From: Bacteroidales bacterium
GTDB lineage: Bacteria; Bacteroidota; Bacteroidia; Bacteroidales; UBA932
Assembly: GCA_017618115.1 (NCBI GenBank)
Contig: JAFZUX010000023.1
Location: 1-46,548, forward strand
DNA: 46,548 nucleotides
Direction of reading: 5' to 3'
The notes under the pieces are model-generated. The model was not told the origin of the DNA, made no database searches, and was given only the letters and a program-made list of their open reading frames with translations. Position 1 is the first letter of the stretch. Every line of letters begins with the position of its first letter. Positions 1-46,548 of the stretch are shown here, piece after piece. The translations under genes and the position numbers were made by a program.

Positions 1-140
1 TCCGAGAATACATCCGGTACTACAACAACGATAGAATCAAACTGAGGCTAAAAGGAAAGAGCCCGGTGCAATACCGAGCTCTGTTCCAATCTAAGGCCTC
101 GTAATAATGTTAAACCGTCCAACTTTTGGGGGTCACATCA
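1..140 (+). mobile_element. Right end of an IS3-family insertion sequence (partial)
   Basis: Frame 3 from base 3 to the stop at 102-104 encodes the last 33 residues of an IS3-family OrfB transposase. REYIRYYNNDRIKLRLKG followed by SPVQYR is the usual C-terminal signature just after the DDE catalytic core. Downstream, 116-140 (ending GGGGGTCACATCA) has the look of the terminal inverted repeat of these elements in Bacteroidota. The rest of the element lies outside the window, so whether it is intact cannot be judged. It ends some 20 bp before the repeated leader of the first lipoprotein cassette. Family assignment is from recognition of the protein motif; the exact boundary is an estimate. Confidence 0.8.
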
Positions 141-178
141 CGGTGGCGGGCCCTTTTTTGATGACTTTACCCGGGTTG

Positions 179-212
179 TTGTTACAACTTTGGGCAATTA
201 TAACTAAATTTG
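179..212 (+). promoter_or_regulatory. Promoter of first lipoprotein cassette
   Basis: TAAATTTG at 205-212 matches the Bacteroidota -7 consensus TAnnTTTG. A TTG at 179-181, inside a GTTGNTACAAC block, lies 23 bp upstream as a candidate -33 element. The second cassette has the same block, the same -7 box and the same 23-bp spacing at 4578-4611, which supports the call. The predicted transcript would start near 217-220, about 195 nt before the first start codon. Confidence 0.6.
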
Positions 213-216
213 TTGC

Positions 217-412
217 TAAATAGCCCCTCGACGTGAGAATCTTCACTTCAAATATTAGTTTTTCTAAGACCCCTTCTTTTGTTAACGGGGGGGGTACAAT
301 AGTCTAATTATCAAGCAAATATACAGAATTGTCCGCGTGGCTATTATGGCTTACGCGTGCTTGGCTGTGCTCTGTCGTGAACTAAGTGATGTTAACTAAA
401 TAAAAAAACAAT
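217..412 (+). promoter_or_regulatory. Conserved 5' leader RNA, copy 1
   Basis: This untranslated stretch is clearly homologous to 4616-4825, with a 33-nt block identical in both copies (267-299 and 4666-4698). The block contains CCCC, then GTTAAC, then a run of eight G, so a CCCC/GGGG stem can form. Further down, CGCGT and ACGCG can pair around GGCTATTATGGCTT; in copy 2 the second arm is ATGCG, which keeps the pairing through a G-U wobble. The leader is far better conserved than the coding sequences behind it. I cannot tell whether it is a cis regulator, a processed small RNA or recombination homology. Confidence 0.5.
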
Positions 413-559
413 ATGCTTATGGAAATCAAAAAGAATAACAAAGAGCTTTACGAAGCTCCCTCGATACAGATGTTCGAGGTGAAAATAGAAGGCGTCATCT
501 GCGAGAGCGGTGGTGCTGGAGCACAGAACTACAATTGGAACTATCCAGATGAAGAGTAA
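413..559 (+). CDS. Small conserved-motif peptide (48 aa), family A
   Basis: The frame runs from ATG at 413 (a second ATG at 419) to TAA at 557-559 and encodes 48 residues. The core YEAPSIQMFEVKIEGVICES is followed by a Gly/Asn/Tyr-rich tail that ends acidic (PDEE). The second cassette encodes a peptide at 4826-4981 with the same spacing of Y-x-A-P, E-[VI]-K-x-E, [VI]-I-C-x-S. There is no signal peptide and no lipobox before the cysteine. The stop lies 25 bp before the lipoprotein start, so the two are probably co-transcribed. A conserved front half, a Cys-x-Ser and a variable tail would fit a precursor peptide or a small regulator, but no modification enzyme is nearby. The function is unknown. 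Confidence 0.7.
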   Translation: MLMEIKKNNKELYEAPSIQMFEVKIEGVICESGGAGAQNYNWNYPDEE

Positions 560-584
560 CGAACCCATTTAAACGAAGAAAGCA

Positions 585-2222
585 ATGAAACAGACAATTA
601 AATATCTGAGCATAGCCACTCTCGTCACCGTGGGCGCGATGACTATGAGCTGCAATAAAATAGACGAAGGCGCTGAGCCACAACAGGAAGATAACATTGT
701 AACGCTGACAACCACAGTTGGCTTTGATAAAGGCGCAACTACCCGCGCACTGTCCTCTACAGGCGAAAAAACTTTCGCTGCAGGTGACCAGATTGCTGTA
801 ATTTACAAGAACACGAGCAACAATACAAAGAAGGTCGTGGGTGATATTACTTCAGGAGCAGGTACGAGTTCTGCCACGTTCACGGTAACACTCACAAACC
901 CTAAGAAAGATGCCGCTATCCGTTATATATATCCTGCTTCAATGGCGAAAGCTACAGTTGCTACGGATGCTACGATTGACGATGCCGGCACCGTTGACTT
1001 TACAAATCTTGAGAATCAGAATGGAACGCTGGTCTCTCTTGGTAGCAGCTTAGATCTTTGCACCTTTGATGCGGCTACTTGGGGTGGAGAAAACCTTCCT
1101 AGCGGAACTATGACAAACCAGCTAGCCATTCTCGCCATAACGTTAAAGAATGGTTCGTCAATAAATGACGACATCACGGGTATGACCTTCAGCGATGGCA
1201 CGAACAACTATAACGTTACCCGTTCGGCTGCCGATGCCCCAATTTACTTGGCCATTCTGCCAGTAGACTCAAAAAATATCTCTATCACCGCCACAGATGG
1301 AACCAATTACTATACAAAAACGCTGGCAAGCAAGACTTACGCAATGAACAATGGTTATACTGTTACTTGGTTGATGACAGAAGCCGGTCATGCTCTTAAT
1401 GGCCAGTTTACCATCAATGCCGGTGGCGACAAGGTGAAGTTTGCTCAGGGCAACCTGCAGGCGACCTATAACGGCACGTCGTGGAGTTGGGCCTTCGCCG
1501 CAAACCAGTGGGACTATATCGGCGATAACCCTGGTAACACTAGCATCATTAATCCTGGTGAAGTAAACGCCAACAACGTTACCGTTGACCTGTTCGGATG
1601 GGTGGGTGAATCGTGCAACTGGACTGGTGCCGCCATGTATGGTATCAGCAATACGACAAATGCCGGAGGAGGCGCTGTTGATAATTACGGCAATGTTGCA
1701 AAAGAAAAACTGAAATCCGACTGGGGCAACATTATTGGAATTGGCTGGCGCACGCTGACCAAAACCGAATGGGACTATCTCTTCAATACTCGCACGAGTG
1801 GCAGCACCGTTAACTTAAAGTCTGATGCACGCTATACTTATGCTACTATTAATACCGACGAAACTAGCGTGAATGGCATAATCTTGTTCCCAGACGGTGT
1901 GACGATAGCAAATGGTGAAGCTACCAATTGGGGAACAATTAACGCCGTAAGCGCATGGGGCACCAAGTGCACATCTGCTCAGTGGACGGCTCTTGCTGCC
2001 AAAGGTTGTGTTTTCCTACCTGCTGCAGGAGTCAGGGCTGGCAATGCTGTCTACGAATCCGGTACCCACGCGCGTTACATGCAAAAAGGCATTGATGACA
2101 TCTCTCTGCTTGATAACTACGCGTACTACGTGGACTTCAAATCTAATGAATTGCATTTTGGGACCGATTACTATCGGCACTATGGGGGATCTGTACGTTT
2201 GGTTCGCGTTGTTGCGCCATAG
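585..2222 (+). CDS. Fimbrillin/FISUMP-like surface lipoprotein (545 aa)
   Basis: The N-terminus is a lipoprotein signal ending in MSC (Cys23) followed by an acidic linker, so the product is probably anchored to the outer membrane and may be surface exposed. Residues about 38-265 resemble the N-terminal beta-sandwich of Bacteroidales fimbrillin-like proteins (TTTVGFDKG...TRA, GDQIAV, IYPAS). From about 275 a FISUMP or C-type-lectin-like domain follows: KVKFAQGNLQ, WRTLTKTEWDYLF, then GGSVRLVRV near the C-terminus. Such domains often bind ligands; the ligand here is unknown. The gene follows the small peptide at 25 bp and ends just before hairpins at 2231-2251 and 2282-2319. It is not clearly homologous to the lipoprotein of the second cassette beyond the general type. 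Confidence 0.8.
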   Translation: MKQTIKYLSIATLVTVGAMTMSCNKIDEGAEPQQEDNIVTLTTTVGFDKGATTRALSSTGEKTFAAGDQIAVIYKNTSNNTKKVVGDITSGAGTSSATFTVTLTNPKKDAAIRYIYPASMAKATVATDATIDDAGTVDFTNLENQNGTLVSLGSSLDLCTFDAATWGGENLPSGTMTNQLAILAITLKNGSSINDDITGMTFSDGTNNYNVTRSAADAPIYLAILPVDSKNISITATDGTNYYTKTLASKTYAMNNGYTVTWLMTEAGHALNGQFTINAGGDKVKFAQGNLQATYNGTSWSWAFAANQWDYIGDNPGNTSIINPGEVNANNVTVDLFGWVGESCNWTGAAMYGISNTTNAGGGAVDNYGNVAKEKLKSDWGNIIGIGWRTLTKTEWDYLFNTRTSGSTVNLKSDARYTYATINTDETSVNGIILFPDGVTIANGEATNWGTINAVSAWGTKCTSAQWTALAAKGCVFLPAAGVRAGNAVYESGTHARYMQKGIDDISLLDNYAYYVDFKSNELHFGTDYYRHYGGSVRLVRVVAP

Positions 2223-2230
2223 CCGTGGAA

Positions 2231-2319
2231 ATCCCTAATCTTGTCAGGGATGACAGGATTATAACAATAATTGAAGAAGTTGGGTCTCATCCATCGAGGG
2301 TGAGACCCTCTCTTTTTTG
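2231..2319 (+). terminator. Terminator region of first lipoprotein cassette
   Basis: Two hairpins follow the stop codon. ATCCCT (2231-2236) pairs with AGGGAT (2246-2251). GGGTCTCA (2282-2289) pairs with TGAGACCC (2301-2308), is extended inward by TCC/GGG, and is followed by CTCTTTTTTG. The second is a good intrinsic terminator. It is repeated almost exactly after the second cassette (6146-6184), with only the loop differing (ATCGA against ATTGA). Confidence 0.8.
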
Positions 2320-2350
2320 TTAGGGTGAGGGAAACTATCGCGGAGAAAGG
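2281..2350. repeat. Repeat B, copy 1 (terminator plus tail)
   Basis: This repeat consists of the terminator hairpin, the T-run and a tail reading GGTGAGGGAAACTATCGCGG. Copies are at 2713-2748 (tail only), 6146-6212 (full) and 8236-8266 (right arm plus short tail). Here the tail ends 7 bp before the 3' end of the minus-strand antitoxin gene. Confidence 0.85.
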
Positions 2351-2356
2351 GAGAGA

Positions 2357-2671
2357 CTAATAAGTGAGTTCTACGTTTACACCTACGGCTTGTGTAATCA
2401 TCAGGAAAGTAGAGAGTTGCATGTCTGTTTCTCTTTTTTCTAGAAGAGCAATGTATTCTCTCTTTTTGCCAACTTTTTCTGCAAGCTGTTGCTGGGTCAT
2501 ACCGGCCTCTTTCCTTGCATCCTTCAAGATTTCAGCATAATACCAAGCCATAGCTTTGGCATTAAACTCCTTCCTTGAATCAGATCCTCTTTTGCCATAC
2601 TTTGCAGACAGGTAATCTTCTGCTGTCTGCAGTTTCTTAAGTTTAGCGTTGTCTAATATCTTTCTTTTCAT
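2357..2671 (-). CDS. HigA-like XRE-family antitoxin without toxin partner
   Basis: This 104-residue protein has a helical N-terminal part (AEDYLSAKYG) and an XRE helix-turn-helix from about residue 52: EAGMTQQQLAEKVGKKREY, then LSTFLMITQAVGVNVEL. It strongly resembles Bacteroidales antitoxins of HigBA or RelE/HigA type, which normally follow a RelE-fold mRNA-cleaving toxin. No toxin gene fits: upstream in its direction are 83 bp of non-coding DNA and then the end of an AbiEii gene. The start is ATG at 2671, with a TAnnTTTG box only 7 nt away at 2679-2686, so the mRNA should be nearly leaderless. It may be a leftover half of a TA pair or a free-standing regulator. Confidence 0.8.
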   Translation of the reverse strand: MKRKILDNAKLKKLQTAEDYLSAKYGKRGSDSRKEFNAKAMAWYYAEILKDARKEAGMTQQQLAEKVGKKREYIALLEKRETDMQLSTFLMITQAVGVNVELTY

Positions 2672-2678
2672 GATACGG

Positions 2679-2686
2679 CAAAAGTA
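2679..2686 (-). promoter_or_regulatory. -7 box of orphan antitoxin
   Basis: TACTTTTG on the minus strand fits TAnnTTTG and lies exactly 7 nt from the ATG. The same geometry is seen at 4329-4336 and 41047-41054. Confidence 0.5.
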
Positions 2687-2712
2687 ATAAATATATTACA
2701 TACTTAAAAAAG

Positions 2713-2748
2713 TTTGTTGGGGTGAGGGAAACTATCGCGGAGGAAAGG
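2713..2748. repeat. Repeat B, copy 2 (tail only)
   Basis: This copy contains TTTGTTGGGGTGAGGG followed by AAACTATCGCGGAGGAAAGG, without the terminator hairpin. It sits between the orphan antitoxin and the 3' end of the first abiEii gene (7 bp before its stop), which is the position a missing toxin gene would occupy. Confidence 0.85.
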
Positions 2749-2754
2749 TGGTGG

Positions 2755-3717
2755 CTAACCGCCTAACTCTTTGGAGATATAAAACTTGGCGGCAGGGTTC
2801 TCTTCTATCCTTTTTTCCGTGCCGTCATGGAACAAAAGGTGTGGATGATATTCTCCATTCTTGGCTGCTTTCAAATACAGAAGTTCGTTGTCTTTAAAAT
2901 CTAAGAATTGAGAAACGTAAGTAACCGCTTGGGTTGTTATGTCATCTCTATCTACAAATCCATAACCGGTCTTAAGCATTGGAAAAAGATGGAGTTTGAA
3001 CTCTCTGATAGGCTTACTCTTAATGGCTTGTAAGGAGCTGCCTAAATCTATCTCTTTAGATATAGAAATGTAGTATACTAGTGCCTTTCTAATGTTGTTT
3101 GAAGAGTTCTCATCTTGAAACAACTTGTTCTTGGACATCATATATGTGTCAAAGATGTCTCTTGGGGTGTGTCTTTCCAAAAGTGCTTTGAGTTTTGCTC
3201 CAAAGAGTTCATATTCAGACAAGATACGTGTTGTTTGTGCCTTCTCCGTGAATGGGTTTTTAAATTCCTTTATTTCAGTCTCATATATATGACAGCGCTG
3301 TAAACAGTTGATATCTATCTTTATCTTATCTCTGTTACCAACGCTGTTCCAATAGTATAAATCACTCTGATACAGGATGTATCCATGACTATGCTCTTGG
3401 ATGGTATAGTTGAGTTCAGATGCCAAAGTTCTTAACTGTTGAGCGACTTCATTTTTGATAACGAGCATTTTCTCCTTAGGAGAATTCTCTGCAAGATCAA
3501 AATCCAAATCCACACTCAGACGTGGAATATTCTGATAATAAACCATATTGATGGCAGTTCCTCCCTTTAATGCGAGGTTCTTTGAGAGGAACTCATTTTT
3601 ACTTATGTAATCAAGGATATCCATTAATCGGAAGGCTTTCTCTATTGAAGTTATAGGATACCCGGTTTTTTCCATCAATGTCTTAAACGAACTCCTAGAA
3701 TACTCTCTCGTCCCCAT
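2755..3717 (-). CDS. abiEii: AbiEii-family nucleotidyltransferase toxin, system 1 (320 aa)
   Basis: This is a putative type IV toxin of the AbiEii/DUF1814 nucleotidyltransferase family, whose members transfer nucleotides to RNA (tRNA in studied homologues) and arrest growth; some give phage abortive infection. The polymerase-beta-like signature is present: KGGTAIN at 51-57, then RLSVDLDFDL with Asp70/Asp72/Asp74 as metal-binding candidates, and RHTPRDIFDTY downstream. The start overlaps the end of its antitoxin gene by 23 bp, which implies coupled translation. The DNA is AT-rich (18 G+C in the 60 bases 3061-3120). The second AbiE pair at 6199-8014 is from a different subfamily. The activity and cellular target here are inferred. 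Confidence 0.85.
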   Translation of the reverse strand: MGTREYSRSSFKTLMEKTGYPITSIEKAFRLMDILDYISKNEFLSKNLALKGGTAINMVYYQNIPRLSVDLDFDLAENSPKEKMLVIKNEVAQQLRTLASELNYTIQEHSHGYILYQSDLYYWNSVGNRDKIKIDINCLQRCHIYETEIKEFKNPFTEKAQTTRILSEYELFGAKLKALLERHTPRDIFDTYMMSKNKLFQDENSSNNIRKALVYYISISKEIDLGSSLQAIKSKPIREFKLHLFPMLKTGYGFVDRDDITTQAVTYVSQFLDFKDNELLYLKAAKNGEYHPHLLFHDGTEKRIEENPAAKFYISKELGG

Positions 3718-4321
3718 ACCTTGTTCCCTTTGAGATGATGTTCATAATGTCTTTTGGAACAAACAGATTCCAATCTGAATTATACTCAAGCGGTGTGTTT
3801 GAATATAGAATCTTGTTCTTCACTCCTGAACCCTTTATCTTGCAGACATTTAAGAATTTATCTGATATGCTGTTATTACTTTGGAACAAAGATAACAGGT
3901 ATCCTGAACGACTCCATAAAGAGGCATTGTTATATGCCTGCAGGCAGACCATCATTTCTTTTTCTTTTAGTTGACCAGGAGTTATGGCGGATAGTGCATA
4001 GAGCAACTCTTCAAGTCCGCCGGCTAAACCTATGTGCCTTATGCAATCAATAATGGTTTGAGATAATGACGTAACAAGGAAGGGATTGCCTTCGTTATCT
4101 TTCTTTTGGACAAGGTTGTATGTGAATTTAAGGGGATGGTATTCGTATGTTAATCCGGCAATTGTGAATGTGCGGAAGCGGTGGGCTGAATGCATGTAAA
4201 TGGTGTTGAACTGCTGGGTTTGAAGGGCATAATATTGTAACGCTCCGTGGTATGCTATACACCCTCCGCGGATTTTGGCACATCCTGCCGCATATTCGTT
4301 GTAGATAATCTTGTTCTTCAT
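3695..4321 (-). CDS. abiEi: AbiEi-like antitoxin, system 1, short form (208 aa)
   Basis: This is the likely partner of the downstream AbiEii toxin, with a 23-bp overlap. The start of the recognisable domain (GGCIAYHGALQYYAL, from about residue 19) corresponds to the point where, in usual AbiEi proteins, the winged-helix DNA-binding domain has just ended. The N-terminal winged helix therefore seems to be absent. The promoter box at 4329-4336 leaves no room for a longer start. Without that domain the usual autorepression by AbiEi would need another route. Assignment rests on context plus weak family resemblance, so confidence is lower than for the toxin. Confidence 0.65.
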   Translation of the reverse strand: MKNKIIYNEYAAGCAKIRGGCIAYHGALQYYALQTQQFNTIYMHSAHRFRTFTIAGLTYEYHPLKFTYNLVQKKDNEGNPFLVTSLSQTIIDCIRHIGLAGGLEELLYALSAITPGQLKEKEMMVCLQAYNNASLWSRSGYLLSLFQSNNSISDKFLNVCKIKGSGVKNKILYSNTPLEYNSDWNLFVPKDIMNIISKGTRYGDERVF

Positions 4322-4328
4322 GGTTCTG

Positions 4329-4336
4329 CAAATATA
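4329..4336 (-). promoter_or_regulatory. -7 box of AbiE system 1
   Basis: TATATTTG on the minus strand lies 7 nt before the ATG at 4321, so transcription should begin at or within a few bases of the start codon. Partial inverted repeats lie upstream (TTGGTT near 4346 with AACCAA near 4370) and could hold an operator. Confidence 0.6.
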
Positions 4337-4442
4337 AGTTTTTTTTGGTTGATATCTACAAATTGTTAACCAATTAAGCTATTGATATTAAGTTATCTAT
4401 ATGGTTAAAAATTTGTACAAATATACTTTTCTTTCATTTTGG

Positions 4443-4542
4443 GGCTTTTTTATTTGCAAAGAAAGGGGCAAAGAGGCTTACCTCCAAGCATTTGGGTATA
4501 ATGTATCTTTTTTGAGGGTACATTTTACTCTACGGTAAAAAA
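4443..4542. repeat. Repeat C, copy 1, with hairpin
   Basis: This stretch of about 100 bp is nearly identical to 8123-8221; GCAAAGAAAGGGGCAAAGAG and CTTACCTCCAAGC are in both. It contains an imperfect hairpin with arms GGGTATAATGTATC (4494-4507) and GGTACATTTTACTC (4517-4530) and a T-rich loop. Most changes relative to copy 2 keep pairing through G-T wobbles. It lies just upstream (5' side) of AbiE system 1 and before the second leader. No gene is seen in it. Confidence 0.85.
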
Positions 4543-4577
4543 TAAGAGAGGCTTTGAGGATGACTAAACGCGGATAG

Positions 4578-4611
4578 TTGGTACAACGTTGAGCTGTTTT
4601 AATTAAATTTG
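4578..4611 (+). promoter_or_regulatory. Promoter of second lipoprotein cassette
   Basis: TAAATTTG at 4604-4611 has a TTG at 4578-4580 (in GTTGGTACAAC) 23 bp upstream, the same layout as at 179-212. Confidence 0.6.
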
Positions 4612-4615
4612 TTCT

Positions 4616-4825
4616 CACTAAACCCTTTGACGTGAGACTCTTCACTTCAAATATTAATCTGTGTGAGACCCCTTCTTTTGTTAACGGGGGGGGTACAACG
4701 ATTTAATTATCAAACAATTATACGCTATTGTTCGCGTGGCTGTTATGGCTCATGCGTGTGTGGCTGTGCCGTATCGTGAACTATATTATTAACTAAATAA
4801 AAACATCTTTTGGTTATTAAAAGCT
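4616..4825 (+). promoter_or_regulatory. Conserved 5' leader RNA, copy 2
   Basis: This is homologous to 217-412. It includes the identical 33-nt block at 4666-4698 with its run of eight G, the GTGAGA...TTCAC element, and the CGCGTGGCTGTTATGGCT segment. It ends in TTAACTAAATAAAAAC just before the small peptide gene, as in copy 1. Confidence 0.5.
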
Positions 4826-4981
4826 ATGAAAAAACTAAAAAATGAAAATGAAAACCTTGCGCAATATTTAGCGCCTGAGGTTACTGTCTTAGAGATTAAG
4901 ACGGAATCAATTATTTGTACAAGTGATCCTGGAAATCCTGGCGACATACCTGGTGATTTGGGAATCGGTTTCTGGATGTAA
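4826..4981 (+). CDS. Small conserved-motif peptide (51 aa), family A, second copy
   Basis: The frame runs from ATG at 4826 to TAA at 4979-4981. The core YLAPEVTVLEIKTESIICTS aligns without gaps to the peptide at 413-559, and the following tail is Gly/Pro/Asp-rich and ends GFWM. Identities are concentrated in Y-x-A-P, E-[IV]-K-x-E and I-C-x-S, which argues that the peptide is translated and selected. The stop is 28 bp before the lipoprotein gene. No signal peptide is visible. The function is unknown; a precursor peptide, a chaperone-like partner of the lipoprotein or a regulatory ORF are all possible. Confidence 0.7.
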   Translation: MKKLKNENENLAQYLAPEVTVLEIKTESIICTSDPGNPGDIPGDLGIGFWM

Positions 4982-5009
4982 TGTTTAACTGTTAAGAAAT
5001 GAGAAAATT

Positions 5010-6032
5010 ATGAAAAAGTATATTATCCTTATAGCCATCGCTGCTGTTGCAATGGCTTGCAGCAAAACAGAAAATCCGGGTGTTAAAGATTACTCAAACG
5101 TCAAAGTGAATCTTTCCGTTTCTATGCCGGGAACTCTTACCAAAACCAATTTTACACCAATAGATCCGGCTAATCCGATAGGAGGAATGACTGTTACGTG
5201 GGCAGAAAACGATAAACTCACGTTGATTGTTTTTCAGGGAGATAATGCTGATTGGGCAAGCAAATATGTTTATAAAGAAATTTTACTTCCGGCAACTGCT
5301 GAGGGGAAGACAACATTAGATGTTTCTTCTCTCGGAACATCTTTGGATTTAAGTGGTTTTGATGACTCAAAGAATCTGAAATTTGTAGTGGTGATGGGAC
5401 CTTCGTTCAATGATTACTGGAAAGAATTCAACATTTGGAACGGTACTCTATACATGGAGCCAGGTCTCACCATGAAAGAACAAATTAATCACTGTCAAAT
5501 GATTGCGGAAACCGACGTTCAAGAAATACCTTTCCCTGGGGTAGGGAATCCTATTACTCTCAGCGGAAAACTTCATTGGATGAGCTCTGTATTGGCCGTA
5601 CAGTTTGATGTTGATGCAGCAGCAGATATCACATACCCTGCGGGATCATTTTTGATTATGGATTTTACCGGGTCTCAGTATGTAGACAACTATAAGCCAA
5701 TAACTAAACTATCCGGAAGCTATGCTTCCTCAACTTCTCGCAATTTTTCCTTTAGTAGTGCTGGTAAGTTAAGCGACGCTTTGGACGCAAACAAATTTAG
5801 GTATTGGACAATTCCTGCAGATAATATGACGGTTACCCCAGAGCAAAAAATGGGAGGTTCTTCAATATCTTTCCGTAGATGGAAGTCTGGGGAAAGTGAT
5901 ATACACTACACTTCATCAATATCAATAGGTGATATTGTGATTGAGCCAGGTAAGGTTTACGGTATGAAGATAAAAGTAACTGATTCAGATTCAGACGGAA
6001 ATCCTGAATTCACAAAAGTGGTAGTTCCATAA
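5010..6032 (+). CDS. Fimbrillin-like surface lipoprotein (340 aa)
   Basis: The lipoprotein signal ends at AMAC (Cys17) and is followed by SKTEN. The rest looks like a two-part beta-sandwich of the fimbrillin-like/Mfa2-type families: a first half with VTWAENDKLTLIVFQGDNA and a second half starting near residue 180 (ITLSGKLHWMSSVLAVQFDV). It ends EFTKVVVP, a C-terminal strand common in Bacteroidales fimbrillins. It is probably outer-membrane anchored and exposed. It is much shorter than, and clearly different from, the lipoprotein of the first cassette, although both are preceded by near-identical leaders and followed by the same terminator. Confidence 0.75.
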   Translation: MKKYIILIAIAAVAMACSKTENPGVKDYSNVKVNLSVSMPGTLTKTNFTPIDPANPIGGMTVTWAENDKLTLIVFQGDNADWASKYVYKEILLPATAEGKTTLDVSSLGTSLDLSGFDDSKNLKFVVVMGPSFNDYWKEFNIWNGTLYMEPGLTMKEQINHCQMIAETDVQEIPFPGVGNPITLSGKLHWMSSVLAVQFDVDAAADITYPAGSFLIMDFTGSQYVDNYKPITKLSGSYASSTSRNFSFSSAGKLSDALDANKFRYWTIPADNMTVTPEQKMGGSSISFRRWKSGESDIHYTSSISIGDIVIEPGKVYGMKIKVTDSDSDGNPEFTKVVVP

Positions 6033-6145
6033 AGGTTACAGCCGGATTGTTGCAAGAAAAAATCAATGCTTACATTTGCATCACATTAACAGTGCCCGTA
6101 TATGACTTTGTCGCTATACCAGGCACTTAAAAATGGGCTGAAGTC

Positions 6146-6184
6146 GGGTCTCATCCATTGAGGGTGAGACCCTCTCTTTTTTGT
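6146..6184 (+). terminator. Terminator of second lipoprotein cassette
   Basis: GGGTCTCA (6146-6153) pairs with TGAGACCC (6165-6172), followed by CTCTCTTTTTTG. It is near-identical to 2282-2319. Confidence 0.85.
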
Positions 6185-6212
6185 TGGGGTGAGGGAAACT
6201 ATCGGGAGAAAA
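6146..6212. repeat. Repeat B, copy 3 (terminator plus tail)
   Basis: This is a full copy: hairpin, T-run and the tail GTTGGGGTGAGGGAAACTAT. As at the other copies, the tail lies directly beside the 3' end of a minus-strand toxin gene, here that of AbiE system 2. Confidence 0.85.
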
Positions 6213-7281
6213 GAGAATCTACTAAGTTCCAATAAAAGAAGGCTTCCGGCCGGTATTTCTTTAGATTTTTGAGTTTAGGGTCTACGGCAGAAGAGAGGGT
6301 AACTGTAGATAGATTTGTTTGTGGTTTGAAATGCATAACGTCTGTTTTGCCTGCAAGTATAAGTGTCGCTAAATAAGCTGCTTTGGAGGCATTGATGACG
6401 GCTCTGTCATAGTTGTATCGTTCACTGTGAATGAAGTCCCGCACACGTTCTACACCATCTGCAAGTTCTCCATACTGATAAGAATCGTCATAACCCCATG
6501 TGCAGATAATGCGTGAAACATTTATGATATCTTCCAACACATCTTTAACTCCAAGAACTTGTTTTCCCCTGTAAGCCAGTTCGATAGGGACAATCTTGGA
6601 GAAGGTTTTGGATGCAATGGAGATGTCTGTTGTCTGATCAAAAATTGAGGCAATATCAAACAGTTGTTTAATGATTTCCATTGAACAACGTTTATCTTCT
6701 TTGACGTAAGGAATGCCTGTGGTGTTTGGGGCAAAGGCAGTCATCTTATCTCCCAAAAGATCCATTAGACTTGGTACATTAACAAAGACCGGCTGGTTAT
6801 TGTTCTTGAGGAAAGGACTTTCTATTGGTTTCTTTTCCAAGTTGTGGTATTGTACGTTGTCAAAGAGAACATCCAAAAGTATGGTTCCTTCTTCATTGCT
6901 GTTTAATGGAATAGGTCTTGTGTGATACGATACTGAATAATAACATTTTGCGTGAGTCTTTGGAACGTTTGTTCTGGAGATTCTTTCTCCTTGAACAATT
7001 TCTCCGAATCCATAATCTCCTGCAGTCTTTTTCAAAAATGAGATTACATCTGTGCCTGGTTCACAGACAATATCAATGTCTATGGATATTCTTTTTTCAC
7101 TGTTCAAATGAAGCATGAGGGCGGTGCCGCCCTTAAATACAAATGGGCATTCTGAAACGGCTAATGCTTCCAGCAATGAAAAAGCTCTTATGGTTTTCTC
7201 AATCAGTAACGGGTTAGTAAAAGGGTAGCGGTTACGCAACTCCTGAATCCACTCCAAGTCCCTGCTTTCTTTCAATATCAT
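6199..7281 (-). CDS. abiEii: AbiEii-family nucleotidyltransferase toxin, system 2 (360 aa)
   Basis: KGGTALML (50-57) followed by RISIDIDIV with Asp68/Asp70 is the nucleotidyltransferase core of the AbiEii/DUF1814 family. Apart from these motifs and general length, it shares little with the toxin at 2755-3717, so the two are separate acquisitions rather than a recent duplication. Its start overlaps the end of the antitoxin gene by 50 bp, which suggests translational coupling. Family members are growth-arresting toxins of type IV TA systems; the target of this one is not known. Confidence 0.85.
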   Translation of the reverse strand: MILKESRDLEWIQELRNRYPFTNPLLIEKTIRAFSLLEALAVSECPFVFKGGTALMLHLNSEKRISIDIDIVCEPGTDVISFLKKTAGDYGFGEIVQGERISRTNVPKTHAKCYYSVSYHTRPIPLNSNEEGTILLDVLFDNVQYHNLEKKPIESPFLKNNNQPVFVNVPSLMDLLGDKMTAFAPNTTGIPYVKEDKRCSMEIIKQLFDIASIFDQTTDISIASKTFSKIVPIELAYRGKQVLGVKDVLEDIINVSRIICTWGYDDSYQYGELADGVERVRDFIHSERYNYDRAVINASKAAYLATLILAGKTDVMHFKPQTNLSTVTLSSAVDPKLKNLKKYRPEAFFYWNLVDSLFSR

Positions 7282-8014
7282 AATTCACTGAGTTTAAAAT
7301 GTTTTCCAGCTTTTTTCTTCTTCCACGGCGGGCGGCATATCTGTATAAAGCCTTGAGATTCACTTTGTAGGAGGACAGAATGTTTCCCAGGATGTTGTAG
7401 AACTCTGCTCCTTGTGCAAAAGCAAAATCTACATCTTGGGAAATGTCTACAATAATCTTCTCCAAGGTAGGCAGTTTTATGCCTCCGAAATCAATCAATG
7501 GGGCTTGTGTGATTAACGGTTTTACTATGATGGTTTTGTAGCCCGAAACATAATGGGCATAGTCTTTTGCGGAGGGGTTATAGATTACTCTGTGTGATGT
7601 ACGTTTCTCTTGTAAGAGGTTGAAGACGGGCTCCAAAGCAACTTTCTCCACCTCAACAATTATAGTCTGAAGATTTGGGATGTGGAGCATGAAGGGGACT
7701 ATTATTTGGGGATCCCAAACACAGATTTTTGTGTATGGAAATTCTGTTTTCAAGAGATTGTTAATCTCTATGATTTCATCATCTGGTAAGGGAATGAAAT
7801 GATGTTTGGTGGATGTGTTTAATGAGTATGTTCCCCAAGCCTCTTTTGATAGTTCTCCGCTCTTTAACATCTGGTTTAATGACAAGCTGACCAAAGCACC
7901 ACTTCCCTTTTTTGAAAGGTTCTTATTACGCATCCAAGAGAGGAGGGCTTTTCTAGAGAAAATCCTATTTGGTTGCGAGTTGGCAAATTGTCTTATGGTC
8001 TCTTTCGTTGTCAT
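7232..8014 (-). CDS. abiEi: AbiEi-like antitoxin, system 2 (260 aa)
   Basis: The start is taken at ATG 8014 (MTTKETIRQFANSQPNRIF) because a promoter box lies at 8025-8032; a longer frame to 8149 would begin upstream of that promoter. Residues about 1-65 look like a winged helix (FSRKALLSWMRNKNLSKKG, then LNQMLKSGELSKEAWGTYSL). The remainder (residues 70-260) resembles the DUF6577-type antitoxin partner found with AbiEii toxins. The C-terminus is basic (YRYAARRGRRKKLENIL). Unlike system 1, the DNA-binding part is present, so autorepression through the inverted repeat at 8051-8084 is plausible. Confidence 0.7.
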   Translation of the reverse strand: MTTKETIRQFANSQPNRIFSRKALLSWMRNKNLSKKGSGALVSLSLNQMLKSGELSKEAWGTYSLNTSTKHHFIPLPDDEIIEINNLLKTEFPYTKICVWDPQIIVPFMLHIPNLQTIIVEVEKVALEPVFNLLQEKRTSHRVIYNPSAKDYAHYVSGYKTIIVKPLITQAPLIDFGGIKLPTLEKIIVDISQDVDFAFAQGAEFYNILGNILSSYKVNLKALYRYAARRGRRKKLENILNSVNYDIERKQGLGVDSGVA

Positions 8015-8024
8015 ATTTATGGAG

Positions 8025-8084
8025 CAAAAGTATATAATATGTGTCAATATTCCAAAATAATGACAAAAATTATAATATTTTGGA
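8025..8084 (-). promoter_or_regulatory. Promoter and candidate operator of AbiE system 2
   Basis: TACTTTTG (8025-8032, minus strand) fits TAnnTTTG and is 10 nt from the ATG. Upstream, TCCAAAATA (8051-8059) and TATTTTGGA (8076-8084) form a perfect 9-bp inverted repeat with a 16-nt spacer. Studied AbiEi proteins repress their own operon by binding inverted repeats near the promoter, so this is the best operator candidate. Confidence 0.5.
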
Positions 8085-8122
8085 GTGGGAACTGTTTTTA
8101 ATCTCACCCGTATGCCCGCGTA

Positions 8123-8221
8123 GGCTTTTATTTGCAAAGAAAGGGGCAAAGAGGCTTACCTCCAAGCCATTGGGTATAATGTATCTTTTTTCTGGATACA
8201 TTTTACCCTATGGCAAAAAAT
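8123..8221. repeat. Repeat C, copy 2, with strong hairpin
   Basis: This is the partner of 4443-4542. Here the hairpin is nearly perfect: GGGTATAATGTATC (8172-8185) and GATACATTTTACCC (8195-8208), 13 of 14 pairs, with loop TTTTTTCTG. Like copy 1, it follows the 5' end of an AbiE pair. Confidence 0.85.
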
Positions 8222-8235
8222 ATTATGCCTTTGTC

Positions 8236-8266
8236 GGTGAGACCCTCTCTTTTTTGTTGGGGTGAG
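8236..8266. repeat. Repeat B, copy 4 (remnant)
   Basis: Only the right arm (TGAGACCC), the T-run and GTTGGGGTGAG remain. The left arm of the hairpin is missing and repeat C abuts it. This suggests a deletion or recombination that removed a lipoprotein cassette. Confidence 0.75.
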
Positions 8267-8600
8267 AGTAATTATCAAACGCGAGTATTTCTACGCCATC
8301 CAGCACGGTGGGTACATCAATCCTAAGACCGGTAGGTTGGTTAAAGGGGATGACACCAAAAATGACACCAAAAAGTTAACTGAAAGACAGCGAGTTATCT
8401 ATGAATTATTGCCTTTTGGTGTCATAGATGATGACACCAAAAATGAGGCATTTACATCCAAGAGAATTGATGCACGGCTGAAGGTTTCAGAAAGTACGAT
8501 AAAGCGCGACATAAAAGTGCTTCAGGAGCTTGGATTCGTGGAGCATATAGGCCCGTCGAATGGCGGTTATTGGCGAAAAGTGGATACGGGGTTGGGGTAA
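8262..8600 (+). pseudogene. Helix-turn-helix fragment (112 aa), probably truncated
   Basis: The frame from a GTG at 8262 to TAA at 8598 encodes a C-terminal winged helix. The pattern LTERQRVIYELLPFG, KRIDARLKVSESTIKRDIK, LGFVEHIGPSNGGYWRKV is the ending of many Bacteroidales AlbA_2-type ATP-binding/DNA-binding proteins. No N-terminal domain or promoter precedes it; the upstream side is the repeat-B remnant and the frame is closed by a TGA at 8238. A short in-frame repeat (DDTKNDTK and DDTKNEA) is present. It is most likely the 3' end of a gene cut by rearrangement; expression as a small repressor is possible. Confidence 0.5.
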
Positions 8601-8609
8601 GTGCGAGGG

Positions 8610-9878
8610 TTAGAAGTAGAGGGAGTAGGGGGAGTAGGAGTGGGTGCTTTGGTGGATTGCCTTGACTTTGGCGAGCATTGCCATGAATTTTGGGTTGGTG
8701 TGAAGGGAGGCAACTACTGCTGAGGCGAGAATTCTGCGGGCCTGAATTAGGTCTGTTGGGTCCTTTGATTTGTTGCCTAGATAGTTGCCATAATCAAAGC
8801 CGCGCTGCAGGATATTGTCCTGATTTCTAGGCTCTATCTCCGCTCCTATCAGTGCAAAAGCCCAGTTGATATCCGGTTGAATAAAGGTGTAATTACTGCG
8901 TTGCAATTCTTCACTTACCATAGAGAACAACTTTTCCTCCACAGTTTTATTCTTCCTTCCCAAAGAAGGGTATCTATTGATATCTCCGTCTCGTTTAATG
9001 AGGAGGGTGTCTAAGATTTTTCCATCGTGAGGAAGAGAGAAGGCGTTAGATTTTGCCTTTTTGTGCCTGGTGGTAGTTGGACTGTTCTGGTTGGTAGTGA
9101 GGCGGTTGTACTCCTCCTGGGCGGCTTCGAGGTGGGCTATGAAACGGGGGCTGTTGTGCATTGCGGCAACTGCTGCGGAGGCAACGTTGTAGCCGGCATA
9201 GACATCGCTCTGCCAGTGGGCGCCCACAATTACGCGGCTCTCTCCATACTGGTAACCCCTTCTGAGAATGGTATCTTGGAGCTTCGGAGCAACCTCAACA
9301 AGCGCGAGTGCAGTAGCCCAACCGAGGGCGGTATGGCCGGAAGGGTAGGAGCCGTTGTTGCGCAGTTCGTCATAGTCAAACTCACCCCAAACCTTCTCGC
9401 CAGCACGGGCAAACGGGCGGACGCGCATATAGGTTTCCTTGGCGTGGGCAGTGCTCTGATGGGCAGTTTCTCCAACGTAAAGCATAAAACGATAGATAGC
9501 CGGAGTTTTCTGAGAATCAATCTTTAAGCCGAGTACCTCAGAGTAGATGGTACACATTCTTACAATGCCGTAAAGGGACTCAATGCTGGCCTGCTTTCCG
9601 CGCGGAGTAGGGCGGACGGTCTTGCCCCAGAGCCAACGGTTGTAATCCTCTTTGAAGATCTCAGAGGTTGTATCCGGCGGAGCGGGAAGATAGACAACGG
9701 CATCCGGAAGTTTATTCTTTTGCAGATAGAGAGAATCAAACGGGAGTTTCCATTGCTCTATGATTGCTGTTCTCACCTTTTCAATGATGTTGGCTCTCTT
9801 TGGTGCACAGCCTGTTGCAGCTGTGAAGAGGATTACAGCAATGGCAATTAAGGAAAGTATTCTGTCTATCTTTTTCAT
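8610..9878 (-). CDS. PAP2-type acid phosphatase lipoprotein with degenerate second half (422 aa)
   Basis: The start is at ATG 9878, giving a lipoprotein signal with Cys24 (FTAATGC). The class A acid phosphatase/PAP2 signature is complete: KETYMRVRP (147-155), PSGH (179-182), and SRVIVGAHWQSD with His221 and Asp225. It probably removes phosphate from small or lipid phosphates in the periplasm. Residues about 338-412 (INWAFALIGAEIEP, NILQRGFDYG, RRILASAVVASLHTNPKFMAML) align with 186-260 (GWATALALVEVAP, TILRRGYQYG, YNVASAAVAAMHNSPRFIAHL) but lack the catalytic histidine. The protein therefore carries a second, dead copy of the C-terminal half of the fold. It starts 4 bp after the gene at 9883-10656 and shares its operon. 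Confidence 0.85.
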   Translation of the reverse strand: MKKIDRILSLIAIAVILFTAATGCAPKRANIIEKVRTAIIEQWKLPFDSLYLQKNKLPDAVVYLPAPPDTTSEIFKEDYNRWLWGKTVRPTPRGKQASIESLYGIVRMCTIYSEVLGLKIDSQKTPAIYRFMLYVGETAHQSTAHAKETYMRVRPFARAGEKVWGEFDYDELRNNGSYPSGHTALGWATALALVEVAPKLQDTILRRGYQYGESRVIVGAHWQSDVYAGYNVASAAVAAMHNSPRFIAHLEAAQEEYNRLTTNQNSPTTTRHKKAKSNAFSLPHDGKILDTLLIKRDGDINRYPSLGRKNKTVEEKLFSMVSEELQRSNYTFIQPDINWAFALIGAEIEPRNQDNILQRGFDYGNYLGNKSKDPTDLIQARRILASAVVASLHTNPKFMAMLAKVKAIHQSTHSYSPYSLYF

Positions 9879-9882
9879 GTAT

Positions 9883-10656
9883 CTATTCTTTGTTGCTCTT
9901 GAAGGCGTTTTTGAAGGCGCGCCAGCCGTCCTTTGCACCCTTTGCGGCTTTCTTTGCGGTCCTCTTCACCCACTCTCCGGAATCCTCCAGAGCTTCTCCC
10001 GTCTTGTCTGCCACATCTCTGGATTTGCCTGCTACATTGTCTCTTACGTTCTTGCCGCCCTGCTTTATCTTGTCTGTTGTATTGGATACTTTCTGCCCGA
10101 ATCCTTCTACTGCATCCCCGATGGATTCCATTGTGGCCTCTGTTGCGGTCTCTCTGAAGTTGAAGGTTGCCACTGCCACACTGTTGTCTACCGTGGTGAG
10201 TGTGATGTGGTTACGGTAGTTGTCTCTCTCTCCTCCCGATAGGGAACCCCAGTAGCAGGAGATGTCTCCCTCTTCATCTTTGAGGTTGTCTACTGCAGGG
10301 ATGTCATAGTTGTCTATGATCCAGTCTTTTAGAACGTCATACTTAAGTTTGGTGGCCTCCGGAGTATCTTCTGCGGTGCTGAGGATTACCTGCTTAATGG
10401 TCTGGTTATCTGTGCCTTTGCCCGGAACGATTGCAATGGTAGATGGCAGGCCGCTGACCTTACCGCTCATCATAATCTTCTCCTTGTCTCTGGAGGTTTC
10501 TTTCCAACCCTTTCTGGTTAAGCGTTTTACGAAGTACTCCTCGTTGTTGTTGAGAGATACTCCGTTAAAGCTGAGCCTTTTGATGCTTCTCTGTCCGGTT
10601 GCCGGAAGAGCAATCAGTAGGGCAACAAGCGCTATGATGACGTTCTTAGTTTTCAT
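9883..10656 (-). CDS. Secreted protein of unknown function with amphipathic Lys/Asp-rich tail (257 aa)
   Basis: ATG 10656 gives a signal peptide (MKTKNVIIALVALLIALPATGQ). Residues about 25-170 form a mixed alpha/beta region (LSFNGVSLNNNEEYFVKRLTRKGW) that I do not recognise beyond a general likeness to Bacteroidales exported proteins. The last 80 residues are charged, Gly-spotted repeats (GFGQKVSNTTDKIKQGGKNV, then KSRDVADKTGEALEDSGEWV) resembling LEA-like or apolipoprotein-like amphipathic helices that lie on membranes. It lies 4 bp upstream of the PAP2 phosphatase gene, so a joint envelope role is likely. The function is not known. Confidence 0.65.
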   Translation of the reverse strand: MKTKNVIIALVALLIALPATGQRSIKRLSFNGVSLNNNEEYFVKRLTRKGWKETSRDKEKIMMSGKVSGLPSTIAIVPGKGTDNQTIKQVILSTAEDTPEATKLKYDVLKDWIIDNYDIPAVDNLKDEEGDISCYWGSLSGGERDNYRNHITLTTVDNSVAVATFNFRETATEATMESIGDAVEGFGQKVSNTTDKIKQGGKNVRDNVAGKSRDVADKTGEALEDSGEWVKRTAKKAAKGAKDGWRAFKNAFKSNKE

Positions 10657-10697
10657 ATTCCTATGTTTTTTAATTTTTAAATTCTTTAACATCAACG

Positions 10698-10714
10698 TTA
10701 TACAATTTGTATAA
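10698..10714. promoter_or_regulatory. 17-bp perfect palindrome, candidate operator
   Basis: TTATACAA-T-TTGTATAA is a perfect inverted repeat with a 1-nt centre. It sits 42 bp upstream of the start at 10656 and just after gltX (stop at 10732). It may bind a dimeric regulator controlling the two envelope genes. No cognate regulator was identified. Confidence 0.35.
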
Positions 10715-10731
10715 ACTTTGGTTGCGGTTGG

Positions 10732-12459
10732 TTAGCAGGCTTTTAGGCCGGCCTCTATTCTCTTTATTGTGCACTCCTTACCGATGAAGTAGATGATATC
10801 TGAGATACCTAAACCTCTGGTGTTGCCGGTGAAGAAGAGACGCAGGGTGTTCATTACCTGTCCCATCTTCCACTCCTTTGCTTTGATGTAGCCGGTAAGC
10901 AGTTCCTCTATCTTGCTGCAGCAGAGCTCTTTATATGTTACCGGGGTGGTTGCGTTTGCTGATGCGGTGGATGCGGTGGCGAGGAGGGTAGTGCGGTCAT
11001 TCTGGTTGTCTGTGAAGGTTGGGAAGGTGCTCTCCTTTATGAGGCTGAGGAGTTCTGCAACGTGCGCTTTGTTCTCTTCCGTGCAGAACTTCTTAACGTC
11101 ATCCAGGTTGTAAACGGCAACTGGAGTCTCAGGTTGTGCTGCAGCGGTAACCTGGGCTGCACCATCCGGGCAAAGGAACAACGCTTTGCTTATATCCCAG
11201 AACTCGGTTGAGAAGTGTGCACGCTCTTTGATGAGCGTACAAACCTCTTCCAGAAAGAGTTGCGAGTACTCTCTGCCGGTCTTCTCTTTAACAGCAGGGG
11301 CAAACTCCTGTGCAAGTTGAGCGGCTGTTCTTCTTCTTAAGAACTGCTCGTTGAACCACTTTGCCTTCTCCACGTTGAACTTGGCTCCCGATTTGATAAC
11401 TCTGTCCAGTGAGAAGATTGGGATGAGTTCCTCAAGGGTGAAAATCTCCTGCTCTGTACCCGGGTTCCAACCCAGGAGTGCAAGCAGATTTACAAAGGCT
11501 TCAGGGTAGTAACCGTCCTCTCTGTAACCTCTGGAAACTTCCTGAGTCTCAGGATTTACCCACTTAAGAGGGAATACAGGGAAACCTAAACGGTCACCGT
11601 CTCTCTTGCTGAGTTTTCCCTTGCCGTCCGGTTTGAGAAGAAGGCTCAGGTGAGCAAATCTTGGCATAGTATCCTCCCAACCGAATGCCTTGTAAAGCAG
11701 ATAGTGGAGAGGAAGTGAAGGGAGCCATTCTGCCCCTCTGATAACCTCCGTAATCTCCATAAGGTGGTCATCTACAATGTTTGCCAGGTGGTAAGTAGGG
11801 AGTTGATCTGCAGCCTTCCAAAGAACTTTATCATCCAGAGTGTTGGTGTTAACCTCCATTTCTCCGCGGATAAGATCGTTCATCTTAACGGTCTCGTTCT
11901 CCGGAATCTTGAATCTTATTGTCCAGTTGTTGGTAGTGCTGATTAAACGCTCCGTCTCTTCCTTGCTGAGAGTAAGTGAGTTGCGCAGTTGCTTGCGAGA
12001 CTCGTAGTTGTAGATGAAGGTCTGCTTGTTGGCCTCTGCCTCCGCTCTCTTTTGGTTGAGTTCTTCTGCTGAGTCAAAAGCGTAGTATGCAAAGCCCTTA
12101 TTTACAAGTTCTTCTGCGTATTGTCTATAGAGCGGCTTGCGCTGACTCTGGCGATAAGGAGCGTGAGGATTCTTTTCACTCTTCTCCTCCGCCAGTACGT
12201 AATGAGGTGTACCGTCCTCATTTACACCCTGCTGAACAATGCCCTCATCCGGAACTATACCGCACCACTGAAGAGCCTCCAGTATGTATGCTTCCGCACC
12301 CGGAACAAATCTCTGAGAATCCGTATCCTCAATTCTGAGGATAAATTTTCCGTTGTTCTGTTTTGCAAAGAGGTAGTTGTAAAGTGCTGTTCTAACTCCT
12401 CCCATGTGCAGCGGTCCGGTTGGACTCGGCGCAAATCTAACTCTTGTTTCTCTTGCCAT
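10732..12459 (-). CDS. gltX: Glutamyl-tRNA synthetase (575 aa)
   Basis: This enzyme charges tRNA-Glu with glutamate. The class I signature is clear: PSPTGPLHMGG (11-21, the HIGH box as HMGG) and KGKLSKRDG (the KMSKS box). At 575 residues it is longer than the roughly 500 usual for the family. Extra segments occur after GIVQQGV (about residues 78-100) and in the anticodon-binding part, including a Thr/Ala-rich stretch (LLATASTASANATTPVTY). The gene begins 6 bp after ftsZ, so it is the last gene of the division operon. Confidence 0.95.
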   Translation of the reverse strand: MARETRVRFAPSPTGPLHMGGVRTALYNYLFAKQNNGKFILRIEDTDSQRFVPGAEAYILEALQWCGIVPDEGIVQQGVNEDGTPHYVLAEEKSEKNPHAPYRQSQRKPLYRQYAEELVNKGFAYYAFDSAEELNQKRAEAEANKQTFIYNYESRKQLRNSLTLSKEETERLISTTNNWTIRFKIPENETVKMNDLIRGEMEVNTNTLDDKVLWKAADQLPTYHLANIVDDHLMEITEVIRGAEWLPSLPLHYLLYKAFGWEDTMPRFAHLSLLLKPDGKGKLSKRDGDRLGFPVFPLKWVNPETQEVSRGYREDGYYPEAFVNLLALLGWNPGTEQEIFTLEELIPIFSLDRVIKSGAKFNVEKAKWFNEQFLRRRTAAQLAQEFAPAVKEKTGREYSQLFLEEVCTLIKERAHFSTEFWDISKALFLCPDGAAQVTAAAQPETPVAVYNLDDVKKFCTEENKAHVAELLSLIKESTFPTFTDNQNDRTTLLATASTASANATTPVTYKELCCSKIEELLTGYIKAKEWKMGQVMNTLRLFFTGNTRGLGISDIIYFIGKECTIKRIEAGLKAC

Positions 12460-12465
12460 AATCTA

Positions 12466-13803
12466 TTAATCCTGAGTCTGGTGCAGGTATCTGTTGTTGG
12501 GGATGATAGCCTGCCCCTCTGTTGTATTTGTAATGGAGAAAACGGAAACGTCAGATTGGAAACCCTGGTTTCTTTTCTTTCCTTTTCTCTCGTATGCAGG
12601 AATATTTTCCAGTTCTATAATCTCATTCTCGTCTTCTGTAACGAGAACAGGTCTCTCTTTTCCGGTGCGGCGTCTTGGAGTGTCGCTCTCCATTGGCGGA
12701 ATGGTTACCGGTCCCACAGCATCCACCCTCTTCTTCATAGGTTCAAATGACGGCTCAATAATCTCTCCCTCTCTTCCCGGAATCACTATGGTTCCTCTGT
12801 CCGGAACATCAGGTAGGTTAAGGACGTCAAAGCCTGTGGCTATGACAGTTATGAAGACCTCATCTTCCAATGAAGGGTCATTGATGATACCTCTTTTGAA
12901 CTTGCTCGGCTGGCCTGTGTAACTCTTTACGTGCTCAACGGCCTGGCGGAGTTCTGCCATAGTAACCTGCTCGTCATTGCAGGTAATGCAAACCAGTGCA
13001 CCTTTTGAAGTCTTTAGGTCACAGTCATTTAGAAGAGGGGATCTGAATGCCATCTCCACTGCCTGAACAGCTCTGTCCTCACCCTTTGCATAACCTATAC
13101 CCATAGTTGCCATACCGCTGTTCTCCATCACCATGCGGACATCATTCATATCCACGTTTATATCTCCCTCTTTAGTAACCACTTCAGAGATACTCTTAAC
13201 GGCGGTAACGAGAACTTCATTAGCCTTCTTAAAGCCCATCTTCATAGGAAGATCTCCGTACTCGTCATAAATCTTCTGATTATCAATGATAAGTAGAGAG
13301 TCTACATACTCCTTCAGTTTGTGAAGTCCCTCCAATGCTCTGGACATAAATTCAGGTCCTTCATCGCGGAAAGGAATGGTGACAACACCCACAACAAGTT
13401 TTTTCATGCTCTTTGCAATCTCTGCAATCACGGGGGCGGCACCTGTTCCGGTACCACCTCCAAGACAGGCAGTTACAAAGACCATTTCTATGTTGCCTCC
13501 CAGTGAGCGGACTATCTCCTCCTTTGAAGCTAACGCGGCCTCTCTTCCCTTCTTAGGATCACAACCTGCACCCAAGCCTTTGGCAATTGAGGCACCAAGA
13601 CGTATCTTTTCATTTACGGGGTTGCTCCTAAGAGCCTGCTCATCCGTATTACAGATCATCAAATCTATGTCTGAGAGTCCGGTTTTGTAAATCTCAGCCA
13701 CAACGTTACAACCGCCTCCGCCAACTCCTATCACCTTGATAATGGAGCGGCTTTCCGGAAATTCTAACGGATAGTCATTAAAATTATCATCCCTAAGTTC
13801 CAT
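12466..13803 (-). CDS. ftsZ: Cell division protein FtsZ (445 aa)
   Basis: This is the tubulin-like GTPase that polymerises into the division ring. The N-terminal nucleotide site (GVGGGGCNVV, 26-35) and the tubulin signature GGGTGTG (115-121) are present. The GTPase domain runs to about residue 330. A Pro/Arg/Glu-rich linker follows, then IPAYERKGKKRNQ as the probable conserved peptide for FtsA binding. A further tail of about 35 residues ends in HQTQD. It starts 12 bp after ftsA and is followed at 6 bp by gltX. Confidence 0.97.
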   Translation of the reverse strand: MELRDDNFNDYPLEFPESRSIIKVIGVGGGGCNVVAEIYKTGLSDIDLMICNTDEQALRSNPVNEKIRLGASIAKGLGAGCDPKKGREAALASKEEIVRSLGGNIEMVFVTACLGGGTGTGAAPVIAEIAKSMKKLVVGVVTIPFRDEGPEFMSRALEGLHKLKEYVDSLLIIDNQKIYDEYGDLPMKMGFKKANEVLVTAVKSISEVVTKEGDINVDMNDVRMVMENSGMATMGIGYAKGEDRAVQAVEMAFRSPLLNDCDLKTSKGALVCITCNDEQVTMAELRQAVEHVKSYTGQPSKFKRGIINDPSLEDEVFITVIATGFDVLNLPDVPDRGTIVIPGREGEIIEPSFEPMKKRVDAVGPVTIPPMESDTPRRRTGKERPVLVTEDENEIIELENIPAYERKGKKRNQGFQSDVSVFSITNTTEGQAIIPNNRYLHQTQD

Positions 13804-13815
13804 AGTGCAAGTCTT

Positions 13816-15237
13816 TTATACCTCGTCATTGTTATCCCAAAGTCCGGTTCCTTCCAAAGCTTTCTTTGCATTTTTTATTGCACGGCCGAATCCGAGAAAT
13901 CCTCCCTTTCCGCCCTTTGGTTTTGGAGCAACATTAACATTTTCTTTTTCAACCATTACAGTTTCTTTGATTGAATCGTTACTCTCTTCTCCGAACAATC
14001 CGCTCTCATTTTTCTCCTTCTTAGTTTCATATACAGGGATTGTTGCATCTTCCAAACAATCAGGGAAGAATACGCCGTCCTCTTCCATCTTCTGGAATGC
14101 ATAGATAAGCATACCAACTGCCGTTGAAGATGTTGCATCCTTTGCAGCCTCTACTGAGGTAGGATCTATTGAGAATGCGTTAGGGGTAGCCACTCTTGCC
14201 TCATGACCAGTAACATAATTGGCAAGGTTGGTGATGTTTCCCATCTTAGATCCGCCGCCGGTAAGAACCATACCGCTGCGGATAACATCCTTAAATCCGG
14301 ACTGTTCTACGTGCCAGCAAACAGCCTCAAGAATCTCCTCCATACGAGCCTGAATTATGCGGGAGAGAGTCTTAATCTGAATCTCTTTTCCGCTTGTTCC
14401 TCCAACTCCCTGGAGCATAATCTTTTTGCCTGCATCTGCATAATCTGAGAAGCAGCAGCCGTAGTGAGTCTTAATGTATTCCGCTCTCTCCTGAGCAATA
14501 CCGCAACCCGTGCAAATATCCTCAGTTATAGAGTTTCCGCCAAACGGAATGATACCTGCATATCTTATAATGTTGTGGTGGAATACTATCACATCCGTAG
14601 TACCGCCTCCTATGTCTACCATGATGCTGCCCACTTCCATCTCATCATCTGTAAGCACCGCCTTTGCGGAAGCAACCGGCTCCATAACTATCTCGATAGG
14701 TTTGATGTGGGAGAGCCCTAAAGTGCTCTCTATCATTCTTCTGGAGTTCTCCTTGCCTGCAAAGAGTTTGTACTTTGCCACAATGTTGCGGCCAATCATA
14801 CCTACCGGCTCCGCAACGCTCATATAGTTGTCTACATTGAAGGACTGAGGAACGGAGAAGATAACCTTGTAACCGTCTTCCAGAACGGTGTTGTAGGTGT
14901 TGTTGGTAATCTCCTGAATCTCATCTTCTGTAATCAACTCGTTAAAGTTCTTTCTCTGTGTCTGGAAAGGGGCGGGTGAGAGGCACTTGATATCCTGGCC
15001 TGCAATGCCCACAAATGCACTCTTGATTCTCTGACCCTCCAACTGAGGTTCAAGTTTTGCAAGTGCCTTGTCAAGAGCCTGATGCGCAAGCTTAACATTC
15101 TCCACTCTTCCGCGTTTTATTCCTCTGGACGGCGCCTCTGCGTAGGCAACCACCTTCACTCCCTGGGGAGTTTTCTTTCCGACTGCGGCAACTACTTTTG
15201 TGGTACCGAGATCGATGGCAGCGATCAAATCTTTCAT
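13816..15237 (-). CDS. ftsA: Cell division protein FtsA (473 aa)
   Basis: This is the actin-like ATPase that anchors FtsZ to the inner membrane. DLGTTKVVAAVGKK (9-22) and DIGGGTTDVIVFHH are the phosphate-binding loops, and the inserted 1C (SHS2) subdomain lies between. A linker follows, then a C-terminal amphipathic segment GGFLGFGRAIKNAKKALEG that serves as the membrane-targeting helix. It sits between ftsQ and ftsZ with gaps of 43 and 12 bp. Confidence 0.96.
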   Translation of the reverse strand: MKDLIAAIDLGTTKVVAAVGKKTPQGVKVVAYAEAPSRGIKRGRVENVKLAHQALDKALAKLEPQLEGQRIKSAFVGIAGQDIKCLSPAPFQTQRKNFNELITEDEIQEITNNTYNTVLEDGYKVIFSVPQSFNVDNYMSVAEPVGMIGRNIVAKYKLFAGKENSRRMIESTLGLSHIKPIEIVMEPVASAKAVLTDDEMEVGSIMVDIGGGTTDVIVFHHNIIRYAGIIPFGGNSITEDICTGCGIAQERAEYIKTHYGCCFSDYADAGKKIMLQGVGGTSGKEIQIKTLSRIIQARMEEILEAVCWHVEQSGFKDVIRSGMVLTGGGSKMGNITNLANYVTGHEARVATPNAFSIDPTSVEAAKDATSSTAVGMLIYAFQKMEEDGVFFPDCLEDATIPVYETKKEKNESGLFGEESNDSIKETVMVEKENVNVAPKPKGGKGGFLGFGRAIKNAKKALEGTGLWDNNDEV

Positions 15238-15280
15238 ATTGTTTTTATTGTTACTGGTTAATTTTTATGGTTAAAGTGTG

Positions 15281-16048
15281 TTATCTCTTTTTTGTGCAGA
15301 CTATCTGTCCTTTATATTTCAGGTTGACAGTCTCATATTTGTCCCATCCTACCTTAGGAATAACTCCCTTGTAGTATGAATAAAGTTTGGAGAACTTCTC
15401 ACCGAGGTTGTTAAGGTCTCCAAGTATAATCCTCTCTTTTCCAACTCTTGTGCAGAGTTCAACCTCTCCCTGAGGATTAAAGTATATCTGCTCCACCTGG
15501 GCGTTCCAGAAAGGATTCTCTTCCAGGAACAAACCCAAAGAGAGCATCTGATTTATCCAGCCTAAAGAATCCTTTGCAACCGGTATATTTCCCGTAACCA
15601 CAGGCACGTATGAGGTGTAGTTAGGGATGAGAGGGAATACGTATGCAGTCTCGTCTACATAGAATCCTCCCTCCGGCGTCTCTATTCTTATCACCGGCCT
15701 CCTCTGGCGGATGGATACCTCCATAAGCCCATCGTGAGAAATATGTATCTGGCTCTCTTTCACCACACTGCGGTGGTTGAGCATATTCTCTATCTGGAGC
15801 ATAGGGATGCTGTCTATCTTCTTCCCGATGACAGCCCCGTTGTATCTCTCTATAATCTCAACTATCTCCTCCTTTGTCACAAACTTGTTCAGAGAACTGT
15901 CTAACAGGGTGACCTTGATGGCTTTGCATACCTCTCCGCTCTTCCCCTTCTCCCTTAACTGGGTGGCAAAGTAGAAGTAGGCAATTGCCACGGCGGCAAG
16001 TACCACGTAGAGTGCAGTCACCAAAGTATTTTTCCAGACTCTGTTCAC
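15281..16048 (-). CDS. ftsQ: Cell division protein FtsQ/DivIB (255 aa)
   Basis: A single transmembrane segment (LVTALYVVLAAVAIAYFYFA, 9-28) is followed by a periplasmic POTRA-like region (KVTLLDSSLNKFVTKEEIVE) and a beta domain (PVIRIETPEGGFYVDETAYV). It links early and late division proteins together with FtsL and FtsB partners. Its start is 2 bp after the murG-murC frame, so translation is probably coupled. Confidence 0.9.
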   Translation of the reverse strand: MNRVWKNTLVTALYVVLAAVAIAYFYFATQLREKGKSGEVCKAIKVTLLDSSLNKFVTKEEIVEIIERYNGAVIGKKIDSIPMLQIENMLNHRSVVKESQIHISHDGLMEVSIRQRRPVIRIETPEGGFYVDETAYVFPLIPNYTSYVPVVTGNIPVAKDSLGWINQMLSLGLFLEENPFWNAQVEQIYFNPQGEVELCTRVGKERIILGDLNNLGEKFSKLYSYYKGVIPKVGWDKYETVNLKYKGQIVCTKKR

Positions 16049-16050
16049 GT

Positions 16051-18552
16051 TTACTTCTTCAAATAGTTGTTAATCAGTTCAGTTATAGGCTCTATAAATC
16101 TGTCTATGTTGCCGGCTCCAAAGGTTACCATAAGATCCTCCTCTCCCTTTTCCACTCTCTCTTTCAAGAGCTCCATAAGTTCCTCTTTCTTAATCAGAAC
16201 CTTATCCTTTGTGGTAATCTTGTCAAATATTATCTCAGAGGTAACTCCCTCAATAGGAAGCTCTCTGGCAGGGTAGATATCCAGCAGAATCACTCTGTCT
16301 GCAAGGCTCAGAGCCTGAGCAAATTCCGGAGCAAAATCTCTGGTGCGGGTGTAGAGGTGAGGCTGGAATATGGCCGTCATCTTTCTGGACGGGAAGGCCT
16401 CCCTAATGGAACTTATGGTTGTTGCAATCTCCTGAGGATGATGTGCATAGTCATCTATGTAAACCATCTTTGGAGAGTTGACGTGGATGTCCATTCTTCT
16501 TACAACACCCTTAAAGGAAGCGAGCGCATCCTTAAGTTCCTCCTCCTTAACGCCTTGCAGCAGTGCAATTGCAGAGGCTGCAACCGCGTTCTCTATGTTC
16601 ACCCAACCCGGAACTCCAACGCTGAGGTTTTCAATTGCTCCGTTAGGAGTGTGGAGAGTGAAGTTGAAAAGACCGGTCTCTTTGCCCTCCTTCATTATTG
16701 GCTTAATATCAGAGGCGTAGAAGTCTGCAGAGTTGTTGTTGTAAGAGTAGGTGAAGCGTTTAGCCTTAACGTTGGTGGTATCCAAAACCGCACCCTCTTT
16801 AACAATCAGATAGCCGTCTGCATCTATCTGAGAAGCAAACTGAGCATAAGCCTTTCTCATCTCCTCAACCGTTCCGTAGATATCCAGGTGGTCTGCATCC
16901 GTTGCTGTAACTACCGCAATATGAGGGAATAACTGGTGGAAAGAACGGTCAAACTCATCTGCCTCCGCAACCAAAACATTATTGTTTGAGAGCAGAAGGT
17001 TGCTGTTGTAGTTCTTGGATATTCCACCCAAAAAGGCGTTGCATCCCATTCCGCTGCTCTGAATAATGTGAGCAAGAAGAGTACTTGTTGTAGTCTTTCC
17101 GTGGCTTCCGCTAACGGCCAGACAAACCTGCCCTTTTGCAAGATGACCCAGTGCGCGGCTTCTCTTAATGAGTTCGTATCCTCCCTCTTTTGCCTTTACA
17201 AGTTCCTGAAGGTCAGAAGGTATGGCCGGAGTGTAAATTATAAGGGAGTTCTTTGTGCTCTTAGGAAGCAGACTCGGAGTATCCTCATAATGGACTGCAA
17301 TACCCTCGCTCTCCAACGCTTTGGTAAGCGGGCTAGGGGTCTTGTCATAACCGGAAACCTTAAGACCCTTGCTCTTGTAATACCTTGCTATGGCGCTCAT
17401 TCCAATGCCTCCGATTCCAATGAAGTAAACTTCCTCAAGGTTCTCTTTACCGCAAAGTTTAAGGCACTCTTTTGCAATCTCTGCGGTAGCGTCCGGCTTT
17501 GCAAGAGTGAGAATGTTCTTCTCCAAAAGTTTAATCTTCTCACTATCTGCAAGCAGCGCTTTCACCTCACCCATAAGCTTTTCCACTGCCTCAACATCTT
17601 TGACAATCATTGCAGCGTTCTTGTTTACAAGAGCCATTGCGTTGTGTGTCTGATGATCCTCTGAAACGTTTGGTGAAGGAACAAATACGGTGCACTTTCC
17701 TGCAACACAGAGTTCTGAGATTGTACCCGCTCCCGCACGGCTAACTACAACATCGGCGGCGGCGTAGGCAAGGTCCATTCTGCTAATGAAATCCGTACAA
17801 TAAACACACTCATGAGATTCGGATTTCAAGAACTCGTCTATCTCTTTTTTATAGGCCTTGCCGCACTGCCAAATTACCTGGAAATCTGTGATTTCCTTCT
17901 CCCTCACCGCCTTTATCATACAGTTGTTGAGAGTACGGCAACCCAGGCTGCCTCCCACAACAAACAGAGTCTTCTTGTTAGGGTCAAGTCCGTAGAATTT
18001 TATTCCCTCCTCTCTCATTTCAGGGGTGCAACGGACAATCTCTTTACGTATAGGATTTCCCGTAAGAAGTATTTTCTCCTTAGGGAAGAATCTCTCCATT
18101 CCGTCGTATGCAACGCAAATCTTCTGAGCCTTGCCGGCGTTCTTTCTGTTCACTATTCCGGCAAAGGAGTTCTGCTCCTGCAGCAGTACCGGCACCTTCA
18201 ATGCGGCAGCGGCAGAAACAACTGCTGCTGAGGCATATCCGCCCACTCCCACAACAAAATCGGGATGGAAGTTTTTCACAATCTTCTTGGCCATTGAGCG
18301 GCAGCGGAGGTAATCCATCGCCACGCCAATGTTGGCCAAAGAGTAGAGAGGTCTCTTAAGGCCCCTTGCCGGAATTCCCTTGATAGGGTAGCCCGCCTGA
18401 GGTACCTTTTCCATCTCCATTCTTCCGCTTGCGCCCACAAACAGAATCTCCGCATCCGGATGTAACTGTTTGATACCGTTAGCAATTGAGATTGCCGGGA
18501 AGATGTGGCCTCCCGTACCGCCTCCGCTTACTATGACTTTTATCTTTTCCAT
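16051..18552 (-). CDS. murG-murC: Fused MurG-MurC bifunctional enzyme (833 aa)
   Basis: One uninterrupted frame encodes two cell-wall enzymes that are normally separate. Residues 1-367 are MurG, the GlcNAc transferase that makes lipid II (GGGTGGHIFPA at 10-20; VVSRAGAGTISEL around 269-281). Residues about 370-833 are MurC, UDP-MurNAc:L-alanine ligase (VYFIGIGGIGMSAIARYY from 375; ATP loop GSHGKTTT at 482-489; YIDDYAHHP further on). The junction CGKENLEEVYFIG has no stop, no frameshift and no Met, so the MurC start is lost. The two reactions sit at opposite ends of precursor synthesis, one cytoplasmic and one at the membrane face. Downstream ftsQ follows at 2 bp. Confidence 0.93.
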   Translation of the reverse strand: MEKIKVIVSGGGTGGHIFPAISIANGIKQLHPDAEILFVGASGRMEMEKVPQAGYPIKGIPARGLKRPLYSLANIGVAMDYLRCRSMAKKIVKNFHPDFVVGVGGYASAAVVSAAAALKVPVLLQEQNSFAGIVNRKNAGKAQKICVAYDGMERFFPKEKILLTGNPIRKEIVRCTPEMREEGIKFYGLDPNKKTLFVVGGSLGCRTLNNCMIKAVREKEITDFQVIWQCGKAYKKEIDEFLKSESHECVYCTDFISRMDLAYAAADVVVSRAGAGTISELCVAGKCTVFVPSPNVSEDHQTHNAMALVNKNAAMIVKDVEAVEKLMGEVKALLADSEKIKLLEKNILTLAKPDATAEIAKECLKLCGKENLEEVYFIGIGGIGMSAIARYYKSKGLKVSGYDKTPSPLTKALESEGIAVHYEDTPSLLPKSTKNSLIIYTPAIPSDLQELVKAKEGGYELIKRSRALGHLAKGQVCLAVSGSHGKTTTSTLLAHIIQSSGMGCNAFLGGISKNYNSNLLLSNNNVLVAEADEFDRSFHQLFPHIAVVTATDADHLDIYGTVEEMRKAYAQFASQIDADGYLIVKEGAVLDTTNVKAKRFTYSYNNNSADFYASDIKPIMKEGKETGLFNFTLHTPNGAIENLSVGVPGWVNIENAVAASAIALLQGVKEEELKDALASFKGVVRRMDIHVNSPKMVYIDDYAHHPQEIATTISSIREAFPSRKMTAIFQPHLYTRTRDFAPEFAQALSLADRVILLDIYPARELPIEGVTSEIIFDKITTKDKVLIKKEELMELLKERVEKGEEDLMVTFGAGNIDRFIEPITELINNYLKK

Positions 18553-18560
18553 CGCGATAA

Positions 18561-19907
18561 TTATTCTTGGATCTCTAAGTTTTCCAATAAGTTATGAGCC
18601 TCTTCATCTGTTGGGCCCTCCTGCTGTTCCGCCTCTTTCTGAGCCGCCTTCTTCTCCTCTCTTGCGGCTCTCTTCTCCTCCTTTTCCTGCTGCTCCTTCT
18701 CCTGAATTATGTTCTCCGCCTCCTCTCTCTTTCTGCTGACAGAGAGGATGATACCAAAGGCTCCGCTTATTATCACAAAGGAGGTTCCTCCCAGTGAAAC
18801 CAGCGGAAGGGTGTGACCTGTAACCGGGAAGATGCCCACATTCACCAGAATATGAAGCATTGCCTGGATTACAATCACTCCTCCCAAGCCTCCCACCGTT
18901 ATGGCGGAGAAGGTGGTCCGGCACCCTCGCACTATGCTTACGCACCTGTAAAAGAGCCAGATATAAAGGAACATCACAAACAGTCCGCCCAATAATCCAT
19001 ACTCCTCAATAATGATGGAGTAGATGTAATCCGAGTAAGGGTGAGGGAGTACGTAACGCTGAGTACTCTTGCCAGGTCCCTTGCCCAGCACCTTGCCCTC
19101 CTTAACTGCAATCTGCGCCATATCTGCCTGAAGGGTCTCATCTGCAAGACGTTGCTGTTCCGCCTTGCTCAGATTGGAAGTGCTTACAGTCTGCTCGCTC
19201 TGGAAGAATCTACTGAATCTCTCCACTGCGGTATCCATTCTTGGGAAGATATGGAATGCCAAATGGAGCAGAATCAAAAGCACTACCGCAACAATTGCAA
19301 TTCCCGCAGTCTTAAAGATATAGCTGTAGTTTACTCCGGAGATTATAAGCACTACAAAGCAAATCAAAGCCATATACATTGCTGCGGAAACGCTACCTAC
19401 CAAAACAAGAACGCAGACAATTCCTATAGGGGCAATAATCTTAATGAGGAACTGTTTGTAAGTCTCAATCTGCATTACCTCCAACGCTCTTGCCAGGTAG
19501 AGAACTATTGCAATTTTTGCTATCTCCGCCGGTTGGAACTGGATGCCTCCAATGGAGAGCCATCTTTGGGCGTCATTCATGGTACTACCTGCTACCAAGG
19601 TAATTATAAGCAGCAGTACGCTCACTCCGTAGAGCAGGAATGAGAGGCGGCGGTACCATTTTGGAGGAACTTTGTAACATATATAGAGAGCCACAAAACC
19701 AATGACTACAAAGCGGAGCTGCTTCATCAAAATCCCAAAGTTGGTGCTCCCCTTCATGTGTGCCAACGAACTGCTGGCAGAATAGATGAGGGCAATTGAG
19801 ATAAGACAAAGCAGGAAGTAGATGACCCATATTACACGGTCTCCGTGCAAACGGTTCACCACAGCCTCCTGGGTCTTTTCAAATTTTGTACTCTTCTTCT
19901 CCTCCAT
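18561..19907 (-). CDS. ftsW: Lipid II polymerase FtsW (448 aa)
   Basis: This is a SEDS-family glycosyltransferase that polymerises septal peptidoglycan with FtsI. About ten hydrophobic segments are visible (from VIWVIYFLLCLISIALIYSA onward), with the family motifs GKGPGKSTQRYVLPHPYSDY and GHTLPLVSLGGTS. The C-terminal 60 residues form a highly charged Glu/Lys/Ala/Gln tail (EKEQQEKEEKRAAREEKKAA), likely a cytoplasmic helix. It begins 1 bp after murD ends. Confidence 0.95.
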   Translation of the reverse strand: MEEKKSTKFEKTQEAVVNRLHGDRVIWVIYFLLCLISIALIYSASSSLAHMKGSTNFGILMKQLRFVVIGFVALYICYKVPPKWYRRLSFLLYGVSVLLLIITLVAGSTMNDAQRWLSIGGIQFQPAEIAKIAIVLYLARALEVMQIETYKQFLIKIIAPIGIVCVLVLVGSVSAAMYMALICFVVLIISGVNYSYIFKTAGIAIVAVVLLILLHLAFHIFPRMDTAVERFSRFFQSEQTVSTSNLSKAEQQRLADETLQADMAQIAVKEGKVLGKGPGKSTQRYVLPHPYSDYIYSIIIEEYGLLGGLFVMFLYIWLFYRCVSIVRGCRTTFSAITVGGLGGVIVIQAMLHILVNVGIFPVTGHTLPLVSLGGTSFVIISGAFGIILSVSRKREEAENIIQEKEQQEKEEKRAAREEKKAAQKEAEQQEGPTDEEAHNLLENLEIQE

Positions 19908-19908
19908 T

Positions 19909-21249
19909 TTATAACTCTCTTACAGCTTTCTTAAACTGCTCTCCGCGGTCTTCATAACTCTTAAAGAGGTCAAAGCTTGCACAGCAAGGGCTCAGCAGTA
20001 CGGTATCTCCCGGAACCGCGTTCTCATAAGCCACTCTTACTGCGTCTTTTGCGCTTGTGACATCTATAATCTTATCTACCTTGTCTGCAAAACATTCGTG
20101 GAGTTTTTCATTGTGAAGTCCCATACAGATGAGCACCTTCACCTTATCCTTCACAAACTTGTAAAGCGGAGAGTAATCGTTACCCTTGTCCTTTCCTCCG
20201 GCAATCCAAACAACCGGAGTTGTCATACTCTCAAGAGCGTACCACGCTGAATCTACGTTGGTTGCCTTGGAGTCATTGATGTACATAACTCCCTTTATGG
20301 AGAGCACCTTCTCCAAACGGTGCTCAACTCCCTGGAAGTTCATAAGTGACTCTCTGATCACTTTGTTGTCTATGTTCACAGCCTTTGCTGCAATGGCGGC
20401 AGCCATTGAGTTGTATACATTGTGCTTACCCTGCAAAGCCAACTCTTTCAGATACATAGAGTATTCGTCCTCCTCATAGCGAACAAAGAGACGGTCCTCA
20501 TTGATGTAGGCTCCCTGGTCTACCTTCTTCTTCTGAGTGAACGGTAACTTCTTTGCCGTGAGAACTATACGGTCCAACTCCGCTGCGGTGATAGGGTCAT
20601 CTGCGCAGAAGACAAAGCACTCCTTGTCTGTAAGGTTCTGAACTATACGGAACTTAGCGTTCACATAGTTCTGCATCTTGTAGCCGTAACGGTCCAGATG
20701 ATCCGGAGTAATGTTGGTCAGAATTGCAATGTCCGCCTTAAAGCTGTACATACCATCAAGTTGGAAGGAACTGAGTTCAATTACGTAGTAATCAAACTTT
20801 TCAGTTGCCACCTGGTAGGCGTAACTCTTTCCAATGTTGCCGGCAAGACCAACGTTCAACCCTGCATTCTTAAGCATATAGTAGATAAGGGAAGTGGTGG
20901 TTGTTTTACCGTTGCTTCCGGTAATGCAAATCTTCTTTGCGTGGTCATATCTTCCGGCAAATTCAATCTCTGAGATTACCGGAATGCGATACTCCCTAAC
21001 GCTCTCAACCATAGGGTTATCCTCAGGTATGCCGGGGCTCTTTATGACCTCGTCTGCAGAGAGAATTCTCTCCGCAGTGTGGCCTCCCTCTTCATACTCA
21101 ATGTCAAACTTTGCAAGAGTCTGTTTGAAGTTAGGTTTAATTGTTCCGCTGTCTGAAAGGAATACGTCAAATCCCTTCACTTTTGCAAGGACAGCAGAGC
21201 CAACTCCGCTCTCTCCTCCGCCAAGAATTACAATCTTTTTCTTTCCCAT
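19909..21249 (-). CDS. murD: UDP-MurNAc-L-alanine:D-glutamate ligase MurD (446 aa)
   Basis: This cytoplasmic Mur ligase adds D-glutamate. The Rossmann N-terminus (KIVILGGGESGVGSAVLAK), ATP loop GSNGKTTTT (111-119), NITPDHLDRY and the C-terminal VEHRLE and NDSKATN segments are all in place. Length and order match the family. It lies 10 bp after mraY and 1 bp before ftsW. Confidence 0.97.
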   Translation of the reverse strand: MGKKKIVILGGGESGVGSAVLAKVKGFDVFLSDSGTIKPNFKQTLAKFDIEYEEGGHTAERILSADEVIKSPGIPEDNPMVESVREYRIPVISEIEFAGRYDHAKKICITGSNGKTTTTSLIYYMLKNAGLNVGLAGNIGKSYAYQVATEKFDYYVIELSSFQLDGMYSFKADIAILTNITPDHLDRYGYKMQNYVNAKFRIVQNLTDKECFVFCADDPITAAELDRIVLTAKKLPFTQKKKVDQGAYINEDRLFVRYEEDEYSMYLKELALQGKHNVYNSMAAAIAAKAVNIDNKVIRESLMNFQGVEHRLEKVLSIKGVMYINDSKATNVDSAWYALESMTTPVVWIAGGKDKGNDYSPLYKFVKDKVKVLICMGLHNEKLHECFADKVDKIIDVTSAKDAVRVAYENAVPGDTVLLSPCCASFDLFKSYEDRGEQFKKAVREL

Positions 21250-21259
21250 ATCTATTAAA

Positions 21260-22540
21260 CTATCTTATCTTAAGTGTTATCACTGTTAAAATTCCCAGGA
21301 TTATTGTCACAATCCAGAAGTGTACTGTAATCTTTGCCTCCGGTGTAACGTGGTGCGGCCACTGGATGATGGCATCCGGATTCTCCTTCTGGAAGTGGTG
21401 GTGTAACGGGCTCATTCTGAAGACTCTCACACCCTCTCCCGTCTTCTTCTTTGTATACTTGAAGTAGTATCTCTGAATGAGAACGCTCAAACTCTCCATA
21501 AAGAAGATTCCGCAAAGAAGAGGAATCATCAGTTCCTTTCTTATCATAATTGCCGCAACACCAATTATACCTCCGATTGCCAGAGAACCGGTATCTCCCA
21601 TAAATATCTGAGCAGGGTAGGTGTTGTACCAGAGGAAGCCTATGAGCGCACCCACAAAGGCGGCCATAAATATCACAATCTCCCCTGTATTAGGGATATA
21701 CATTATGCTCAGATAGTCTGCAAATATGGCGTTACCGGAGAGGTAAGCCAGAATTGCAATGGTGGCTCCCACTATGGCACTTGTGCCGCTTGCCAGGCCG
21801 TCCATTCCGTCCGTGAGGTTGGTGCCGTTGGAAACCGCTATCACTATGAAAGTTATGAGGATCACATAGATGACGTTGGTAGCCCAATCGCGGAAGCGTC
21901 CCTCACCCGGAGCCAGCCAGGAGTACTTGAACTCGTTGTGTTTGAGGAAAGGTATGGTGGTGGTACGGCTCTTTACATCGCGATAGTAAATAACCTTCTT
22001 ATCTCCCACTCCCTCAACAACTTCGCTCTTCCCGCCGGAGTGCGGATTCTCGCTGTAAAGGCGGATAACGTTCTGAGGGCTGGCAAGCAGAGTGATTCCA
22101 ACAACCAGTCCTACAGCCAGTTGCCCGAATATCTTTGACTTCTCCTTCATTCCCTCCTTGTTCTTCTTAAAGACTTTTATTGAGTCATCTTTGAATCCAA
22201 TTGCACCCAGACAAACCGTGGTGAAGATAAGAAGCAGCACGTAAATGCTTGTAAGGTTGCAGAATAGAAGAACCGGAACAAGTATGGACGGGAGTATGAT
22301 AATTCCTCCCATGGTAGGGGTACCCTTCTTGGCGAGCTGACCCTCCAGACCTAAGTCTCTAATCTCCTCTCCAATCTGTTTCTTCTGAAGCCAGCGTATA
22401 ACCTTTGGACCAATCCAAAATACGTTGATAAGCGCAAGTATTATACAGACCGCACTTCTGAAGGAGATGTAATTCATAAGGTTGGCACCCGGGAAATCCC
22501 ATCCCATCTTCTCAAACCATTGGAATAAATGATATATCAT
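21260..22540 (-). CDS. mraY: Phospho-MurNAc-pentapeptide transferase MraY (426 aa)
   Basis: This integral membrane enzyme makes lipid I. Family motifs include KKGTPTMGGI, FKDDSIKV, NLTDGMDGLASG (catalytic aspartates) and PLHHHFQKEN (the HHH motif). The extra loop between about residues 165 and 215 (ENPHSGGKSEVVEGVGDKKV) is typical of Bacteroidota MraY, as I recall. It starts 24 bp after murE. Confidence 0.97.
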   Translation of the reverse strand: MIYHLFQWFEKMGWDFPGANLMNYISFRSAVCIILALINVFWIGPKVIRWLQKKQIGEEIRDLGLEGQLAKKGTPTMGGIIILPSILVPVLLFCNLTSIYVLLLIFTTVCLGAIGFKDDSIKVFKKNKEGMKEKSKIFGQLAVGLVVGITLLASPQNVIRLYSENPHSGGKSEVVEGVGDKKVIYYRDVKSRTTTIPFLKHNEFKYSWLAPGEGRFRDWATNVIYVILITFIVIAVSNGTNLTDGMDGLASGTSAIVGATIAILAYLSGNAIFADYLSIMYIPNTGEIVIFMAAFVGALIGFLWYNTYPAQIFMGDTGSLAIGGIIGVAAIMIRKELMIPLLCGIFFMESLSVLIQRYYFKYTKKKTGEGVRVFRMSPLHHHFQKENPDAIIQWPHHVTPEAKITVHFWIVTIILGILTVITLKIR

Positions 22541-22564
22541 AGCAACTCTCTGTTATTCTGTTAA

Positions 22565-24097
22565 TTACATGTTGTTTTGTTCTCTCAGACGGAAGGCCTC
22601 CTTAATGGTCTCCTTGTCATCCATGTGGCGTTTTTCAGTTCCTATAATCTGGTAATCTTCATGTCCCTTTCCGGCAACCAGTATTATGGAATCCGGCTTT
22701 GCTCCCATTACCGCATTCTGAATTGCCTGAATACGGTCCGGTATGAACTTGGCCTTGAGTACGCTCTCCGCATCCATTCCCGCCTTAATGTTCTCTATGA
22801 TTGCCATAGGATCCTCAGTGCGCGGATTATCACTTGTGACAAAAATCTTGTCTGCGTAATTTCCTGCTATGGAGCCCATTACAGGACGCTTGGTGCGGTC
22901 TCTGTCTCCTCCGCAGCCAAAGACTACGGTGAGCCCGCCCTTTGGTTTTAGAGCCTTCAGAGTCTTTAGCACATTCTCCAAAGCGTCCGGAGTGTGAGCG
23001 TAATCTACCGCCGCAATAATGTTGTCCTCTCCGCGGAAATACTCCAGACGGCCGGAGACGCTGTGCAGAGAGCTCATTATCTTAACTACCTCATCGTGAG
23101 GAGCTCCCAAAAGGATGGCGGCACCGTAAATGGCGGTGAGGTTCTCTGCGTTGTACTCTCCGATGAAGTTGCACCACACCTCAGTTCCGTTGATATTGAG
23201 CTGCATACCGTCTATGCTCTGCTCAATGATTCTGGTCTTAAAGTCTGCAACGTTGCGGGTAGAGTAGGTGTGTACCTGCGCCTTGCAGTTCTGAACCATA
23301 AACTCTCCGTTGCGGTCATCTATGTTGGTAAGCGCAAAGGCCTCTTTATCAAGAGAATCAAAGAAGAGTTTCTTGCAGTTGCGGTAGTTCTCAAAGGTCT
23401 TGTGGTAATCTAAATGATCGTGAGTCAAGTTTGTGAAGATTCCTCCGGCAAACTTCACTCCCATAATCCTCTCCTGGTCAATGGCGTGGGAGGAGACCTC
23501 CATAAAGCAGTACTGGCAACCCTTAGCCACCATCTGGTCCAAAAGTTTGTTGAGTTCCAGCGGACCCGGCGTGGTGTTAATGGTAGGGAGTTTCTGCTCG
23601 CACACGTAATTGGCTATGGTTGAGATCAATCCGCACTTGTAGCCCAGAGCGGTGAAGGTGTTGTAGAGCAGAGTTGCAATACTGGTCTTTCCGTTGGTTC
23701 CCGTAACTCCTATGAGTTTCAGTTGGTGAGAAGGATTGCAGAAATTGTTAACGGCAATCATTGCCTCCGCCTCACGGCTGCTCTTTACCACAATGTAAAC
23801 CACAATGTCTCTGTCTCCTCTTCTGATAGGCGCCTCTTCATCCTCGGGAATATTCTCACACACAATGTATTGCGCGCCTCTCTCAATGGCATCGCGAATA
23901 TATTTGCCGCCGTCTGCAACGGCACCTCTTACCGCAATGAACAATGAGCCCCTGGTGCACTTTCTGGAATCTGCCGTAATGCTCTTTACGTCATTGCTGT
24001 TTACCAGAGAGAACATAGCGGTGTCCGGAGAGAGTTCCTCTTTTCCCTGAAACTCGCGTATGATTCTTATACCCTTAAGTAACTGACTTAGTCTCAT
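22565..24097 (-). CDS. murE: MurE ligase, meso-diaminopimelate type (510 aa)
   Basis: This enzyme adds the third amino acid of the stem peptide. GVTGTNGKTS holds the ATP loop (133-138), and THDHLDYHKTFENY follows. The substrate motif DNPR (423-426, in VTSDNPRTEDP) is the one seen in enzymes that use meso-diaminopimelate rather than lysine, so the wall should be of the A1-gamma type. Its start overlaps the end of ftsI by 4 bp (ATGA-type coupling). Confidence 0.96.
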   Translation of the reverse strand: MRLSQLLKGIRIIREFQGKEELSPDTAMFSLVNSNDVKSITADSRKCTRGSLFIAVRGAVADGGKYIRDAIERGAQYIVCENIPEDEEAPIRRGDRDIVVYIVVKSSREAEAMIAVNNFCNPSHQLKLIGVTGTNGKTSIATLLYNTFTALGYKCGLISTIANYVCEQKLPTINTTPGPLELNKLLDQMVAKGCQYCFMEVSSHAIDQERIMGVKFAGGIFTNLTHDHLDYHKTFENYRNCKKLFFDSLDKEAFALTNIDDRNGEFMVQNCKAQVHTYSTRNVADFKTRIIEQSIDGMQLNINGTEVWCNFIGEYNAENLTAIYGAAILLGAPHDEVVKIMSSLHSVSGRLEYFRGEDNIIAAVDYAHTPDALENVLKTLKALKPKGGLTVVFGCGGDRDRTKRPVMGSIAGNYADKIFVTSDNPRTEDPMAIIENIKAGMDAESVLKAKFIPDRIQAIQNAVMGAKPDSIILVAGKGHEDYQIIGTEKRHMDDKETIKEAFRLREQNNM

Positions 24098-26262
24098 TGT
24101 TCTGTGATGTTATTAGTTGTTTCTGGTTCCGTTTCTTTCTTAATCTCTGCCTTTTTTCTCAGTTGGAGAGTTATTGTTCCTCCCTTCTCAGCGTGGGCTT
24201 TAGGTGTCTGCTCCACAACTCTGCCGCTTCCGTTGAACGCCACTTTGAATCCCTGATTCTCAAGTATGTAGAGCGCATCCTTAAGTCCCATTCCAACAAC
24301 GTTTACAAGTGAATCCTTCTCAATTGTAAAACTGTCTGCCTTAACTCCGGAGGTGTCCGTTCTAAAACTTACATACCGGCTGTTGCCTATCTGAGCAATC
24401 AAATCTTTGCTGTTGGTGGAAGGAAGAGCGCTCATAACAATCTTGCTCTCCTTTCCCATTCCCTTGGCAATCTGTGGGTTTGAACGCTTGGCGCTCTTCT
24501 GGCTGCCGTCCAGCAGTACGTTCCACTCCGGAGAATTTGCATAGATGAATCTTGCAATTCTGAGGAACGGAGGACCCGCCTGGCTTGCTCCGTAGAAACT
24601 TCCCGCCGTCTGACCTGAATAGAGGATTACAATCACGGTGTATTCAGGATCTTCAGAAGGGAAGAATCCGCAGAATGTTGCCTGATATCTTCTCATTCCG
24701 TTTCTCTCGTAACCGCCTCCCTCAAAGGCAATTCTGGCGGTTCCCGTCTTGCCGCTAATATGGAACGGCTCATTGTTCATCATCTTTCCCGTACCCTCCG
24801 TAACAACTGCACGCAAAGCCTCCTGCGCCATCTTGGCCGTCTTCTCGGAGCAGATGGAACCGCTAATCTCCTGAGGCTTGAAACGTTTCTCAACCTTGCC
24901 GTCCCTCTCGTAAGACTCTATGAAATAGGGCTTCATCATCTTACCGTTGTTTGCAATTGCATTGTAGAAGGTAAGGGTGTGAAGAGGGGTGATAAGCATT
25001 CCGTATCCGAATCCCATAGAGGCCAAGAGTCCCGGAGTCCAGATAGACTCGTCCGGTGAGTGAATCACCGCGGTTCCCTCTCCCTGAATATCCAGGTGGA
25101 ATCTCTCTCCCAACTTCATGTTCTGCACTCTGTTCACAAACTTCTTAGGATCAGAGGCATAGTTACGTGTCACAATCTTTGCAAAGCAGACGTTGGAGGA
25201 GTGAGCAAATGCTCCTTTAAGCGTCTGCATTCCTACGGCGTGGCTGTCCGTAACCTTCTGGTTCATATAAACCCACTGTCCGCTACCGCCGTCTACCATA
25301 GAACTCAGAGTCTCAACTCCGTCCTCCAAAACCGCCACCAGCGTTACGAGTTTAAGAACGGAACCCGGTTCAGTTGCCTGACCTACAGCGTAGTTCAGAG
25401 ACTCGTCATAACCTCCTTTGCCGTTGTTCTTTAAGTTGGAGATTGCACGGATGGCTCCGGTCTTCCTCTCCATAACCACTGCGGTTGCACCCTCCACGTT
25501 AATTCCCTTTGAGAGTTGCTCCTTAAGTGCATCCTCCACAGCCTCCTGTAAATCAATGTCTATGGTGGTCCTAATGGTGTAACCGTCTTTAGGTGCAAGG
25601 TTCTGATCCGAGTTGATTGGAACCCACTCACCGCCGCTCATCTTCTGGTACATCTGTCTGCCCGGAGTTCCCTTGAGGTAGTAGTCACAACTTCCCTCAA
25701 TACCGGTTCCAACACCCAAAGAGTTGATGAAACCAATTGTCCTGTAGGCAGTTCTGCCGTATGGATACTTTCTCTTGGACTCCTCCTCCACAATGATTCC
25801 GCCTCTGTTGCCACCCTTGTTAAAGAGCGGAAAACTCTTAACCTGAGCAAGTTCCGAGTAGTCCAACAAGCGGTTGTTAATGGCCAGATATCTCTTTCCC
25901 TTCTGACTTCCCTCCACAATCATCTGCTTGTACTGAGCCGCTGTCTTGTCCTGGTAAAACTCTGCAAGTGAGGCTGCAAGACCGTCTATGTACTTGTTGA
26001 AGGTATCCTTCTCCTGCACAGTGCAGTCCATCTTAATCTTGTAGTAAGGAACGCTGCTGGCCAGCAGACGACCGTCCTTTGCAAGTATGTCTCCCCTTAT
26101 GGAAGGAATCTCGCGAGTACGGTAAGCAATCTTATCTCCGCTCTTGATGTCCTTCTTAAAGAACTGAACCACAATGATTCTGGCAATCACAAGGAAGAGA
26201 ATCAAGAGCAGGAATTGGAATACCCTGGCGGAACGCTTGAATATGAGTTCATGTTTCTCCAT
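24094..26262 (-). CDS. ftsI: Septal penicillin-binding protein FtsI with PASTA domain (722 aa)
   Basis: This class B transpeptidase crosslinks septal peptidoglycan. The N-terminal transmembrane helix is at about 15-33 and the pedestal domain follows (PSIRGDILAKDGRLLA). Catalytic motifs are S301-V-L-K304, SSN (355-357) and KTG (505-507). A PASTA domain lies at about 650-705 (LVNVVGMGLKDALYILENQG), and the Glu/Thr-rich tail ends ITEQ. C-terminal PASTA domains on FtsI are normal in Bacteroidota. The start codon overlaps the ftsL stop by one base. Confidence 0.96.
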   Translation of the reverse strand: MEKHELIFKRSARVFQFLLLILFLVIARIIVVQFFKKDIKSGDKIAYRTREIPSIRGDILAKDGRLLASSVPYYKIKMDCTVQEKDTFNKYIDGLAASLAEFYQDKTAAQYKQMIVEGSQKGKRYLAINNRLLDYSELAQVKSFPLFNKGGNRGGIIVEEESKRKYPYGRTAYRTIGFINSLGVGTGIEGSCDYYLKGTPGRQMYQKMSGGEWVPINSDQNLAPKDGYTIRTTIDIDLQEAVEDALKEQLSKGINVEGATAVVMERKTGAIRAISNLKNNGKGGYDESLNYAVGQATEPGSVLKLVTLVAVLEDGVETLSSMVDGGSGQWVYMNQKVTDSHAVGMQTLKGAFAHSSNVCFAKIVTRNYASDPKKFVNRVQNMKLGERFHLDIQGEGTAVIHSPDESIWTPGLLASMGFGYGMLITPLHTLTFYNAIANNGKMMKPYFIESYERDGKVEKRFKPQEISGSICSEKTAKMAQEALRAVVTEGTGKMMNNEPFHISGKTGTARIAFEGGGYERNGMRRYQATFCGFFPSEDPEYTVIVILYSGQTAGSFYGASQAGPPFLRIARFIYANSPEWNVLLDGSQKSAKRSNPQIAKGMGKESKIVMSALPSTNSKDLIAQIGNSRYVSFRTDTSGVKADSFTIEKDSLVNVVGMGLKDALYILENQGFKVAFNGSGRVVEQTPKAHAEKGGTITLQLRKKAEIKKETEPETTNNITEQ

Positions 26263-26603
26263 CAGATATCCTCCTTGCTCTCCATTCGTTTAACCCTGTA
26301 TGCCGGAGCGGTAGGGTCCTTAAGTGTTGAACCGCTCTGTTGCAGACGCAGTTTAATCTGTCCGCGACTGCTCTGTGCCTGCAGTTTTGCCTCCTTGCTG
26401 GTATAGTCCGCCTTAAGATTTTTGAGCTCTCTCTGAACCCTGCTGGTGTCTTTATGCGTCTTTATAACAGCCAGATTTATAGTGATGTACAGGAATATCA
26501 GGAAGAAGATGTAGATGATAAAAACCCACTGGCCGGCCAGTTGCTTACTTGAAAGGAACTGTCCGCCCAATAGATCTCTTCTGATGTTAAACTTGTTTGC
26601 CAT
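26262..26603 (-). CDS. ftsL: FtsL-like division protein (113 aa)
   Basis: This is a short bitopic protein: a cytoplasmic start of about 25 residues, one membrane helix (WVFIIYIFFLIFLYITINLA, 26-45), then a periplasmic coiled-coil stretch (VQRELKNLKADYTSKEAKLQ). Size, topology and the place between rsmH and ftsI identify the Bacteroidota FtsL-like protein; sequence similarity across this family is low. A gap of 69 bp to rsmH is the largest inside the operon. Confidence 0.85.
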   Translation of the reverse strand: MANKFNIRRDLLGGQFLSSKQLAGQWVFIIYIFFLIFLYITINLAVIKTHKDTSRVQRELKNLKADYTSKEAKLQAQSSRGQIKLRLQQSGSTLKDPTAPAYRVKRMESKEDI

Positions 26604-26672
26604 CTTTACGCTTCTTTTCTTCCCGATATATTATATCACAACTCTGTCTTTACCACTGCAATCTACTGCTGC

Positions 26673-27548
26673 TCATCCCCTTATACGCTCTGCAATTCTC
26701 AACTTGGCGGAGCGGCTGCGCCCGTTGGCGGCCATCTCCTCCTCCGTTGGGAGAATAGGTTTCTTGTTGACAATAGAGAAAGAGCCTTCCGCTTTCCCAT
26801 CGCGGAGGAAATTCTTTACAATCCTGTCTTCAAGTGAGTGATAGGTGATTACGGAGAGCCTGCCGCCGCCTCTGAGTACCTCTTTTGCGCCGCAGAGCAG
26901 ATCTTCCAGGGCCCTCATCTCCTGATTTACCTCAATTCTAAGCGCTTGGAATACCTTTCCCAGGAATTTTCTCTCAGTCTGCGGATTGTAGAGTTTTTCC
27001 AACACCCTCTTAAGGTCTGATGTAGTGAGGATTGGCTCACCACTCTCCCTTTGCCGGCAAATAAGGGTAGCCACCTTACGGGCATTGTCCAACTCTCCGT
27101 ACTCTCTGAAGATTCTTGTTAGATCATCTAAAGAACTCTCCGCAATAAGTTCACGGGCACTCAGTTTCTGCTCCGTGTTCATTCTCATATCCAGCTGAGA
27201 ATCAAATCTGTAGGAGAACCCTCTCTCCGCAGTGTCAAACTGGTGGGATGATACTCCGAGGTCTGCGATTATTCCGTCAACCCCCTCAATCTTATGGTAT
27301 TTGACAAAGTTTTCAATGAACCTGAAATTGCTCCTTACGGCAATGACCCTTTTGTCGCCAGGAGCATTTTCAATGGCCTCCTCATCCTGGTCAACGACCA
27401 GAAGAGTGCCTTTACTTCCCAATCTATCAAGTATTTCCCTTGTGTGGCCTCCCCCTCCCAGAGTGGCGTCAATGAAGACACCATCCCTCTTTTCCTCAAT
27501 GCAGAGAGCATCTACGCTCTGCTCCAACAACACGGGTTTGTGATACAT
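26673..27548 (-). CDS. rsmH: 16S rRNA (cytosine-1402-N4)-methyltransferase RsmH (291 aa)
   Basis: RsmH (formerly MraW) methylates C1402 in the decoding centre of 16S rRNA using S-adenosylmethionine. MYHKPVLLEQSVDAL, the SAM loop DATLGGGGHTREIL and the C-terminal SVITYHSLEDRIVKNFLR are diagnostic. It starts 7 bp after mraZ, as second gene of the dcw cluster. Confidence 0.97.
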   Translation of the reverse strand: MYHKPVLLEQSVDALCIEEKRDGVFIDATLGGGGHTREILDRLGSKGTLLVVDQDEEAIENAPGDKRVIAVRSNFRFIENFVKYHKIEGVDGIIADLGVSSHQFDTAERGFSYRFDSQLDMRMNTEQKLSARELIAESSLDDLTRIFREYGELDNARKVATLICRQRESGEPILTTSDLKRVLEKLYNPQTERKFLGKVFQALRIEVNQEMRALEDLLCGAKEVLRGGGRLSVITYHSLEDRIVKNFLRDGKAEGSFSIVNKKPILPTEEEMAANGRSRSAKLRIAERIRG

Positions 27549-27555
27549 TTTTCAG

Positions 27556-28020
27556 CTATCCAAGGAGTTCTTCTGTAAGCGATTCAAAATCAGTTTCGTT
27601 AATCCTATTCTTTCCGTAGTTCTCCTTAGCCCAGATCTCAATCTTGAAATCATTTCCAAAGAATACGATCTCTTTCTTCACACCAATTCTCTCCAACAGA
27701 CTCTTTGGAATGATAATTCTTCCAACCTTCTGGTCTAACGTCACCATAGCGCGGTCCATCATGTACTCTCTGTACCAGTCCTGATCCTTTCTGCGGAAAA
27801 GATTCAGGCGACTGCGAATCTGCTCGCTCTCCTGGTCCCACTGCTGGTAGGTGAACATGTTGAGACAGTTGGCATAGATGTCCTTTTTGATGACAAAGGA
27901 AACCTCTCCGCCCGGCTCAATGCCCAAATACTTACTAACCAAAGACTTATAAGCAGCAGGTACAACAACTCTGCCCTTATCGTCCAGCTTAGCTTCGTAT
28001 GTTCCAATAAACTTTACCAT
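27556..28020 (-). CDS. mraZ: Transcriptional regulator MraZ (154 aa)
   Basis: This is the AbrB/SpoVT-fold DNA-binding protein that opens most dcw clusters. Two swapped-hairpin repeats are visible: AKLDDKGRVVVPAAYKSL near residue 10 and LDQKVGRIIIPKSLLERIGV near 95. In studied bacteria MraZ represses its own operon by binding TGGG-type boxes. Three such boxes lie upstream at 28071-28095, so autoregulation of the whole 12-gene operon is likely. Confidence 0.95.
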   Translation of the reverse strand: MVKFIGTYEAKLDDKGRVVVPAAYKSLVSKYLGIEPGGEVSFVIKKDIYANCLNMFTYQQWDQESEQIRSRLNLFRRKDQDWYREYMMDRAMVTLDQKVGRIIIPKSLLERIGVKKEIVFFGNDFKIEIWAKENYGKNRINETDFESLTEELLG

Positions 28021-28051
28021 TTTGAATTGCCTATAGGGGTCTTACCCGCAA

Positions 28052-28095
28052 CAAAATTAGGAATTCTTTTCCCACTTTTTCCCACTTCATTCCAC
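28052..28095 (-). promoter_or_regulatory. mraZ promoter with three MraZ boxes
   Basis: Read on the minus strand, GTGGA, GTGGG and GTGGG occur at exactly 10-bp intervals (plus-strand positions 28091-28095, 28081-28085, 28071-28075). Eleven bp further on is TAATTTTG (28052-28059), a TAnnTTTG -7 box, 31 bp before the mraZ start codon. The GTGGR repeats resemble the 10-bp-periodic direct repeats bound by MraZ in other phyla and would occupy the -33 region. Confidence 0.7.
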
Positions 28096-28123
28096 TTTAT
28101 ATTAAAAAAGTTATCAACAATTA

Positions 28124-28155
28124 AAGCCCTAACTTTGTGCAAAAGTCAGGGCCTT
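28124..28155 (-). terminator. Terminator of the dnaX-lptB operon
   Basis: GCCCT (28126-28130) pairs with AGGGC (28148-28152) and ACTTT (28132-28136) with AAAGT (28142-28146), giving a 10-bp stem with one mismatch. On the minus strand it is followed by CTTTAATTG. A smaller hairpin CCCGG-AAA-CCGGG (28210-28222) lies directly after the lptB stop. It separates dnaX-lptB from the mraZ promoter. Confidence 0.55.
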
Positions 28156-28229
28156 AACCTAAATCTATATGTCTTAACTGATTATAAACGCAATTTAAAG
28201 TGCGCTAAACCCGGAAACCGGGCCAAAAA

Positions 28230-28982
28230 CTACTCGTCCTCCCTTACGGAGAGCTTAGCCTTACGGAGGTCAAAGTTGGTTCCCAGGTACTTTTTACGTA
28301 CATCCTCATTTGCCGCCAACTCCTCCGGGGTGCCTTTATAGAGGATTTTTCCCTCAAAAAGCATATAGGCGCGGTCTGTAATGGCCAGAGTCTCGTGAAC
28401 GTTGTGGTCCGTAATAATGATACCTATGTTCTTCTTCTTCAGTTTTGCAATAATGTGCTGAATATCCTCAACTGCAATAGGATCCACACCTGCAAACGGC
28501 TCATCCAGAAGGATGAACTTAGGGTTGATGGCAAGCGCACGTGCAATCTCGCATCTTCTTCTTTCTCCTCCCGATAGCTGAATACCATAACTCTTTCTAA
28601 CCTTCTGAAGGGTAAACTCTTCTATCAACTCCTCCAGCCTCTCCTTACGCTGTGCGGCAGATATATCTGAGAGTTCCATAACGGCGTTAAGGTTGTCTTC
28701 TACAGAGAGTTTTCGGAATACGGAAGCCTCCTGAGCAAGGTAGCCCAACCCCTTCTGCGCACGCATATACATAGGAAGGGTGGTAATCTCCTCATCATCC
28801 AGGAAAATCTTTCCGCCGTTAGGCTTTACAAGCCCCGTAACCATGTAGAAACTAGTGGTTTTGCCAGCACCGTTAGGACCCAGAAGTCCCACAATCTCTC
28901 CCTGCTCCACATCGTATGAGACATCGTTGACTACGGTTCTCACACCATATTTTTTTACAAGATGTTCGCAACGTAAACGCAT
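28230..28982 (-). CDS. lptB: LPS export ABC transporter ATP-binding protein LptB (250 aa)
   Basis: This ATPase powers lipopolysaccharide extraction from the inner membrane with LptFG. Walker A is [16 protein letters not shown], the Q-loop segment is [15 protein letters not shown], the signature is [15 protein letters not shown], and Walker B is [13 protein letters not shown]. The QEASVF and GGERRR forms are characteristic of LptB rather than amino-acid transport ATPases. It begins 8 bp after dnaX. Confidence 0.95.
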
Positions 28983-28990
28983 AGTGAATC

Positions 28991-30967
28991 TTATTTAAGT
29001 TCCAACCCCAAATCTTTCTTAAAGGAGGCAAACTGAGGGTTTGTCTGATCCAGGTAATTCTCCTTATCCTGAGGCATATACATCTTCTTAATTATATCCT
29101 CTTTGCTCTTAATCTTAACAGCCAGACGAACGTTCTCATTCTGCAGTGCCTTACGAAGGAAAGCACCCATCTGAGCTCCCGCCTGCTGCTCCATCCAACT
29201 CTTTTGGCTTGAGTTACTTACAAAGAAATCAATTGTAACGTTATCCTCTTCCAACTGAGGCTGAGTTCCCCGCAATGCTGCAATAAAGCGAGGTAAACGA
29301 GGTGTCTTGCCCTCATAGAACTGAATCATCTTCTCCCAAGCCCCATCTACATCCTGCTGAGTAACAGGCTTCTGCGTAGATGCACCCATGAAGTCCAAAG
29401 GCTTCTTCTCCTCCTCTTTCTTGTTCAGCAAACCGTTGATAGACAAGCCACTGCTGAATTGCGGTTTAGGGGAAGGTGCCGGCTCCGTGGCAGGCTCCGC
29501 CGCCGGTGTAGGGGTAGGCTCAGGCTCTGCAACAGCTTCAGCCTTTATCTCCTCTTTTTTCTCTTCAACTACTTCAATCTTAGGTTCTTCCCTCTTTTCC
29601 TCAACAACTTCAATTCTAGGTTCTTCTATTTTCTTCTCCTCAACGACCTCAACATTTGGCTCCTCTGCCGGCTTCTCTGCAACTGCTTCAGGCTCAGCTG
29701 CTTTCACTGGCTCAGGCTCTGATTCTACCTTTGCCTTCTCTGCAACCGGCTCAGGAGTAGGGGCTTGCACAGGCTCTTCAACCTTTACTGGCTCAGGCTT
29801 GGCAACAGGCTGTGGTGCAGGAACGGCCTGAGGCCTTGCTACCGGTTGAGGCTGTGGCGCTGCAACCATCGGCTGATCAAGAATTTGGCTTATACGTACC
29901 AGCATAAACTCTACAAGCAATCGTTGGTTGTTGCTGCGGCTGTAATCGCTCTCACACTTCTCCGTTGCTGCAAGAGCGCGGAAGAGGAACTTCAGTGGAC
30001 ATCTCTGTGCCTGATCCTTGTAACGCTGCTCCAACTCCGGAGAAACTTCCAACAGTTTGCTGGATGCTGTCTCCTTGCAAATGAGCAGGTTACGCAGATG
30101 GTTCCCTAATCCTCCAACAAAGTAGAGAGCGTTGAATCCTTTGGAGAGCACATCGTCAAATAGAACCAGTGACTCTGCAAAGTTGCCGCTCAGTGAGTTA
30201 TCTATGAGTCTGAAATAGTAGTCGTAATCCAGAACGTTGAGGTTCTTGATGACGGAGTTGTAATCTACTGTGTTTCCGCAGAATGCAACCACCTGGTCAA
30301 AGAGCGTAAGGGCATCTCTCATAGCTCCGTCCGCCTTCTGGGCAATGACGTGGAGAGAGGAATCGTCTATCTGAACCTGCTCTTTGCCGGCAATCATTTT
30401 AAGATTTTTAACAATATCAGGAATGGAGATTCTGTTAAAATCATAAACCTGGCAACGGCTTAATATTGTAGGAATTATCTTATGTTTCTCTGTGGTTGCA
30501 AGAATGAAGATTGCATGTGCCGGCGGCTCCTCCAGCGTCTTAAGGAAGGCGTTGAATGCGGAGGTTGAGAGCATGTGCACCTCATCTATGATGTAGACAC
30601 CGTACTTTCCAATCTGCGGAGGTATCATAACCTTCTCAGTAAGAGCACGAATATCATCTACGGAGTTGTTGGAGGCGGCATCCAGTTCATGGATACAGTA
30701 TGAACGCCCCTCCTGGAAAGATTTGCAAGACTCGCACTCTCCGCAAGGCTCCATATCCTCGCCCGGGTTCATGCAGTTTATAATCTTTGCAAATATTCTG
30801 GCAGTGGTGGTTTTACCAACGCCTCTAGGACCGCAAAAGAGGTATGCATGAGCAAGTTGTCCTCTCTTGATGGAGTTCTTGAGTGTGGTAGCTATACTGT
30901 CTTGTCCTATAAGGGTCCCAAACGTTGCGGGGCGGTATTTTCTTGCAGAAACGATAAACTTTTCCAT
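28991..30967 (-). CDS. dnaX: DNA polymerase III subunit gamma/tau (658 aa)
   Basis: This is the clamp-loader ATPase. The start chosen is ATG 30967 ([16 protein letters not shown]) because a TAAATTTG box at 30974-30981 lies only 6 nt upstream, so longer frames would start before the promoter. Walker A is GPRGVGKT (46-53), the zinc cysteines are C65, C75, C78 and C81, and the sensor region is [19 protein letters not shown]. After the collar domain, a Pro/Glu/Val/Lys-rich linker of about 150 residues contains repeats such as [12 protein letters not shown], followed by the tau C-terminal domain. A run of six A within the linker could permit slippage to a shorter gamma form. Confidence 0.95.
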
Positions 30968-30973
30968 ACGATA

Positions 30974-31106
30974 CAAATTTATGAAAAAATGGTCTCTTTT
31001 AATCAATCTTCCAAGATTGTTTTTGCTACAACTTGTATAAATTTTGAGAATCCATACAAGAACTCTTGAAATAATTTTGAGATTCCGTCAAAATGGCCTA
31101 TTTTTG
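30974..31106. promoter_or_regulatory. Divergent promoter region between dnaX and the ATPase gene
   Basis: The minus-strand -7 box TAAATTTG (30974-30981) serves dnaX, and the plus-strand TATTTTTG (31099-31106) is the candidate for the gene at 31137. Between them are two inverted repeats: CAATCTT-CC-AAGATTG (31004-31019) and CTTGTAT/ATACAAG (31032-31038, 31054-31060). ATTTTGAGAATCC and ATTTTGAGATTCC also form a direct repeat. No regulator can be assigned. Confidence 0.5.
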
Positions 31107-31136
31107 TGTCTGAGAAATAAATAAAAAGTGAGGAAC

Positions 31137-32486
31137 ATGGAATATCCCGAGCGCATATTCAAACGCAAGATATACGAGAAACTCCAGGAATGGAAGCAGA
31201 CAACGGACGGCACCACGGCCCTTCTTATCAAAGGCGCCCGCCGCGTAGGCAAGTCCACCATAGCAGAGGAATTCGCCAAGAACGAGTACACCTCCTACAT
31301 CAAGGTCGACTTTGCCGATGCCCCCGATGAAGTCTGGGAAGCCGTCGCCCATATCAACGACCGCGACCGCTTCTTCCTCCAGCTGCAGTTCATCTATAAC
31401 GTCCGCCTGGAAGAGCGCAAGTCCGTCATCATCTTCGACGAGATCCAGAAAGCCCCCAAGGTCCGCGAGGCCATCAAGTATCTGGTTAAAGACCACCGGT
31501 ATGACTACATCGAGACGGGCTCCCTCCTCTCCATCAAGAAGAACACCCAGGGCATCGTTATCCCAAGTGAGGAAACCCGCATCGAGATGTACCCGATGGA
31601 CTATGAGGAATTCCGCTGGGCAATGGGCGATACCGCCACCGTCCCGCTCATGAAGGACACCTTCGAAAAGCGTCAAGGCGTCGGAGATGCCACCTGCCGC
31701 AAACTGATGCGGGATTTCCGCCTCTACATGCTGGTCGGCGGCATGCCCCAGGCCGTGAACGCCTACCTTGATACGAAGAATCTGAGCGCTGTGGATGCCA
31801 AGAAGCGGGAGATTATCGAGCTCTATGCCGATGATTTCCGCAAACTCGATCCCACCGGCCGTGCCACGCGCCTCTTCATGGCGGCCCCGTCCCAGCTCAC
31901 CGGCAACGCCTCCCGCTATCAGGTTACCAGCGTACTCGGTCGCAGCCAGGACGAGGATGAGATGAACGAACTCATCCAGGACATGGAAGATAGCATGGCC
32001 GTCAATTTCTGCTATCACGCCAACGACCCGTCCGTAGGATTATCGCAGCACAAGAACATCGGGCAGTACAAGATGTACGTCGGAGACACCGGCCTCTTCA
32101 TCACCATGGCCTTCTGGGACAACGCCGTCACGGAGAACATCATCTACCAGAAACTCCTCAGCGACAAACTGGTCACCGACCTCGGTTATGTCTATGAAAA
32201 TGTCGTAGCTCAGATACTCCGTTCCCGTGGAGAAAAGCTATTCTATCACACCTGGCCCACCCCCAGTGGCAAGCACAACTACGAGATTGACTTCCTCCTC
32301 TCCCGCGGCTTCAAAATCTGCCCGATTGAGGTCAAATCCTCCGGCTACAAAACCCATAAATCCATGGACGAGTTCTGCAAGAAGTTCTCGCAACATGTGG
32401 GATTAAGATATCTCGTTTACACCAAAGACTCCCGCAAAGATGGGGAATTGACAATGATACCTGTCTATCATTGTATGTTTATCTAG
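31137..32486 (+). CDS. AAA ATPase with DUF4143 domain, probably acquired (449 aa)
   Basis: ATG 31137 is preferred over GTG 31128 because GAGGA lies a few bases before it. The N-terminal AAA_14 domain has Walker A GARRVGKS (33-40) and Walker B SVIIFDEIQKAP. A DUF4143 domain follows with a nuclease-like core (HNYEIDFLLSRG, then CPIEVKSSGYK) of the PD-(D/E)xK type. Such proteins are widespread, often in many copies per genome, and their function is poorly known. The gene is markedly richer in G+C than its neighbours (39 of 60 bases at 31201-31260 against 28 of 60 at 32701-32760), which suggests horizontal transfer. Confidence 0.85.
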   Translation: MEYPERIFKRKIYEKLQEWKQTTDGTTALLIKGARRVGKSTIAEEFAKNEYTSYIKVDFADAPDEVWEAVAHINDRDRFFLQLQFIYNVRLEERKSVIIFDEIQKAPKVREAIKYLVKDHRYDYIETGSLLSIKKNTQGIVIPSEETRIEMYPMDYEEFRWAMGDTATVPLMKDTFEKRQGVGDATCRKLMRDFRLYMLVGGMPQAVNAYLDTKNLSAVDAKKREIIELYADDFRKLDPTGRATRLFMAAPSQLTGNASRYQVTSVLGRSQDEDEMNELIQDMEDSMAVNFCYHANDPSVGLSQHKNIGQYKMYVGDTGLFITMAFWDNAVTENIIYQKLLSDKLVTDLGYVYENVVAQILRSRGEKLFYHTWPTPSGKHNYEIDFLLSRGFKICPIEVKSSGYKTHKSMDEFCKKFSQHVGLRYLVYTKDSRKDGELTMIPVYHCMFI

Positions 32487-32507
32487 CGACAAATTTGTAA
32501 CAAATAA

Positions 32508-33767
32508 ATGAATAAAGAATCTTTATTATTTACCTTCAGGCAGACAAAATCCCCGGTAGCGTATTGCATATTGAGTATAGGAATGGGAACAAGGGATGAG
32601 AATCCAAAGTATAACGGATTGGCTCATCTGACGGAGCACATGCTCTTTAAAGGAACTCCTTTTCACTCATCCGTAAGTATTTCATCCATTTTGGAAAAGG
32701 TGGGCGGAGACCTTAACGCCTTTACTACAAAGGAGCGTATAGTGCTCTATTCCACTACTTTGAAAGAGGATGTAAAGAAGGCTGTCTCCCTCATCTTTGA
32801 ACTTGCCTTCCACTCCACATTCCCTAAGGAGGAACTCAAAAAGGAGAAGAGCGTTGTCTACGATGAGATTATAACCTACCAGGATTCCCCATCGGAACTT
32901 ATTTTTGATGTATTTGAGGCAGAGCTCTTTAAGGGGACTCCGCTGGGTTACTCCATCCTGGGAGAGAAGAAAAGTCTGGAACATATAGATTCCAAAATCC
33001 TCTCAGATAATCTTGCAAAGTTCTTTGTGCCCGGCAATATGACCTTCTCCCTCAGCGGAAACTTTGATGAGAAGGAGATCTACTCTCTTGTGGAGAAGGA
33101 ACTTAAGAAGTGGCGCCCAAATGCCTCTCTATCACAGAAATACGGAGAGGTCCCCATAACAAGCCGTCCGTTTGTAAACAAACTCAAGAGCGGTATTCCA
33201 TTTAAGAAGGGCAAGAAGTTTGACATCAGTACTGATAAGAAACTCAAGCAGGCACATTGTGTTTTGGGATGCACCGCATACCCTTATTATGAGAGAAAGA
33301 AGCGCGCCTCCTTATCTCTGATAACCAACATTTTAGGAGGACCTGCCTCCAACTCGAGACTCAACCTTACCCTCAGAGAAAAGCACGCGCTTGTATACCA
33401 TATTGATGCAAGCTGCATCTCTTACAAAGACACAGGATTGTTCTGTATTTACTTTGGATGTGACAAGAAGTATCTCGATAAATGTCTTGCCCTTATTCGC
33501 AAGGAGGTTTCAAAATTCCTGGATGAACCGCTGAGCCCAAGAGCCCTGGCTGCTGCCAAGAAGCAGATGATAGGGCAGCTCTCTATTGCAAGCGATAACG
33601 CAGAATCTCAGTGCCTTACAGCAGGCAAATCTCTGCTGCTCACCGGAAACGTAACCTCTTTTGAAAAGATAAGAGAGGAGATTGAAGCTGTTACCTCAGA
33701 GTCTGTACAGGAAGTTGCAAAGGAGATACTCTCCTGGGACAGAATGAGCCGCCTTGTTTTCTACTAA
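32508..33767 (+). CDS. M16-family zinc metallopeptidase (419 aa)
   Basis: The inverted zinc motif HLTEH (His40, Glu43, His44) and the third ligand Glu120, 76 residues after His44, mark an active M16 processing-peptidase subunit. The second, inactive-type half follows (KQAHCVLGCTAYPY, then LREKHALVYHIDASC). No signal peptide is evident, so it may act in the cytoplasm, or be exported without a classical signal. It lies 21 bp after the ATPase gene and 31 bp before the methyltransferase gene, with which it probably forms an operon. The natural substrate is unknown. Confidence 0.88.
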   Translation: MNKESLLFTFRQTKSPVAYCILSIGMGTRDENPKYNGLAHLTEHMLFKGTPFHSSVSISSILEKVGGDLNAFTTKERIVLYSTTLKEDVKKAVSLIFELAFHSTFPKEELKKEKSVVYDEIITYQDSPSELIFDVFEAELFKGTPLGYSILGEKKSLEHIDSKILSDNLAKFFVPGNMTFSLSGNFDEKEIYSLVEKELKKWRPNASLSQKYGEVPITSRPFVNKLKSGIPFKKGKKFDISTDKKLKQAHCVLGCTAYPYYERKKRASLSLITNILGGPASNSRLNLTLREKHALVYHIDASCISYKDTGLFCIYFGCDKKYLDKCLALIRKEVSKFLDEPLSPRALAAAKKQMIGQLSIASDNAESQCLTAGKSLLLTGNVTSFEKIREEIEAVTSESVQEVAKEILSWDRMSRLVFY

Positions 33768-33798
33768 CTGATATAGTCAACTGAGAAATAGATAGAGC

Positions 33799-34581
33799 GT
33801 GAATATAAAGAAGAAAAATATAGAAGAGATTGTTTTAGAGGCTGAGGCTTTGAGTAAAGCAACGGCGTCCGCTCAGTTAACCTCTGCGCTCAGATGGGTT
33901 GAACGTCAGACTCATACACGTACCAACCACGCACAGATGCTGGTGGGCAAAGATGAAGGTCTCTTCCTCAACGCCTTTGTAAAATGTGTTGCCGCAAAGA
34001 GAGTTTTGGAGATAGGCACCTTTACCGGCTACTCCCTTATCTGCCTGGCAGACGCAGTTTTACACAACGCCAAACTCTGCAAACAACCAAATAAATCACA
34101 TTTTAAAGAATATGAATCTTGTAAATTGCAAGAGGAAAGAGCGTTGGAAGGAGGACAGTTTTGTGTGGATGCTTTGGAGATAAATCAGGAATTGGAATAC
34201 ATAATTGCGGAGGGGCTGCAAAGAGCAAAAGTTGAGGAGATTACAAGAGTCTCTTTTGGAGATGCAAGGGACCTGCTGCAAAAGATTGTTTCTAATGAAG
34301 AAAAGTGTGAGCGTGAAAAGTATGACGTTGTCTTTATTGATGCAAACAAGAGAGAGTATGCGGAGTACTACAACCTTGTTTTCCCGTTGGTGAAGGTGGG
34401 CGGTTACATACTGGCAGACAACGTCTTATGGTACGGTAAGGCGGAAGAGGTTAACCATCGGGATAAAAAAACTGCGGGCATCATTGAGTTCAACTCTCTG
34501 GTTGAAAATGACACCCGCGTTTCAAAGTTTCTCTATAAAATCAGAGACGGTCTCTATATCATAAGAAAGGAGAGAGACTGA
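33799..34581 (+). CDS. SAM-dependent O-methyltransferase, catechol-OMT type (260 aa)
   Basis: The start is GTG 33799. AKRVLEIGTFTGYSLICLAD is the SAM-binding loop and YDVVFIDANKREYAEYYNLV, then GGYILADNVLWYGKAE are the metal- and substrate-binding motifs of Methyltransf_3 proteins. An inserted stretch rich in Lys and Cys (NAKLCKQPNKSHFKEYESCK) lies between strands 1 and 2 and is unusual for the family. The substrate cannot be named. It ends 28 bp from the convergent transglutaminase-like gene; that gap contains the direct repeat AAAGCCACTG. Confidence 0.85.
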   Translation: MNIKKKNIEEIVLEAEALSKATASAQLTSALRWVERQTHTRTNHAQMLVGKDEGLFLNAFVKCVAAKRVLEIGTFTGYSLICLADAVLHNAKLCKQPNKSHFKEYESCKLQEERALEGGQFCVDALEINQELEYIIAEGLQRAKVEEITRVSFGDARDLLQKIVSNEEKCEREKYDVVFIDANKREYAEYYNLVFPLVKVGGYILADNVLWYGKAEEVNHRDKKTAGIIEFNSLVENDTRVSKFLYKIRDGLYIIRKERD

Positions 34582-34609
34582 AAGCCACTGAAAGCCACTG
34601 AAATAGAGC

Positions 34610-36250
34610 CTAGTATTGATACTCGGCCTCCATCCAGCACTTCCAGCCGTTGCTTCCGTTAAGCACGTTTCCTCCTTTCCATTCAACTTCTCCCATCTGG
34701 AAATCTACCTCGTCATAGTGAGGGTAAATCTTAGCAGGATAGAGAGGTGCCCAAGCGCCGTAATCGTCGTTAACAATATAACGGAAAGCATCCAGTCCGC
34801 GGCTGAAGAAGAACTTCAGACGCTGCTCATCCTCAGTGAGTTCTCCCTTTGCAGCGTATGTGTCACGGTCTCCGCCTGAGTAGCCGAACGACTGGTCTAC
34901 AGGAACCCAGCCAACGCCCTCGTAGTAAACCTCTGCCCAATCGTGAAGATTGACGTGGTTAGGGTGGAGCATCCAACCGCTCTGCCATCTTGCAGGGATT
35001 CCTTCATAGCGGGCCATTGTTATAAATAGCAGAGATACTTGTCCGCAGTCTCCGTGGTGGTGTTTAAGAACGTACTCAGGGATGTTAGGTATTGTGGAGT
35101 AGTCTCTTGCGCCGGCCCAAGGAATGTTTTCAGTAACCCAGCACCAGATTCTCTTAACCTTCTCGTAAGGCTCTTTGGCATCTCCTACAAGGCTGTCTGC
35201 CAGGTGTTTAATCTTGTCTGTGAATACTATGTGACGCTCTCTTTCTGCAGTGTATCTCTTGTAGATTGCGGAGGTGGTATCATACGGCTGAATCCTTTCC
35301 TCCAGGAATGCAAAGTACTGATTGAAAGAGGTGAAGGAGAGATCATAACCTACCTTCAGCGTATCCTTTCCGTTGGCCTCCATTTCAAAGTACATGCTCC
35401 TTCTGGTGTTGTTGTTTGAGGAGATCAGGTAATCTCCGGTGTAGAAGCCTTTTAGGAGGTCCGGCGTCTTAGGAACTTCCAGCTCTTTGTACTCGGAGTT
35501 GTGAGCGTTGAAGACTCTCTCAACTGTTACATTCTTCTGTCTATCATTCTCTTTAGGGAACGGAAGCCACATTCTTACAACCTCTCCGGCAGGTACTGCA
35601 TCCGGCATAACTCTCATCTTGATATGGACGGTTATTTTTACAGGATTGGAGAAAGTTGCACTGCGGTCTTTGTTTTTCTTCTGGGTTAAAACGGAGTTCT
35701 TGATAACGGGAGGAAGGTAATCTTTTAGGAAGTCTCCGGTTGTTCCGGTCTCTTTGCCTTCCAATTTCTCTCTTGCTGCAACGCACTCAGAGTTAACCAA
35801 AAAGAGGTTGTTAAGCGCTTTACGGAAATAGAGCCTTTTGCCATTGATGGTCTTGCACTCCAGGTCTCCGTGCTGCCTCCACGCTTCCATCTGCTCCTCT
35901 GTAACATCTGGGATATACTTCTTGATGTACTCCAGTGCCTCTTCATCAGTAACGGTGAATTCATTGAGCATTCTCTGCATCTTGTCCTTCTCAAAGTTGA
36001 TTATGTACTCATCTGCCTTTGAGAGGTTTGCAGCCTTTGAAACTTGGTTGATGATTTCATTGGCTTTATTGAAGTCACCCTTTTCAATGAAGTAGTCCAG
36101 AGTGGATTCATCTACGGAAGCAACTTTCACGGCCTCCTTATCTACAGATTTACAACTGAATGCCAGCAGTGCCACAGTAGCAGTAAACGCAATCACTGAA
36201 GATTTTGTCAGCAGGGCAACAGCTTTGAATTGAGAGAATATTTTTTTCAT
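34610..36250 (-). CDS. Transglutaminase-like lipoprotein (546 aa)
   Basis: ATG 36250 gives a lipoprotein signal (ALLAFSCKS). The frame stays open upstream but only through the repeat DNA beyond the promoter box at 36271-36278, so the long form is rejected. The C-terminal half carries a transglutaminase core with Cys402 (HHHGDCGQVSL), His436 (NLHDWAEVYYEG) and Asp452 (WVPVDQSFG), so it is probably catalytically able as a periplasmic protease or amidase of this fold. The N-terminal half (50-190) is helical and unrecognised; a beta region follows (VKITVHIKMRVMPDAVPAGE). It is probably a single-gene unit. Confidence 0.85.
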   Translation of the reverse strand: MKKIFSQFKAVALLTKSSVIAFTATVALLAFSCKSVDKEAVKVASVDESTLDYFIEKGDFNKANEIINQVSKAANLSKADEYIINFEKDKMQRMLNEFTVTDEEALEYIKKYIPDVTEEQMEAWRQHGDLECKTINGKRLYFRKALNNLFLVNSECVAAREKLEGKETGTTGDFLKDYLPPVIKNSVLTQKKNKDRSATFSNPVKITVHIKMRVMPDAVPAGEVVRMWLPFPKENDRQKNVTVERVFNAHNSEYKELEVPKTPDLLKGFYTGDYLISSNNNTRRSMYFEMEANGKDTLKVGYDLSFTSFNQYFAFLEERIQPYDTTSAIYKRYTAERERHIVFTDKIKHLADSLVGDAKEPYEKVKRIWCWVTENIPWAGARDYSTIPNIPEYVLKHHHGDCGQVSLLFITMARYEGIPARWQSGWMLHPNHVNLHDWAEVYYEGVGWVPVDQSFGYSGGDRDTYAAKGELTEDEQRLKFFFSRGLDAFRYIVNDDYGAWAPLYPAKIYPHYDEVDFQMGEVEWKGGNVLNGSNGWKCWMEAEYQY

Positions 36251-36270
36251 ACGGTAAACGTTTATTTTTC

Positions 36271-36278
36271 CAAAGATA
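36271..36278 (-). promoter_or_regulatory. -7 box of the transglutaminase-like gene
   Basis: TATCTTTG on the minus strand lies 20 nt before the ATG at 36250. It fixes the start choice for that gene. Confidence 0.55.
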
Positions 36279-36298
36279 CAAAAAAGTGGGACGGGGGG

Positions 36299-36445
36299 CA
36301 AGTGCTCGAGGTGGGGGTTAAGTGCTTCAGGTGGGGTTAAGTGCTTCAAGTGGGGTAAAGTGCTCGAGGTGTCCGGAAAAGAGGGACACCTCAAGCAAAA
36401 AGGGGGGTAAAATGCTCGAGGTGTCCGTAAAACAGGGACACTGGG
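36299..36445. repeat. Degenerate 19-20-bp repeats and hairpins
   Basis: Units of the form AAGTGCTYSAGGTGGGGTT recur at 36300, 36320, 36339 and 36358, with a later echo at 36409. TGCTCGAGGTGTCC (36361-36374) and GGACACCTCAAGCA (36384-36397) make a 13-of-14-bp hairpin. GTGTCC/GGACAC (36421-36441) makes a second, weaker one. No gene is seen here. Confidence 0.75.
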
Positions 36446-36580
36446 AACAGGGATAAAATACTGTGCAACGGATGTGTCTAATAATGAGTATTTTGTTACT
36501 TTGCCTGGTATGGATATTTGGGAGAGGCATTTGCTTAAATGGCTCATTATTAATGCATAACGTTGCACGGCCTATTAGCC

Positions 36581-36829
36581 TGGAGGAGAGGGAGGGATGG
36601 TATGGTGGGAGGATGGATAGAGGGATGAAGGGGGCTAGAAGGATGAGATGGGGGAATGGAAGGAAGGAGGAGATGAAGGAGTAGAAGTAGAAGTAGAAGG
36701 AGGAAAGGGAGTAGAAAGAGAAGTTGGGGGAATGGGGGAAAGGGATGAAGAGGATGAAGGTGGAAGGAAGGAGAGTTGGAGAGGGATGAAGGGGGATGGA
36801 AGGAGGAGAAAGGAATAAAAAAAGGAAGG
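36581..36829. repeat. Polypurine (G/A) tract
   Basis: These 249 bases of the plus strand contain a single C (in GGGGGCTAG) and few T. They are built of GGAAGG, GATGAAGG and GTAGAA units, with several runs of four or five G. No credible coding frame exists. Such tracts can form triplex or G-quadruplex structures; whether this one does is not known. Confidence 0.85.
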
Positions 36830-36846
36830 CTTGGGGACCTTCCTTT
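36817..36846 (-). terminator. Terminator after efp
   Basis: AAAGGAAGG (36821-36829) and CCTTCCTTT (36838-36846) form a 9-bp stem with an 8-nt loop. In the efp direction it is followed by a run of T (plus-strand A run from 36817). The A and T flanks mean it could work in both directions. Confidence 0.7.
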
Positions 36847-36973
36847 AAGTTTACGGGGCTCGGAGTGAGCCGGGGTGGCAGCTGTGGGCCGCGGGGCTGA
36901 TGCCGGGGTGGCTTGGCTGCCGATGGCCGGCGGACCGTCTGCCGATGGCCGGTGGTTGCAGCGGCTGCGGGGA
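36847..36973. other. GC-rich spacer downstream of efp
   Basis: This stretch is strongly G+C-rich compared with its surroundings and contains the direct repeat CTGCCGATGGCCGG (36917-36930 and 36939-36952) plus several GCCGGGGTGGC-like words. There is no convincing gene or RNA. Confidence 0.5.
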
Positions 36974-37543
36974 TTAGCCCTTTACGCGCTCGCCGTAGGT
37001 TCTGTCCTCTACCTTTACGCTGATCTTCTCACCGTTCTGGATGAAGAGTGGAACCATGATCTTTGCACCGGTCTCCAGAGTAGCCTCTTTGAGAGCGTTG
37101 GTTGAGGCGGTGTTACCCTTAACTGCAGGCTCTGTGTAAGTAACCTCCAACTCTACGAATGAAGGGAGCTCGCAGGTAAGAATCTCCTCGTTGTCTGCCC
37201 AAACCATCATCTCAACGTTCTGACCCTCTTTCATAAGGTCTGCGTTCTCTACAAAATCCTTGTCCAGATGAACCTGCTCAAAGGTCTCTCTGTGCATGAA
37301 GTTGTAGCCGGACTCATCCGGATAGAGGAACTGATAAGGTCTTCTCTCTACAGAAACCAAGTCTATTCTCTCGCCCGCACCGTATGTGTGTTCAAGGAGT
37401 TTACCAGTTTGGAGATCCTTGAATTTTGTTCTAACGATAGTGTTACCTTTACCAGGCTTAACGTGCTGGAAATAAACCAGCTGGCAAGGATGATCATTGA
37501 ATAGGAAGAAAATTCCGTTTTTAAAATCTGCTGTAGTTGCCAT
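36974..37543 (-). CDS. efp: Translation elongation factor P (189 aa)
   Basis: EF-P relieves ribosome stalling at proline stretches. The N-terminal KOW-like domain carries Lys32 at the tip of the loop HVKPGKGNTIV, the usual modification site. The two OB domains and the C-terminal GAKIMVPLFIQNGEKISVKV match the family. Its first 23 bp overlap the end of ispH in another frame, and its promoter (TATATTTG, 37567-37574 minus) lies inside ispH. Confidence 0.96.
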   Translation of the reverse strand: MATTADFKNGIFFLFNDHPCQLVYFQHVKPGKGNTIVRTKFKDLQTGKLLEHTYGAGERIDLVSVERRPYQFLYPDESGYNFMHRETFEQVHLDKDFVENADLMKEGQNVEMMVWADNEEILTCELPSFVELEVTYTEPAVKGNTASTNALKEATLETGAKIMVPLFIQNGEKISVKVEDRTYGERVKG

Positions 37544-38423
37544 ATATAATTCTGTAAAATTTGCTGCAAATATAGTTTTTTAACGTAATTTTTAAAAATT
37601 CAGCACAGGAGGTAAGTTGCCACTTAGGGGTGGAGGTGGCTCCGCAGACTCCAATTCTGTCTCCCTCTTTAAACCATTTTTTATCAATTTGTTGTAGGGA
37701 CTGAATGGCGTATGTACGAGGGTTGTGAGATTTGCAGAGTTCATAGAGGACTCTGCCGTTGGAACTCTCCTTTCCGCTGACGAATATTATAACGTTGTGA
37801 TTCTCTGCAAATTGGATGAGGCGGGCATGGCGCTGTGCCACCTGGCGGCAGACGGTATTGTGGACCGTTAGTTGGCTCTTGTCTTCCATCTTGCTGCTGA
37901 TTAGGTTGCAAAGCTGGTTAAACTCATCAGGGTCTTTAGTGGTCTGGGAGAAGATATTTATTGGACGGGTGAAGTCAATTTTATCTATCTGATCCTTGTT
38001 CTCAATAACCACGGCTCTTCCTTCCGCTCTGCCTACCAGGCCGTTAACCTCTGCGTGACCTACCTTGCCGAATATCACAATCTGTCCGGCGGTCTCCGCA
38101 ATCTTCTTCTGAAGCTGAAGCACCACGGGGCAGGTACAGTCTATTAGGGTGATGTTGTTTTTGGCGGCCAAAGCATACGTGGAAGGGGGTTCTCCGTGGG
38201 CGCGGATAAGGACCGTGGAGTCTTTAAGATGGGACATCTGATCCAAGTTGATAACCCTAAGCCCCTCTTTCTCAAGTCTTTTAAGCTCGGTCTCATTGTG
38301 CACTATGGCACCCAGGGAGTAGAGCACGCTTCTTTTGCTGAGGTTCTCCTCCGCACTGTATACCGCACGTACCACTCCGTTGCAGAAACCTGAGTACTGG
38401 TCTATTTCTACGTATACCTTCAT
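37521..38423 (-). CDS. ispH: 4-hydroxy-3-methylbut-2-enyl diphosphate reductase IspH (300 aa)
   Basis: This is the last step of the MEP isoprenoid pathway. The iron-sulfur ligands are Cys14 (GFCNGVVRAV), Cys98 (DCTCPVV) and Cys192 (NTVCRQVAQRH). The proton relay GHAEVNG and the C-terminal GATSTP substrate loop are also there. After that loop there is an extra stretch of about 25 residues (LKNYICSKFYRIIYGNYSRF) that is encoded by the efp promoter and leader DNA and is unlike usual IspH ends. It shares a divergent promoter region with cmk. Confidence 0.94.
   Translation of the reverse strand: MKVYVEIDQYSGFCNGVVRAVYSAEENLSKRSVLYSLGAIVHNETELKRLEKEGLRVINLDQMSHLKDSTVLIRAHGEPPSTYALAAKNNITLIDCTCPVVLQLQKKIAETAGQIVIFGKVGHAEVNGLVGRAEGRAVVIENKDQIDKIDFTRPINIFSQTTKDPDEFNQLCNLISSKMEDKSQLTVHNTVCRQVAQRHARLIQFAENHNVIIFVSGKESSNGRVLYELCKSHNPRTYAIQSLQQIDKKWFKEGDRIGVCGATSTPKWQLTSCAEFLKITLKNYICSKFYRIIYGNYSRF
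37567..37574 (-). promoter_or_regulatory. -7 box of efp inside ispH
   Basis: TATATTTG on the minus strand lies 23 nt before the efp ATG and within the last codons of ispH. It gives efp its own transcript. Confidence 0.6.
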
Positions 38424-38442
38424 AAATTTTATTCGGACTGCA

Positions 38443-38480
38443 CAAAGATAAGTTTATTGGCGCATATTTTTGTAAATTTG
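38443..38480. promoter_or_regulatory. Divergent promoters of ispH and cmk
   Basis: TATCTTTG (38443-38450, minus strand) serves ispH, and TAAATTTG (38473-38480, plus strand) serves cmk, 13 nt before its ATG. The two boxes are 22 bp apart, so the promoters overlap. Confidence 0.6.
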
Positions 38481-38493
38481 TGTGATTAATTAA

Positions 38494-39225
38494 ATGAGAA
38501 ACCCAATGGCAAGCGGAAAGATAATCATCGCGATAGATGGCTACTCCTCAACAGGAAAGAGTTCCTTTGCAAAACTGGTTGCAAAAGGGCTGGGCTACAT
38601 CTATGCAGACAGCGGCGCCCTCTACAGGGCAATAACCTATTTTGCTTATACAAACGGCTTTATAGATGAGAAGGGAAATGTAGATAAGGAGAATTTGCAG
38701 AAGGTGATAATGAACATCACCGTCTCTTTCCGCACCAACAAAAAGGGGGAGAGCCGCACTCTTCTCAACGGCACGGATGTGGAGAGGCAGATCCGCACCC
38801 TGACGGTCTCCAACAACGTGAGCCGCATTGCAGAGATTCCATACGTGAGAAGCTTTGTAAATATGCAACTTAGAAGCATGGCCGTAGACAAGGGGCTGGT
38901 TATGGACGGAAGAGATATTGGAACTGCTGTCTTCCCGAACGCAGAACTTAAGATCTTTATGACTGCCTCTGAGCAGGTTAGGGCAATGCGCCGCTTTAAA
39001 GAGCTGCAGGAGAAGGGAGAGAAGGACACCTTTGAGCAGGTGCTGGAAAATCTCCGAAAGAGGGATTACATAGATTCCCACAGGGAGACAGATCCGCTTA
39101 CCCGTGCAAAGGATGCTATTGAACTGGATAACAGCAGTATGACAATGGAAGATGAGATAGAGTGGCTGAACAAGATATTACTGCCGAACTTTAATCTTAA
39201 GGTTGAGTTGGACAAGGAGGAGTAA
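38494..39225 (+). CDS. cmk: Cytidylate kinase (243 aa)
   Basis: This enzyme phosphorylates CMP and dCMP. The P-loop is GYSSTGKS (16-23), followed by the NMP-binding segment YIYADSGALYRAITYFAY and MDGRDIGTAVFPNAELKIFM with the LID region after it. ATG 38494 is the first start after the promoter box; a second Met is at residue 5. It ends 1 bp before the response regulator start, so the two are co-transcribed. Confidence 0.95.
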   Translation: MRNPMASGKIIIAIDGYSSTGKSSFAKLVAKGLGYIYADSGALYRAITYFAYTNGFIDEKGNVDKENLQKVIMNITVSFRTNKKGESRTLLNGTDVERQIRTLTVSNNVSRIAEIPYVRSFVNMQLRSMAVDKGLVMDGRDIGTAVFPNAELKIFMTASEQVRAMRRFKELQEKGEKDTFEQVLENLRKRDYIDSHRETDPLTRAKDAIELDNSSMTMEDEIEWLNKILLPNFNLKVELDKEE

Positions 39226-39226
39226 A

Positions 39227-40393
39227 ATGAAGATTCTGATTATAGATGACGAAAAGGCTATTCGCCTGGCACTCAAGGATATCCTGGAAGATGAGGGATA
39301 TGAGGTAGAACTGGCCGAGGACGGAAAGAGGGGCGTGGAGATGGCGCTTGCAACCCCGTACGATATTATTTTCTGCGATATCAAGATGCCGGTAATGGAC
39401 GGCCATGAAGTTCTGGAGAGGCTTGTAAAAGAGGGAATTGAGTCTGCCATTGTAATGATTTCCGGCCATGCGGACATAGATTCCGCAGTGAGCTGCATTA
39501 AGGCGGGCGCATACGACTTCATCTCTAAACCCCTGGACCTCAATAGAATACTTATAACCGTAAAGAACGCCTCCACCCATACGGATGTGGTGAAGGAGAA
39601 TAAGACTCTCAAGAAGAAGATTGCAAACTCAGGAGTTCAGGAGATTGTGGGTAACTCCCCGGCAATTCTGGAGATTAAGGAGATGATTGAGAAGGTGGCA
39701 CCTACGGATGCCAGAGTTCTGGTAACGGGATCTAACGGTACGGGTAAGGAGCTGGTAGCCAGATGGCTGCATGAGAAGAGCCCAAGAGCCACAATGCCTT
39801 TTGTTGAGGTGAACTGTGCCGCCATTCCTAGTGAACTTATTGAGAGCGAACTCTTTGGACACGAAAAGGGAGCCTTCACATCTGCAATCAAACAGCACAA
39901 GGGAAAATTTGAACAGGCAGACGGCGGTACTCTTTTCCTGGACGAGGTGGGAGATATGTCTCTCTCCGCTCAGGCCAAGGTACTCAGAGTTTTACAGGAG
40001 AACAAACTTACCCGCGTGGGAAGTGACAAGGATATAAACGTGAACGTAAGAGTGATAGCCGCAACCAACAAGAACATTCCGGACGAGATTGAGAAGGGGA
40101 ACTTTAGAGAGGACCTCTATCACCGTCTGAGCGTGATAGTTATAAGGGTGCCGTCACTTAGTGACCGCAAGGAGGATATCCCTCTGCTAACCAAGCACTT
40201 CATAGATCAGATAAGCAAGGAGAGCGGAATGCGGCCGAGAAATATAGATAAGGCCGCTCTGGAGGAACTCAAGACCTATCCTTGGACGGGGAACATCCGT
40301 GAACTAAGGAATGTGGTTGAGCGTCTTATGATTCTGGGCGGGGACCCAATCAGCAAGAAGGATGTAGTAAATTTTGCATCTGCAAAATTCAGA
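39227..40393 (+). CDS. NtrC-type sigma-54-activator response regulator lacking a DNA-binding domain (about 389 aa; stop at 40394-40396)
   Basis: ATG 39227 follows AAGGAGG and gives the canonical receiver start MKILIIDDEKAIRL. The phospho-acceptor is Asp51 (FCDIKMPVMDG). The AAA+ domain has Walker A GSNGTGKE (168-175), the sigma-54 contact loop as GAFTSA (215-220) instead of the classical GAFTGA, Walker B LFLDEVGD, and WTGNIREL near 353. The protein ends SKKDVVNFASAKFR, so the C-terminal Fis-type helix-turn-helix of NtrC is absent. It may act on sigma-54 polymerase from solution or through a partner. The likely kinase is the NtrY-like protein at 41567. Confidence 0.92.
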
Positions 40394-40397
40394 TAGG

Positions 40398-40491
40398 CTG
40401 CCAGTAAAGTAACGCTGCCAGTAAAGTAAGACAGCCGGTAAAGTAAGACAGCCGGTAAAGTAATACAGCCGGCAAAGTAAGACTGCTGGTA
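40398..40491. repeat. 17-bp tandem repeat, about 5.5 units
   Basis: Units such as CAGCCGGTAAAGTAAGA recur at 40398, 40415, 40432, 40449 and 40466, with a part unit at 40483. The array starts 1 base after the response-regulator stop. The units are slightly diverged (CTGCCAG, CAGCCGG, CAGCCGGC). It is too short-spaced for CRISPR. Confidence 0.85.
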
Positions 40492-40557
40492 GATATTGGA
40501 CTCTTCAAAGTTCTGACTTTGGTGAGGTTCCGTTTGGCTGCGGGCCGGCGGACAACG

Positions 40558-40974
40558 TTAGAGGGAGGAGCGTTCGATTCTGATTCTCAGTATCTGAGAA
40601 GCCTTAGGCTGCAATTTCACAAGGAGCACAACTCGGAAAACTTCACTTCCGGTGTTGAGCGTTCCTATTGCATATTTCATTGGCGGATTGCCGCTTTTGT
40701 GAACTATCTCAAAACTCTTTGGAGGATATTGCTCAAAGAAACTCTTCATAATCTGCTTTGCCTGAATGGCGGAGCACTCTGTGGGCTTTCCCAAAATCTC
40801 AATCTCCAAATTCTTTGCAAACCAGGCGGATAACTTGTCTGCATCTCCCTTTTGAATGTACTTTGCTATGGGCACAAATACATCTCCGCTACCCTGAGCG
40901 GCAGCCGGTTGGGATGAAAATAGCAGAGGTAAAACCAACACAAGTGCTATAACCGTTGCAAAAATTCTTCTCAT
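40558..40974 (-). CDS. Small secreted DUF4783-like protein (138 aa)
   Basis: ATG 40974 gives a clear signal peptide (MRRIFATVIALVLVLPLLFS, cleaved near PAAAQ). The mature part is a compact alpha/beta domain (FVPIAKYIQKGDADKLSAWF, then MKSFFEQYPPKSFEIVHKSG) matching my memory of the DUF4783 family of Bacteroidota, an NTF2-like periplasmic protein of unknown function. It is transcribed away from rlmH; the 87-bp gap holds both promoters. It lies between the two halves of a likely two-component system but on the opposite strand. Confidence 0.75.
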   Translation of the reverse strand: MRRIFATVIALVLVLPLLFSSQPAAAQGSGDVFVPIAKYIQKGDADKLSAWFAKNLEIEILGKPTECSAIQAKQIMKSFFEQYPPKSFEIVHKSGNPPMKYAIGTLNTGSEVFRVVLLVKLQPKASQILRIRIERSSL

Positions 40975-41046
40975 ATAATTCAAATTACCGCCAATTTTGC
41001 CGCAAAAATCAAGCCAACGAGCCCCCCATAATCGGTAGTAATTTAC

Positions 41047-41054
41047 TATCTTTG
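41047..41054 (+). promoter_or_regulatory. -7 box of rlmH
   Basis: TATCTTTG lies exactly 7 nt before the rlmH ATG, so the transcript should be leaderless or nearly so. Confidence 0.6.
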
Positions 41055-41061
41055 CAAAGAT

Positions 41062-41565
41062 ATGAAGGTAACTCTTGTATGCGTAGGTAAGACGGATTTC
41101 TCCTTTGTGGATGAGGGCGAGAAACTATACGGCGGAAGACTTAATCACTATTGCAAGTTCTCCGCAATCTATATTCCTCAGCTCAAGGGAGTAGGCTCTC
41201 TTACCAAAGAACAGATTAAAGATCGTGAGGGGGAGCTCATACTCAGGGAGTTACACCTGGCAGACAAAAACGGCAAGATGCTTCCCAAGGGGAAGCGTAC
41301 CGTTGTACTTTTGGATGAGAGAGGAAAGGAGTTGACATCCAGGGAGTTGGCCGCAAAGATTGAGAAGGCCGCAGAGACGGATAACGAACTCTTTTTTGTA
41401 ATTGGAGGAGCCTACGGTTTCTCTGACGCGGTCTACGGAGTGGCGGACAAAAAACTTTCACTCTCCAAGATGACCTTCTCCCATCAGATTGTGCGTCTGC
41501 TCTTTATGGAACAGTTATACAGAGCCTTTACAATTATAAAAGGGGAACCGTATCATCACGATTAG
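41062..41565 (+). CDS. rlmH: 23S rRNA (pseudouridine-1915-N3)-methyltransferase RlmH (167 aa)
   Basis: This SPOUT-family enzyme methylates pseudouridine 1915 in helix 69 of 23S rRNA. The knot motifs VVLLDERGKELTSRELAAKI and FFVIGGAYGFSDAVY and the ending HQIVRLLFMEQLYRAFTIIK, GEPYHHD are all standard. It is followed after one base by the kinase gene, so both are translated from the same mRNA. Confidence 0.96.
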   Translation: MKVTLVCVGKTDFSFVDEGEKLYGGRLNHYCKFSAIYIPQLKGVGSLTKEQIKDREGELILRELHLADKNGKMLPKGKRTVVLLDERGKELTSRELAAKIEKAAETDNELFFVIGGAYGFSDAVYGVADKKLSLSKMTFSHQIVRLLFMEQLYRAFTIIKGEPYHHD

Positions 41566-41566
41566 T

Positions 41567-44500
41567 ATGAAGAGGGCATTGAAATTCTTCCGTAAGAACC
41601 TGATGTGGGTAGCGCTGATTGCCGCGGCCCTCTCCTTTTTGCTCTCCCGTGTAATCACCAATACCACAGACCTTGAGAGCGAGGCTCAGAAGTTGGAATC
41701 CTCTCTTCAGACCAGGGAACTCCTTTTGGACGATTACGCTTTTAAGGCGCTGGATATGCCTGAAGACCAGTGGCTTGAGATGCCGGACCTCCCGGAGGAC
41801 ATGGTTATCTACCGCTATCACTCAGACACGCTCCAGTCCTGGGTACACCAGTTCCCTATCTCCAACGATGATCTTACCTCCGGCTCTATCTATCAGGTTT
41901 ACAGGGCGGAACACTATTTGGACGGCCAGAGCCGTTTCCACTATCCGTTCACTTTCCTCTCCGGCAAGGAGCAGTATCTGAATATTGGCAGCAGTTGGTA
42001 CGTAATCAAATCTTACGTAAAGGATAATCTGAAAGTAATTGCCGGCCTCTTCATAAAGCGTGAGAAACAGGTGGCCGAGGCGCTTAGAATAAGTGAAGTG
42101 AACCCTCGCCTCTCCCTTGCTAAAGGCTTTGACATTGAGGCTCTTACATTTGAGAGTTGCGGCCAGGAGATAAAGGCCAAGGATAATGAACCTCTCTTTG
42201 TTCTGGTAGATGACGTCTCAAGAGCAAAGACCGGAAGGGTAAGCCCTTTCACCTGGCTTACTCTTATCTTCCTCTTCTTTGCCCTCTTTATCTTCTACTA
42301 CCAAAAGAGAAATTTGACAAGGTGTCTGATTTTCCTCTTAGGCATCACTCTTTTAAGATTGCTCTGCTTCTATTTGGGAAATCTCTCTCCTTACTCCGCC
42401 TTCTTCCAACCAACCATCTATGCAGACAGAGGACTCTTCACCTCAATAGGCAACTTGTTGCTTAATAACCTCTATATCAGTTTTGTAGCAATAGCCGTCT
42501 ATATGATGAGAGCAAAGATAAAGGAACTCATAAGGGGCGGCGGATGGAAGAAACCTCTGTTGATTTCTCTCCTGATAGTTGTTCCAATACTTCTGTTCCT
42601 CTACATAAACTTTACTCTCAGAAGCCTCATTTCCAATTCCTCCATAGTGATGGAACTTCACAGAGTAACGGAACTGAGTCTTTACACTCTGCTCTGCTAC
42701 CTCTCATACGCCCTTCTGTTCCTGGCACTTATGTTCTCTCTCCAGGTAGTAGGAACCATACTGGGCTTAAGACGTGAATGGACATTCTTCTCTCCGAGAT
42801 ACATTTTAATCTACTCCATAATTGTCTCTCTGTACACTCTGCTTACAATCAGTTCACTCAGCGTGAATAAGGAGAAACAGTGGAGCACTCTTCTGGCAAG
42901 CAGACTCTCCGTGGAGAGAGACCTGGGACTGGAACTTGAGTTAAGAAGCGTGGAGGATAAACTGCAGGCGGACCCTATACCTGCCGTCTTACTCTCTCTG
43001 CCTCAGGAGAATATGCGTCTTATAGAGATGCGCTTCTCTGAACTTTACTTCCACCAGATACGTCAGAAATATCTGATTAATCTTACGGTCTGCCGTCCAA
43101 GCGAATCCATTCTGGTATCCAACGTGGAGGTAGGCTGTCTGGATTACTTTGACGAGAAACTCCGTCAGTATGACGCCGTCCCAATTGCAGAGGGCAGCAA
43201 CTTCTTCTACCTGAGTAACTTCAACGGAAGAGTAGGGTACCTGGGGGTCTTTACCTATCTCACTTCCAGCGGAACGGTAAATCTTTACATAGAGATTAAC
43301 TCCAGATTTGAGGATGAACCGGCCGGCTACCCGGACCGTCTCTCAGACTATCAGCCGGATGAACTCAACATCCCGGGACAATATTCATACGCTAAATACA
43401 AGAACGGCCGTCTGGTCTTCTACAACGGACGCTATGATTATCCTATACACGAGAAAGAAATTGAGGATGAGGCAACTAGGAAGGACAACTACGTACACGT
43501 AATCAACAAGGTAACGGATGATACCACGGTAGTGATAAGCCGCCACCGCAGAACCGTCTTCCCTTACGTAGTCTCTCTCTCCTATCTGGTGCTCTTCTTC
43601 AGTTTCTTCTTCTTCCTGATAATCAGGCTTAAGCGGGCGCGCATCAGAGCCACCGCAGCAATGAAGACCCACAGACGCTCTCTGGGAGGAAGACTTAACT
43701 TCCTTATTTCCACCATACTTATAATGACCTTTGCTGCACTTGCAGTGGGAAGTATCTGGTACAATCTCTCCAACTACCGCTTCACCAACCGCATGCAGAT
43801 GGAGGAGAAGATTCAGACGGTAAGAAAAACTCTCTCTTCATATTTTGCTTACGTTCAGGCCTATACAGACGCCAATGCCAATGACATCTACGCCGTTATG
43901 GACCGTCTGGCAAATGAGACCAAGGCAGATATAAACCTCTATGATCCTCACGGACGCCTGATCCGTTCCACCAAACAGGAGCTCTTCCAGAAGTTTATAC
44001 TCTCCTCCAGAATGAACCCTCAGGCCTATGAAGATATCGTGATAAAAGAGAGAAGCCAGATTTTCAACAAGGAGAAGATAGGGGCATTCGGTTATTACTC
44101 GCTCTACACTCCTATCTACAATGACAACGGTAAACTCATCGCGATAGCGAACATACCATACTTTGTAAAGGGAGGAGACCGCAGCGGAGAGCTTCCTTAC
44201 GTTGTGGCTACCATCATCAATATCAGCATTTTGCTGGCACTTATAGCTCTCTTCTTTGCAAGCCTGCTCTCCTCCAGAATAACCCGTCCTATCTCCAACA
44301 TAAGCAACCGTATGAAGTATATGGACGTCTCCTCAAAACCTGAGCATATCAACTATACGAGCAATGACGAGTTGGGCGCTTTGGTGGAGTCTTACAACAA
44401 GATGGTGGATGATTTGGCGGAGAGTACAAAGAAGATTGCGGAGGATTCTCGTCAGAAGACCTGGAGCGAGATGGCACGCCGTATTGCTCACGAGATAAAG

Positions 44501-45130
44501 AACCCTCTGACGCCGATGCAGCTTAGTATTCAGAGACTTATAAACCTCAAGCGTAAGAACGCACCGGGCTGGGAGGATAAACTTGAAGATATTGCAAAGT
44601 CTCTGCTGGAGCAGATAGATATTCTCTCAAATACCGCAAGCGAGTTCTCAAGTTTTGCAAAATTCTACGTGGAGGAGAATTCCGTATTCAATCTTACAGA
44701 GGTGATTAAGGATCAGACAACGCTCTTTGATAATCGTGAGATGGTGAGAGTCTCCTTCAGTTATGAGAGAGAACAATGCACCGTAAACGCCAGAAGAGGA
44801 CAGATAGTGAGAGTTCTGGTGAACCTGATTTCCAACGCGGTTCAGGCTCTGGAATCCTCTGACCAGATGGGCTTTGTAAGAATCTCTCTGGAGAATGCCG
44901 GGGAGTTCTACCGTGTGAATGTAGATGATAACGGAGACGGTGTAACGGAGGAGAATCAGAAGAATCTCTTCCAGCCGAACTTCACAACCAAGACCAGCGG
45001 CAACGGACTTGGACTTGCAATCTCTAAGAGCATAATTGAGCAGAGCGGCGGCACCATCTGGTATGAGAAATCTGAACTGGGCGGCGCACGCTTCTCATTC
45101 ACACTTCCTAAATACGAGAATAAAGATTAA
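41567..45130 (+). CDS. Very large NtrY-like membrane histidine kinase (1187 aa)
   Basis: The N-terminal membrane helix and first periplasmic domain (1-220) are followed by a cluster of about seven hydrophobic segments (from LTLIFLFFALFIFYYQ to YILIYSIIVSLYTLLTISSL). A second extracytoplasmic domain, further helices, and a CACHE-like loop come next. The last helix (NISILLALIALFFASLLSS) leads into HAMP (RITRPISNISNRMKYM). HisKA has His975 (MARRIAHEIKNPLTPMQLSI). The ATPase domain shows LVNLISNAVQAL, DDNGDGV and SGNGLGLAISKSI. The IKNPLTPMQ box is that of NtrY. It probably signals envelope state to the sigma-54-type regulator at 39227. Confidence 0.93.
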   Translation: MKRALKFFRKNLMWVALIAAALSFLLSRVITNTTDLESEAQKLESSLQTRELLLDDYAFKALDMPEDQWLEMPDLPEDMVIYRYHSDTLQSWVHQFPISNDDLTSGSIYQVYRAEHYLDGQSRFHYPFTFLSGKEQYLNIGSSWYVIKSYVKDNLKVIAGLFIKREKQVAEALRISEVNPRLSLAKGFDIEALTFESCGQEIKAKDNEPLFVLVDDVSRAKTGRVSPFTWLTLIFLFFALFIFYYQKRNLTRCLIFLLGITLLRLLCFYLGNLSPYSAFFQPTIYADRGLFTSIGNLLLNNLYISFVAIAVYMMRAKIKELIRGGGWKKPLLISLLIVVPILLFLYINFTLRSLISNSSIVMELHRVTELSLYTLLCYLSYALLFLALMFSLQVVGTILGLRREWTFFSPRYILIYSIIVSLYTLLTISSLSVNKEKQWSTLLASRLSVERDLGLELELRSVEDKLQADPIPAVLLSLPQENMRLIEMRFSELYFHQIRQKYLINLTVCRPSESILVSNVEVGCLDYFDEKLRQYDAVPIAEGSNFFYLSNFNGRVGYLGVFTYLTSSGTVNLYIEINSRFEDEPAGYPDRLSDYQPDELNIPGQYSYAKYKNGRLVFYNGRYDYPIHEKEIEDEATRKDNYVHVINKVTDDTTVVISRHRRTVFPYVVSLSYLVLFFSFFFFLIIRLKRARIRATAAMKTHRRSLGGRLNFLISTILIMTFAALAVGSIWYNLSNYRFTNRMQMEEKIQTVRKTLSSYFAYVQAYTDANANDIYAVMDRLANETKADINLYDPHGRLIRSTKQELFQKFILSSRMNPQAYEDIVIKERSQIFNKEKIGAFGYYSLYTPIYNDNGKLIAIANIPYFVKGGDRSGELPYVVATIINISILLALIALFFASLLSSRITRPISNISNRMKYMDVSSKPEHINYTSNDELGALVESYNKMVDDLAESTKKIAEDSRQKTWSEMARRIAHEIKNPLTPMQLSIQRLINLKRKNAPGWEDKLEDIAKSLLEQIDILSNTASEFSSFAKFYVEENSVFNLTEVIKDQTTLFDNREMVRVSFSYEREQCTVNARRGQIVRVLVNLISNAVQALESSDQMGFVRISLENAGEFYRVNVDDNGDGVTEENQKNLFQPNFTTKTSGNGLGLAISKSIIEQSGGTIWYEKSELGGARFSFTLPKYENKD

Positions 45131-45141
45131 AAGATATAGAT

Positions 45142-46413
45142 ATGACAAAGTATAATTTTGACAAAGTAGTCTGTAGAAAGGGAACGGATTGCATTAAATG
45201 GGACTCCACTCCAATTATTTGGGGCAAGAAAAACCTTCTTCCTATGTGGATTGCAGATATGGATTTTCCTTCCCCAAAATTTTTTGCAGACGCACTCATT
45301 AAGAGGATAGACGGCGGCGTGCTGGGTTACGGTTGCCGTCCCGAGAAATGGTATGACGCTGTAATCAATTGGTTCAAAGAGAACTACAATTGGAAACTCA
45401 AGAAGGAGAACATTGGATTCGTTCCCGGAATTGTTGTTGGAATGGCACACGCTCTGCGCTGCTTCACCCGTCCTAATGACAAAGTCCTCATATTCCCTCC
45501 TGTTTATCCTCCGTTTGCCTGCCAGGTGGAGAACGCCTGCTGCAAACTTGTAAACTGCCCTCTGGAAATTAAGGAAGACGCTAAGGGTGAGACCTTTGAG
45601 ATTAACTGGAAGGAGTTTGAGAAGAAGATAAAGGGGTGTAAGGCAATGATACTCTGTAACCCTCACAACCCGGGCGGAAGAGTTTGGAGCCGTGCGGAAC
45701 TCAAGAGAATTGCAAAGATCTGTCTGGAGAACAAAGTCTTTGTAATCAGCGATGAGATTCACTGTGACCTCTCTTTTGAAAAGCATATTCCTTTTGCAAC
45801 CGTAGATGCAAAACAGGCACTCAATACCATCACTTTCCACGCACCGAGCAAGACCTTCAACGTTGCCGGAGTTGGCGCAAGTGAGTGGGTAGCAACAGGT
45901 AAGGAGGTTGCTAAAAAGTTTGCAGACTACCTTAAGGCGGGAGAGTTTGACTTTGGACACTATGACTCATTCCTCCCTGCAACTCTGCTCTATACACCTA
46001 AGGGAAGAGAGTGGCTCAATCAGGCAATGGAGTACATTAAGGGTAACATAGATTACGTAGAAAAATTCCTCAAGGAGAACTTCACACATCCTACACTGGA
46101 GTTTACCGGCAAGAAGGTACGCGCTTCCAATGAGGAGTTTGCAGAGGCAAAAGTTACAGAGACACAACTTATTAAGATGATAAGACCAAAGGCCTCCTTC
46201 TTAATCTTTCTGGATTTCAGACCACTGGGACTCACTCAGAAAGAGCTTGTAGATTTTATAGTTGACGGCGCTCATCTTGCTCTTAATGACGGTGCTACGT
46301 TCGGCGCAGGCGGAGAGGGCTTTATGCGTCTTAACGTAGGTTGCCCGAGGAAAACTCTGGAGCAGGCAATGAAGCAGCTCAAAACTGCCTTCAACAAGCG
46401 TTACAAATTGTAA
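45142..46413 (+). CDS. MalY/PatB-type PLP aminotransferase, putative cystathionine beta-lyase (423 aa)
   Basis: This is a fold type I PLP enzyme. LPMWIADMDFPSP near the N-terminus, LCNPHNPGGR (171-180), SDEIHCDL (203-210) and the cofactor lysine Lys237 in HAPSKTFNVAG identify the MalY/PatB group, whose members cleave C-S bonds (cystathionine to homocysteine) and in some cases regulate transcription. It is about 25-30 residues longer than typical members; the extra sequence includes KKVRASNEEFAEAKVTETQL near 350-370. It starts 11 bp after the kinase gene; the stop lies 35 bp before the tRNA gene. Confidence 0.88.
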   Translation: MTKYNFDKVVCRKGTDCIKWDSTPIIWGKKNLLPMWIADMDFPSPKFFADALIKRIDGGVLGYGCRPEKWYDAVINWFKENYNWKLKKENIGFVPGIVVGMAHALRCFTRPNDKVLIFPPVYPPFACQVENACCKLVNCPLEIKEDAKGETFEINWKEFEKKIKGCKAMILCNPHNPGGRVWSRAELKRIAKICLENKVFVISDEIHCDLSFEKHIPFATVDAKQALNTITFHAPSKTFNVAGVGASEWVATGKEVAKKFADYLKAGEFDFGHYDSFLPATLLYTPKGREWLNQAMEYIKGNIDYVEKFLKENFTHPTLEFTGKKVRASNEEFAEAKVTETQLIKMIRPKASFLIFLDFRPLGLTQKELVDFIVDGAHLALNDGATFGAGGEGFMRLNVGCPRKTLEQAMKQLKTAFNKRYKL

Positions 46414-46421
46414 AAACTTAC

Positions 46422-46446
46422 TATATTTGCACCCCGCAATTTGCGG
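46422..46446 (+). promoter_or_regulatory. tRNA-Pro promoter and leader hairpin
   Basis: TATATTTG (46422-46429) fits the -7 consensus. CCGCAA-T-TTGCGG (46434-46446) is a perfect hairpin between it and the tRNA, in the short 5' leader removed by processing. Confidence 0.55.
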
Positions 46447-46448
46447 AT

Positions 46449-46522
46449 CGGGATGTGGCGCAGTTGGCTAGCGCACTACGTTCGGGACGTAGGGGTCGTC
46501 CGTTCGAGTCGGATCATCCCGA
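46449..46522 (+). tRNA. tRNA-Pro (anticodon CGG)
   Basis: The cloverleaf is complete: acceptor CGGGATG/CATCCCG (7 pairs), D arm GCGC/GCGC, anticodon arm CTACG/CGTAG with loop TTCGGGA (anticodon CGG), and T arm GTCCG/CGGAT with TTCGAGT. The discriminator is A and no CCA is encoded. A CAAAAA-repeat stretch follows to the window end. Confidence 0.96.
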
Positions 46523-46548
46523 CAAAACAAAAACAAAAACAAAAACAA

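Follow-up and report, generated by a model that had tools for sequence, protein, structure and literature searches.

Dispersed intergenic repeats probably mark exchange sites for small defence cassettes in closely related rumen Bacteroidales

Chromosomal defence islands and hotspots are exchanged by flanking homology, whereas the movement of single defence modules between strains, rather than of whole islands, is poorly understood. The attC sites of integrons share the core consensus RYYYAAC...GTTRRRY, and CALINs by definition need no integrase. The REP and Correia-type palindromic repeats provide a further class for comparison. Toxin-antitoxin (TA) cassettes are reported to be common in integrons (PMC8618304).

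The locus studied here resembles integron arrays and CALINs in that small TA or defence cassettes are arrayed with a repeated site on each side, but its genes lie on both strands, and an integron was rejected since neither an integrase over the cut-off nor an attC core pair was found. In fact, the TIGR02249 model for IntI gave no match over its cut-off in any of five genomes (MAGs 73-89% complete), with sub-threshold matches both there and in 14 of 14 control genomes, and a pattern search for the core pair found it at none of 14 sites (0-3 of 300 mononucleotide shuffles per site). The locus is also like defence islands and hotspots, showing fixed chromosomal sites, variable defence cargo and high-identity tracts near two sites, and the same site with different cargo, as in an exchange hotspot, was found (the PAP2 and C24 sites described below); it is unlike them in that single modules are flanked on both sides by repeats specific to the clade and turn up at several places in one genome. 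Repeat C is intergenic, partly palindromic, about 97 nt long and present in several copies per genome, as REP and Correia repeats are, but it stands in a fixed orientation 5' of genes and is paired with a second motif, the tail, around cassettes. A defence exchange hotspot would thus be the known part of this locus, and single modules with shared, clade-specific ends the unusual one. A literature search returned, among the matches listed, no recognised description of such cassettes, which is not proof of their absence in print. Judging from the sequence comparisons below, the repeats probably mark spots where closely related rumen bacteria swap defence genes by ordinary homologous recombination. 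With recognisable ends, and with empty and filled sites that can be paired in close species, the exchange rate and its RecA-dependence become directly measurable, and the cassette ends offer a simple handle for mining rumen metagenomes for more defence cassettes.

The window, i.e., the whole stretch of DNA analysed (46,548 bases), is the complete contig C11 of genome G000, a Bacteroidales MAG of 1.85 Mb in 26 contigs that is 89% complete. The motif comparison covered 39 congeneric genomes, G000 among them, all genomes being MAGs; loci were fetched by motif content, so that cassette counts are a description and not a rate. A transposase match shows that the locus is bordered on the left, at the edge of the contig, by an insertion sequence, which we take to be of IS3 type, bases 3-101 being the end of the transposase coding region (rve_2). 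Exact direct repeats between 142 and 8600 reach at most 42 nt, far under the 141 nt common to the starts of contigs C11 and C12, and therefore assembly mis-joining at these repeats is unlikely. The GC content of the TA genes in the window is 0.387-0.399, and that of the DNA to the right of 8600 is 0.471.

Table 1. Features at the left end of the window and the conserved gene that follows them.
Feature	Position	Strand	Basis
3' end of presumably IS3-type element, contig edge	1..141	+	rve_2, 9.6e-11; 141/141 nt equal to first 141 bases of contig C12
Leader A1 (8-nt poly-G tract at 287-294)	153..384	+	repeat comparison
48-aa peptide (…EGVICESG…)	413..559	+	ORF
Lipoprotein LP1, 545 aa	585..2222	+	ORF; relative at same locus of G016
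Repeat B1: terminator-like hairpin stretch and tail GGAAACTATCGCGGAG	2276..2352	+	repeat comparison
Orphan HTH_3 antitoxin-like gene	2357..2671	-	profile search
Tail-only copy, 3' end of AbiE cassette 1	2713..2748	+	repeat comparison
AbiEii-1 toxin	2755..3717	-	PF08843 4e-23; PADLOC 5e-77
AbiEi-1 antitoxin	3695..4321	-	PADLOC 3e-52
Repeat C1 (partial palindrome on the 5' side of AbiE cassette 1)	4448..4544	-	repeat comparison
Leader A2 (8-nt poly-G tract at 4686-4693)	4552..4783	+	repeat comparison
51-aa peptide	4826..4981	+	ORF
Lipoprotein LP2, 340 aa	5010..6032	+	ORF
Repeat B2: terminator-like stretch and tail	6140..6216	+	repeat comparison
AbiEii-2 toxin	6199..7281	-	PF08843 4e-18; PADLOC 8e-117
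AbiEi-2 antitoxin (also DUF6577)	7232..8014	-	PADLOC 9e-63; domain match
Repeat C2, 5' of AbiE cassette 2	8126..8222	-	repeat comparison
Partial B copy	8228..8276	+	88% match
Short HTH_11 gene	8262..8600	+	domain match
PAP2-type phosphatase, conserved right flank of site	8610..9938	-	domain match, comparison

The original prediction, which saw a repeat-bounded modular locus in 160..8600, named repeats and a gene order that were all recovered by repeat comparison, ORFs, PADLOC and Pfam (Table 1). It had called the repeat copies near-identical; B copies share 90% and C copies 92%, and the two leaders A are less alike than that, at 79% ungapped identity. It had also placed the 3' ends of the TA genes close to the tail, the name used here for the 3' end of B, and repeat C on the 5' side of both AbiE pairs. 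Indeed, the orphan antitoxin and AbiEii-1 end 8 and 9 nt from a tail and AbiEii-2 ends within B2, while 127 and 112 nt separate the AbiEi starts from the beginning of C on their 5' side, the second distance resting on a hand-chosen ATG at 8014. C carries an inverted repeat, and the partial B copy forms with 6155-6203 a 49-nt direct repeat (88%) around AbiE cassette 2. Searches of G000 placed both matches of leader A (E up to 0.01) in this locus, and likewise the three matches of the B core (up to 3 mismatches). C had 13 matches with an E of at most 1, of which eight reached 1e-5 or better, on contigs C11, C12, C21 and C24. When six C or C-to-tail stretches were folded as single-stranded DNA, z was about -4 in two and -1.03 to 0.34 in four, so that structure is at most a candidate for the feature that is recognised.

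The two AbiEii genes each adjoin an AbiEi gene, which is the gene content of AbiE type IV TA systems (PADLOC, and Pfam for the toxins), and the pairs are predicted to function as such, with AbiEi neutralising AbiEii and a role in phage defence; unlike the described systems, AbiEi-1 is short at its N-terminus, matching only positions 57-248 of the best PADLOC model, so that the first 56 are missing. The orphan antitoxin has no adjoining same-strand partner ORF of at least 50 aa. The HTH_11 ORF is plausibly a cut gene or fragment.

Seven defence or TA modules of the clade have C at the 5' side and a tail at the 3' side, namely AbiE1, AbiE2, AbiE3, the PDC-S01 ATPase and HipBA in G000, HipBA in G021 and AbiE3 in G035. 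Two more have one end, AbiE4 of G016 with C and no tail and the orphan antitoxin of G000 with a tail only, and C thus stands 5' of eight of the nine modules counted. Outside this count are the modules of the D array described below, those of locus L087, the HTH genes of locus L094, the C24 Fic gene, whose tail lies 5' of the gene, and a remnant in G016; at L094 the neighbouring tail, C-like match and HTH genes are arranged in a way that departs from the cassette scheme. A related ATPase gene of the window (31128-32486) has no C or tail match near it. The direct repeat around the G035 cassette is at least 55 nt long, and the two C-to-tail sites of the G000 HipBA share 151 identical positions in 205 columns. 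With direct repeats of 36 nt and more flanking cassettes, loss by recombination is possible.

Two modules were found at different sites in different species. In G021 HipBA adjoins the PAP2 gene, and in G000 it is found on contig C24. The two copies share a block of 87.9% identity that runs from the terminator arm before the tail to inside C, with no match of the flanks among the matches listed. The AbiE3 copies of G035 and G000 match over 1857 nt (85.8%), in a block that opens shortly ahead of the tail and closes where the C hairpin ends; an extra 39-nt terminator match lies past C at a different spacing. In G035 the module is placed 3' of a small secreted-protein-like gene, and in G000 it has a TonB-receptor-like gene on one side and a lipoprotein on the other (gene names by eye).

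Conversely, different cargo was found at the same site. The PAP2 site holds two AbiE pairs, the orphan antitoxin and the HTH fragment in G000, HipBA in G021, and a tail with the last codons of an antitoxin in G016, a longer relative of which is in L087; modules can therefore be lost there. The stabilising role that the original prediction gave to the TA modules is speculative. The contig of G035 ends within PAP2; the site is readable in three species of the clade. At the C24 locus, G016 has one tail where G000 has the order tail-PDC-S01 ATPase-C-tail-HipBA-C-tail (three tails, two cassettes). Beyond this tail, G016 carries AbiE4 and C between two genes that abut in G000 (an empty site), with no clear target duplication seen in this one case. 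Cargo shared between sites, sites that differ in their cargo and the pairing of empty with filled sites support the earlier idea that cargo is gained and exchanged at repeat-bounded sites.

The route of this exchange had been proposed to be flanking homology, and long tracts of high identity between G000 and G016 suggest recent homologous exchange near the C24 and C17 sites. Beside the C24 tail, identity in 300-nt steps is 98, 100, 98 and 96%, then 91, 90, 82 and 91%. Near the array on C17 it is 88% in the first step and 98-100% over about 2.1 kb, then 93-96%, with a further block at 93-98%. By comparison, the dcw core has a mean identity of 84.3%, its 300-nt steps ranging over 72-98%. The tracts near these two sites speak for the proposed route without proving it, the route itself being what we infer from them, and no special tract stands out in the PAP2 flank (86-94%). 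The moved cassettes (87.9 and 85.8%) resemble each other no more closely than core genes do (85.1 and 84.8%), and therefore the moves may be old, or ancestral copies may have been differentially lost. As a counterpoint to a RecA route, the tails are short for RecA.

We lean, with modest confidence, towards an exchange hotspot for defence cassettes in which homologous recombination acts on flanking genes and on repeats scattered between genes. The locus would be a filled example of a site at which small predicted defence cassettes are exchanged, each consisting of a TA or defence operon that by eye seems to have a promoter of its own, between a 5' C and a 3' tail beside a terminator-like hairpin. 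The homologies for gain, loss and replacement of cassettes would come from the scattered copies of C and tail and from the conserved neighbouring genes, RecA-type homologous recombination acting on DNA from other cells, with loss occurring through recombination between direct tails. Exchange would also take place between species living together.

A second array, on contigs C17 of G000, C3 of G016 and C4 of G021, has an element D between its defence-like genes. D consists of a hairpin and the same tail and has a sharp right edge; ten copies were aligned, several of them degenerate. The genes include AbiLi-like ones in three genomes, with AbiLii-like partners scanned in two, Lamassu-like and Fic genes in G021 and a TIR gene in G016. 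Because the D elements end in the same tail, we think that the tail, and not C, may be the commoner boundary. This separation of AbiL-like, Lamassu-like, TIR and Fic genes by D could also be the work of a dedicated mobile-cassette system, an integron analogue in which a trans-acting enzyme (a tyrosine recombinase, an HUH or REP transposase or another kind) would take C and tail as its recognition sites and insert DNA as circles or single strands. Such an enzyme, which we hold to be rather unlikely, would equally explain that the homologous blocks end at tail and C in both cassettes compared across sites, the gene-site-gene-site order with duplicated sites and the inverted repeat inside C. It fits poorly with the results for integrase and attC core pairs given above, with the AbiE4 insertion, which has neither a clear target duplication nor a tail, and with the fact that no recombinase gene was recognised by eye beside the cassettes, the family search covering TIGR02249 only. 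It is likewise unlikely that a clade-specific, integrase-less system of rumen Bacteroidales moves single defence modules among chromosomal sites through an enzyme recognising C and tail, as a functional integron counterpart on other sites.

Among the 39 congeneric genomes, the tail 21-mer gave 29 matches and the C 23-mer 21 (up to 3 mismatches each; 5 and 0 for the reversed controls), confined to the same five genomes, the other 34 being without either. One of the five, G015, has two tail matches, one of them with 3 mismatches, and one C match; C and the other tail are on contig C8, which around the tail match is 100.0% identical to contig C3 of G016 over 11,705 of the 12,001 nt compared. Owing to this near-complete identity, C8 looks misbinned and was treated as such, and with it set aside the real carriers of the motifs would be four close species. 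The gltX genes of the carrier species are 88-90% identical to that of G000, and those of five other members of the genus compared are 74.6-77.5% identical over 1110-1145 of 1728 nt. In the viral contigs, exact patterns for C, the leader and D had no match, and the sole tail match falls in a coding stretch reading GNYRGG.

Many tail-like matches lie inside ORFs and are not cassette ends. Tails also follow other genes, such as one of G016 that by eye is feoB-like. C stands 5' of core genes at three fixed sites with no tail match near. These placements could mean that the repeats are merely regulatory or terminator elements spread by gene conversion, with PAP2 and C24 as permissive hotspots where defence genes arrive by unrelated routes, and the filled PAP2 sites outside the clade agree with this: among the matches listed there is no C or tail beside the DUF2442/HTH_3 protein of G022 or the TA-like pair with an HTH partner (by eye) of G030. 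In G012 the site holds other ORFs, and in G015 and G027 the ORF maps are empty between PAP2 and the next conserved gene. We consider this reading quite unlikely, as it predicts neither moved blocks that end at tail and C nor C 5' of eight of nine modules. An old local duplication with no exchange, to which the doubling of A, B and C within 8.5 kb might point, is very improbable and was rejected, since cargo differs at the PAP2 site among the three readable species and the same cargo is found at other sites; the search across the genome and its relatives found C and the tail elsewhere and a gene order that is not fixed.

Returning to the exchange hotspot favoured here, the units of leader, peptide and lipoprotein, with their shared leaders, would form another class of cargo at these sites. 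The signal peptides of LP1 and LP2 end lipobox-like in MSC and AMAC (by eye). Neither protein had a Pfam or NCBIfam match over the cut-off (best Pfam E 0.08 and 0.13) or a PDB match, and structure predictions, with a mean pLDDT of 33 for LP2 (alone) and 30 for LP1 (two sequences), were too low for use. The 48-aa peptide had no Pfam match to 0.01 and no NCBIfam match to 1. Taken together with its leader and peptide, LP2 matches a unit elsewhere in G016 (locus L025) at 71% identity over 1464 nt, in partial support of the variable cargo that lipoproteins had been proposed to be, but the LP1 relative sits at the same PAP2 locus in G016, where the leader is 81% identical. Leader A is present in G000 and G016, with one partial copy in G021, among the 39 genomes, and a model search found seven matches in 67 sources; a known RNA family was rejected for it after a family search without match. 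The poly-G tract varies in length among seven leaders, being 8 and 8 in G000, 10, 9 and 7 in G016, and 7 and 8 in G021.

The Fic gene that adjoins the tail, i.e., the short motif at the 3' end of repeat B, on contig C24 of the window's genome (G000) shares 96-100% identity per 300-nt step with its counterpart in the close species G016, as compared with a mean identity of 84% over the dcw cluster, the core-gene baseline for this species pair.

The tail core, defined as the exact 11-mer CTATCGCGGAG, occurs 72 times in the whole genome of G016, 27 times in G000, 21 in G021 and 17 in G035. It is over-represented in these four close species, since the reversed 11-mer pattern occurs once in each of them. 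The remaining 35 genomes carry 0-12 copies, and zero copies were found in 15 of the 39 congeneric genomes. In G016, CTATCGCGGAG accounts for 72 of the 116 matches to CTATYGCNGAR. Many copies lie within ORFs, frequently in the TIAE frame as judged by eye, and the excess may reflect an uptake-sequence-like or a codon-context effect.

The lipoprotein leaders contain poly-G tracts of 7-10 nt whose length is unequal among copies (window, L023, L024, L025 and L026), and these leaders are candidates for phase-variable 5' regions.

Coordinates of the leader poly-G tracts and of the Fic gene
Feature	Locus	Position
Poly-G tract, leader	Window	287-294
Poly-G tract, leader	Window	4686-4693
Fic gene adjoining C24 tail	L028	9717-10766
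Fic gene adjoining C24 tail	L165	2395-3501

A second variable spot adjoins a gene identified by eye as an M16-like peptidase (window 31128-32508, L024 and L026). It holds an AAA_14-like ATPase in G000, a leader and lipoprotein plus an ATPase-like ORF in G016, and a leader-peptide-lipoprotein unit in G021.

Contig C8 of G015 (L131) is identical to contig C3 of G016 across 11.7 kb and, therefore, it was probably misbinned. Locus L087 (JAFYYN010000191.1), labeled Lachnospiraceae, is probably a misbinned Bacteroidales contig as well, because it encodes a lipoprotein 74% identical at the nucleotide level to one of G000; two copies of the tail are also present there, as are genes resembling an ATPase and an antitoxin.
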